Source: a virus | DNA length: 35,188 nt | IMG/VR virus record: IMGVR_UViG_3300042691_008953 | Span: 1 to 35,188 of that record | Reading direction: 5' to 3' (one strand) | Shown here: positions 1-35,188 of the stretch, piece after piece | Numbering within the stretch: the first letter of the stretch is position 1 | Layout: each line of letters opens with the position of its first letter | Program-made: the position numbers and the translations under genes | The notes under the pieces: generated by a model | What the model saw: only the letters and a program-made list of their open reading frames with translations | What the model was told of the DNA's origin: nothing | Databases searched by the model: none

Positions 1-2
1 AA

Positions 3-149
3 GAGTTCTATAACGAACGAGAATGTTCTAATGGGCAGGTAGACTACGAGTTAGCAATTCCTTATTGCTCTTCTAGAATCAAGCGTATGCGGGCTGCTGA
101 AGATGTTTACGTACAGCAGTGGCTTAACAAACTAGGCAAGCCTAAGTGA
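3..149 (+). CDS. 3' end of an unidentified gene (partial)
   Basis: An open frame enters from the left edge in frame 3 and ends at TGA 147-149, giving the last 48 residues of a protein (ending WLNKLGKPK). The fragment has a CSSRIKRMRAAEDVY segment that looks helical and basic. I do not recognise the family. It is followed by about 80 bp with promoter-like and inverted-repeat sequence before the metallophosphoesterase gene, so it probably ends the transcription unit to its left. Both other forward frames hit stops within the first 45 bases, which supports this frame. Confidence 0.6.
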   Translation, partial: EFYNERECSNGQVDYELAIPYCSSRIKRMRAAEDVYVQQWLNKLGKPK

Positions 150-196
150 GTCTTTACACTCCCTATGTGGATAACTTTTATTCCCGTGTAGATGTT

Positions 197-224
197 TTGC
201 ATAATTGGTTATGCAAGTTACAAT
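197..224 (+). promoter_or_regulatory. Inverted repeat and candidate promoter before the phosphoesterase gene
   Basis: A perfect 8-bp inverted repeat, TTGCATAA-ttgg-TTATGCAA, spans 197-216. TACAAT at 219-224 matches the sigma-70 -10 box in five of six positions, and TTGCAT at 197-202 is a weak -35 at 16-bp spacing. Transcription from it would begin near 231, which is the GTG start of the next gene. The half-site TTATGCA is the same heptamer that is repeated four times at 4266-4304, so one protein may bind both places. Promoter assignment is inference. Confidence 0.4.
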
Positions 225-230
225 TTGTGA

Positions 231-929
231 GTGAACAAAAAAAAAGACAATTATCTCTGGATAACTGACTATCACTCTCCATATGGACATAAGAGAGCAT
301 TAGAATTTTGCGTATCACTTCAAGATGAGTTTGATATACCTCCTGAAAATGTCTACTGCGCTGGAGATTTTGAAGATGCGTATATGTTCAATAATTATTT
401 TAAGTCTCCAGATAGAAAGCACACTTCTCTACAAGAAATAGATGCTGTTAGAGAAGAAATAAAAGAGTGGGGTAGGGCATTCCCATTGCTTCACATGTGC
501 ACAAGTAATCACGGTTCAAGACTGTATAAACGCGCATTAGAGGCTGAGCTTCCATCAGTTGTTTTAAAGGGTATGCAAGAAATTTTTGCTTATCCCAAAA
601 AATGGACACTCAAAGAAGAGTACATTGTTTGTGCAACAAAGCAGGAATTTCTTTTAACTCATGGAGAAGGATTCTCTGGAGTTAAGGGCCATATTGACGC
701 TGCTCTAGCTAATGGAATTTCCACAGCGATTGGTCATTTGCATAGTTTTGCAGGTGTTTCTCATATTAAAACAAAACACCAAGACCTTTGGGCTATGAAC
801 GGTGGATGCCTGATAGACCAAGATTCATTTGCTTTTGAGTACGCAAAGAATTCTAAATTTAAGGCTACAATAGGGTCAGGTGTCATACTTGACGGTGGGA
901 GATGGCCAATTTTTGTGCCTTTAATATAG
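231..929 (+). CDS. Calcineurin-like metallophosphoesterase
   Basis: This 232-residue protein carries the motif series of the calcineurin-like metallophosphoesterase superfamily in order: D13-x-H15, G45-D46, N93-H94-G95, H144-G145 and G168-H169-x-H171. These residues bind two metal ions that hydrolyse phosphoesters (nucleic acid, nucleotide or protein phosphate); the substrate cannot be read from sequence. It is single-domain, shorter than SbcD or Mre11 nucleases, and has no signal peptide. The start must be GTG 231: a stop in the same frame lies immediately upstream (228-230), and no ATG precedes the first catalytic motif. No Shine-Dalgarno is visible, which fits a leaderless mRNA starting at the GTG. 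Confidence 0.85.
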   Translation: MNKKKDNYLWITDYHSPYGHKRALEFCVSLQDEFDIPPENVYCAGDFEDAYMFNNYFKSPDRKHTSLQEIDAVREEIKEWGRAFPLLHMCTSNHGSRLYKRALEAELPSVVLKGMQEIFAYPKKWTLKEEYIVCATKQEFLLTHGEGFSGVKGHIDAALANGISTAIGHLHSFAGVSHIKTKHQDLWAMNGGCLIDQDSFAFEYAKNSKFKATIGSGVILDGGRWPIFVPLI

Positions 930-933
930 CATT

Positions 934-1155
934 ATGAAATTCAAAATTGGCAATCTTGTTTCTCTTACCTTCAAAGATCACACAAATTGGATGGAAACTG
1001 TTGAGTGTACAGTAGTGGGAAAGATTGTTAAACTTCACAAAGATTACATTGTTGTTAGGTCTTGGCACTGTCACGGTCGAGATGACGAAGACAATAACCA
1101 CGAACAATTTTCTATAATAAAGTCTACAATTATTCATTGTCGCACACTTCGTTAA
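934..1155 (+). CDS. Small hypothetical protein, beta-rich
   Basis: A 73-residue basic protein that starts only 4 bp after the phosphoesterase stop, so it is probably co-transcribed with it. Its N-terminal half (KIGNLVSLTFKDHTNWMETV, then a VVGKIVKL strand pattern) looks like a small SH3-like or KOW-like beta barrel. This is a pattern impression, not a family match. Its last 26 bp overlap the 3' end of the convergent HTH-like gene on the minus strand. The function is unknown. Confidence 0.55.
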   Translation: MKFKIGNLVSLTFKDHTNWMETVECTVVGKIVKLHKDYIVVRSWHCHGRDDEDNNHEQFSIIKSTIIHCRTLR

Positions 1156-1402
1156 CTTTTAAGTCACGAATGCCCTTCCAAGAGATAATCTCACTCCAGT
1201 GAACAAAATCAACTCCAAGACGCTTGCCCATTTTAAACAAAGTGCTTGGCTCCATTTTTAACCTTCTAGCCGCGGCTCTTAGATAAAAATGTTTATTTCG
1301 ATTCATGATGTCTCTGCGTAATTCGTCGAGAGCTTCAAACATTCCTTCTTTATGAGCTATAGCAATATAGTCTTTATTATTTTTTGGCGTATATCTTTTC
1401 AT
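1130..1402 (-). CDS. HTH-like small DNA-binding candidate
   Basis: This 90-residue protein is the last gene of the leftward operon. Residues about 38-65 (FYLRAAARRLKMEPSTLFKM and onward) have the alternation expected of a helix-turn-helix: an alanine-rich helix, a turn, then a basic recognition-like helix. The start ATG overlaps the stop of the nuclease gene upstream by 4 bp (ATGA), indicating translational coupling. Its 3' end overlaps the convergent gene by 26 bp, so no terminator separates them. It could be a regulator of this operon or simply a nuclease-associated DNA binder; neither is shown. Confidence 0.6.
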   Translation of the reverse strand: MKRYTPKNNKDYIAIAHKEGMFEALDELRRDIMNRNKHFYLRAAARRLKMEPSTLFKMGKRLGVDFVHWSEIISWKGIRDLKVNEVCDNE

Positions 1403-1974
1403 CTTTTATCCTTTATAAATTCCTTAAACGCTTCTGGCTTCATTAAACACGAGTATTTGATGCGGAATCCGTCGGCTCTCTGCTGGTATTTTCCAAAGTC
1501 TGTTCCTTTGGCTACAAAAACAATGTCTGGATTTTCTTCCTTCACGGTACGCAGAAACCTACTAACGGATATGAAGCCAATAATTTCAGCAACTAAAGTA
1601 ATTTTGTTTAGTGATACGAAAGCTATAATTTTATTTCCAGCATTGTGAAACTGGTGGCTCGAAGTGCTTGCAATGTCTCCAATGTACGAGTCGTCACAGT
1701 AAACATTGCGCATCTTAGTTTTTACTTCGATGCTGTATTTGTTATCCATCCCAAAAGTGAGATCATATTTGTATGAATTATCCAGCTTCATATCTAAATA
1801 ATCAGCAACAATCATTTCTCCGATTTTAGAGTCAACTCTGTTAGCTGGTCCCAAAATGGAATTATTGATGACTACTTTTGAGAAGTTTTCTTCGTCACAT
1901 ATCCTCTGAGCTTCCAGCCTTATTTTGCTGTAGTCTACCCGCACGAATCCAAATTTGTTTTTCTCTAAGCTCAT
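1399..1974 (-). CDS. PD-(D/E)XK-type nuclease candidate
   Basis: A 191-residue protein with the layout of the restriction-endonuclease-like PD-(D/E)XK fold. It has a helix carrying E53 (IGEMIVADYL), then D71 in KYDLTF, then E83-V-K85 in the strand YSIEVKTK, followed by an alternating beta/alpha region. The D...E-x-K triad would bind Mg2+ and cut DNA. The N-terminal 45 residues precede the core and may contact DNA. GGGAGAAT just before ATG 1974 is a good ribosome site and fixes the start, even though it lies 80 bp inside the HNH gene in another frame. The target specificity is unknown, and an RNA or DNA substrate cannot be distinguished. Confidence 0.65.
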   Translation of the reverse strand: MSLEKNKFGFVRVDYSKIRLEAQRICDEENFSKVVINNSILGPANRVDSKIGEMIVADYLDMKLDNSYKYDLTFGMDNKYSIEVKTKMRNVYCDDSYIGDIASTSSHQFHNAGNKIIAFVSLNKITLVAEIIGFISVSRFLRTVKEENPDIVFVAKGTDFGKYQQRADGFRIKYSCLMKPEAFKEFIKDKR

Positions 1975-2206
1975 AATTCTCCCATTTGTCGGTAACAGGG
2001 TCTAAGGTCCAGTCATTTTCTTGAAGCCATTTTCTAATTTCAGAAAATTTATTTGCCATGTATTTAGTTCCCATAGCGTGTGACATTATGTGATGGTAGC
2101 GGCATAAACTGATTTTGTTTTGTTCTTCGTGCTCTAGCTCTGGTGAAGCTTTTCTCGTGTAAACGTGATGATACTCTCCAATGAAATTACAAAGAAGGCA
2201 CTTCAT
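1895..2206 (-). CDS. HNH endonuclease-like protein
   Basis: A 103-residue protein with an HNH/beta-beta-alpha-metal nuclease pattern: C3-x2-C6, the H13-H14 pair in EYHHV, N30, then C35-x2-H38-H39 and H43. The cysteines and outer histidines would hold structural zinc, and H14, N30 and H39 would form the catalytic centre. Its ATG shares ATGA with the stop of the small membrane-protein gene upstream. Its C-terminal 27 residues are read in a different frame across the start of the PD-(D/E)XK gene. It differs clearly from the homing-type HNH at 7955-8662, being much shorter and without the CxCxCG module. Confidence 0.7.
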   Translation of the reverse strand: MKCLLCNFIGEYHHVYTRKASPELEHEEQNKISLCRYHHIMSHAMGTKYMANKFSEIRKWLQENDWTLDPVTDKWENYELREKQIWIRAGRLQQNKAGSSEDM

Positions 2207-2343
2207 TTTAAAGATACCGCTAATAGAATAGCAATCAGTAAAAAAATAACGGCAAAGTGAAAATTAGTTAGAATTAACCAAACTCCAGCAATAACTAAGC
2301 AAACAAAAAATAATGACAAAAATAATGACAAAAATAATTCCAT
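2203..2343 (-). CDS. 46-residue two-helix membrane protein
   Basis: This short frame begins at ATG 2343, preceded by AAAGGAAATTTT, a good ribosome site, and ends with a TGA that overlaps the ATG of the HNH gene (ATGA). The product starts MELFLSLFLSLFFVCLVIAG and is almost wholly hydrophobic. There are two membrane segments (about residues 3-23 and 28-45) around a short W-L-I-L-T-N-F-H turn. The size and hairpin topology are like a small holin or an inner-membrane inhibitor peptide, but it lies in the recombination/nuclease operon rather than beside the endolysin. The DNA contains a short tandem repeat (taatgacaaaaa twice) that encodes FLSLFLSL. Function unknown. Confidence 0.6.
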   Translation of the reverse strand: MELFLSLFLSLFFVCLVIAGVWLILTNFHFAVIFLLIAILLAVSLK

Positions 2344-2362
2344 AAAATTTCCTTTAAAAGAT

Positions 2363-2398
2363 GCTCCCAACTTATAGCCGCATCTACAAGCTGGGAGC
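2363..2398. other. Hairpin and inverted repeats between ERF and small membrane genes
   Basis: GCTCCCAACTT and AAGCTGGGAGC form an 11-bp inverted repeat with one mismatch (G-T wobble) around a 14-base loop. The rest of this 134-bp gap holds TCTGCGCAGA, a perfect 10-bp palindrome at 2407-2416, and the arms CTATCG/CGATAG at 2420-2425 and 2440-2445. On the minus strand the hairpin is followed by ATCTTTT and then the ribosome site of the membrane-protein gene. It could therefore attenuate or protect the operon message between its upstream and downstream parts. A TTGACA also lies on the minus strand in front of it. Confidence 0.35.
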
Positions 2399-2477
2399 TT
2401 GTCAACTCTGCGCAGAAGACTATCGGCAAGCGGTTAGCGCGATAGAATGAGCAAACTGCGATCAGAGCGGAGACACA

Positions 2478-3164
2478 TTACATAGGCAAGTTGCCAAGAT
2501 AAGGCTTGTTCTTGCCGAGAAACTCGCAAAGATCGTCATACTGTTTGCGAGAAAGATTTTTAGATGAATCAAGACCGTTGAACTTTTCTCTCATGATATT
2601 CTTAACTTCATCATTTGACCAGCCATTTACAGAAGCGATTGTATGAAGTCTTTTCAGTTGAGCCTCAGAAGGTCCAAGCACTGTTTTAGGTTCGCTAAAA
2701 GTCTTTGGAGCTTCAAACTTCTTAGGTGCTTCGTATTGCTTCGGCTCTGGCGAATCGTTTTCAGGGTCTTTGTCGTCTTCTGTTGGAATGGAGAACAATT
2801 GAACTAAAGCATATTTATGAGCAATGGCCATAGCTTTATTTGAAGACTTATCTCCAGAATCCATACCTTCTCCTATAGTTACTGCTTTTACATTTGAGCC
2901 GTCTTCTGCAAAAAATGTAAACTCTATTTTAAAAATAGATGTTGATAAAACTCCACCAGATTTTGATGGTTTTTCGATTCTTTGTTCTGATAGTACGTTT
3001 GTTGTAGAAAATACCTTATACTTTGCAAGTAATGGATGAAGTTCGTTGTAAACATCGTCTATGCCTCTAAATTTATATCCCTGAGATTGATTGTTGCGAT
3101 TCTTTGAAATGGCATTGATCTCTGACATAATAGCTGAAATTCGTTGATATATAAGGTTGTTCAT
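2478..3164 (-). CDS. erf: ERF-family single-strand annealing protein
   Basis: This 228-residue protein matches the ERF superfamily of phage recombinases. Residues 30-48 read YKFRGIDDVYNELHPLLAK, and residues 98-128 hold the signature GEGMDSGDKSSNKA followed by HKYALVQLFSIPTED. ERF proteins form rings on single-stranded DNA and anneal complementary strands during recombination and genome circularisation. A flexible, proline- and lysine-rich linker (about 131-165) joins the core to a C-terminal helical domain (about 167-222) of the kind also found in other phage annealing proteins. The start overlaps the end of the Gp157-like gene by 4 bp. No dedicated exonuclease partner is seen next to it, although two nuclease-like genes follow in the operon. 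Confidence 0.9.
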   Translation of the reverse strand: MNNLIYQRISAIMSEINAISKNRNNQSQGYKFRGIDDVYNELHPLLAKYKVFSTTNVLSEQRIEKPSKSGGVLSTSIFKIEFTFFAEDGSNVKAVTIGEGMDSGDKSSNKAMAIAHKYALVQLFSIPTEDDKDPENDSPEPKQYEAPKKFEAPKTFSEPKTVLGPSEAQLKRLHTIASVNGWSNDEVKNIMREKFNGLDSSKNLSRKQYDDLCEFLGKNKPYLGNLPM

Positions 3165-3679
3165 TTTATCTCCTTTTGTTTTGTTATCGCTCGTGCTCTG
3201 AGCGAGTAAGTCTGAATAATCTTTCCACAGCGCATGTCAATGCCATTTTCTAAGTCTTGGCGTAATCTTTCGGCGTCAACTGTGACTGTTATTTTTTCTC
3301 GTGGGTAGAGTTCTTTAGCCATAGCTTCGTCAATGACTTCAACTCTTCCCTTCGTCGGACTAAGTTTAAAAATATAAGAGTCGCCCACGAGTTCTCTAAC
3401 TTGTTTATGTAGCATGACTTGTTTGAGATGCTCTTCTGCATTTTCGAGATTTTTTTCAAGAGCTTTACGGATTTCGTAGGCTTCATTCTCTTTTCCCTTC
3501 CAGTAGTTGATTGACATTTCAATTCTGTCAAAAAAATGCTTATAACCGTCAACCTTTTCTGTGAGTGATTCAGTAAACAGTTTTAGTTTACCTTCATCTT
3601 CAGGCGATAACTCGCCTTTGCTCTCTATGAGCATGATTTCAATGTCTGCTAATTGGTGTAGGATTTCTGAAAGATTCAT
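3161..3679 (-). CDS. Siphovirus Gp157-family protein
   Basis: A 172-residue protein with the build of the Sipho_Gp157 family. It has an acidic N-terminal helix containing the GELSPEDEGKLKLF turn, a long coiled coil (about residues 40-92), then a small beta region (about 98-118) of the type YIFKLSPTKGRVEVIDE. The original streptococcal member was linked to phage resistance in its host, but the molecular role is unsettled. Genes of this family very often sit directly upstream of single-strand annealing proteins, as here, which suggests a replication or recombination role. It is coupled at both ends by 4-bp ATGA overlaps. Confidence 0.75.
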   Translation of the reverse strand: MNLSEILHQLADIEIMLIESKGELSPEDEGKLKLFTESLTEKVDGYKHFFDRIEMSINYWKGKENEAYEIRKALEKNLENAEEHLKQVMLHKQVRELVGDSYIFKLSPTKGRVEVIDEAMAKELYPREKITVTVDAERLRQDLENGIDMRCGKIIQTYSLRARAITKQKEIK

Positions 3680-3888
3680 AGGATTTTTACCTTTACTTCT
3701 AAAGTAGGGTTGTCAAGTTTTATTGTTGCAACGATTTTTTCCACACAGCACTGGCAGGAGTAAAATTCATCATCTACCAGAGCTGTGATTTCATCAGACT
3801 CGCATAGCTCGCAGTAAACGATGTCGTCTCCTTCTGGTGGATCGTAATAGCTATCTGGAACTTTTAACCATTCTTTATAGCTTGCCAT
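3676..3888 (-). CDS. Small cysteine-rich (zinc-binding-like) protein
   Basis: A 70-residue acidic protein with C26-x2-C29 (YCELCES) and C45-x-C47-C48 (SCQCCVEK), spaced as in a small zinc ribbon or knuckle. The C-terminal end (LEVKVKIL) is a likely beta strand. It begins 2 bp before the gene upstream ends its spacer and overlaps the Gp157-like gene by 4 bp, so it is translated as part of the leftward operon. No family is recognised; metal binding is inferred from cysteine spacing only. Confidence 0.6.
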   Translation of the reverse strand: MASYKEWLKVPDSYYDPPEGDDIVYCELCESDEITALVDDEFYSCQCCVEKIVATIKLDNPTLEVKVKIL

Positions 3889-3889
3889 G

Positions 3890-4159
3890 TTAGTTCCTCA
3901 CTTGCTGCAAGATTGCTTCTCTAGCTTCTGCATCTTTGAGCATTTCTTTGAAGTAGGACATTTCAAGCAAGTGATACTCTTGCATATTTTGAGCATATTC
4001 CAGAGCTTTGTCAGAGCAAGATTTAACATTGTCTTTGTTGACGATATTAGCGGCAGCCATCTTGATCTCGACTTTTGACCAGAAGTTGTATTCTTGCTGT
4101 TCTCGTTCGATGATCTTTTTAACTTTAGCTATGTGACTTGTTTCAATTGTTGTTTTCAT
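3890..4159 (-). CDS. First gene of the leftward operon, helical hypothetical
   Basis: An 89-residue, mostly helical protein (long charged helices such as IAKVKKIIEREQQEYNFWSK, and a C-terminal helix ending ILQQVRN). It is the first gene behind the leftward promoter at 4207-4235, with an excellent ribosome site, CAGGAGACAAT, before ATG 4159. The same GGAGACAATATGAAAA start context introduces the first gene of the rightward operon at 5133. The stop lies 1 bp from the start of the zinc-binding-like gene. The function is not recognised. Being first in its operon, it should be among the most strongly expressed. Confidence 0.65.
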   Translation of the reverse strand: MKTTIETSHIAKVKKIIEREQQEYNFWSKVEIKMAAANIVNKDNVKSCSDKALEYAQNMQEYHLLEMSYFKEMLKDAEAREAILQQVRN

Positions 4160-4206
4160 ATTGTCTCCTGTTTATCGGGGTTGTTTGCTCTTCCCTGATG
4201 AATGTG

Positions 4207-4235
4207 AAGGTAGATGATCTGTTTCATCCCGTCAA
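4207..4235 (-). promoter_or_regulatory. Leftward promoter with conserved leader
   Basis: Read on the minus strand: TTGACG at 4235-4230, a 17-bp spacer, then TACCTT at 4212-4207, followed at once by CACATTCATCAG and, two bases on, AAGAGCAA. An AT-rich stretch lies upstream at 4236-4265. The -35 is five of six to consensus and the -10 only three of six, so an activator may be needed. The rightward promoter at 5062-5090 has the same architecture and the same initially transcribed sequence, which is the main support for this call. Confidence 0.6.
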
Positions 4236-4265
4236 CACTTAATTCAAAATAATTTAATTATTCTT

Positions 4266-4304
4266 TTATGCACCGTATTATGCAATTATGCATTAAATTA
4301 TGCA
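4266..4304. repeat. Four direct TTATGCA repeats (operator, iteron or DnaA-box cluster)
   Basis: TTATGCA occurs at 4266-4272, 4278-4284, 4286-4292 and 4298-4304, with start-to-start steps of 12, 8 and 12. The first copy reads TTATGCACC, one base from the DnaA box consensus TTATNCACA. Next to it is a strongly AT-rich stretch (4240-4265). The cluster lies about 30-70 bp upstream of the leftward -35 and just after the end of the gene at 4311-4568. It could be an operator for the leftward promoter or an origin-type array. The same heptamer forms the inverted repeat at 197-216. Confidence 0.5.
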
Positions 4305-4310
4305 AAGGCT

Positions 4311-4568
4311 CTATAAGTCGCTCAGATAGCCGTAGCCTTCTTTTAGAGCTTCTGGCTCTTCGTCTGCTTGAATCGCTATATTGAGCCTCTGGTGCTGTTT
4401 AGAGAGCAAATAAGGCAATAGGCTGACTTGGGATGCGTCTATGTCGAAAGATACCCTGATACCACCGTCTACAGTAGTTCTAGCTGACTGGAATATGGCT
4501 TGTAGCGTTATGATCTCAGATTGTTTTTTCTTGGTCATAAAAATAATTTCTAGCCCTACTCTTTGCAT
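4311..4568 (-). CDS. Hypothetical protein upstream of the leftward promoter
   Basis: Up to 85 residues; a start at the internal ATG 4538 (residue 11, MTKKKQSE) would give 75. Neither start has a convincing ribosome site, although AGGG lies 14 bases before the internal one. The product has two beta-strand-like stretches around a GG turn (RTTVDGGIRVSFDIDASQVS) and a helical LLPYLLSKQHQRLNIAIQ segment, with an acidic tail. I do not recognise the family. It lies upstream of the leftward promoter, so it needs its own transcription start in the non-coding region to its right. Confidence 0.5.
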   Translation of the reverse strand: MQRVGLEIIFMTKKKQSEIITLQAIFQSARTTVDGGIRVSFDIDASQVSLLPYLLSKQHQRLNIAIQADEEPEALKEGYGYLSDL

Positions 4569-5061
4569 TGCGCAAATTTCAGGCTAGATTAGATTTTACT
4601 ACGAATCTGGAATCAATTTAACATATTTTGAGTCTGGGTAAAGAGCAAAGCTGTCAAGATTACTTGATGGCAGTGTAGGCAAGAGCGTTGTGAAGCTCAT
4701 AGAGGCACTAAAAAGAACTCTATCCAGATTCACGCTACCTGTTGAGGAACTCAGTTCAGCAAGAGGGACAGCATGAGAGTGACAGCAGCAACTAGAGCAT
4801 AAGACCTCAAAGACTGCCCATCCCCATAGTCGGGGTATCTCCGAGAAGGTTAAAGCCCTTCACCATAGGGACTATCTGCTATAGACAAAAAAGTGGCTCT
4901 TGCTATAGGCAAGTTCCCTACCCATTTCCGAATCTAGTTCTGCAAGTGGGAGAATCCCACATTCCCCTGATTATTTTTTATATAAAAATACCCTAACAGT
5001 GTTCGAGCTTGGCACTTAGACTCAGAGTGTTACAGCCCAAAAGAATTATTTAAAGTATCTG
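4569..5061. other. Non-coding divergent control region
   Basis: About 490 bp without a supportable gene; with the adjoining promoter and leader, the gene-free stretch is 4569-5132. It has short hairpins: TCAAG/CTTGA (4654-4667), CCCC-atagtc-GGGG (4822-4835), GAAGG/CCTTC (4845-4861) and GTGGGA-gaa-TCCCAC (4946-4960). A 12-base near-repeat, TGCTATAGACAA (4877-4888) and TGCTATAGGCAA (4901-4912), is followed by an AT-rich block (4971-4990). Short frames exist (for example 4642-4776) but lack an ATG and a ribosome site. The structure density fits a replication origin, an untranslated RNA or a multi-site regulatory region. I cannot tell which. Confidence 0.45.
4946..4960. terminator. Short perfect hairpin next to an AT-rich block
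   Basis: GTGGGA-gaa-TCCCAC is a perfect 6-bp stem with a three-base loop. A run of T begins about 12 bases after it on the plus strand (4973-4979), which is further than in a classic intrinsic terminator. It could stop a transcript coming from the left before the rightward promoter. Equally it could be a structural element beside an AT-rich unwinding region. Confidence 0.3.
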
Positions 5062-5090
5062 TTGACAGCAGGAAACGCTTCCAATAGGTT
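5062..5090 (+). promoter_or_regulatory. Rightward early promoter with conserved leader
   Basis: TTGACA at 5062-5067 is a perfect -35. A 17-bp spacer leads to TAGGTT at 5085-5090, followed by CACATTCATCAG and AAGAGCAA. AT-rich sequence (5041-5058) lies upstream. The -10 is poor (TA...T), as in the mirror promoter at 4207-4235. The two share the -35, the spacer length and about 22 of 24 bases after the -10. It drives the rightward small-gene operon starting at 5133. Confidence 0.6.
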
Positions 5091-5132
5091 CACATTCATC
5101 AGCAAAGAGCAACTAGCTGAAAAGGAGACAAT

Positions 5133-5336
5133 ATGAAAAAACTAACAGCACAACAAATCAACTTAGCAATGGCACAACTTCAGCTTAAACAAGCAAACGA
5201 AAGATACGACTTGCTGAGAGAGTTAAACGAAAAATGTCTGAAGGCAGAGCGATCAGAAGTTAAACACTATCTTGATGTAATACAAAACACCATTAACACC
5301 ATTGAAGATACCATTCAAAAGTTGAGCGGTAACTAA
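5133..5336 (+). CDS. First gene of the rightward operon, helical hypothetical
   Basis: A 67-residue protein predicted to be two long amphipathic helices (ITAQQ-type start, then LKQANERYDLLRELNEKCLK and LDVIQNTINTIEDTIQKL), so probably a small coiled-coil dimer. AAAAGGAGACAAT before the ATG is a strong ribosome site and matches the leader of the leftward operon. It is the first gene behind the rightward promoter, so high early expression is expected. No family is recognised. Confidence 0.65.
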   Translation: MKKLTAQQINLAMAQLQLKQANERYDLLRELNEKCLKAERSEVKHYLDVIQNTINTIEDTIQKLSGN

Positions 5337-5337
5337 A

Positions 5338-5550
5338 ATGAAACTATCTAAAAAAGACACTTACAGCTTGACACAATCAATCAAAGAAATTCCAGACAAT
5401 CAGCTTCGAGATATTAAATTTACACTCAACTTTAGATACTTAGGACATATGCAAAAGAATCATCAAGAAGCAGCAGACTCCGCGCATAATCTAATCGCTG
5501 AGATAAAAAAAGAACTACAATCCAGAAGCAAGAAAAATGAAAACACCTAA
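5338..5550 (+). CDS. Small hypothetical protein
   Basis: A 70-residue basic protein starting 1 bp after the previous stop, so translationally coupled. It has an N-terminal helix-rich part (DTYSLTQSIKEIPDNQLRDI) and a C-terminal lysine-rich tail (KKELQSRSKKNENT). Its last 14 bp overlap the start of the next gene. The function is not recognised. Confidence 0.55.
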   Translation: MKLSKKDTYSLTQSIKEIPDNQLRDIKFTLNFRYLGHMQKNHQEAADSAHNLIAEIKKELQSRSKKNENT

Positions 5551-5893
5551 GGAAGTCTTTGAATGGGTGAGGCTCTTTGGTACTGAACAGGACAAAGAAA
5601 AGTACCGAGTGCTTTACAAGCACATTGTTGAACAAGACAAGAAAATCAAAAAGCTGGAAGCCATACATGACAAGCACATGGCTCCTCAGTTCTTTGACAA
5701 AGAAACTGCCATACAGCAGCAGATAGAGCTAAACAGAAAGCGCTTGGAAGAGAAAGATAGCAGAGAGCCTCTAAAAGTTAGACTCAAGAGGCTATACAAA
5801 AATGAAGCCATTGATTCAAAAGAATGGAATGCAATCTGTAAATGGAATAGGCTAACACCAGAGCAAGCAATCAAAATAGCTACGGAGGATTAA
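5537..5893 (+). CDS. Hypothetical charged helical protein
   Basis: A 118-residue protein, rich in K, E and R, with a predicted coiled coil at about residues 25-80. The C-terminal section (LKRLYKNEAIDSKEWNAICK, then LTPEQAIKIA) looks like a small helical domain. It overlaps the gene before by 14 bp and ends 2 bp before the gene after. GAAGCAAGAAAA precedes the ATG, a weak ribosome site consistent with coupling. No homologous family is recognised. Confidence 0.6.
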   Translation: MKTPKEVFEWVRLFGTEQDKEKYRVLYKHIVEQDKKIKKLEAIHDKHMAPQFFDKETAIQQQIELNRKRLEEKDSREPLKVRLKRLYKNEAIDSKEWNAICKWNRLTPEQAIKIATED

Positions 5894-5895
5894 GA

Positions 5896-6135
5896 ATGAG
5901 TATGCCGTTATGTAAAAACCCACCAGAAGAAGTTGAACAGTTTGTTGTGGAGCAATTCCATAAAGGAATAGGCTCTGCCAGAACCTCAACACAAATAGCA
6001 ATCAAGTTCAAAATCAGAGTTCCTTACAGCTACGTCTTACGAGTGCTAAACAAAAATGGTTTACGAAGAACAAAGCAAGAAGCCTATGCGGTTTCTCCAG
6101 CTTGCGATAGGAGAACTACTCTTGAAACCTGTTGA
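5896..6135 (+). CDS. HTH-like small protein
   Basis: A 79-residue protein. Residues about 32-65 (STQIAIKFKIRVPYSYVLRV, then LNKNGLRRTKQEAY) have the pattern of a helix-turn-helix with a basic recognition helix, as in small phage regulators or resolvase-like HTH domains. The ribosome site ACGGAGGATTAAG before ATG 5896 is strong. The last 80 bp overlap the following gene in another frame; there the product becomes SPACDRRTTLETC, an unstructured tail. A DNA-binding role is inference from pattern. Confidence 0.55.
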   Translation: MSMPLCKNPPEEVEQFVVEQFHKGIGSARTSTQIAIKFKIRVPYSYVLRVLNKNGLRRTKQEAYAVSPACDRRTTLETC

Positions 6136-6436
6136 AAACAATCAACTTGCGCTGTGTCATGATACTAAAGTAGACAGTGTAAACATTAAAAATATGCTTG
6201 ACACTTATCTAAAGGCTGACTCCATGAGACACGCCGCTAAGATCTTCGGCATATCAACTGAAAAGCTTAGACGGATCAGAGACAAAAACAACTGGCCTTT
6301 GAAGATCGGTGTCAATAAACAATTTCAGTGGGAGAAAACTAAAGTGAATCCACACAAGAAGTACAGCATATATGATGCAGTGGTGACCCATGGTGGATTA
6401 TCAGACAGAGACCTAAAAAGGGCATTGGAGTTATGA
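6056..6436 (+). CDS. HTH-like protein overlapping the previous gene
   Basis: Up to 126 residues from ATG 6056; an internal ATG at 6086 gives 116. Residues about 52-85 (MRHAAKIFGISTEKLRRIRD and onward) have a clear HTH-type pattern: A-A-K-I-F-G-I-S-T-E-K-L-R-R-I. The tail (YDAVVTHGGLSDRDLKRALE) is helical. It overlaps the upstream HTH-like gene by up to 80 bp in a shifted frame, and its stop overlaps the next ATG by 4 bp. The real start is uncertain because no clear ribosome site is present at either candidate. Confidence 0.55.
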   Translation: MVYEEQSKKPMRFLQLAIGELLLKPVENNQLALCHDTKVDSVNIKNMLDTYLKADSMRHAAKIFGISTEKLRRIRDKNNWPLKIGVNKQFQWEKTKVNPHKKYSIYDAVVTHGGLSDRDLKRALEL

Positions 6437-6690
6437 CCCCAAGACAGAAGGCTCAGCAGATAGTGGATTCAGTACGAGGACCCGTAGGATTAACGCGCCA
6501 ACAGTATGAGGAGTATTTTGTTGATCGAATAACCGAAGCACTCCAAAAAGCGGCTAATGTTGAGCTGCCTAGTGAGGATGAGATACAGCGTGCAGCGTTT
6601 AATCACCAGCGCAAAGCAATATGTGCAACGGATTCGTTTGAATCAGGCGTTGAGTGGGCGCTGTCCCGCCTAAAGAGCGTGGAGGAGTAG
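6433..6690 (+). CDS. Small hypothetical protein
   Basis: An 85-residue protein coupled to its upstream gene by ATGA. The N-terminal part (MTPRQKAQQIVDSVR) is helical. The C-terminal half (EIQRAAFNHQRKAICATDSF, then ESGVEWALSRLK) resembles short phage proteins with an EW/ESGV-W-A motif of unknown role. The next gene starts directly after its stop. I do not know its function. Confidence 0.55.
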   Translation: MTPRQKAQQIVDSVRGPVGLTRQQYEEYFVDRITEALQKAANVELPSEDEIQRAAFNHQRKAICATDSFESGVEWALSRLKSVEE

Positions 6691-7044
6691 ATGACGCCTG
6701 CTAATAACCATAAATTTATAACGTGTAGCGAAGCCAGCAGATCTTTTGATAAACCATACGAGGTAGTATTCTCCGTGAAAATAGATACTTTTTCAAACTC
6801 ACTTAATGAACTTCAACCAGTAATGATAGGTATCGTAAACGCTATTGAGCAATACGTTAAAGAGAACCAAGCAGAAAATTTGTACAACAAGATCATGCCA
6901 GCTATCGAGGCTGAAGTCCAAAGATGCGTTAAGAATGCTGTTGAAAAAAGATGCTTAGAGATTCTTTCTAAATTAGATTTAGATGCAATGGCTAAAATGG
7001 CTTCTATCGGAGCAGCTAAGAAGCTTGGATTGGATAGTGTATGA
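6691..7044 (+). CDS. Hypothetical protein
   Basis: A 117-residue protein that starts on the base after the previous stop; GGAGGAG in the end of the previous gene is an excellent ribosome site. The N-terminal third looks beta-rich (YEVVFSVKIDTFSN). The remainder is a set of amphipathic helices including ENLYNKIMPAIEAEVQRCVK. Its TGA overlaps the ATG of the next gene. No family is recognised. Confidence 0.55.
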   Translation: MTPANNHKFITCSEASRSFDKPYEVVFSVKIDTFSNSLNELQPVMIGIVNAIEQYVKENQAENLYNKIMPAIEAEVQRCVKNAVEKRCLEILSKLDLDAMAKMASIGAAKKLGLDSV

Positions 7045-7457
7045 ACCATCCTAAGACGGGAGATGAGGAGCTTGAGCTGCTCGTTAAAGCTGAACGCGCA
7101 TATGCAAATAGAACAGAAGAGTTTTGCAACGATTACAAGAGTTGGATGGCAGGTGCTCGTAGCGTTGTTTGCGCCCACCAATCAGAAACCGATGGTGGGT
7201 TATCTGAAGCGGATAAGGTGGTGATGGCCGCTTTAAAACAAAGCGACAAGTTCCATGAAATGGAACTAAATAAGTATCGAGAGGTTATTGATACCATGAT
7301 CCAAGTCCACCAATCCCAGCTCAAAGAAGCTGAAGAGAAACTCAAGATAGCTAAAGAGGCGCTCACTCTTATTGAGTATGTGGATAATCACGGTGGGGTA
7401 AATCAATATCGTTCGTGCGCAGAAATTGCTAAAGAAGCTTTAGGTAAAATAGAATGA
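7041..7457 (+). CDS. Hypothetical coiled-coil protein
   Basis: A 138-residue protein with an extended coiled coil at about residues 68-115 (KFHEMELNKYREVIDTMIQV and QSQLKEAEEKLKIAKEALTL). It is acidic overall. It is joined to both neighbours by ATGA overlaps, so it belongs to the rightward small-gene operon. An oligomer is likely; the function is unknown. Confidence 0.55.
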   Translation: MNHPKTGDEELELLVKAERAYANRTEEFCNDYKSWMAGARSVVCAHQSETDGGLSEADKVVMAALKQSDKFHEMELNKYREVIDTMIQVHQSQLKEAEEKLKIAKEALTLIEYVDNHGGVNQYRSCAEIAKEALGKIE

Positions 7458-7615
7458 AAGTCTTCGTAAACCAAGAAGGTGAACTAGCTATTGGTGAGCT
7501 GGCTTTTGTTTTCTCAGCAGAAAATTATGTGTGGAAATTGTTTAATGGCAGCGAGTCGTTTACTACTTTTGTCGATCCATCAAAATGGGGCTGGGTTTAT
7601 CTCAGTGACTTATGA
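7454..7615 (+). CDS. 53-residue hypothetical protein
   Basis: A small open frame that fills the gap between two larger genes and overlaps both by ATGA (start 7454, stop 7613-7615). The product begins MKVFVNQEGELAIGELAFVF and ends WGWVYLSDL. It alternates strands and aromatic residues and looks like a single small beta domain. The tight coupling at both ends is the main evidence that it is translated. Confidence 0.55.
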   Translation: MKVFVNQEGELAIGELAFVFSAENYVWKLFNGSESFTTFVDPSKWGWVYLSDL

Positions 7616-7821
7616 GTAAGATAATCTTTGAATTTCAAATGCCAGATGACAAAGAGGAATACGAGATTTATGCAAAAGCGCTTCGTATGCACGCCGTTTT
7701 GCATGATTTTTTAATGGAGATACGCGACTGCACAAAGCACGGTAAGCCAACTAAACGTGACCACTACTGGAAGCAGCGACTAAACGATATGCTACTAGAG
7801 CGTAATGTGGAAATAATCTGA
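7612..7821 (+). CDS. 69-residue hypothetical protein
   Basis: A small, charged protein (MSKIIFEFQMPDDKEEYEIY, then a helix-rich middle and a basic CTKHGKPTKRDHYWKQRLND segment). Its start overlaps the previous stop (ATGA) and its own stop shares one base with the next ATG. The N-terminal IIFEFQMPDDKEEYE pattern recurs in small phage proteins of unknown function. No activity can be assigned. Confidence 0.55.
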   Translation: MSKIIFEFQMPDDKEEYEIYAKALRMHAVLHDFLMEIRDCTKHGKPTKRDHYWKQRLNDMLLERNVEII

Positions 7822-7970
7822 TGTGGGATTTTTACAGCAATCTAAGCGTTTACCAAAACAGACTCGGTGAGCTTGTGCTCATGAACATGGACGAGTCAGG
7901 CCCTATCCTCTGGGACTTTGGCCCTGAGTTTAATGACACTCATTGGACATTTGTATGCTCTCTAGATTAA
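7821..7970 (+). CDS. 49-residue hypothetical protein
   Basis: An open frame starting at ATG 7821, which shares its A with the previous TGA, and ending at TAA 7968-7970. The product begins [20 protein letters not shown] and ends HWTFVCSLD. It is acidic and aromatic. The HNH endonuclease gene starts inside its 3' end in another frame, so this gene may be intact, or may be the shortened front part of a gene interrupted by the HNH insertion. Confidence 0.45.
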
Positions 7971-8662
7971 AAATTTTGAGTAAATATCAAGTTAACGGTA
8001 TCCGCAAAGCATTATGTGAATGTTCTTGCGGAATTATTAAAGAGATAAGACTTGGTGATATTCAAAGTAAAAGAACTAGGTCATGCGGATGCATGCTTAA
8101 AACTTCAAACGAAGATAGAATAAAAAACTTCCGCAATAAGTTTAAAGTAAATGAAAACGGCTGCTGGGAATGGGAGGCAAGTAAAAGTAAATTTGGATAC
8201 GGTAAGTTTTCTTATGGCAGTTCACGTTGGATGGGGGCGCATAGATTTTCTTACGAACATTTCAATAAAACAAAAATACCTACTGGTATGTTAGTTTGTC
8301 ATAAATGCGACAACAGAGCGTGTGTTAACCCAGAGCATTTGTTTCTAGGTACAAATAAAGATAATTCAAGAGATGCTATGGCGAAAGGCAGACTGCATGG
8401 CGGTTACCATAAAGATAAAAAGCTAAGAGTTGTTTCAGCCAAACAAAAAATACACCACGCTAATATGAAAAAAGCTTCGTTATTAAGTTTAAAAGAAAAG
8501 TATGGTGACCCTGAAACAAGAACAGAGAAGTTTTGTAGTAAATGTAAAATAAGGAAACCTAAAGATTCTTTCTATAAAAACAGGGCGGAACCGGACGGAT
8601 GCCAGGCAGTGTGCAAACAATGTTTTAAAGATCGGGATAATCTGCGAGTTGTAGATATATAA
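7955..8662 (+). CDS. HNH homing-type endonuclease
   Basis: A 235-residue protein if read from ATG 7955; a TTG at 7943 would add four residues. Neither has a ribosome site. Numbering from 7955, it has three parts: a CxCxCG...CGC module (about 20-46) common at the front of phage HNH proteins; a central HNH core (about 68-140) with [27 protein letters not shown] and the DN...KGR tail; and a C-terminal zinc motif, [17 protein letters not shown]...CKQC. The core would nick or cut DNA, and the flanking zinc modules help recognise the site. The gene is less tightly packed than its neighbours and overlaps the end of the previous gene, typical of a mobile free-standing endonuclease. Confidence 0.8.
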
Positions 8663-8715
8663 TACTTAGCCAATTAAAAATGGCTTAATGATTATCTTTA
8701 TACTACAGTTCATAT

Positions 8716-8762
8716 GTTCACTATAAGTACCGATCGGGTACATAATGTATACAATAGTGAAC
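8716..8762 (+). promoter_or_regulatory. Promoter with operator-like inverted repeat
   Basis: GTTCACTAT (8716-8724) and ATAGTGAAC (8754-8762) are perfect 9-bp inverted arms. Between them lies a second inverted repeat, GTACC-gatcg-GGTAC (8727-8741). TTCACT at 8717-8722 and CATAAT at 8741-8746 make a plausible -35/-10 pair with an 18-bp spacer, so the arms would flank and overlap the promoter. This suggests repression or activation of the downstream small gene and endolysin. It also argues that the open frame does not start at the upstream ATG 8714. Confidence 0.45.
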
Positions 8763-8785
8763 TATTATACCCGATAAGGAGCATT

Positions 8786-9034
8786 ATGGAAGAAAAACTA
8801 CCGCGCTTAGAGGGATGGATTTTAGTCAACTGGGGCTCGCTCGCTGTTGCCGAAGGATTCGTTTATGGTTCTCCTAAGTTCCAAGATGGAGAATACATTC
8901 ATACGTCTTGGCTCAGGGCCTACAGCTTGTCAGAGGGAAAGATCACGACTAGAAACGGAGTGTACTTACTGGGAAAGCCAGCGAAGGCCCCACCAGCAGA
9001 TCACGAAGTTATAATTAAAAAGGAAGACAAATGA
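8786..9034 (+). CDS. Small hypothetical protein before the endolysin
   Basis: Read from ATG 8786 this is 82 residues (MEEKLPRLEGWILVNWGSLA and onward). An upstream in-frame ATG at 8714 would add 24 residues across an inverted-repeat promoter region. AAGGAGC just before 8786 is a strong ribosome site, so the short form is preferred. The middle (VYGSPKFQDGEYIHTSWLRA, then TTRNGVYLLGKP) has the look of a small beta-barrel phage protein found widely without known function. It overlaps the amidase start by 4 bp, so the two are co-translated. Confidence 0.6.
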   Translation: MEEKLPRLEGWILVNWGSLAVAEGFVYGSPKFQDGEYIHTSWLRAYSLSEGKITTRNGVYLLGKPAKAPPADHEVIIKKEDK

Positions 9035-9747
9035 AATTCTGGAATTGGTTAAAGAGTTTATTCACAACAAAACAAACAGTAGAAATTAAGGGCGAGCGCC
9101 CTAACGTGGACGAGCCTAAGAAACTTCTTTGGTATCCAGCAATGGAGGCTAAGATTGCTCCTATGAAGTCTCGCGGCAAGTACCGCAAAGGATATCCCGA
9201 GGGTGCAGTAGTTCACTTCACTGCTGGCCGTTCATTACTTGGTGCTAAGAACGCTAAGAACACAGTTGAAGGCGGTATCAAGAATGGTTTTATGTTTTTT
9301 GTCATCGATAAAGATGGCCTCGTGTATCAGAATTTTCCTTTATCTGATTGGGGTTATCATGCTGGAACTTCTAGCTGGCCTAGTCTCGGCACTTCTGTAT
9401 CGAGTAAGCTGGTAGGAATTGAGATCGCTAACGCTGGATCTGTTAAGCCTTTAAAGGATAAGTTCGTTTCTTGGTTTGGTGAGATCTACGAGCCTGAACA
9501 AGTAAGACACATAAAAGAAAAGCGCGATGCTCTTGATCCTACTGGTTACTATCACAAGTACACTGTTGCTCAGGAAACCTCGCTCATCTCTCTGCTCTTG
9601 TGGATGCACAAGAACAATCCAGAGGTGTTTAAACTTGAGAACGTAATCGGGCATCACGAATGCTCGCCTCGAAGGAAGAACGATCCAGGCGGTTCATTGT
9701 CTATGAGCATGACTGCTCTACGTGCAAAATTAAAAAGCCTTATCTAA
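9031..9747 (+). CDS. N-acetylmuramoyl-L-alanine amidase (endolysin)
   Basis: A 238-residue protein with an Amidase_2/PGRP-type catalytic domain. VVHFTAG (H62) supplies the first zinc ligand. GYHAG (H110) lies in the substrate groove. GHHECSPRRKNDPGG (H208/H209, K216, D218) gives the second and third zinc ligands and the conserved K-x-DPG turn. It cuts the bond between MurNAc and the stem peptide. The first 45 residues precede the fold and include a short amphipathic stretch, MKFWNWLKSLF, too short and charged to be a standard signal peptide. The gene ends 4 bp inside the convergent RusA gene. The holin-like gene is about 25 kb away. Confidence 0.88.
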   Translation: MKFWNWLKSLFTTKQTVEIKGERPNVDEPKKLLWYPAMEAKIAPMKSRGKYRKGYPEGAVVHFTAGRSLLGAKNAKNTVEGGIKNGFMFFVIDKDGLVYQNFPLSDWGYHAGTSSWPSLGTSVSSKLVGIEIANAGSVKPLKDKFVSWFGEIYEPEQVRHIKEKRDALDPTGYYHKYTVAQETSLISLLLWMHKNNPEVFKLENVIGHHECSPRRKNDPGGSLSMSMTALRAKLKSLI

Positions 9748-10166
9748 ATAGTTATTGTTTGGCCTATCATTACGCAATCGAGATAGCTTACCTTTAAACG
9801 AATGTAACCTGTCTCGGCGTATCTCTTCTTCACATGAAGATCACATATCACAGCATCATCTTTGTAGATAACTCCATTTGCTGCATCTAAAATAGCCTTC
9901 ACGAAGTTATCTATATCAGGTTTAACGATTGGATAGTCACGCTTGACGCTCTTAGGTCTTTCGATGTGAAACTCAAGTTCTACTATCAAAGGTCTTCCAT
10001 CAATCGGAGTCTGCTTGAAAGCATAGTGCAGAGTGTCCGCGACTAGCTTCTCGAAGCTCTTTGTCTCGCTGGGAGTGTAGACTCTTCCTGCTCTTGTGAA
10101 GCTTGGTCGAGCCTTAGGCTTCGGATCAACTAGAAGTGTGAACTCGCAAGCAAGCTCATATTTCAT
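9744..10166 (-). CDS. rusA: RusA-family Holliday junction resolvase
   Basis: This 140-residue protein fits the RusA family in length and motifs. It has KPKARPSFTRAGRVYTP near residue 16, the IERPKS loop, and the signature KPDIDNFVKAILDAANGVIY followed by KDDAVICDLHVKKRY (about 82-115). The D84, D86 and D104 region matches the catalytic acidic residues of the family. RusA cuts four-way junctions as a dimer. Here it is read on the minus strand, against the endolysin on one side and away from the terminase genes on the other. That position would allow expression apart from the late operon, and it may resolve branched DNA for packaging. Confidence 0.9.
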   Translation of the reverse strand: MKYELACEFTLLVDPKPKARPSFTRAGRVYTPSETKSFEKLVADTLHYAFKQTPIDGRPLIVELEFHIERPKSVKRDYPIVKPDIDNFVKAILDAANGVIYKDDAVICDLHVKKRYAETGYIRLKVSYLDCVMIGQTITI

Positions 10167-10348
10167 GCAGTTGCAACATCTTCATCGTGCATTACTGCTT
10201 CATATATTTGTTTGGGAACAACTCTCCATGACTCAAACTCGCAGAAGACATCCATTGCATCTTCTACCCACTTTGTAGCGTCTTCTACGGAAAGCTCATT
10301 CTCGCAGACAATCTCAACTTCAAATTTTATACCCTTCATCATTTTCAT
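10163..10348 (-). CDS. Small acidic protein coupled to RusA
   Basis: A 61-residue acidic protein (IKFEVEIVCENELSVEDATK, then WVEDAMDVFCEFESW). Its stop overlaps the RusA start by 4 bp, so the two are translated together. The start is ATG 10348, or the ATGs at residues 3 and 4; no strong ribosome site is visible. It may be a partner or chaperone for RusA, but no family is recognised. Confidence 0.55.
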   Translation of the reverse strand: MKMMKGIKFEVEIVCENELSVEDATKWVEDAMDVFCEFESWRVVPKQIYEAVMHDEDVATA

Positions 10349-10429
10349 TATTTTATTTTACTTGTTTTTGTTAAAAAGTATCTATATCCTAAACAAAATT
10401 AGTTTATTGCATATAAGAATGAGGCAATT

Positions 10430-10900
10430 TTGACAGGCAAAGATCTTTTTATTAAAGGCAATCCTAACATTAGGAATCTTGGTCCCAAGAAGGGATCTAA
10501 AAGAATTCATGTTCCTAAGAAGTCATTAGTTGCTCGCTGGGAATTAGAGCGCCGCGGTATCAACCTTATAGACTCAATCCTCGATGAGATTTCAAAGATG
10601 CGCTCTCCAGAGTCCAGAGCAAGTGCTCTTATAAAACTCCTTCCTTACGTTTATCCAACACTTACAGCAATCAAACTTGAGATGAACAAAGAAGATGATG
10701 CAAAGCTTGTGCCGTCGATTGATGGCAACGATCTTTTAAACAAAGTTAAACTGATATTAGAGAGGAAGGATATTGAGAATGGAATTACAACAGAAAAAGG
10801 ACAAGCTAACAGAAGACTGGAAACAGTTGATATTGAAACTGGGAGAGATTCAGATTCAAAAGGACATGGTAGCGAGTCTGGAAGCGCAGACAAAAAATGA
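10430..10900 (+). CDS. Small terminase-like protein
   Basis: A 156-residue protein starting at TTG 10430, supported by GAGG five bases upstream. The N-terminus is basic (LGPKKGSKRIHVPKKSLVAR). Residues about 40-82 (LERRGINLIDSILDEISKM, then ALIKLLPYVYPTLTAIKLE) have the helical pattern of phage small-terminase and DUF-type proteins encoded next to large terminase genes. In that role it would bind the packaging site and regulate the motor. The last 40 residues are low-complexity (DSDSKGHGSESGSADKK) where the DNA also encodes a coiled-coil gene in another frame. Assignment rests mainly on position and pattern. Confidence 0.6.
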   Translation: MTGKDLFIKGNPNIRNLGPKKGSKRIHVPKKSLVARWELERRGINLIDSILDEISKMRSPESRASALIKLLPYVYPTLTAIKLEMNKEDDAKLVPSIDGNDLLNKVKLILERKDIENGITTEKGQANRRLETVDIETGRDSDSKGHGSESGSADKK

Positions 10901-10964
10901 GCTTGGAAAAATCAACCAGCAATTCAAGCAACTCGAAGAACTCGAAAAGCAACCCATCGAGTAA
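10779..10964 (+). CDS. Embedded coiled-coil protein (overlapping gene)
   Basis: A 61-residue frame from ATG 10779, preceded by AAGGATATTGAGA, so a good ribosome site. A TTG two codons earlier is possible. The product is one long coiled coil (MELQQKKDKLTEDWKQLILK, then IQKDMVASLEAQTKNELGKI). It overlaps the 3' 122 bp of the small-terminase-like gene and the first 68 bp of the GNAT-like gene. In both of those frames the same DNA encodes low-complexity S/K/N/G sequence, as if this frame were the one under selection. Short coiled-coil genes are often found beside phage terminase genes. Confidence 0.6.
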   Translation: MELQQKKDKLTEDWKQLILKLGEIQIQKDMVASLEAQTKNELGKINQQFKQLEELEKQPIE

Positions 10965-11394
10965 ACAGATTAAGTTTAGAGAGTCTGTAAGCACTGACGA
11001 TAACTTTATCATCGACGCATGGGCGGAGTCACATAAGAATCATCCCATGTTTAGACCGATGCCAAGAAATGTTTTCTTCAAGAAGTACAAGAAGCAGATC
11101 ATAGCGATATTCGGAATATCGAAGGCAATTATTGCTTGTAATCCAGAAGATGAAGATCAGATCTTTGGATTCGTTGTATATAGGTTCAAGATTGATCTGC
11201 CTATCATTAGCTGCATATTTGTGAAGGCACCATTTCGTCACATGGGCATCGGTACACAGCTTATGACTCTCGTTTCTCCAGACATTAAAATCATTACTCA
11301 CATAAATAAAAATTACGAGTGGTGGTTAAAAGGTATTGGATGCAATTACGATCCTTTTATAGATTGGAAAGATTATTATGAGATTCGATGTTGA
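10897..11394 (+). CDS. GNAT-like acetyltransferase
   Basis: A 165-residue protein. After a 25-residue S/N/K-rich leader that overlaps the coiled-coil gene, the domain starts near IKFRESVSTDD. It shows the GNAT pattern: a central beta strand, PIISCIFVKAPFRH, then the acetyl-CoA pyrophosphate loop R-H-M-G-I-G-T-Q-L (about 111-119). No start codon exists between the overlap and the domain, so ATG 10897, which overlaps the previous stop by 4 bp, is the only reasonable start. GNAT-like genes beside terminase genes recur in phages; the substrate is unknown. The C-terminal half is short for the family. Confidence 0.7.
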   Translation: MSLEKSTSNSSNSKNSKSNPSSKQIKFRESVSTDDNFIIDAWAESHKNHPMFRPMPRNVFFKKYKKQIIAIFGISKAIIACNPEDEDQIFGFVVYRFKIDLPIISCIFVKAPFRHMGIGTQLMTLVSPDIKIITHINKNYEWWLKGIGCNYDPFIDWKDYYEIRC

Positions 11395-11632
11395 TAGTAT
11401 TTTCTTCGGAGTTTCAGTTCAGTTTGGTGACAGAGGATACAAAACCTACATTCATTCAAGCGACAAAGTAAAAGTTTGGTTCGAAGATGGATTCTTTTTT
11501 ATTGACGAAGGTGGCCACGACGTTATTTGTGTCGTCGCTCCTAACGTAAGACAGTTCACAAAAAAGAGGGTTGATGAATCAACAGGATCTAAAGATTCTC
11601 CAAAGATTCGTACAGCTAGAATGGACAAATAA
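11378..11632 (+). CDS. Small hypothetical protein before the terminase
   Basis: An 84-residue protein that overlaps the GNAT-like gene by 17 bp and the large terminase by 59 bp. Residues 1-60 are beta-rich (VSVQFGDRGYKTYIHSSDKV, then WFEDGFFFIDEGG). The tail read across the terminase start is basic and low-complexity. It looks like a small beta-barrel protein. No function is recognised. Confidence 0.5.
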   Translation: MRFDVDSIFFGVSVQFGDRGYKTYIHSSDKVKVWFEDGFFFIDEGGHDVICVVAPNVRQFTKKRVDESTGSKDSPKIRTARMDK

Positions 11633-12962
11633 AGATGATCTTAGGGGATTACTTTTCGACAAGCAGTTAAACTGTTTGAACGATAGATCTACTTTTGTAT
11701 CTGCTCTTTGTACACGTCGAGCTGGAAAATCTTATTTAGCAGGAGTCAGGTTATATATTGCAGCACTTACACACCCAAATTCTATTAGCATCTACATTGC
11801 TCTTACTCGTGCTTCTGCTCGTAACATTATGTGGCAGATCTTATTATCAATCGGCTCTAAAGCGGGTATCGAAATTGACCCAAAGGAATCTAGCCTTACA
11901 ATTAGAATACTGGAAACTAACTCAGAAATTCAACTCGTGGGCGCAGATACTAAAAATTTTATTGAGCGACTCCGTGGTATTCCTTACGCTGTCGTTCTTA
12001 TTGACGAAGCGGGATTCTTTAGAGATCATATTTCTTTACTTGTTGACGATGTACTGGAACCTTCGATATCGGACCTTAATGGGCAAATCATACTTTTAGG
12101 AACTCCTGCCGTAAGACCTCAGGGACTATTCTATGAGGCTACCATGGGGAAAGCTAACGGCTGGTCGGTGCACAAGTGGTCAGTGTTTGATAATCCTCAC
12201 ATGCCTAACCAGAGAGCTTTCGTTGATGCGATGATGAAGCGTCGAAACTGGACCGTTGAGAATCCAACTTATCAAAGAGAGTGGTGCGGTAACTGGGTAG
12301 AAGATCTTGATGCTCTTGTTTACAAATACAAAAAAGGAAAAAATGAATATAACGCGCTCCCTACCAATGACGGCTGGATTCGTGTTCTGGCTATCGACTA
12401 TGGATGGCACGACAAGACTGCTATCGCTGTTGTCGCGTATCATCCAAAGGTTAAGAAGTCTTATGTCGAATATGCAAAAGGCTATAGTGAGCTTATTCCT
12501 TCACAGATTGCAGAGATGCTTCAGAAGGTTATTCACCGATATTCTCCATCGAAAATAGTGGCGGATACTGGCGGATTAGGTAAGTCCATTACTGAAGAGA
12601 TGCGTATCAGGTATCAGATCCCGATTATCGCAGCCAGTAAGACCGATAAGGCAACTTATATATCACTTCTCAACGGTGACTTCATCGACGGGAATCTTCT
12701 TATTCATTCCAGCCTGTCAGAATTAAGTCATCAGTATTCTACACTCGTGAAGGATGAGGATGGAAGCGAAGATCCTACGATGCCAAACGACTTGTGCGAT
12801 GCGGTGCTTTACGCTTGGAGAGAAACCAGATCTTATCAGGGTAAAGAAGATAAAATTTACAGCACAAAAGAAGAGCGAATCAATGCGGAAGCTGATGCTT
12901 ACTGGCAGAAAGAATCTGAAAAAATAGAAGAAGAGGAGAGAAAAGAATGGTGGCAAAATTGA
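11574..12962 (+). CDS. terL: Terminase large subunit
   Basis: The packaging motor, 462 residues from ATG 11574; a TTG one codon upstream is possible. AGAGGG supports the start. Numbered from that TTG, the ATPase half has a Walker A of the R-R-A-G-K-S type (49-54), Walker B VVLIDEAGFF (141-150, D145-E146) and the coupling motif LLGTP (175-179). The nuclease half has the RNase H-like acidic residues D276 (LAIDYGWHDKTA), D332 (VADTGG) and D407/D410 (NDLCDAVLYAW). It cuts concatemeric DNA and pumps it through the portal. Ends in a charged KESEKIEEEERKEWWQN tail that overlaps the next gene by 16 bp. Confidence 0.95.
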   Translation: MNQQDLKILQRFVQLEWTNKDDLRGLLFDKQLNCLNDRSTFVSALCTRRAGKSYLAGVRLYIAALTHPNSISIYIALTRASARNIMWQILLSIGSKAGIEIDPKESSLTIRILETNSEIQLVGADTKNFIERLRGIPYAVVLIDEAGFFRDHISLLVDDVLEPSISDLNGQIILLGTPAVRPQGLFYEATMGKANGWSVHKWSVFDNPHMPNQRAFVDAMMKRRNWTVENPTYQREWCGNWVEDLDALVYKYKKGKNEYNALPTNDGWIRVLAIDYGWHDKTAIAVVAYHPKVKKSYVEYAKGYSELIPSQIAEMLQKVIHRYSPSKIVADTGGLGKSITEEMRIRYQIPIIAASKTDKATYISLLNGDFIDGNLLIHSSLSELSHQYSTLVKDEDGSEDPTMPNDLCDAVLYAWRETRSYQGKEDKIYSTKEERINAEADAYWQKESEKIEEEERKEWWQN

Positions 12963-13150
12963 GTGAGATTAAGAAGTTGCTAAAGATTCTTAGAGAAAAC
13001 GGTGTTGAAGAGTATAAAAACGGTGATATTCATGTAAAATTAGGTGCTAGAGCTTTCTTATCAAAGCCAATGATCGACATTACTGAGTTTGAGTCTAAGT
13101 CGAAAAACAATAACAACGACGAAGAATATCTATACGATTCAGGAGTGTAA
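12947..13150 (+). CDS. Small hypothetical protein between terminase and portal
   Basis: A 67-residue protein (LSEIKKLLKILRENGVEEYK, NGDIHVKLG, then an acidic tail ending EEYLYDSGV). AGAGGAGAG precedes ATG 12947. A small protein with a KLLRxxGVxxYKxGDIxVxL pattern is common at this position, between terminase and portal, in podovirus-like genomes. The role is unknown; a packaging or head-assembly accessory is likely by position. Confidence 0.65.
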   Translation: MVAKLSEIKKLLKILRENGVEEYKNGDIHVKLGARAFLSKPMIDITEFESKSKNNNNDEEYLYDSGV

Positions 13151-13153
13151 CAA

Positions 13154-15037
13154 ATGGAAGCAATGCGATGGTACGAAGAAAAAAACGGCAAAGTAAGCGA
13201 TATGCTGGTGCCTCTGATTAGATTCTTAAGACAGAATCAATCTTATCGGCACACGGAAAACTTGCGTAACGTAAGGCTGTACGGGAATCTTGATGTACTT
13301 GGTTTAAGCTCTCTCCAGTATTCAAGACCTTCTCCATCGAGTGCGAATCATCGAGTTACTCTTAACGTAATCAAGTCATGCGTTGATACTGCTCAGAGTA
13401 AGATCGCAAAGAACAAAGTGAAGCCTACTTTTTTGACAAGTGGTGGTGACTGGTCACAGCAGAAGAAAGCTAAGAAGCTGGACAAGTTTATTCTTGGTCA
13501 GTTTAATGCTTCAAACGTCTATACTATTGCGCAGAAGATCTTTATTGATGCTGGTATCTTCGGCACTGGCTTTATGAAGATCTACAACGATGATGGTCAG
13601 ATCGCTTGCGAAAGAACGGTTCCTGATGAATTGATTGTTGATGATGCAGAAGGTGTTTATGGATTCCCAAGAAACTTGTATCAAAGCAAATTTGTTTCAA
13701 AAGATGTACTGCTTGCGGCATATCCAAAGTACCGAAGACAGATTGAAGCACTTGAGACAGTCTCGACGAGTGCTACTTCGTTTAGCACGAACTATGCAAC
13801 TGAACAGGTTGTTGTCTATGAAGCATGGCACTTGCCTTCATCTAAGAGTAAAAAAGACGGATTACACGTTGTATGTATTGAAGGATGCGATCTTGGTTCT
13901 GAGGTATGGGAGAAAGATTACTTCCCATTTGCTAAGTTTATGTGGAGCGAAAAGCCTTTTGGGTTTTGGGGTAGTGGAATCAGTGAAGAGCTAACTGGGA
14001 TTCAAATTGAGATCAACAAGACGCTAAGAAACATTCAGATCGCGCATCACTTGATGAGTGCTCCAGCGGTTTACTTAGAAGATGGATCTTCTGTTTCTGC
14101 TCAGCATATCAACAACGAGATCGGTCGAATTATTAAATACAAAGGCGTTAGACCTATCCAAGATCCTCAGGGAATCATGGCACCAGAAGTCTATGCGCAC
14201 TTAGAGAATCTTTACCGTAAGTCATTTGAGATTGTTGGGATCTCGCAGCTCTCGGCTCAGAGTCAGAAACCTTCTGGTTTAAACTCTGGAAAAGCTCTTC
14301 GTGAGTTCAACGATATTGAGTCAGATAGATTCTTAGTAGTTGGTCAACGATGGGAAAACTTCTTCATGGATATAGCAAAGCAAATGATCGGCTGCGCTAG
14401 AGAGATCTACGAAGACGATAAAGACTTCTCTGTGAAGGTTAAAGGAAAGAAATTTCTTGAGACTATCAAGTGGGAAGAAGTCGATATGGCAGAAGACAAG
14501 TATATCATGCAAGTCTTCCCAACTTCTCTGCTTCCAACAAGTCCAGAGGGAAGGCTTCAGACGATTCAAGAGATGATCGAAGCTGGAATGATTGACCAAG
14601 AGACAGGCGCGGAGCTTTTGGATTATCCAGATCTTGAGAGAGCAAACGATTTAAACTTTGCTTCTCGTCAAGTTATCAGGGACATCGTTGATAGGATTAC
14701 GGATGAAGGAATGTTCACAGCTCCAGAGCCATACATGAATTTGGATTACGCTGTGAAGTACGCTCAACTTGCCTATAACAGAGCCAAGCTAGAGAATTGC
14801 CCAGAAGAGAATTTGGAGCTTCTGCGTAGGTTTATGGAACAGTCTATGAATCTTTTAGCTCCTCCAGAGCCAATGCAGCCACAACTTGAGCCTCTTCCAG
14901 AGAATCCAGCAATGGTCGCTCCTATGGAAGATGCTCCAATGCCTATGGGTGGCGATCCTAACGCTCTAGCAGGGATTCCAATGGAAGAAGCGGGAATGAT
15001 GGAAGTACCGCAACAAGAAGGCTTACCGCTTCAATAG
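13154..15037 (+). CDS. Portal protein
   Basis: This 627-residue protein lies directly between terminase and scaffold and has podoviral portal features. The N-terminal half includes NHRVTLNVIKSCVDTAQSKI and PDELIVDDAEGVYGFPRN. The central stretch WGSGISEELTGIQIEINKTL leads into a long helical stem region (about 278-300). YRKSFEIVGISQLSAQSQKP is followed by SGKALREFNDIESDRF. The last 75 residues are proline- and methionine-rich and probably disordered. Twelve copies would form the ring that docks the terminase and the head-tail adaptor. The ribosome site CAGGAGTG is strong. Confidence 0.92.
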   Translation: MEAMRWYEEKNGKVSDMLVPLIRFLRQNQSYRHTENLRNVRLYGNLDVLGLSSLQYSRPSPSSANHRVTLNVIKSCVDTAQSKIAKNKVKPTFLTSGGDWSQQKKAKKLDKFILGQFNASNVYTIAQKIFIDAGIFGTGFMKIYNDDGQIACERTVPDELIVDDAEGVYGFPRNLYQSKFVSKDVLLAAYPKYRRQIEALETVSTSATSFSTNYATEQVVVYEAWHLPSSKSKKDGLHVVCIEGCDLGSEVWEKDYFPFAKFMWSEKPFGFWGSGISEELTGIQIEINKTLRNIQIAHHLMSAPAVYLEDGSSVSAQHINNEIGRIIKYKGVRPIQDPQGIMAPEVYAHLENLYRKSFEIVGISQLSAQSQKPSGLNSGKALREFNDIESDRFLVVGQRWENFFMDIAKQMIGCAREIYEDDKDFSVKVKGKKFLETIKWEEVDMAEDKYIMQVFPTSLLPTSPEGRLQTIQEMIEAGMIDQETGAELLDYPDLERANDLNFASRQVIRDIVDRITDEGMFTAPEPYMNLDYAVKYAQLAYNRAKLENCPEENLELLRRFMEQSMNLLAPPEPMQPQLEPLPENPAMVAPMEDAPMPMGGDPNALAGIPMEEAGMMEVPQQEGLPLQ

Positions 15038-15065
15038 TGAAGCTTATAAGAATGAGAGGGTATCA

Positions 15066-15914
15066 ATGGAAGTACAGGGAACAGTCACGGCTACAGCATC
15101 AGACGTAATGGCATCAGCAGAAGCGCCTCAGGAGGTAGTAGCAGAAGCTACTCAAGAGACAGCTCCAGTTGAGGCCGCGGCGGAAGAAGAGAAGCCAGTT
15201 GAAGACGAAGCATTTTCTCGCAAGTTTGCTGCATTAAGTAAACGCGAAAGAGAGCTTCAAAAGAGAGAGGAAGAGATCAAAGCAAAGGTTGCAGGATATT
15301 CGTCTGTCGATGAGTATAAAAAGTTAGCAAAAACAAATGTTAACAAGTGGCTTGAAGAAAGTGGAGTTACTTTCGACGAGATCACAGAATACTATTTAAA
15401 CGGTGCAGAAAACAAAGATCCTAAGATTATTGAAGTTGAAGAAAAGCTTTCTAATCTTGAAAAGCAGATAAGAGAGAAGGAAGAGAAGGCCGCGGAAGCA
15501 GATCGTAAGGCCGCGGTTGCTGGGTATAAAGCAGAGCAAAAGGCTCATGTTCTTTCAAAATCTGCGGAATATGAGCTTATCGCTGCAACAAACAGTTTTG
15601 ATTTAGTCTACGATGTCACAAAAGAGTATTACGACAAGAACAACAAAGTTTTGTCACATGATGAGGCTGCAAAATTAGTTGAGGATTATCTCGAAAGAGA
15701 AGTTGATAAAGTTTTAAAAGCAAGTAAAATAAAGAATAAGTTTAGCGCACAAGCGCAAAGTAAGACTGAGACTAGCCAAAAGACTGATTCGGCTAAAGAA
15801 CAAATCAAAACATTAAACAATTCGATGACAAGTGCGAGTGGATCGCCTTCGTCAAAACCTTTAACAAGAGAAGAGTCACTCGAAAGAGCGGCATCATTGT
15901 TAAAATTTACTTAG
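15066..15914 (+). CDS. Scaffolding protein
   Basis: A 282-residue, highly charged and helical protein placed between portal and major capsid genes. The first 50 residues are acidic and A/E-rich. A coiled coil (about 52-75, SKRERELQKREEEIKAK) and a second (about 128-165) follow. The C-terminus has an S/T-rich linker and a basic-helical end (REESLERAASLLKF). No enzyme motif is present. Such proteins guide capsid assembly and then leave the head. The call rests on position and composition. Confidence 0.85.
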   Translation: MEVQGTVTATASDVMASAEAPQEVVAEATQETAPVEAAAEEEKPVEDEAFSRKFAALSKRERELQKREEEIKAKVAGYSSVDEYKKLAKTNVNKWLEESGVTFDEITEYYLNGAENKDPKIIEVEEKLSNLEKQIREKEEKAAEADRKAAVAGYKAEQKAHVLSKSAEYELIAATNSFDLVYDVTKEYYDKNNKVLSHDEAAKLVEDYLEREVDKVLKASKIKNKFSAQAQSKTETSQKTDSAKEQIKTLNNSMTSASGSPSSKPLTREESLERAASLLKFT

Positions 15915-15926
15915 GAGTAAAATAAA

Positions 15927-17132
15927 ATGCCAGCATTAGATATGACAAGTTTCGCAGGAGCTTTGAAAGAGCACTACGCAGGACAACGAGTACAAAACAT
16001 GGTCTATAAGGATAATCCTCTTTTAGCCATGCTTCCAAAATATGAGAAGTTCGGCGGCAAGAACTATCCTCTTCCTTTGATCTACGGAAACCCTACTGGT
16101 CGATCTGCTACTTTCTCGACTGCTCAGGGTAACAAAAACGGTTCAAAAATCGTTGAGTTCCTTTTAACTCGTAGCTCTGACTACGCTTTGGCTTCTATTT
16201 CTAACGAAGTTCTTGAAGCTTCTGTTGGAAACGTAAACGCTTTCATGGAAGCTGCTACTTGTGAGATTGACGGCGCAATCAATGCTGCTGCTCGCTCGCT
16301 TGCTATCGGTTGCTACGGCAGCGGTTCTGGTACTATCGGTCAAGTTGCTACCGCTTCTTTGGGCGTAACAACTATCACTTTGGTTAACATCAACGACATT
16401 ACCAACTTTGAAGTTGGCATGGTGTTGAAGGCTGCTACGACTGAAGCTGCTACCACGATTCGCGCTGGTTCTGTTACGATTACCGCTATCGACCGCGATC
16501 TCGGTACTCTTACTGCATCGGCTAACTGGTCAACTGGTATCGCTGCTATCGCTCAGAACGATTATCTCGTTCCCGATGGTGACGCTACGTTGAAAGTTAA
16601 AGGATTGGCTGCATGGATTCCCTATGCTGCTCCTTCTGCAACTGCTTTCTACGGTGTTGATCGTACCGCTGACGTTACCCGCTTGGCTGGTGTTCGTCAG
16701 GATGGTTCTGCTAAGCCTATCGAAGAAGCTTTGATTGACTTGGCTTCGCGAATTGGCCGTGAAGGTGGTCGTCCTTCTCACTTGTTCTTGGATTTCTCGA
16801 AGTACGCAGATCTTGAAAAAGCTCTCGGCTCGAAAGTTCAATATATCAGCGAGAAAGTTGGCGAAGTTGGATTCTCTGGTCTTCAGATCAATGGTCCTAA
16901 AGGAATGATTAAAGTTATTCCAGATCAAAACTGCCCTTCTAACTTGGGATATATGTTGTCTATGGATAACTGGAAGCTCTATTCTTTGGGTGGCGCTCCT
17001 AAGATCTTGGACAGCGACGGTATGAAGATGCTTCGTGAGTCAAGCGCAGACGCTGTAGAAATTCGTGTGGGCTACTATGCCGCGCTCGGTTGCAATGGTC
17101 CCGCGTACTCAGGCGTTGTTAAACTTAGCTAA
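15927..17132 (+). CDS. Major capsid protein
   Basis: A 401-residue protein right after the scaffold, expected to adopt the HK97 fold. It starts MPALDMTSFAGALKEHYAGQ and continues with NMVYKDNPLLAMLPKYEKFGG, GNPTGRSATFSTAQG and the SSDYALASISNEVL strand/helix typical of podovirus coat proteins. A threonine- and alanine-rich segment at about 143-205 (ASLGVTTITLVNINDITNFE) looks like an inserted beta domain exposed on the shell. The gene ends in front of a strong terminator, consistent with a need for high coat protein levels. Codon choice appears biased toward GCT and GGT, as expected for high expression. Confidence 0.93.
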   Translation: MPALDMTSFAGALKEHYAGQRVQNMVYKDNPLLAMLPKYEKFGGKNYPLPLIYGNPTGRSATFSTAQGNKNGSKIVEFLLTRSSDYALASISNEVLEASVGNVNAFMEAATCEIDGAINAAARSLAIGCYGSGSGTIGQVATASLGVTTITLVNINDITNFEVGMVLKAATTEAATTIRAGSVTITAIDRDLGTLTASANWSTGIAAIAQNDYLVPDGDATLKVKGLAAWIPYAAPSATAFYGVDRTADVTRLAGVRQDGSAKPIEEALIDLASRIGREGGRPSHLFLDFSKYADLEKALGSKVQYISEKVGEVGFSGLQINGPKGMIKVIPDQNCPSNLGYMLSMDNWKLYSLGGAPKILDSDGMKMLRESSADAVEIRVGYYAALGCNGPAYSGVVKLS

Positions 17133-17159
17133 ACTAAATTAGTTTACTATCCTAACTCG

Positions 17160-17190
17160 GCTCGCTCTCGAAAGGGGGCGGGCCTTTTTA
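17160..17190 (+). terminator. Intrinsic terminator after the capsid gene
   Basis: GGCTCGCTCTC-GAAA-GGGGGCGGGCC-TTTTT: an 11-bp stem (three G-U pairs) closed by a GNRA tetraloop, followed by five T. A second small palindrome, TAAACTA-aat-TAGTTTA, spans 17131-17147 at the stop codon. Partial read-through would set the ratio of coat protein to the downstream head and tail proteins. Confidence 0.85.
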
Positions 17191-17258
17191 GGTAGAAGCT
17201 GCGCTCTTGGATGTAGAGAATTTCCTCTGCTTTTCGAGTGGGCTTAAGGGGTTATAAA

Positions 17259-17636
17259 ATGGCAAATCGTCTATTCCAACAATTTCAGGGAACTCTCGAC
17301 AAAGGTGTTGTTATGCTTCAGGGGTCTTTTGCTCCTGATACGGCTAACGCTCCTACGACTGTTAAAGGTAAAGGCTTCTCTGTAGCTCGCACTTCGACTG
17401 GTCTTTTCACTATTACTCTTCAAGATACCTACCAGCATTTGATTTCTGGTCAGGTTTCTCTTCAACTTGCTGCTGGTGATGACAAATTTGTTCAGCTTGG
17501 CGCTGTTGATGTTGCATCGGCTAAGACAATCCAAATTCGCGTTTGGGATATTTCTGGTGGTGCTGTAGCTGACATTGCTGCTAACGCAAACAACAGAATC
17601 AACTTCTCTTTGCTTCTCAAAAACTCGACGGTCTAA
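17259..17636 (+). CDS. Small virion protein after the capsid gene
   Basis: Read from ATG 17259 this is 125 residues (MANRLFQQFQGTLDKGVVML and onward). AAGGGG seven bases upstream makes this start better than the in-frame GTG 17238. The protein is beta-rich with repeated GxFSV/FTITLQ strand patterns and a G/A-rich C-terminus. Its place between coat protein and head-tail adaptor suggests a head decoration or structural protein. That is inference from position. Confidence 0.65.
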   Translation: MANRLFQQFQGTLDKGVVMLQGSFAPDTANAPTTVKGKGFSVARTSTGLFTITLQDTYQHLISGQVSLQLAAGDDKFVQLGAVDVASAKTIQIRVWDISGGAVADIAANANNRINFSLLLKNSTV

Positions 17637-17637
17637 T

Positions 17638-17874
17638 ATGTTGGGCTTAATGGGACCAAACAAAAAGGTTGCTACGATTATCGTCGGAAGTTCTGAAAAG
17701 AAGTCCGAAGAGAAAGAAGTTGATCTTGAGAAAGAAGCTCAGTTAGACGCTGCTAAACAATTCCTACAGGCTGTCGAGAAGAAGGATGCGCAAGCAATCG
17801 TTGACTCGTTTAAAGGTCTTATGGAATGTTGCGAGATGGAATCTGAATCTGAGTCTGAAGAAGACAAAGATTAG
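17638..17874 (+). CDS. Small acidic head-region protein
   Basis: A 78-residue protein starting 1 bp after the previous stop. An in-frame ORF extends further upstream inside the previous gene, but that part (QTTESTSLCFSKTRRS) is a shadow. The product has a basic N-terminus (MLGLMGPNKKVATIIVG), then charged helices (AAKQFLQAVEKKDAQAIVDS), and ends in an S/E/D-only tail. It resembles small assembly helper proteins, but no family is recognised. Confidence 0.55.
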   Translation: MLGLMGPNKKVATIIVGSSEKKSEEKEVDLEKEAQLDAAKQFLQAVEKKDAQAIVDSFKGLMECCEMESESESEEDKD

Positions 17875-17888
17875 GATTAGGGAATAAT

Positions 17889-17912
17889 GCCTCCCTGAGC
17901 AATCGGGGGGGC
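17889..17912 (+). terminator. GC-rich hairpin before the adaptor gene
   Basis: GCCTCCC-tgagcaatcg-GGGGGGC forms a seven-pair stem with one G-U pair, followed only by TTATT and a run of G. It is a weak terminator at best. It may instead stabilise or attenuate the message before the GGGGG ribosome site of the gene at 17927. Confidence 0.4.
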
Positions 17913-17926
17913 TTATTGGGGGTTAA

Positions 17927-18595
17927 ATGTCTCTAAACGTAACTCTTTCAAGTTTACGCGCTCAAGTTCGTGATCGCGCCGACATGAAGCACACGACTTT
18001 CTGCACTGACTCCGAGATCAATGGATACATTAACTCTGCCTACGCTGAGTTGTATGATCTTCTCGTTGATGCAACGGAGGATTACTATGTCAAATCTGGA
18101 ACTATTTCTTGTGACGGTATTAACGATTCTTTTAGTCTTCCTTCTGACTTCTACAAGCTAAATGGTGTTGACTATCGTCTTGGTGGCGCTGCTCAGCCTA
18201 TGGAAAAGTTTGTTTTTGAAGACAGAAATAAGTACATCAACAATGGAACAATAATCAGATATAGGATCGTAGGTTCCAAGATCTTCTTTAAGCCTTTGCC
18301 TTCAGCTCAGACGATTACACTTTGGTACACTCCAGCGATTACTTTGTTATCTGCCGATGGACACACTGTAGACGGTGTTAATGGATGGGAAGATTACATT
18401 GTATGCGATGCGGCTATGAAGTGTCTTATCAAAGAAGAGTCTGATGTCATGGCTTTCATTGCAGAGAAAAAAGATCTGGAAAAGCGCATAGAGGCAATGT
18501 CACGCAATAGAGATCAGGGAAGACCAGATCGAGTAACTGATGTTACTGGTTCTAAGATTCCTTATTACTATTTAGGTGATGACGCTTGGCTCTAA
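17927..18595 (+). CDS. Head-tail adaptor (head completion) protein
   Basis: A 222-residue protein with the pattern of podoviral adaptor (gp4/gp11-like) proteins. The N-terminus is helical (LSSLRAQVRDRADMKHTTFC, TDSEINGYINSAYAELYDLL), followed by strand-rich DSFSLPSDFYKLNGVDYRLG, FFKPLPSAQTITLWYTPA, and a C-terminal helix, AEKKDLEKRIEAMSRNRDQG. It should form a ring below the portal that receives the tail nozzle. GGGGG lies before ATG 17927. Confidence 0.8.
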   Translation: MSLNVTLSSLRAQVRDRADMKHTTFCTDSEINGYINSAYAELYDLLVDATEDYYVKSGTISCDGINDSFSLPSDFYKLNGVDYRLGGAAQPMEKFVFEDRNKYINNGTIIRYRIVGSKIFFKPLPSAQTITLWYTPAITLLSADGHTVDGVNGWEDYIVCDAAMKCLIKEESDVMAFIAEKKDLEKRIEAMSRNRDQGRPDRVTDVTGSKIPYYYLGDDAWL

Positions 18596-18894
18596 AAAAG
18601 GTTTTCTCTGATGACTTCAACACACAGAAGCTTCAAGATAACTTGGCTGACGGTATTCGTAAGATTGAAAACAATATCATTTTAAACGGTGTTGTTATAA
18701 CTTCTAAGGCTGTAGCTATTACTGTTGATAATCAAATTAATCACGGTCTTGGAAGAAAGCCTGTTGGTTTTTTGATAGTTGATTCAAATTCAGACGTTAG
18801 AGTTTGGCAAAGCGCAACAGCTAATCAAAATAAAGACAAGTATCTACTTTTAAAGTTTAGTGCTTCAGCTATAGTTACTTTATACATTTTTTAA
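18586..18894 (+). CDS. Short conserved virion-associated protein
   Basis: A 102-residue protein starting at TTG 18586, overlapping the adaptor stop by 10 bp; AGGTGATGA serves as ribosome site and no ATG is available in the conserved part. The sequence pattern (DNLADGIRKIENNIILNGVV, then NQINHGLGRKPVGFLIVDSN, ending VTLYIF) is a recurring small protein beside podovirus tail genes. The HGLGR-x-x-x-G motif is the most conserved part. It is probably a structural or tail-associated protein. Confidence 0.7.
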   Translation: MALKKVFSDDFNTQKLQDNLADGIRKIENNIILNGVVITSKAVAITVDNQINHGLGRKPVGFLIVDSNSDVRVWQSATANQNKDKYLLLKFSASAIVTLYIF

Positions 18895-18903
18895 GGGGAA
18901 TCA

Positions 18904-20442
18904 ATGGCTACTCCACTAATGACGATTACTCTACCAGTGGTAGGACCAGCAGGAACACTTGGACCAGAGTGGGCAAATACTCTTAACGCTGCTTTTGATA
19001 CTATCGACTCTCACGATCACACTACTGGAAAAGGAAAGAAGATTCCTACTGCTGGATTTTCGATTGATGGAGATTTTAACCTAAACAGTTTTGCTTTACT
19101 TACTGCAAACTATGTAAAGCTAGTGAATAACGTATCTACAGTTTCTGATTACACTACTTTGTATTGTATTAACGGAGATATGTATTGGAAAAATGCTAGT
19201 GGTGTTGCAATTCAACTTACTAGCGGTTCGACGATTAACGTGGCTGGAGTTGGTGGAATCGGGGGAGACTATACAACTTCTACAGCTTCGGTAACTTATT
19301 CAGATATTACGAAAACATTTTTATTTAAGCAGAATCCTACAACTACAGCAGACATATATAGTGGATCTTTGTTTATTTGTGAGACTATTTCTGCTGGTAA
19401 CAGTGTAGAAATTCAAGCTCCAAGCGCATTGGCTTCAAGCTATCAGTTAACTCTTCCAACTGCTCTTCCAGCATCTAAAAAAATTGTGACAATGACTTCA
19501 AGCGGTGTTCTTTCTGCTGATGATTCATTTAGCTCAACTTTAGATATTCAAAACTACACAATAGTCGCGTCTGTAGCTTCAAGTGCTTTAACTGTAGCAA
19601 TTAAAACTTTAGCTGGAACAGATGCAACTACTTCTAATCCTGCTTTTATATCATTCAGAAGTGATACTGCTGGAAGCGGTGTATTTGTTAAAAGAACTAT
19701 AACGAGTGCCTTATCAGTTGTTGTTTCAAGTGGTGCTACTCTTGGTCACTCAAACGCTACCGCTCAATATATTTACGTCTACGCATTGGATAACGCTGGA
19801 ACGGTAGAGCTTGCAGTATCTTCCACGCTGTTCAATGATCGAGTTGTTCAAAGCACAACTGCTGAAGGTGGCGCTGGCGGCGCTGATACCTCTTCAGTGC
19901 TTTATTCAACGACTGCTAGAACAAGTAAAGCTATTCGTCTTATCGCTAGGCTAACGTCTAACCAAACAACGGCTGGGACATGGGCGGCTGTGCCTACTGC
20001 GATTACATTGATGCCTGAGAATCCCGATCCAGTTAACATCGTTGTTAGTTCTGGTAGTGGTGCCTTTTCTACTACAGCACTAAACGGTTCAGAGGTAGAT
20101 GTAACAAACTTAACTGTTACAATTCAAACATCAGGTAAGCCAGTTATCATCCAAATGATTCCAGATTCTCAGAGCGCAAACTCTAGTTACATTGGTGGTA
20201 ATGCTCCAGCGGCTGGTACTTATTTTACTAGGTTACTTTTAGACAGAGGCGGCTCAACTATTGCTAGATTTGAGATTGGTTTCAACCATGCAGGTTCAGA
20301 CCTATACAGGATAGGGAGCACTGTGATTTTTTACGATGCTCCTACTGCGGGAACTTATACATATAAAATAAAACAATCAATGAGCTCCGCTGGAACAAAC
20401 GCAGTTACTAACTACATGAGGCTGATTGCCTACGAACTATGA
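18904..20442 (+). CDS. Tail-fibre-like protein 1
   Basis: A 512-residue beta-rich protein with a ribosome site AAGGGGAATC. The N-terminal part (GPAGTLGPEWANTLNAAFDT, then IDSHDHTTGKGKKI) is the attachment-type module of many phage fibres. It is followed by repeats ending KKIVTMTSSGVLSADD (about 195-205). The middle third is a typical fibre domain with VFVKRTITSALSVVVSSGAT and TARTSKAIRLIARLTSNQTT. The end folds as a beta sandwich closing in TNYMRLIAYEL. It is paralogous to the next gene in the first 200 residues and in the C-terminal domain. It probably contacts the host surface. Confidence 0.8.
   Translation: MATPLMTITLPVVGPAGTLGPEWANTLNAAFDTIDSHDHTTGKGKKIPTAGFSIDGDFNLNSFALLTANYVKLVNNVSTVSDYTTLYCINGDMYWKNASGVAIQLTSGSTINVAGVGGIGGDYTTSTASVTYSDITKTFLFKQNPTTTADIYSGSLFICETISAGNSVEIQAPSALASSYQLTLPTALPASKKIVTMTSSGVLSADDSFSSTLDIQNYTIVASVASSALTVAIKTLAGTDATTSNPAFISFRSDTAGSGVFVKRTITSALSVVVSSGATLGHSNATAQYIYVYALDNAGTVELAVSSTLFNDRVVQSTTAEGGAGGADTSSVLYSTTARTSKAIRLIARLTSNQTTAGTWAAVPTAITLMPENPDPVNIVVSSGSGAFSTTALNGSEVDVTNLTVTIQTSGKPVIIQMIPDSQSANSSYIGGNAPAAGTYFTRLLLDRGGSTIARFEIGFNHAGSDLYRIGSTVIFYDAPTAGTYTYKIKQSMSSAGTNAVTNYMRLIAYEL
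19012..19035 (+). repeat. 24-bp perfect repeat shared by the two fibre genes
   Basis: The same 24 bases occur at 19012-19035 and 20604-20627; they encode the HDHTTGKG motif. A second shared block encodes WKNASGV in both genes (near 19186 and 20778). The repeats come from duplication of the fibre gene and could support recombination between the two copies. Confidence 0.75.
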
Positions 20443-20495
20443 TCTTAGAAGCCGTACTCGTGAAGACGAGCTTATTTGTGAAGGAAGTTTAAAAA

Positions 20496-21635
20496 ATGAC
20501 TACTCCATACATGGCATTAACTTTGCCAACAGTAGGACCAGCAGGGACACTCGGACCAGAGTGGGCCGATGTTTTAAATGCAGCTTTCGATGAAATTGAT
20601 GCTCACGATCACACTACTGGAAAAGGAATAAAAATAACTCCTTCAGCTATAAATGTAAACGCATCTTTTAGTTTCCAGACCTATCCTATTACAAGTTTAG
20701 GATATGTAAAATTTGTCAACCAAGTAGCTACACAGTCAGATTACACAACTGTATATGCAAAAAATGGAGATCTTTACTGGAAAAATGCTAGTGGTGTAGA
20801 TGTACAAATTACAACTGGATCAACAATTAACGTAGCTGGTGTTGGCGGTATTGGTGGAGATTACACTGTTTCAAGTGCTCAGCTAAACTATACTATTGCA
20901 GGGACATCATTTTCATTTAAGCAAAGTGCAACAGTAACCGCGGATCTGTCTGGCGGATCTATATTTATTACTGAAAACGTAGTTAGTGGAAAATATGCAA
21001 AGATCGCTGTTCCCGCCGGTCTTGTTGCAAACTATAACTTGACGCTTCCAGCGGCTCTTCCAGTATCTAAGAAGATAGTAACAATGACTTCAAGTGGAGT
21101 TATTGAAGCAGATTACGATGTTGATAATGCAAGTATCGAAGTAAACGCTGGCACTGTAAGAGTAAGAGATTCTGGAATTACAACTGCAAAATTAAACAAT
21201 GGAGCAGTTACTCAAGCAAAAAGAGAAGCTTTGAACATTGTTTACTCTTCAACTATCACAAGCTCCGTGCTTGGAACTTCAAAAACTCTAGCTGGAAGCG
21301 TTAGCTTTACTTCTACTGGTAGACCTGTTTTTGTTTGTTTAAAGTCTGTTGGCAATCCAGCAGCTTTACAAGCGTCTTTTTCTGGTGCAGCACACACTTT
21401 AACTGGTGGAAGAGTTTACTTAGATAGAGATGTTACTCAGATCTATCACAACGTAGTTAGTTACCAACACGCAAGCACGAGTTCTGTTACTGCTGTTGAC
21501 GTTCCTCCATCTAGTATTTGTTTTATTGATAATCCTTCTGCTGGAACTTATCTTTATAAAATATCGTTATCTGGATTTTCTGGAAGCGACACGATGTATT
21601 TAGACGGTGTTCAACTTTGTGTTTATGAATTGTAA
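20496..21635 (+). CDS. Tail-fibre-like protein 2 (paralogue of the gene before)
   Basis: A 379-residue paralogue of the preceding protein. It shares the N-terminal GPAGTLGPEWADVLNAAFDE, HDHTTGKG, WKNASGV, INVAGVGGIGGDYT and KKIVTMTSSGV blocks, but lacks the central 130-residue fibre domain. In place of that domain it has RVRDSGITTAKLNNGAVTQA, a short linker repeat seen in phage fibres. The C-terminal sandwich (GRVYLDRDVTQIYHN, FIDNPSAGTYLYKISLSG, ending LCVYEL) is a divergent form of that in the first copy. It begins 53 bp after the first copy. A small hairpin (CTCGT-gaag-ACGAG) at 20457-20470 lies between the two genes. Confidence 0.8.
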   Translation: MTTPYMALTLPTVGPAGTLGPEWADVLNAAFDEIDAHDHTTGKGIKITPSAINVNASFSFQTYPITSLGYVKFVNQVATQSDYTTVYAKNGDLYWKNASGVDVQITTGSTINVAGVGGIGGDYTVSSAQLNYTIAGTSFSFKQSATVTADLSGGSIFITENVVSGKYAKIAVPAGLVANYNLTLPAALPVSKKIVTMTSSGVIEADYDVDNASIEVNAGTVRVRDSGITTAKLNNGAVTQAKREALNIVYSSTITSSVLGTSKTLAGSVSFTSTGRPVFVCLKSVGNPAALQASFSGAAHTLTGGRVYLDRDVTQIYHNVVSYQHASTSSVTAVDVPPSSICFIDNPSAGTYLYKISLSGFSGSDTMYLDGVQLCVYEL

Positions 21636-21644
21636 GGGGAAAAA

Positions 21645-24600
21645 ATGGCATTGCAAAAATCTTTAGTACCATTGATTCTTGGTACAAGTATCGACACAAA
21701 GACAGATTCTAAACTTGTTCAATCTAGCAAGCTGTTAGAACTAGAAAATGCTTATATTGATAAGTTTGGTTCTTTAAGAAAAAGAAATGGTAACGATCCT
21801 CTTGGAAATGCTCCAAGTGGCGGAAGGTCAATCACTACGTTTAAAGATGAGCTAGTTTTAATGACTAGCGAAAGAATCTACTCATACAATGATTCCACAG
21901 ACGTTTGGGTGGATAAGGGCTATCTCGCAGACGTTAGAACAGAAACTTCTCAAATTATCAGAAATACAAATAAGCAAAATGCTTCATCTTGCGCTTCTCT
22001 GAACAATATCACTGTTTACGCATGGGAAGATAATGACGGATCAACTACAACTGTTCATGCTGCTGTCTTTGATGCTCAAACAGGTCTTGCAATTATTTCA
22101 GATTATGCAGTTGAAACAATTTCTTCAACAAGACCTAAAATAATAGCTTGCGTTAGATATATTTATATTTTCTACACTCAGGGAACAAATATAAAATCAG
22201 TTAGAATTGATACAACGTCTTCAACTCCAGTTTTTGAATCTCCAGTTACTCTTACGTCAAGTGGAGCTACAGATCCTATATTTGATATTGTTCGATATGG
22301 AACAACTACAAATATGGTTATGGTTTATAAAAACTCAGCAAACAAAGTTAACATTGGATATGTAATTGAGTCAGGTAACTTTGGTGGTCCTTCTGATGGT
22401 GTTCCTTCAGCTATAACAGACGTTTTTACTCTTGGTGCTTACGTCATGCAGGATTGCATAACTCTTATTGTAGAAGCTGGTGGAACAATAAAAGTAGTTT
22501 TCTGTGGATCTTCAGTTAACGGTCTTCACGATATTTACTATGGAAGTTTAAATTTCGATTTTACAGGAATAGCAAAATTTGCAACTAATGAAGTTGCTGG
22601 ATTGGCAAAAAACAATGTTGCTATTTACGCAATAGATACAAACTCTTTTAGACTTTGGTATGAGTTTAGAGAGACTATAAAATATAAGGTTTACATTCAA
22701 TACATAGAGATTACTGGGCTTGCATCTTCTCCAACTCTTGGATCTGCAACTTTATGGGTAAGATCTGTTGGTATAGTTTCAAAACCATTTTCTGATTCTA
22801 GTGGTAACATTTATTTAATATGCGCATTTGAGACAACTTTGCAGCCTACATATTTTGTTATGAAATTTATTTCATCAACTAAGGCTTTGGTTGTAAATAC
22901 TATTTCAAAGAGCGAAGCTTATGGTCACAATAATAGATATGGAAATTTGTCAGAGCCGTTTGAAATAGAAACTGACAAGAGAATCTTTTCTTCAACAGTT
23001 CGTTATCAAATTCAAATTGTAGATTCTCAAGTTACTGCTGTTACTGGTATCCAGTCGAATAAAATTCTACTTGAAAACACAGACTCAATTGAATCACGAA
23101 CTCTTGGTAATAATTTGCACATTGCAAATGGACAAGTTCAAATTTATGACGGTCAATCTGCTGTTGAGCATGGTTTTAACTACTATCCAGAAAACTTAGA
23201 GCTTAGCGGAACAACTATTGGAAGTAGTAGCAATCCTATTGGGATTAGGAACTATATCGCAGTGTATGTTTGGATTGATGCTCAGGGGCAATTGCATCAA
23301 TCTACAACGTCAGTTCCTTATGAAGTAAACAATGCTTCAGCTTATGACTCTAATGATATAGATATTCCCACATTGCAGCTTACAGAGAAGAAACAAGATT
23401 CTGGAAGAACACCAGTATATATTGGTCTTTATAGAACAGTTCCAAATGGTACAGTTTTCTATTCTGTAACTCCAAGCGTTGTAGCTTTAGAAAATGATAC
23501 TTCTGTTTCATATGTTACCTATGTTGATTCAACACTTGATACAGATATTATTGATAATCCTATTCTTTACACAACTGGTAACATTTTAGATAACGATACT
23601 CCAAACGCATCTAACATTGTTGAAGTGTTTAATAACCGATTGATTTTGTCTGACCAGTCTGATGAAAATTTAATTCAGTATTCAAAACAATATGTAAAAG
23701 GAAACTCTGTAGAAATTTCAGACGGTCTTGAGTTCAGGATAGATCAGGGAATTGGGTCTGTTAAGGCTCTTGGCCGTCTTGATGAAAAGCTAATCCTTTT
23801 TAAAGCGAGTTCTATTTATGCTCAAGTTGGAAACGGTCCAACTCCTACTGGTGCTCAGAACGATTTTGTTACTCCTGTTTTGATAAGTTCTGATGTTGGA
23901 TGCAGCGATCCTCAAAGCGTTGTTGTGACTAAAAATGGTCTTATGTTCAAGTCAAACAAAGGATACTATCTTTTGAATCGAAGCTTGCAGACTGAGTATA
24001 TTGGTCAAGATGTTCACGAGTATAATGATCTAACTGTTACTGGTGCTCAGGTTGTACCAGACTTAGACCAAGTTAGAATCGTCCACTCTGACGGTGTTTG
24101 TTTAGTCTACAATTACCTTTATAATCAATGGTACACATTTACGAATCTTCAAGCTTTGGCTTGTACCGTTTGGAAAAACAAGTTCGTTGTTTTAAAAACA
24201 TCGAATGAGGTTTGGAAAGAGTCAGATGGATACTTAGATGCTGGTACTTATGTCCAGATGCGTCTTAAGACAGCTTGGATTCAGTTGGCACAACTTCAGG
24301 GTGCTCAGAGGATTTACTCCTGTAACGTGCTTGGCAAGTACCTATCAACTCATTCTATCGAGATCAAGCTACGTTATGATTTTGACGACTCTGTTCGTGA
24401 AACGCTTCACTTTGTGGCTGATACAGCTCTTGGATCTTCGTACTATGGAGAAGGATACTACGGAGAAGAAGCTTTCTACGGTGGTGCCGATGGCGTTGAG
24501 CAGTTCAGGATTCGTCCTTCAATTCAGAAGTGTCAGGCCATTCAATATGAGATGAGAGATTACGATTCCGAGATAACAGACGGTGGCAGTTTAGAGCTAA

Positions 24601-24680
24601 CTGGTTTAACATTACAAGTAGGAATCAAGCAGGGATTGTTCAAACTTAGGGACGGAAAAAACGCTACAACTAGCGCATAG
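21645..24680 (+). CDS. Tail nozzle / tubular protein B-like
   Basis: A 1011-residue, almost wholly beta protein. The start (LVPLILGTSIDTKTDSKLVQ, then LLELENAYIDKFGSLRKRNG) has the I-D-TK-D...L-x-x-x-EN...G-x-L-x-KR-x-G signature of podovirus nozzle (T7 gp12-like) and P22 gp10-like proteins. A long propeller-like body follows. Near the C-terminus IKLRYDFDDSVRETLHFVAD and YYGEGYYGEEAFYGGADGVE form an exposed Y/G-rich loop. It would form the tapered end of the tail below the adaptor. Size and position between fibres and ejection proteins support the call. The AAGGGGAAAAA ribosome site is typical of this module. Confidence 0.8.
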   Translation: MALQKSLVPLILGTSIDTKTDSKLVQSSKLLELENAYIDKFGSLRKRNGNDPLGNAPSGGRSITTFKDELVLMTSERIYSYNDSTDVWVDKGYLADVRTETSQIIRNTNKQNASSCASLNNITVYAWEDNDGSTTTVHAAVFDAQTGLAIISDYAVETISSTRPKIIACVRYIYIFYTQGTNIKSVRIDTTSSTPVFESPVTLTSSGATDPIFDIVRYGTTTNMVMVYKNSANKVNIGYVIESGNFGGPSDGVPSAITDVFTLGAYVMQDCITLIVEAGGTIKVVFCGSSVNGLHDIYYGSLNFDFTGIAKFATNEVAGLAKNNVAIYAIDTNSFRLWYEFRETIKYKVYIQYIEITGLASSPTLGSATLWVRSVGIVSKPFSDSSGNIYLICAFETTLQPTYFVMKFISSTKALVVNTISKSEAYGHNNRYGNLSEPFEIETDKRIFSSTVRYQIQIVDSQVTAVTGIQSNKILLENTDSIESRTLGNNLHIANGQVQIYDGQSAVEHGFNYYPENLELSGTTIGSSSNPIGIRNYIAVYVWIDAQGQLHQSTTSVPYEVNNASAYDSNDIDIPTLQLTEKKQDSGRTPVYIGLYRTVPNGTVFYSVTPSVVALENDTSVSYVTYVDSTLDTDIIDNPILYTTGNILDNDTPNASNIVEVFNNRLILSDQSDENLIQYSKQYVKGNSVEISDGLEFRIDQGIGSVKALGRLDEKLILFKASSIYAQVGNGPTPTGAQNDFVTPVLISSDVGCSDPQSVVVTKNGLMFKSNKGYYLLNRSLQTEYIGQDVHEYNDLTVTGAQVVPDLDQVRIVHSDGVCLVYNYLYNQWYTFTNLQALACTVWKNKFVVLKTSNEVWKESDGYLDAGTYVQMRLKTAWIQLAQLQGAQRIYSCNVLGKYLSTHSIEIKLRYDFDDSVRETLHFVADTALGSSYYGEGYYGEEAFYGGADGVEQFRIRPSIQKCQAIQYEMRDYDSEITDGGSLELTGLTLQVGIKQGLFKLRDGKNATTSA

Positions 24681-24689
24681 GGGAATAAA

Positions 24690-25397
24690 ATGGGAATGTT
24701 TGATTTTACACCAAAAAAACAAGTCGGTCCTTCGCCGATCCAAACAGGAATCGCAAGAGCAAGATCTTTTGAAGATGAGCTTAGAGATAAAAACTACGCT
24801 CCAGACTTGTCGCAATCTAATCAGACTCGCGCTAATCAGAATCAGTTAAGCCAACAGTATAACGATATGATTATGGGCCGTGGTCCAAGTGTAGCTGAAA
24901 GACAGCTTTTTGCTGGTCAAGAGGCTGCCATGAAGGGTGCCGCTGCACAGGCTGGGCTTGCCTCTGCTCGTGGTGGTGGTTATGGGCAGATTGCTCGTGG
25001 ATTAGCTTCCCAGAGCGCACAGGGCGCTATGGATGTGAATCAGCAAGCAAGTGTTCTAAGAGCGCAAGAACAACAACAGGCTATGGCTGGTCAGGCTGGG
25101 CTTCTTGGTCAAACTCGTGGACAAGACTTGCAGGGTGCTCAATTAACTATGCAGGGTCAGCAAGCTAAAGATCAGATCAGAGCACAACTCATGGGAATGG
25201 GATTGAGTGCCGCGGCTGCTGAACAACAAGCACAAATGCAAATGGAACAAATGCGACTCAACGGAGAAGGCGAGAAACGCGGTTTCTGGGGTGGTTTAGT
25301 AGGGAATCTTGCAGGTGCTGGAATGACTCTTCTCGGTGGTCCTGTCGCTGGAGCTGCTACTAAAATGGTTGTCGATAAAGTAACCCAGTCTAAATAA
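24690..25397 (+). CDS. Internal virion (ejection) protein, small
   Basis: A 235-residue protein very rich in Gln, Ala, Met and Gly. The central part (QQYNDMIMGRGPSVAERQLF, then repeated A/Q blocks such as EQQAQMQMEQMR) is helical. The C-terminus holds a glycine-zipper hydrophobic segment (about 201-225, GFWGGLVGNLAGAGMTLLGG). Such Q/A-rich small proteins next to nozzle and transglycosylase genes serve as ejection proteins that enter the host with the genome, like P22 gp7. It starts 9 bp after the nozzle stop with AGGGGAATAAA. Confidence 0.7.
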   Translation: MGMFDFTPKKQVGPSPIQTGIARARSFEDELRDKNYAPDLSQSNQTRANQNQLSQQYNDMIMGRGPSVAERQLFAGQEAAMKGAAAQAGLASARGGGYGQIARGLASQSAQGAMDVNQQASVLRAQEQQQAMAGQAGLLGQTRGQDLQGAQLTMQGQQAKDQIRAQLMGMGLSAAAAEQQAQMQMEQMRLNGEGEKRGFWGGLVGNLAGAGMTLLGGPVAGAATKMVVDKVTQSK

Positions 25398-25412
25398 TAA
25401 GGAATAAATAAG

Positions 25413-27800
25413 ATGGCAAAATTTATTGATGCAGATACAGTCGGTAATCCAGACAGCCAAGACTTTGATCCTAATGCTATCGAGAAGTTTAAAACTTTAG
25501 ATGACGATCTGAAGACTTTGGATGAGAGACAAAAAGAGCTTGAAAGCAAAGTAAGAAATGCTTCTAAAGCTGTTGAGATTGTTCAGAGCAAATACAAAGA
25601 CCAGCCTTTGCCTCTTGGCCTTCAAGAAGGTGGTTCGCTTCGTGGAACTATCTCAGATCCAAACTTTTATTACGATGACATAAATAAAAACAAATTAGAA
25701 TTAGAAGATATTGAAAGAAAAAAACAAGCTCTTCTGAATCCTCCTAAGCCTTCTGAAGTTTCTGCTGGTGCTCGTCCTGCTATTTTCGACAGAGCTGGGT
25801 CACTTGCTCTTAAGGGAATCACGCAAGCTCAAGAAGAGCAGAAGGTTGATGCTGAAAACGAGTACAAAGATCCTGAAATTGATTTTGAAATTCCAGAGCT
25901 AGAAACTCAAGAGAAAGAACAAGAATATCCTGATTCAATGAAACGTATTCTCGGAGGATACGAAAAGGAAGCTAAGGCTGCTAGTGATCTTGGTCAATTC
26001 CAAGCGCAGCAACTTGAAGGTTTTGGAAGAGAAGCAGAAAGAATTGCTGGAGAAAAACAAAAACTATATTCGGAAGCTGATAACGCTACAAAGAATTACA
26101 TTACTCAAAAGCAAGCTGACTTTGATGCTTATGCAAAGATGGCTCCTCAAGATTTTTGGGCTGACAAGTCTTCTGGTCAAAAAGTTACCGCTGCTCTGTT
26201 GCTTGGCATTGGTGCACTTGGTGGTGCAATGGCTAAAGGGCCTAACCAAGCTCAAGTACGTTTAGATAAGATTATCGAAGACGACATTGCCAGACAACAA
26301 AGGCAGCGAGAATTTGCTCGTGAAGGAATGAAGTTTAAAGATACTCTTTTTGATCTTAACTATAAGAGAATCGGCGATCAACAACTTGCTCTTGATGCTA
26401 CTCGTTTGGATGCTCAACAAAAAGTTTTGACTCAGATCGAGACAATGAAAGCAAAGCTTGCAGATCCTATTGCTAGAGCTAATCTTGATAAAGTTAGTGG
26501 TCAGCTCATGTTAAATTATGAGCAAGCAAAAGCTAAACACGCTGTTGAGATGAAAGAATACTTACTCGAACAGGCTTACAAGCAAGCAGATTTCAAGATG
26601 AAGCTTGCTGACCAGTCGAGAAAAGAATCTGAAGAGCTTCGCCAACAAGAAGAGCTTGAGATGAAAAGAGAAACTGCTGCTGGTGAGAAGAGAAAAAGAT
26701 TCGTACCAGAGTTTGAACAGTTTGCTTTGACTGCTGAAGACGCTACTTACTTAAAAGAAAATGGAGCTAACACCTATCAAGCTACCAAGAATTTAAATAG
26801 ATTGATGCAACTTTCTCAAATGACTGGAAGATCAGTTATTCCAGAGTTAAAGGCTGAAGCTGAAGTAATTAAAGCCTTCATTACTGGAGATGTGAAGCAG
26901 CAAATTGTTGGAACTGGTGCGATTTCCGATTCCGATTGGGCGCTTATCGACAGAGCTATTGCAGATCCATCTAAGTTTATGAGCTTAGATAGTTCTGTTA
27001 AAAAGCGATTACAGACAGCTATCGACATTGTTCAGTCAAAATTTAAAGCTAGAGCTAGAGGCGCTGGCATTGATATTGATCTTATTGATCGCAAAAAAGC
27101 TGCGGCAGAAGCTAGAATGAAGTCGGGAAGCGATACAAACAGACAGCCTCAGGGAGAATTAGATAGAGATCCTTCTTCTGAATTTCCTATGGATGTTACT
27201 CAGAATCCAGAAAGAGAAAGACAAGTTGAAATTGCTGCTGGTCAAATGAAGAGACTTGGATACCTTCAAGTAAAAGACAAAAAAGGTAAACTTGTAAAAG
27301 AATTTGCTGCTGATAAAGATTGGCTTCGCGATGCTTACGACTTTTCAAGACGGCAGAAAATGAACTTTGTTGATCTTCTTAAAGCTGTTGGAGCTGAATC
27401 AAGATTTAGAGCAGATGCAAAAAATCCATCATCCTCCGCAACTGGTCTTATACAGTTTACTGATGACACTGTTAAAAGCTTCGGAATTAAAGGTTTAACA
27501 AAAGCAAGTCAGGTAGCAAAGCTTAGCGGTAGGGATCAGTTGAAGTTGATGGAAATTTATTTTAACAAAGCCTTCAAAGAACAAAGAAAAAAGAATCCTA
27601 ACTTCAGGCCTACTTTCCATGACATTTACACTGCTATTGCTGGACCAGCAAACGTAGGAAAGTCAAAGAAGAAAGTCGTGTTTAAAAAAGGCGATGAGGG
27701 TTACGACAAGAATGAGAATTGGGATGTAAATAAGGATGATAAGATAACTATCGGTGAGAAGTCTGAATGGGCAAGAAAACAAGCTGGCTTTGATTTCTAA
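25413..27800 (+). CDS. Internal virion protein with lytic transglycosylase domain
   Basis: A 795-residue ejection protein. Residues 1-250 are charged and helical. A glycine-zipper membrane segment lies at about 257-277 (VTAALLLGIGALGGAMAKG). Further coiled coils follow to about 470. The C-terminus has an SLT-like transglycosylase fold with the catalytic glutamate in GAESRF (E662) and ATGLIQF (676-682), and AIAGPAN near 740. This would cut the glycan backbone of peptidoglycan during genome entry. At 771-782 D-V-N-K-D-D-K-I-T-I-G-E has the ligand spacing of an EF-hand calcium loop, an unusual addition at the end of a phage transglycosylase. Confidence 0.82.
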   Translation: MAKFIDADTVGNPDSQDFDPNAIEKFKTLDDDLKTLDERQKELESKVRNASKAVEIVQSKYKDQPLPLGLQEGGSLRGTISDPNFYYDDINKNKLELEDIERKKQALLNPPKPSEVSAGARPAIFDRAGSLALKGITQAQEEQKVDAENEYKDPEIDFEIPELETQEKEQEYPDSMKRILGGYEKEAKAASDLGQFQAQQLEGFGREAERIAGEKQKLYSEADNATKNYITQKQADFDAYAKMAPQDFWADKSSGQKVTAALLLGIGALGGAMAKGPNQAQVRLDKIIEDDIARQQRQREFAREGMKFKDTLFDLNYKRIGDQQLALDATRLDAQQKVLTQIETMKAKLADPIARANLDKVSGQLMLNYEQAKAKHAVEMKEYLLEQAYKQADFKMKLADQSRKESEELRQQEELEMKRETAAGEKRKRFVPEFEQFALTAEDATYLKENGANTYQATKNLNRLMQLSQMTGRSVIPELKAEAEVIKAFITGDVKQQIVGTGAISDSDWALIDRAIADPSKFMSLDSSVKKRLQTAIDIVQSKFKARARGAGIDIDLIDRKKAAAEARMKSGSDTNRQPQGELDRDPSSEFPMDVTQNPERERQVEIAAGQMKRLGYLQVKDKKGKLVKEFAADKDWLRDAYDFSRRQKMNFVDLLKAVGAESRFRADAKNPSSSATGLIQFTDDTVKSFGIKGLTKASQVAKLSGRDQLKLMEIYFNKAFKEQRKKNPNFRPTFHDIYTAIAGPANVGKSKKKVVFKKGDEGYDKNENWDVNKDDKITIGEKSEWARKQAGFDF

Positions 27801-27809
27801 GGGGAAAAA

Positions 27810-30800
27810 ATGAAGTACAATCCTATCACTGGTAAGTTAGAAGAAACAGAGTCATTAGAGCCACAATCGTATACTCATTCTTCTGTACTGTTTCCAGAAA
27901 ATGCTTATTCTCAAGAAAAAGTTACAGTATCAAATGATCTTACTGGTGAGACTTTAGAAATTACTCCAGACAAGATTCCAGACGCTATAGCTGCTGGATA
28001 CAAGTACAAAAGTCCAGAAGAAGTAGTTGAATCTGAGCTTGAAGATAAGTATGGAAACAGGCCTTATGCTGCGACTGCTGTTGGTGCTTTAAGTGGTGCA
28101 ACTCTTGGCATCTCGGATCTTGTAGCTTCTCAAGTTGGATATGATGAGTTGTTTAGAGAGCTAAAGAAAAGAAATGCCGCTGCTAATATATTCGGAGAAA
28201 TTGGTAGTGCTGTAGCTCCTATTATTTATTCTGCTGGAACAAGTTTGCTCGCAAGCGGTGGTAAAGCTGCTCTTAAAGGTGCTGGAAAGATCGCAGCTAA
28301 AGAGGGTGTTGAAGGCGCAGAGAGCATGGCATTTCAGGGCTTTGATGAAGCTGTAGGCGGCATTAAAGGTGTATTTACTGAAGGTGCAGAGCAAGCAGCT
28401 AAAGAAGGTTTCAAAGAAGCTGCTGAACAAACTGGTTTTGGTTTTATCAAAGAAATTATTCCAGAAAAAAGTATTGCTCAGAAAATATCTGAGTCTGCTG
28501 TAAAAGCTACTGGTTATCTTCCAAACGTAGCCGCTGATAGATTATCCACCAAAATAGCCGATAAGATGTTTAAGGCTGGTCTTGGCAACACTGTTGCTAA
28601 AGGAATCATAGAAGGCGGTGCTGTTGGAGCTGGTCAAAGCCTTAGCGATCTATCTTTGACTGAAGCTGAGATTACTCCAGACGTAATAGCAGAAAGCTTG
28701 ATTTCAAATGTTGGCATGGGCGCTCTTCTTGGTGGTGGTATCAGTGCAGGATTTTATGGGTTAGGAAAGTCTGGTGGAGCATTAAAAAGAGCCGTTATTG
28801 GCACTGGTAAAGGCGAGAAAAATGCTTTCGGTCAGGCTGTAGATAACGCATTTGGAGACACGACTACTCAAAAAGCAAATGCTGATGAGCTAAGGAAAAT
28901 ACTAAGTGATTATGGTGTTCCTCCTGAAAAGCAAAGTTCTTTTATTATGCTTGCAGACGAAAAAGCTGGAGCTGGATTAGTTGAGCTTGCAAAGGCTAAA
29001 AGTATTGGTGGGCATTTAGAATACAAAAGGCAACAAGCTGTATTCGACGCTTTAGACGAACAGGGAAAAAAAGTTTTCGATGGATTGGAAAACGTAAGTC
29101 CACTTGAAGCTGCTGAAGTTATAAAAAGAACAATCTTTCAAGATATAAATTCCACTCTGCAACAGGCAAGTGACTTATACGATATTGCTGGAGCGCAAGT
29201 TAAAGGCGTTAAAATTAAGCCAAGAATGGCAGAAGAGTTTATAGATTTAATAAAAACTAATCCTATTTTTAGAGGTCTTAAAAAACAGGAAAGAATAGAT
29301 TTAAAAGAAGCTATTTTAAGACTAGAAAACGTCGAGCAGTTAAATACATTTATTTCTTTAAATAAAGATGAAGCTTCTGCTCTATGGAGAGCTGGGCAGC
29401 ATAAGAAGTCTGCATTTTTATATCAAGTTATTGAAGGTGCTGAAGACGTAAGGCACAAAGCAATTTTAAGATCTGCTAGAAAAGTAGCTAAGAACGAAGC
29501 TGAAGCTTTAAGAATAACTAAGCAGATTTCTGAAAATAAAGCTAAGGCTGATAAAATCTACGCTGAATTGCATGAAAGATACAGCGATATTTTTGGCGAG
29601 TCTGGTACTGGAATGTACCGCGGAAGAGTTAAAATTTTATCAATAGCAGACAAGATCGAAGCTATGGATGAAAATATGTTAGTTGATAAGTTTCTTAACT
29701 TAAAGCGTGGTGGGCTTGCTGCTTTAAATGCTGATAAAGTTTTTAAAGAGCCAGTACAAGCTTTAAGAAAAGCTTATTTAACGATGTTAAAAGACGAAGT
29801 AATAGTTGATGGAAGAGTTGATCTTAATAAGCTTTTAAACTTAGTTAAAACTAAGGGCCTTAGAGGTAAAAAACTAACTCCTGAAAATGCAGAGATTCTT
29901 CTTGGTAAGACCACAATGGTTATTCTGAATAATTTGCAAAAAATAAAAGACGCATATCCAAAACGATTCGTAAACTTTTCAAACTCTGGATCTGCTTGGT
30001 GGAACGCTTTCGGATCTAATGTTCTTAAACAGATTTCAGATTTAGCCTCTTATCACAGATACTATCCAAACAGTGGGCTTATTGCTAAAACATTACAAGC
30101 TACTGATGATGCTTTAGGAGTTAAGGTTTCGAGTGCTGTAAACTCACTTACTAGAAGTGCAATTGACCAGACTGCTCCAACTGTTTACCGCGGAGCGATT
30201 GTAATTGCTAATAGTATGACTGATAAGGATTACGAGAAAAGACTCAAAAGAGTGGCTTCTTTAGTAGAAAATCCAGACAAATTGGAAGAAAACATAGAAA
30301 AACTTACAAAAGGCTTTTCTGATGATGAAGATGTTTCTACTCAGATGCAGTCTAAAGTTATGATCGCCGCGGCGCTGTTATCTGAGAAGCTTCCAAAAAG
30401 CAGATACCAAGAGCCTTTTGGACCACAGAATGTTTACCGTCCAAGCGATCAAGAGCTTTCCAAGTTCAACAGGTATCTAAGAGCTATTGAAAATCCAATG
30501 TCAATTTTAGATGACATGAAGGCTGGTATTTTGACTCCTGAAAGCGTTGAGGCTGTTAGCGTAGTTTACCCACAGATTTACGCAATGATGGTAAACAAAG
30601 CTCATGATAAGCTTGCTACGCTTAAAAAGCCGCTAACCATGCAAGCTAAGATTCAGATTTCTACTTTGATGGGCCAGCCTGTTGCTTCGAGTATGAATCC
30701 TGATTATATGAAGATGCTTCAATCGAACACACAGCAGCAACAAAAACAGGGACAGCCAAGAAAAGTAGATTTTGACGTTTCTGGTCGATCTGCTTCTGGT

Positions 30801-30824
30801 GTTAGTCAGGTTTTGAGTAGATAA
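27810..30824 (+). CDS. Large internal virion (ejection) protein
   Basis: A 1004-residue protein following the transglycosylase gene, with AAGGGGAAAAA as its ribosome site. Several Gly/Ala-rich hydrophobic segments (about 86-110, 126-150, 255-275 and 296-320) could insert into membranes. The rest is long charged helices. YKYKSPEEVVESELEDKYGN lies near the N-terminus and a Q-rich tail at the end. It matches the role of T7 gp16-like or P22 gp16/gp20-like proteins that form a channel for DNA entry. No transglycosylase motif was seen in it, consistent with its neighbour carrying that activity. Confidence 0.72.
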   Translation: MKYNPITGKLEETESLEPQSYTHSSVLFPENAYSQEKVTVSNDLTGETLEITPDKIPDAIAAGYKYKSPEEVVESELEDKYGNRPYAATAVGALSGATLGISDLVASQVGYDELFRELKKRNAAANIFGEIGSAVAPIIYSAGTSLLASGGKAALKGAGKIAAKEGVEGAESMAFQGFDEAVGGIKGVFTEGAEQAAKEGFKEAAEQTGFGFIKEIIPEKSIAQKISESAVKATGYLPNVAADRLSTKIADKMFKAGLGNTVAKGIIEGGAVGAGQSLSDLSLTEAEITPDVIAESLISNVGMGALLGGGISAGFYGLGKSGGALKRAVIGTGKGEKNAFGQAVDNAFGDTTTQKANADELRKILSDYGVPPEKQSSFIMLADEKAGAGLVELAKAKSIGGHLEYKRQQAVFDALDEQGKKVFDGLENVSPLEAAEVIKRTIFQDINSTLQQASDLYDIAGAQVKGVKIKPRMAEEFIDLIKTNPIFRGLKKQERIDLKEAILRLENVEQLNTFISLNKDEASALWRAGQHKKSAFLYQVIEGAEDVRHKAILRSARKVAKNEAEALRITKQISENKAKADKIYAELHERYSDIFGESGTGMYRGRVKILSIADKIEAMDENMLVDKFLNLKRGGLAALNADKVFKEPVQALRKAYLTMLKDEVIVDGRVDLNKLLNLVKTKGLRGKKLTPENAEILLGKTTMVILNNLQKIKDAYPKRFVNFSNSGSAWWNAFGSNVLKQISDLASYHRYYPNSGLIAKTLQATDDALGVKVSSAVNSLTRSAIDQTAPTVYRGAIVIANSMTDKDYEKRLKRVASLVENPDKLEENIEKLTKGFSDDEDVSTQMQSKVMIAAALLSEKLPKSRYQEPFGPQNVYRPSDQELSKFNRYLRAIENPMSILDDMKAGILTPESVEAVSVVYPQIYAMMVNKAHDKLATLKKPLTMQAKIQISTLMGQPVASSMNPDYMKMLQSNTQQQQKQGQPRKVDFDVSGRSASGVSQVLSR

Positions 30825-30874
30825 TTAAGTAAACTATAGGCCACAAGCCTTTAACCGCACAACGGAGGTGCACA

Positions 30875-31249
30875 ATGTCACGTAAGTCAGTAATTAAGCC
30901 ATATAAATTAGATGCAGCAAAATCATTTGGAGCAAGTTTCATTTCTTCAACTGTAGACGTGCAAAGTGTTGATGCAATCGCATTTCAATATGTTTGGAGT
31001 GGTGCTACGTCGCCAACTGGTAACTTCAAAATTCAGGGAACAATCGACGGGGCTACATGGTTCGATTTAACTACTACTCTCGCCGCTGGTGCTACTGCTT
31101 CTGGTTCTTTAAGCCAAGCTGTTGGAATGGTTTTAACTCCTACTACTTCGCAGATTCTTTGCTGTTCAAAAGTAAGAGTTGATTATACTAGAGCGTCGGG
31201 TTCTGGTAGCTGCGATATATGGATCTTTGGCAAAGTCATTGGTGCTTAA
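30875..31249 (+). CDS. Small beta-sandwich virion protein A
   Basis: A 124-residue protein with CGGAGGTG as a strong ribosome site. It is beta-rich, with the signature block GNFKIQGTIDGATWFDLTTT near the middle and CCSKVRVDYTRASGSGSCDI at the end. The same architecture (strand, then K-x-Q-x-x-x-D-G-x-x-W-x-D) recurs in the protein at 31477-31827. Small discoidin- or jelly-roll-like domains of this kind serve in phages as decoration or fibre-tip adhesins. The role is inferred. Confidence 0.6.
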   Translation: MSRKSVIKPYKLDAAKSFGASFISSTVDVQSVDAIAFQYVWSGATSPTGNFKIQGTIDGATWFDLTTTLAAGATASGSLSQAVGMVLTPTTSQILCCSKVRVDYTRASGSGSCDIWIFGKVIGA

Positions 31250-31480
31250 ATGCAAGATCCCAAAGGAAACAGAATTGTCTTTGGAGACATAGTTGATAGG
31301 ATCTTTTGGGGTCTTCTTGTTGCAATAACTTCGTTTGGTGTTTTATCAATTCAAAGTTTAAGCAATGGAGTTTCAAAACTAAATGAAAACATGGCCGTTG
31401 TTATTACAAAGCTTGGTTATCAAGATAAAGTTTTGGACAATCACGAAGAAAGGCTTTATAAGTTGGAGCAGAACAAGTGA
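31250..31480 (+). CDS. One-helix membrane protein with coiled-coil tail
   Basis: A 76-residue protein whose ATG directly follows the previous stop. One membrane segment spans about 16-37 (IFWGLLVAITSFGVLSIQSL) and is followed by a coiled coil (KLNENMAVVITKLGYQDKVL, then NHEERLYKLEQNK). It resembles haemolysin-XhlA-like or accessory holin proteins with the order of parts reversed. It could be a lysis or host-membrane protein. No function is shown. Confidence 0.6.
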   Translation: MQDPKGNRIVFGDIVDRIFWGLLVAITSFGVLSIQSLSNGVSKLNENMAVVITKLGYQDKVLDNHEERLYKLEQNK

Positions 31481-31827
31481 AAGTGATGCTTGACCCTTAT
31501 AGACTTGTTACTTCGGCTGTGAAGAGTGCTTCTTTCCAGTCTGACAGGCTTGAGTCTATTGCGTATTTTGGTATGGCTGTTCAGGTGAATATCAGTCTAG
31601 CTAGTTCGTTAACTGGATCAATGAAGCTACAAGCTTCTAATGACGGGATAAACTGGATTGATATTAACGGGTGCTGCTCTGGTGGTATCACTGTTTCGTT
31701 TACTGGAAATATGTCTGAAATGTGGCACTACACAACTATAATTGCATTTAAGTGGATTCGTTTAAATGTGACCATAACAACTGGTAGCGCAGTTTTTGAA
31801 GCATTAGTAACAGGTGTAAGAGTATGA
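31477..31827 (+). CDS. Small beta-sandwich virion protein B
   Basis: A 116-residue protein starting at GTG 31477, whose GTGA overlaps the stop of the gene before. An ATG three codons later is an alternative. It shares the central block with protein A: GSMKLQASNDGINWIDINGC matches the FKIQGTIDGATWFDL block in spacing and pattern, and both have a paired CC. It is therefore a divergent paralogue. The stop overlaps the next small ORF by 4 bp. Confidence 0.6.
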   Translation: MKVMLDPYRLVTSAVKSASFQSDRLESIAYFGMAVQVNISLASSLTGSMKLQASNDGINWIDINGCCSGGITVSFTGNMSEMWHYTTIIAFKWIRLNVTITTGSAVFEALVTGVRV

Positions 31828-31949
31828 TTACAATCCCATGCTGCCCAACTGGAGGCATAGACTTCGATGACCTTCTCTTATTTGATGACGGGACTAATAT
31901 ATTTATTCTGTTCAATGATCTTGGCGAAGTATTAACTGGGGAGTTCTAA
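31824..31949 (+). CDS. 41-residue hypothetical protein
   Basis: A small ORF that fills the space between protein B and the large fibre: its ATG overlaps the previous TGA (ATGA) and its TAA lies directly before ATG 31950. The product (starting MITIPCCPTGGIDFDDLLLF, ending LGEVLTGEF) is acidic, with repeated FDD/FND blocks. The exact fit between two genes is the main evidence. The function is unknown. Confidence 0.5.
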   Translation: MITIPCCPTGGIDFDDLLLFDDGTNIFILFNDLGEVLTGEF

Positions 31950-34433
31950 ATGAGTATTCACGTACTAAGCAGATTAGTTAATCCATCAGCAGCTCCCACA
32001 GTGGTTGGTTCCCACTGGATTAATACTGTATCAAACAGGCAGTGGCTTGCTAAAGGTACAGCATCGGTAGCTGACTGGGTTGAGATCACAGCCGACACTG
32101 GAATCACACAGCTTACGGGAGATGTTACGGCTGGACCGGGATCGGGCTCACAGGCTGCCACGCTAGACAAGACTGCGCTCACTGGGAAAAGTGCAGTGAC
32201 TCCTGCATCAGGTGACTCGATTCTACTTAGCGATGTTTCCGATTCTGGTAACTTAAAGAAAACCACGGTGAGTGATTTACTTGCTTTGTCTCCTCCTTCG
32301 CCTCCCGCCGGATCAAACACTCAAATTCAATTCAACGACTCAGGTGCTTTAGGCGGTGACGCTGATTTCACATGGAATAAGACGACTAACGTGCAGACAG
32401 TCGCGGGCGTTATTGAACTAGCACAGCCCTCAACTAATGCGATTGTAATTGGTAACACTGGGGGAAATGCAAAAGGCATTCAAGCTGTAAACATACAGCC
32501 TGGTAGAGCCACTGCTGACAAAGTGGCGTCTCAACAATGGGCTGTCGCAATAGGCTACGAAACAAAATCAACCGGATATGGGTCTATTGCGATTGGCGGA
32601 AGTAACGGCTCATCTGCTTTAGGTGACGGGGCTATAGCCCTCGCAGGAACAGCGTCAGCAAGTAATGCACTAGCAATTGGCGCGTTCACGTCGGCAGCGG
32701 GAAATTCATCCGTTGCCATAGGTGGTTCTGCAAATGCTTCTGCCTTTTCAAGTTTCTCAGTTGGCCCGTATTCAGCAGCTTCGGCAGAAAATGCTTTTGC
32801 TCTTGGGTATATTGCAGAGGCAAGAGGGGTGGACTCTACCGCGATCGCTGCGCGTGCTTATGCTGGTGGATTAAAATCTACATCTATTGGTTTTGGCACA
32901 AGAACTCTAGAGCCTCGCTCTACAGGCTTAGGTGTGAATCCAGACTTTAATGTCGATCCACAACTTGTTTTAAAATTAACTGAATCGAATTTCAGAACAA
33001 CGGTTAACATTACATCAGATTTTGGTTCTGAGAAGATATCAAATGGGTCTTTCCTAAGTTTCGGCACTCCTGTTAACTTTGCCTCGTCAATGGGCTATAA
33101 CAGCGGTTACACGCTTTTACAGGAAGCAAACGACTTTGATTTTTATATTTATGGCTACAAGACCTACCCAGGCGGAAATGTTTACACCGCCAATTATCTT
33201 TCTTCTGGCACTATTTCTAGCGGCGGTTTTAAACCCGCTTATGATATTTACGCCTATGAGAACGGAAGTGCGGGCGGCGATCCTGGCTATCAAACAACGG
33301 ATGATTTAGATTATGCCGTATATGCTTATGGCGGCGGTTCATTCCAGGCCGTCCCAAGTACGGTTTCAAACGTGGCTATCACCACTAACGGAAATCAAGT
33401 ACAGATTGGCTGGAACATTGCCAATACAGCTAACGTCTCAGGTTACGTTATTCTAAGAACACTAAATGGCGTTACAACGGCACAAGATATCCCAAGTGCT
33501 TTTACTTTTTCCTATTTAGACACTAATTCAGGTTCGGCTTGGGCTGGCTCAACGACGGTGACTCCTTCATTAGGCGGCCAGTTTAGAATCGAAATGACTT
33601 GGGACGCACTAGCAGGAATGGATGGCTACCGAGTAATTATTTACGACACTCAAAATAGCTATAATTATAATTATTATATTGATGTTGCGACTAACGCGCT
33701 CAACTATGATGGGACGGCATCAAGTCCTGTAGCGGGAGGCTCTACAACACCTGCCGATTCCTCAACGCTTGACATGTCAACGTGGACAGTCGGAGCGGCT
33801 TGGACTGTAGACCCGCCAACGCAGACAATTATTAAAACAGGTAGTGGCACGACTACGGTCGAGCAGTCCTCTGCCAACATGGTGACTCCACTTGTTGCGG
33901 GTGAGTGGTATGAATTGTCTGGAACATTGACGGGCAATACAAATCTCAACATGACAATTGGCGGGGCAACTCCTGCCACGGCGGGTCCTGGTTTCTTTAA
34001 GAGAATTTTCCAAGCTACGAGCACAGCCGATCTTGTGTTAACACCAACGAACTCTTCAGTGGGTGGCGTGATAACCGCTGTGAGTCTTAAGAAAATAACG
34101 GACGGGAAGTTAAATGCTTTTGGCAATGCTAATTTCGAGGGTACAGTTAAAATTGGAGCAGGTAGCACTCCTTTAACAAATGTTCTTGGTGCAACTGCCA
34201 CACTAGATTTTCCAAGCACATCATCATATGAGGATTTAACAGTTACAGTTACAGGTGCAGCGGTGGGAGATGTTGTATCGGTAGGCGTTCCTAACGATTG
34301 TATATTCTCCCACACTTGTTATTTTGGATGGGTGTCGGCTGCTGATACAGTAACGGTTAGATTTTTAGTGGTTGCAGCAGGACCGCACGATCCTCCAAGT
34401 TCTACTTTTAAAGTATTGGTAACAAAATTCTAA
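31950..34433 (+). CDS. Modular tail fibre with YadA-like head repeats
   Basis: An 827-residue mosaic fibre. The N-terminus (about 1-40, WINTVSNRQWLAKGT) is an attachment module. A linker with LTGDVTAGPGSG follows. At about 196-315 lie repeats of the form A-x-A-I-G-x-x-A-x-A-x-x-x-x-S, as in the left-handed heads of trimeric autotransporter adhesins (YadA type). Next come two fibronectin-III-like domains (about 467-525 and 542-590). A 100-residue beta domain follows that looks carbohydrate-binding (WYELSGTLTGNTNLNMTIGG). The C-terminus (VFSHT-type, about 750-827) ends in FKVLVTKF. A trimer that binds the cell surface is likely. GC content looks higher than in the ejection genes upstream, suggesting separate origin. 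Confidence 0.8.
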   Translation: MSIHVLSRLVNPSAAPTVVGSHWINTVSNRQWLAKGTASVADWVEITADTGITQLTGDVTAGPGSGSQAATLDKTALTGKSAVTPASGDSILLSDVSDSGNLKKTTVSDLLALSPPSPPAGSNTQIQFNDSGALGGDADFTWNKTTNVQTVAGVIELAQPSTNAIVIGNTGGNAKGIQAVNIQPGRATADKVASQQWAVAIGYETKSTGYGSIAIGGSNGSSALGDGAIALAGTASASNALAIGAFTSAAGNSSVAIGGSANASAFSSFSVGPYSAASAENAFALGYIAEARGVDSTAIAARAYAGGLKSTSIGFGTRTLEPRSTGLGVNPDFNVDPQLVLKLTESNFRTTVNITSDFGSEKISNGSFLSFGTPVNFASSMGYNSGYTLLQEANDFDFYIYGYKTYPGGNVYTANYLSSGTISSGGFKPAYDIYAYENGSAGGDPGYQTTDDLDYAVYAYGGGSFQAVPSTVSNVAITTNGNQVQIGWNIANTANVSGYVILRTLNGVTTAQDIPSAFTFSYLDTNSGSAWAGSTTVTPSLGGQFRIEMTWDALAGMDGYRVIIYDTQNSYNYNYYIDVATNALNYDGTASSPVAGGSTTPADSSTLDMSTWTVGAAWTVDPPTQTIIKTGSGTTTVEQSSANMVTPLVAGEWYELSGTLTGNTNLNMTIGGATPATAGPGFFKRIFQATSTADLVLTPTNSSVGGVITAVSLKKITDGKLNAFGNANFEGTVKIGAGSTPLTNVLGATATLDFPSTSSYEDLTVTVTGAAVGDVVSVGVPNDCIFSHTCYFGWVSAADTVTVRFLVVAAGPHDPPSSTFKVLVTKF

Positions 34434-34443
34434 GGAGACATAC

Positions 34444-34758
34444 ATGGCATTAGTTAGACAACCACAACCAGAACCACAGCCAACAGCACTAGATAGAATT
34501 GTTAATGAGAATACTCATTGCCTCTCGGTTATGAAGGACACGGCTAAAGTAGTGTTTCAACTTCTCTGGCATTCAAGAGATAAAACTCCTCAGCAAGTTT
34601 GCGACATGATGGGCACCGATGCTGCTAAAGGATTTCTATCTCACGCAAAGCTTCAAGAATTGATTTATTTAATTGATCCTACGTGGGTTCCTTTGGTTCC
34701 TCCCGTTGGTTATACAGTCAACCAAAACGGCACTGTGACGATTGGAGAATTGGTATGA
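34444..34758 (+). CDS. Small hypothetical protein after the fibre
   Basis: A 104-residue protein with AAGGAGACATAC as a strong ribosome site. It has a Pro/Gln-rich start (MALVRQPQPEPQPTALDRI), then a helical core (DTAKVVFQLLWHSRDKTPQQ, VCDMMGTDAAKGFLSHAKLQ), and a short strand-rich end (PVGYTVNQNGTVTIGELV). Proteins of this pattern are common after tail-fibre genes and before holins in podoviruses, without known function. Confidence 0.6.
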   Translation: MALVRQPQPEPQPTALDRIVNENTHCLSVMKDTAKVVFQLLWHSRDKTPQQVCDMMGTDAAKGFLSHAKLQELIYLIDPTWVPLVPPVGYTVNQNGTVTIGELV

Positions 34759-34832
34759 AGTTTGAGGTTACATTAAAACAAATAGAAGAAAAGAAAGAAA
34801 CCGGAACACTTTTACGCTGTATACATAACTAA
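34755..34832 (+). CDS. Possible 25-residue peptide
   Basis: ATG 34755 overlaps the TGA of the gene before (ATGA) and the frame ends at TAA 34830-34832. The product starts MKFEVTLKQIEEKKETGTLL and is a short charged helix. Tight coupling supports translation, but the small size makes it uncertain. It may only provide translational spacing before the holin-like gene. Confidence 0.3.
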   Translation: MKFEVTLKQIEEKKETGTLLRCIHN

Positions 34833-34870
34833 AAAGAGTCGTTACAGTGTCTACATAAAGGAGAACTAAA

Positions 34871-35047
34871 ATGAAAAAATGGTATCTAAGTAAAACGCTT
34901 TGGATTAACGCTCTTGGGATTCTGGCTGCTGTTGCCCCTTCTACTGGAGAATTTATTCAAGCAAACTTCGCAGTAGCTGCTCCAGTCTGGGGAGTTATCA
35001 ATATGATTCTTCGAGCTGTTACTAAAGAAGGTATTCAAATCGCATAA
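34871..35047 (+). CDS. Holin-like small membrane protein
   Basis: A 58-residue protein with AAAGGAGAACTAAA before its ATG. The build is that of a common small phage holin-like family: MKKWYLSKTLWINALGILAA, then VAPSTGEFIQ, then a second hydrophobic helix, AVAAPVWGVINMILRAVTKE. Two membrane helices with a short polar turn and a basic end fit a class II-type holin. The stop overlaps the start of the next gene (TAATG). It is far from the amidase at 9031-9747. Confidence 0.7.
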   Translation: MKKWYLSKTLWINALGILAAVAPSTGEFIQANFAVAAPVWGVINMILRAVTKEGIQIA

Positions 35048-35188
35048 TGGAAATAGTCTCTGGCATCATTGCATTACTAAAGGCCATCCCAGTGCTCGAT
35101 TCGTGGTTCAAGAAACTGGTGCTTGCCTATGGTGATTGGAAAGTAAAATCTTTTGATAAGGATTTTACTAAAGCCTATGTGATGATGG
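35047..35188 (+). CDS. Start of the holin-associated protein (partial)
   Basis: This frame begins at ATG 35047, sharing one base with the holin-like stop, and runs off the right edge after 47 residues (MEIVSGIIALLKAIPVLDSW, then FKKLVLAYGDWKVKSFDKDF). A small protein with the pattern LLKAIPVLDSWFKKLV is typically encoded directly after this holin-like family. It is possibly a lysis accessory protein with one N-terminal membrane-like helix. The C-terminus is not in the window. Confidence 0.65.
   Translation, partial: MEIVSGIIALLKAIPVLDSWFKKLVLAYGDWKVKSFDKDFTKAYVMM

Follow-up and report, generated by a model that had tools for sequence, protein, structure and literature searches.

Two near-copy promoter-plus-leader modules ahead of divergent early operons in an uncultured phage: a possible shared operator

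The virus record IMGVR_UViG_3300042691_008953 comprises 35,188 bases with a G+C content of 40%, and the whole of it was analysed (hereafter, the window). Its structural region encodes a large terminase at 11571-12962, followed by a portal-like head-tail adaptor at 13154-15037 and a major head protein at 15927-17132. Two adjacent structural genes on the plus strand, at 18904-20442 and 20496-21635, have long DNA repeats in common (up to 43/50 identical) and match the same stretches of relatives, an apparent tandem duplication. The early region is divided into two divergent operons. The left operon is a tight leftward gene block running from 4159 to about 1130, and it includes Gam/Gp157-like and Erf-like genes. 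The right operon consists of rightward genes from 5133 to about 8662, which are mostly small and of unknown family, with an HNH endonuclease at about 8662. The first gene of the left operon (3890-4159, minus strand) encodes 89 aa and that of the right operon (5133-5336, plus strand) 67 aa. Neither belongs to a known family, and BLASTP found no homology between them.

Each of these first genes is directly preceded by a promoter-plus-leader module. The left module (L) extends from 4235 to 4153 on the minus strand and the right module (R) from 5062 to 5139 on the plus strand, at a distance of 827 bp. The order of elements is the same in both: TTGAC, a 17-nt spacer and TAnnTT, then CACATTCATCAG, a pair of free bases, AAGAGCAA and finally AGGAGACAATATGAAAA, whose 17 nt are identical. 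In L, the -35 hexamer TTGACG (4230-4235) is followed by the -10 hexamer TACCTT (4207-4212), the start-site block TTCACATTCATCAG (4195-4208), the free bases GG, the leader block AAGAGCAA (4185-4192) and the Shine-Dalgarno/start block AGGAGACAATATGAAAA (4153-4169). The corresponding elements of R are TTGACA (5062-5067), TAGGTT (5085-5090), the start-site block (5089-5102), the free bases CA, the leader block (5105-5112) and the exact 17-nt Shine-Dalgarno/start repeat (5123-5139). Transcription from sigma70-type promoters starts 6-9 nt after the -10 box, and this spacing places the predicted +1 near A4199 in L and near A5098 in R.

Direct reading of the sequence bore out the original prediction that divergent operons share TTGAC, a 17-bp spacer, TAnnTT, a leader and a start context. 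The -10 boxes are weak in both promoters, as it had also stated; each matches at 3 of 6 positions, and the same two core positions distinguish one box from the other. Some details had to be adjusted. The shared 14-mer placed after the -10 box is present in both copies, but its first TT is part of the -10 hexamer. The same elements lead from leader to start, but at distances that differ by 5 nt: the spacing from -35 to AAGAGCAA is rigid, and the gap between AAGAGCAA and the Shine-Dalgarno sequence is the longer one in L. The description of the two promoters was correct as far as it went, but it missed a UP-like AT-rich block upstream of both. The likeness between L and R dies out shortly past the start codon.

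Other elements were noted in the early region. Four copies of TTATGCA are packed into 39 bp immediately upstream of the left promoter (4266-4304, plus strand), and an inverted pair, TTGCATAATTGGTTATGCAA, occurs at 197-216 upstream of the gene at 231-929. The TTATGCA copies and the TTGCATAATTGGTTATGCAA pair are candidates for a second shared operator or an iteron. An intergenic stretch of about 390 nt with no clear gene (4600-4985, plus strand) has a more stable fold than most of its shuffles (z -2.1), and its end is marked by a hairpin and a T-run. It matched no Rfam family, and may possibly be a structured phage RNA.

The similarity of L and R is far above chance and unique among the gene starts of this genome. 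From the -35 hexamer to the leader, the modules are identical at 38 of 51 positions with no gap. The best 50-nt L/R window reached 37/50, compared with 32-34 for the best pair in each of 10 Markov genomes and 29/50 for the runner-up among pairs of upstream regions in the window. The gapped L/R alignment scored 97, whereas no score above 54 arose in 1000 shuffles; for the trimmed pair of gene starts the score was 88, and the highest score among the other 1034 gene-start pairs was 36. Exact copies of TTCACATTCATCAG are found at these two sites only within the window, and AGGAGACAATATGAAAA stands at two gene starts only in this genome. Over the 83 alignment columns, the exact runs of 17, 14 and 8 nt are more clustered than when the same matches are placed at random (p 0.045 for the top run, 0.005 for the top two and 0.002 for the top three). 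Within the 51-nt stretch from -35 to leader, the clustering of matches was not significant (p 0.08-0.10). The spacer is only about half identical, in contrast to the exact blocks that flank it.

A sigma70-type promoter has a -35 hexamer close to TTGACA, a spacer of 16-18 nt and a -10 hexamer close to TATAAT. Both copies show these hexamers and spacing, with TTGACA or TTGACG, 17 nt, and TAGGTT or TACCTT as a weak -10 box. Upstream of each lies a putative UP element in the same register relative to -35: TTAAATTATTTTGAATTAAGTG in L (4236-4257, minus strand; 11/14 consensus positions) and AAAGAATTATTTAAAGTATCTG in R (5040-5061, plus strand; 10/14). Scored against the consensus as quoted in PMC11661796, at least 10/14 positions were matched at 3 of the 71 TTGAC sites in the window, two of which are L and R. 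A simple sigma70 weight-matrix scan ranked R about 5th and L about 58th of 351570 scored positions and spacings, and both sites score under the cut-off of a simple promoter scan. The UP/-35 stretch of L has a 35-nt match to a region of Acinetobacter phage Acibel004 with an annotated -35 and -10, and further matches lie between genes in two Pseudoalteromonas phages. These sites have the UP element and TTGAC in common with L but lack the leader, which suggests that the promoter part is general and the leader part peculiar to this phage. L and R resemble UP-element sigma70 promoters of the rrnB P1 type and the Acibel004 promoter at 40689 in the register of UP element and TTGAC and in the 17-nt spacer. 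Those promoters, however, lack the shared start-site and leader block, and that of Acibel004 has a better -10 box (TAAAAT). The UP elements and the match to the annotated Acibel004 -35 region strengthen the promoter reading. The reading of L and R as UP-assisted sigma70-type promoters, with a strong -35 and a poor -10, is well supported by these sequence features.

No copy of the whole module was detected in 50,697 phage records or among 2.9 million viral contigs, nor in 84,980 genomes or about 50 portal relatives. Pattern scans of viral contigs and genome contigs gave chance-level matches, none of them with the leader. In a DNA similarity search of phages and plasmids, the UP/-35 part of L alone had matches elsewhere, and the matches of R were at chance level. 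A search with the portal protein identified 80 viral contigs. No module was seen in 48 whole records of portal relatives with up to 3 mismatches allowed. The portal relatives have structural genes in common with this phage, but its early genes have almost no homologues among them. No prophage relatives were found in genomes, and a de novo search of the relatives' genomes examined revealed no comparable paired promoter module as strong as this one.

The relatives showed features of their own. The viral contig loci L013-L090 represent a broad uncultured phage family that has portal, capsid and structural proteins of about 1000 aa, though not early genes, in common with this phage, and several of its records are 32-39 kb long with direct repeats at the ends. 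One portal relative (G032, IMGVR_UViG_3300047172_000023) carries a pair of an intergenic 16-mer, TTGTCTAGTCGCTGCT, at 2601-2616 (minus strand) and 6260-6275 (plus strand). These copies precede a late and an early gene and are unrelated to the L/R module. A 13-mer, CTAATAGGAGCGG, lies at two further intergenic places of the same record (29882 and 35302).

The conserved bases of L and R span about -8 to +16 relative to the predicted start, at a fixed distance from -35. The rigid spacing from -35 to AAGAGCAA, together with the 5-nt slip before the Shine-Dalgarno sequence, makes this unit look like a protein-DNA architecture around the predicted start site. The start-site block is asymmetric and overlaps both promoters. 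It has no shared dyad symmetry, the best centres giving 5-6 of 10 complementary half-site matches; many phage operators are palindromic. We tentatively propose, at somewhat short of an even chance, that the two modules are a duplicated early promoter, each copy having an element at the start site to which a single phage regulator binds, likely a shared repressor. The position of the conserved block leads us to prefer a repressor operator over an activator site, as the zone from -8 to +16 is usually bound by repressors rather than activators. Against the operator reading stand the missing dyad symmetry, the presence of two copies only and the non-significant clustering over 51 nt. A different repeat family, TTATGCA, which lies next to the left promoter, is no less plausible as the operator.

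Of the three functions put forward for the leader in the original prediction (antitermination site, common operator, activator site), the common operator fits best and antitermination found no support. A processive antitermination site of the nut or put kind, loading both early transcripts, would suit the position and pairing of the leaders ahead of two divergent early operons, as in putL/putR and nutL/nutR. In HK022, related leaders likewise lie behind both early promoters, but the put RNA is about 70 nt long with two stem-loops (PMC9378689), whereas the L/R leader is short and unstructured. The leader RNAs show no folding beyond that of shuffles (z -0.63 and -0.79, one weak stem each) and do not form the two-stem put fold described in PMC9378689. 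Nor do they have the sense boxA and boxB hairpin of lambda nut sites. The boxB hairpin is absent in both leaders, and the boxA-like octamer TTGCTCTT is the reverse complement of AAGAGCAA and thus antisense, with no boxA on the sense strand. An Rfam search of the leaders returned no family, and no convincing pairing was seen between the leader and the neighbouring possible intergenic RNA. The N-like proteins of lambda nut-type systems are too variable to be excluded. Overall, antitermination appears highly improbable, and the unstructured leader RNA favours a site in the DNA. We also considered an antisense-strand CUGAUGA that resembles part of a hammerhead, and dropped it, as the complete core was not seen and Rfam gave no match.

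Alternatively, one promoter region may have been copied onto the other operon fairly recently, by duplication or gene conversion; L and R would then match at the start site and leader through residual ancestry, with no regulator dedicated to that match. Such an origin agrees with a likeness that covers the whole upstream region, UP part included, with the non-significant clustering of matches in the promoter-leader stretch, and with the finding that none of the relatives carries the module. The exact runs of 14, 8 and 17 nt beside a half-diverged spacer, an altered -10 core and a 5-nt indel argue against it, as do first genes with no homology, and we regard it as fairly unlikely. Another explanation, which we consider unlikely, is that the shared 5' end of the transcripts acts at the level of RNA or initiation with no dedicated repressor, through promoter escape, start-site choice, mRNA stability or translation. 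In its favour, the predicted +1 and the first 16 nt are among the conserved bases, both copies have the start-codon block in common, and the leader is open and unstructured. However, the other genes of the phage lack the block, and roles in escape, stability or translation seldom demand an exact 12+8-nt sequence at a fixed distance from -35. It is very unlikely that a phage activator or a phage-modified RNA polymerase uses the block as its site and so rescues the poor -10. Two boxes that each match at 3 of 6 positions and differ mutually at the same core positions would call for such help, but the UP element and near-perfect -35 already suit early use by the host polymerase. Activators rarely bind at -8 to +16, and no phage RNA polymerase or sigma factor was recognised among the scanned proteins. 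We think it quite unlikely that the block and the weak -10 form a new initiation-coupled control element and not a plain operator; such an element might, for example, act at the start site to place a phage factor on polymerase as it departs from both early promoters.

Under the preferred operator reading, L and R would be paralogous copies of one early promoter region driving the two divergent early operons, with recombination genes (Gam/Gp157-like, Erf-like) as the left output and small early genes as the right. Each copy would act as a host sigma70-type promoter, in which the UP element and strong -35 compensate for the poor -10. A single DNA-binding protein encoded by the phage would recognise the bases from about -8 to +16 as an asymmetric site; this protein would most likely be a repressor that switches off both early operons jointly. 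The start-site element of both copies would be kept under selection, and the Shine-Dalgarno block would be a separate shared element serving translation of the first genes. Candidate regulators with a weak helix-turn-helix signal are encoded at 1130-1402 (minus strand) and 6056-6436 (plus strand), and the predicted structure models of both are of poor quality. The small protein of 1130-1402, at the far end of the left operon, has a middle part that resembles a Fis-type helix-turn-helix by eye, with no Pfam support.

This arrangement has parallels in known phage control systems. As at lambda PL and PR under CI and Cro, similar promoters with common elements lead into two divergent early operons with recombination genes on the left. 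The L/R element differs in being asymmetric and lying over the start site and leader, and the L and R promoter regions are near-copies. No CI/Cro-like pair was recognised in this phage, and the L/R block is not a palindromic operator of the CI/Cro type. Mycobacteriophages L5 and L1 have a short asymmetric operator that overlaps the early promoter Pleft, as well as stoperators (PMC1934351). The L/R element is alike in being a short asymmetric sequence overlapping an early promoter, but the L5 operators occur in many genome-wide copies, whereas the L/R element has two, both at promoters, and the sequences are unrelated. An operator of the L5 type is, in addition, bound by a phage repressor. The SAS/ESAS of Cluster K mycobacteriophages are short asymmetric repeats at translation starts (PMC3203893), and the L/R repeats likewise lie near starts. 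A genome holds 11-19 SAS copies, however, and it is the start codon that defines them, whereas the L/R element has two copies tied to promoters. The many start-codon copies of a 13-bp sequence that characterise SAS/ESAS are not seen here, AGGAGACAATATGAAAA being found at two starts.

Common control of divergent early operons is a well-known wiring; the sequence of the module is new, not seen elsewhere in the data searched. Control of both blocks at once by one phage regulator is the most likely purpose of the near-copy promoters. The analysis delimits the region of early control in an uncultured phage, one whose structural genes are those of a broad family represented among metagenome-derived viral contigs. 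Since L and R replicate a single regulatory unit naturally, the idea of a shared regulator lends itself to easy testing.
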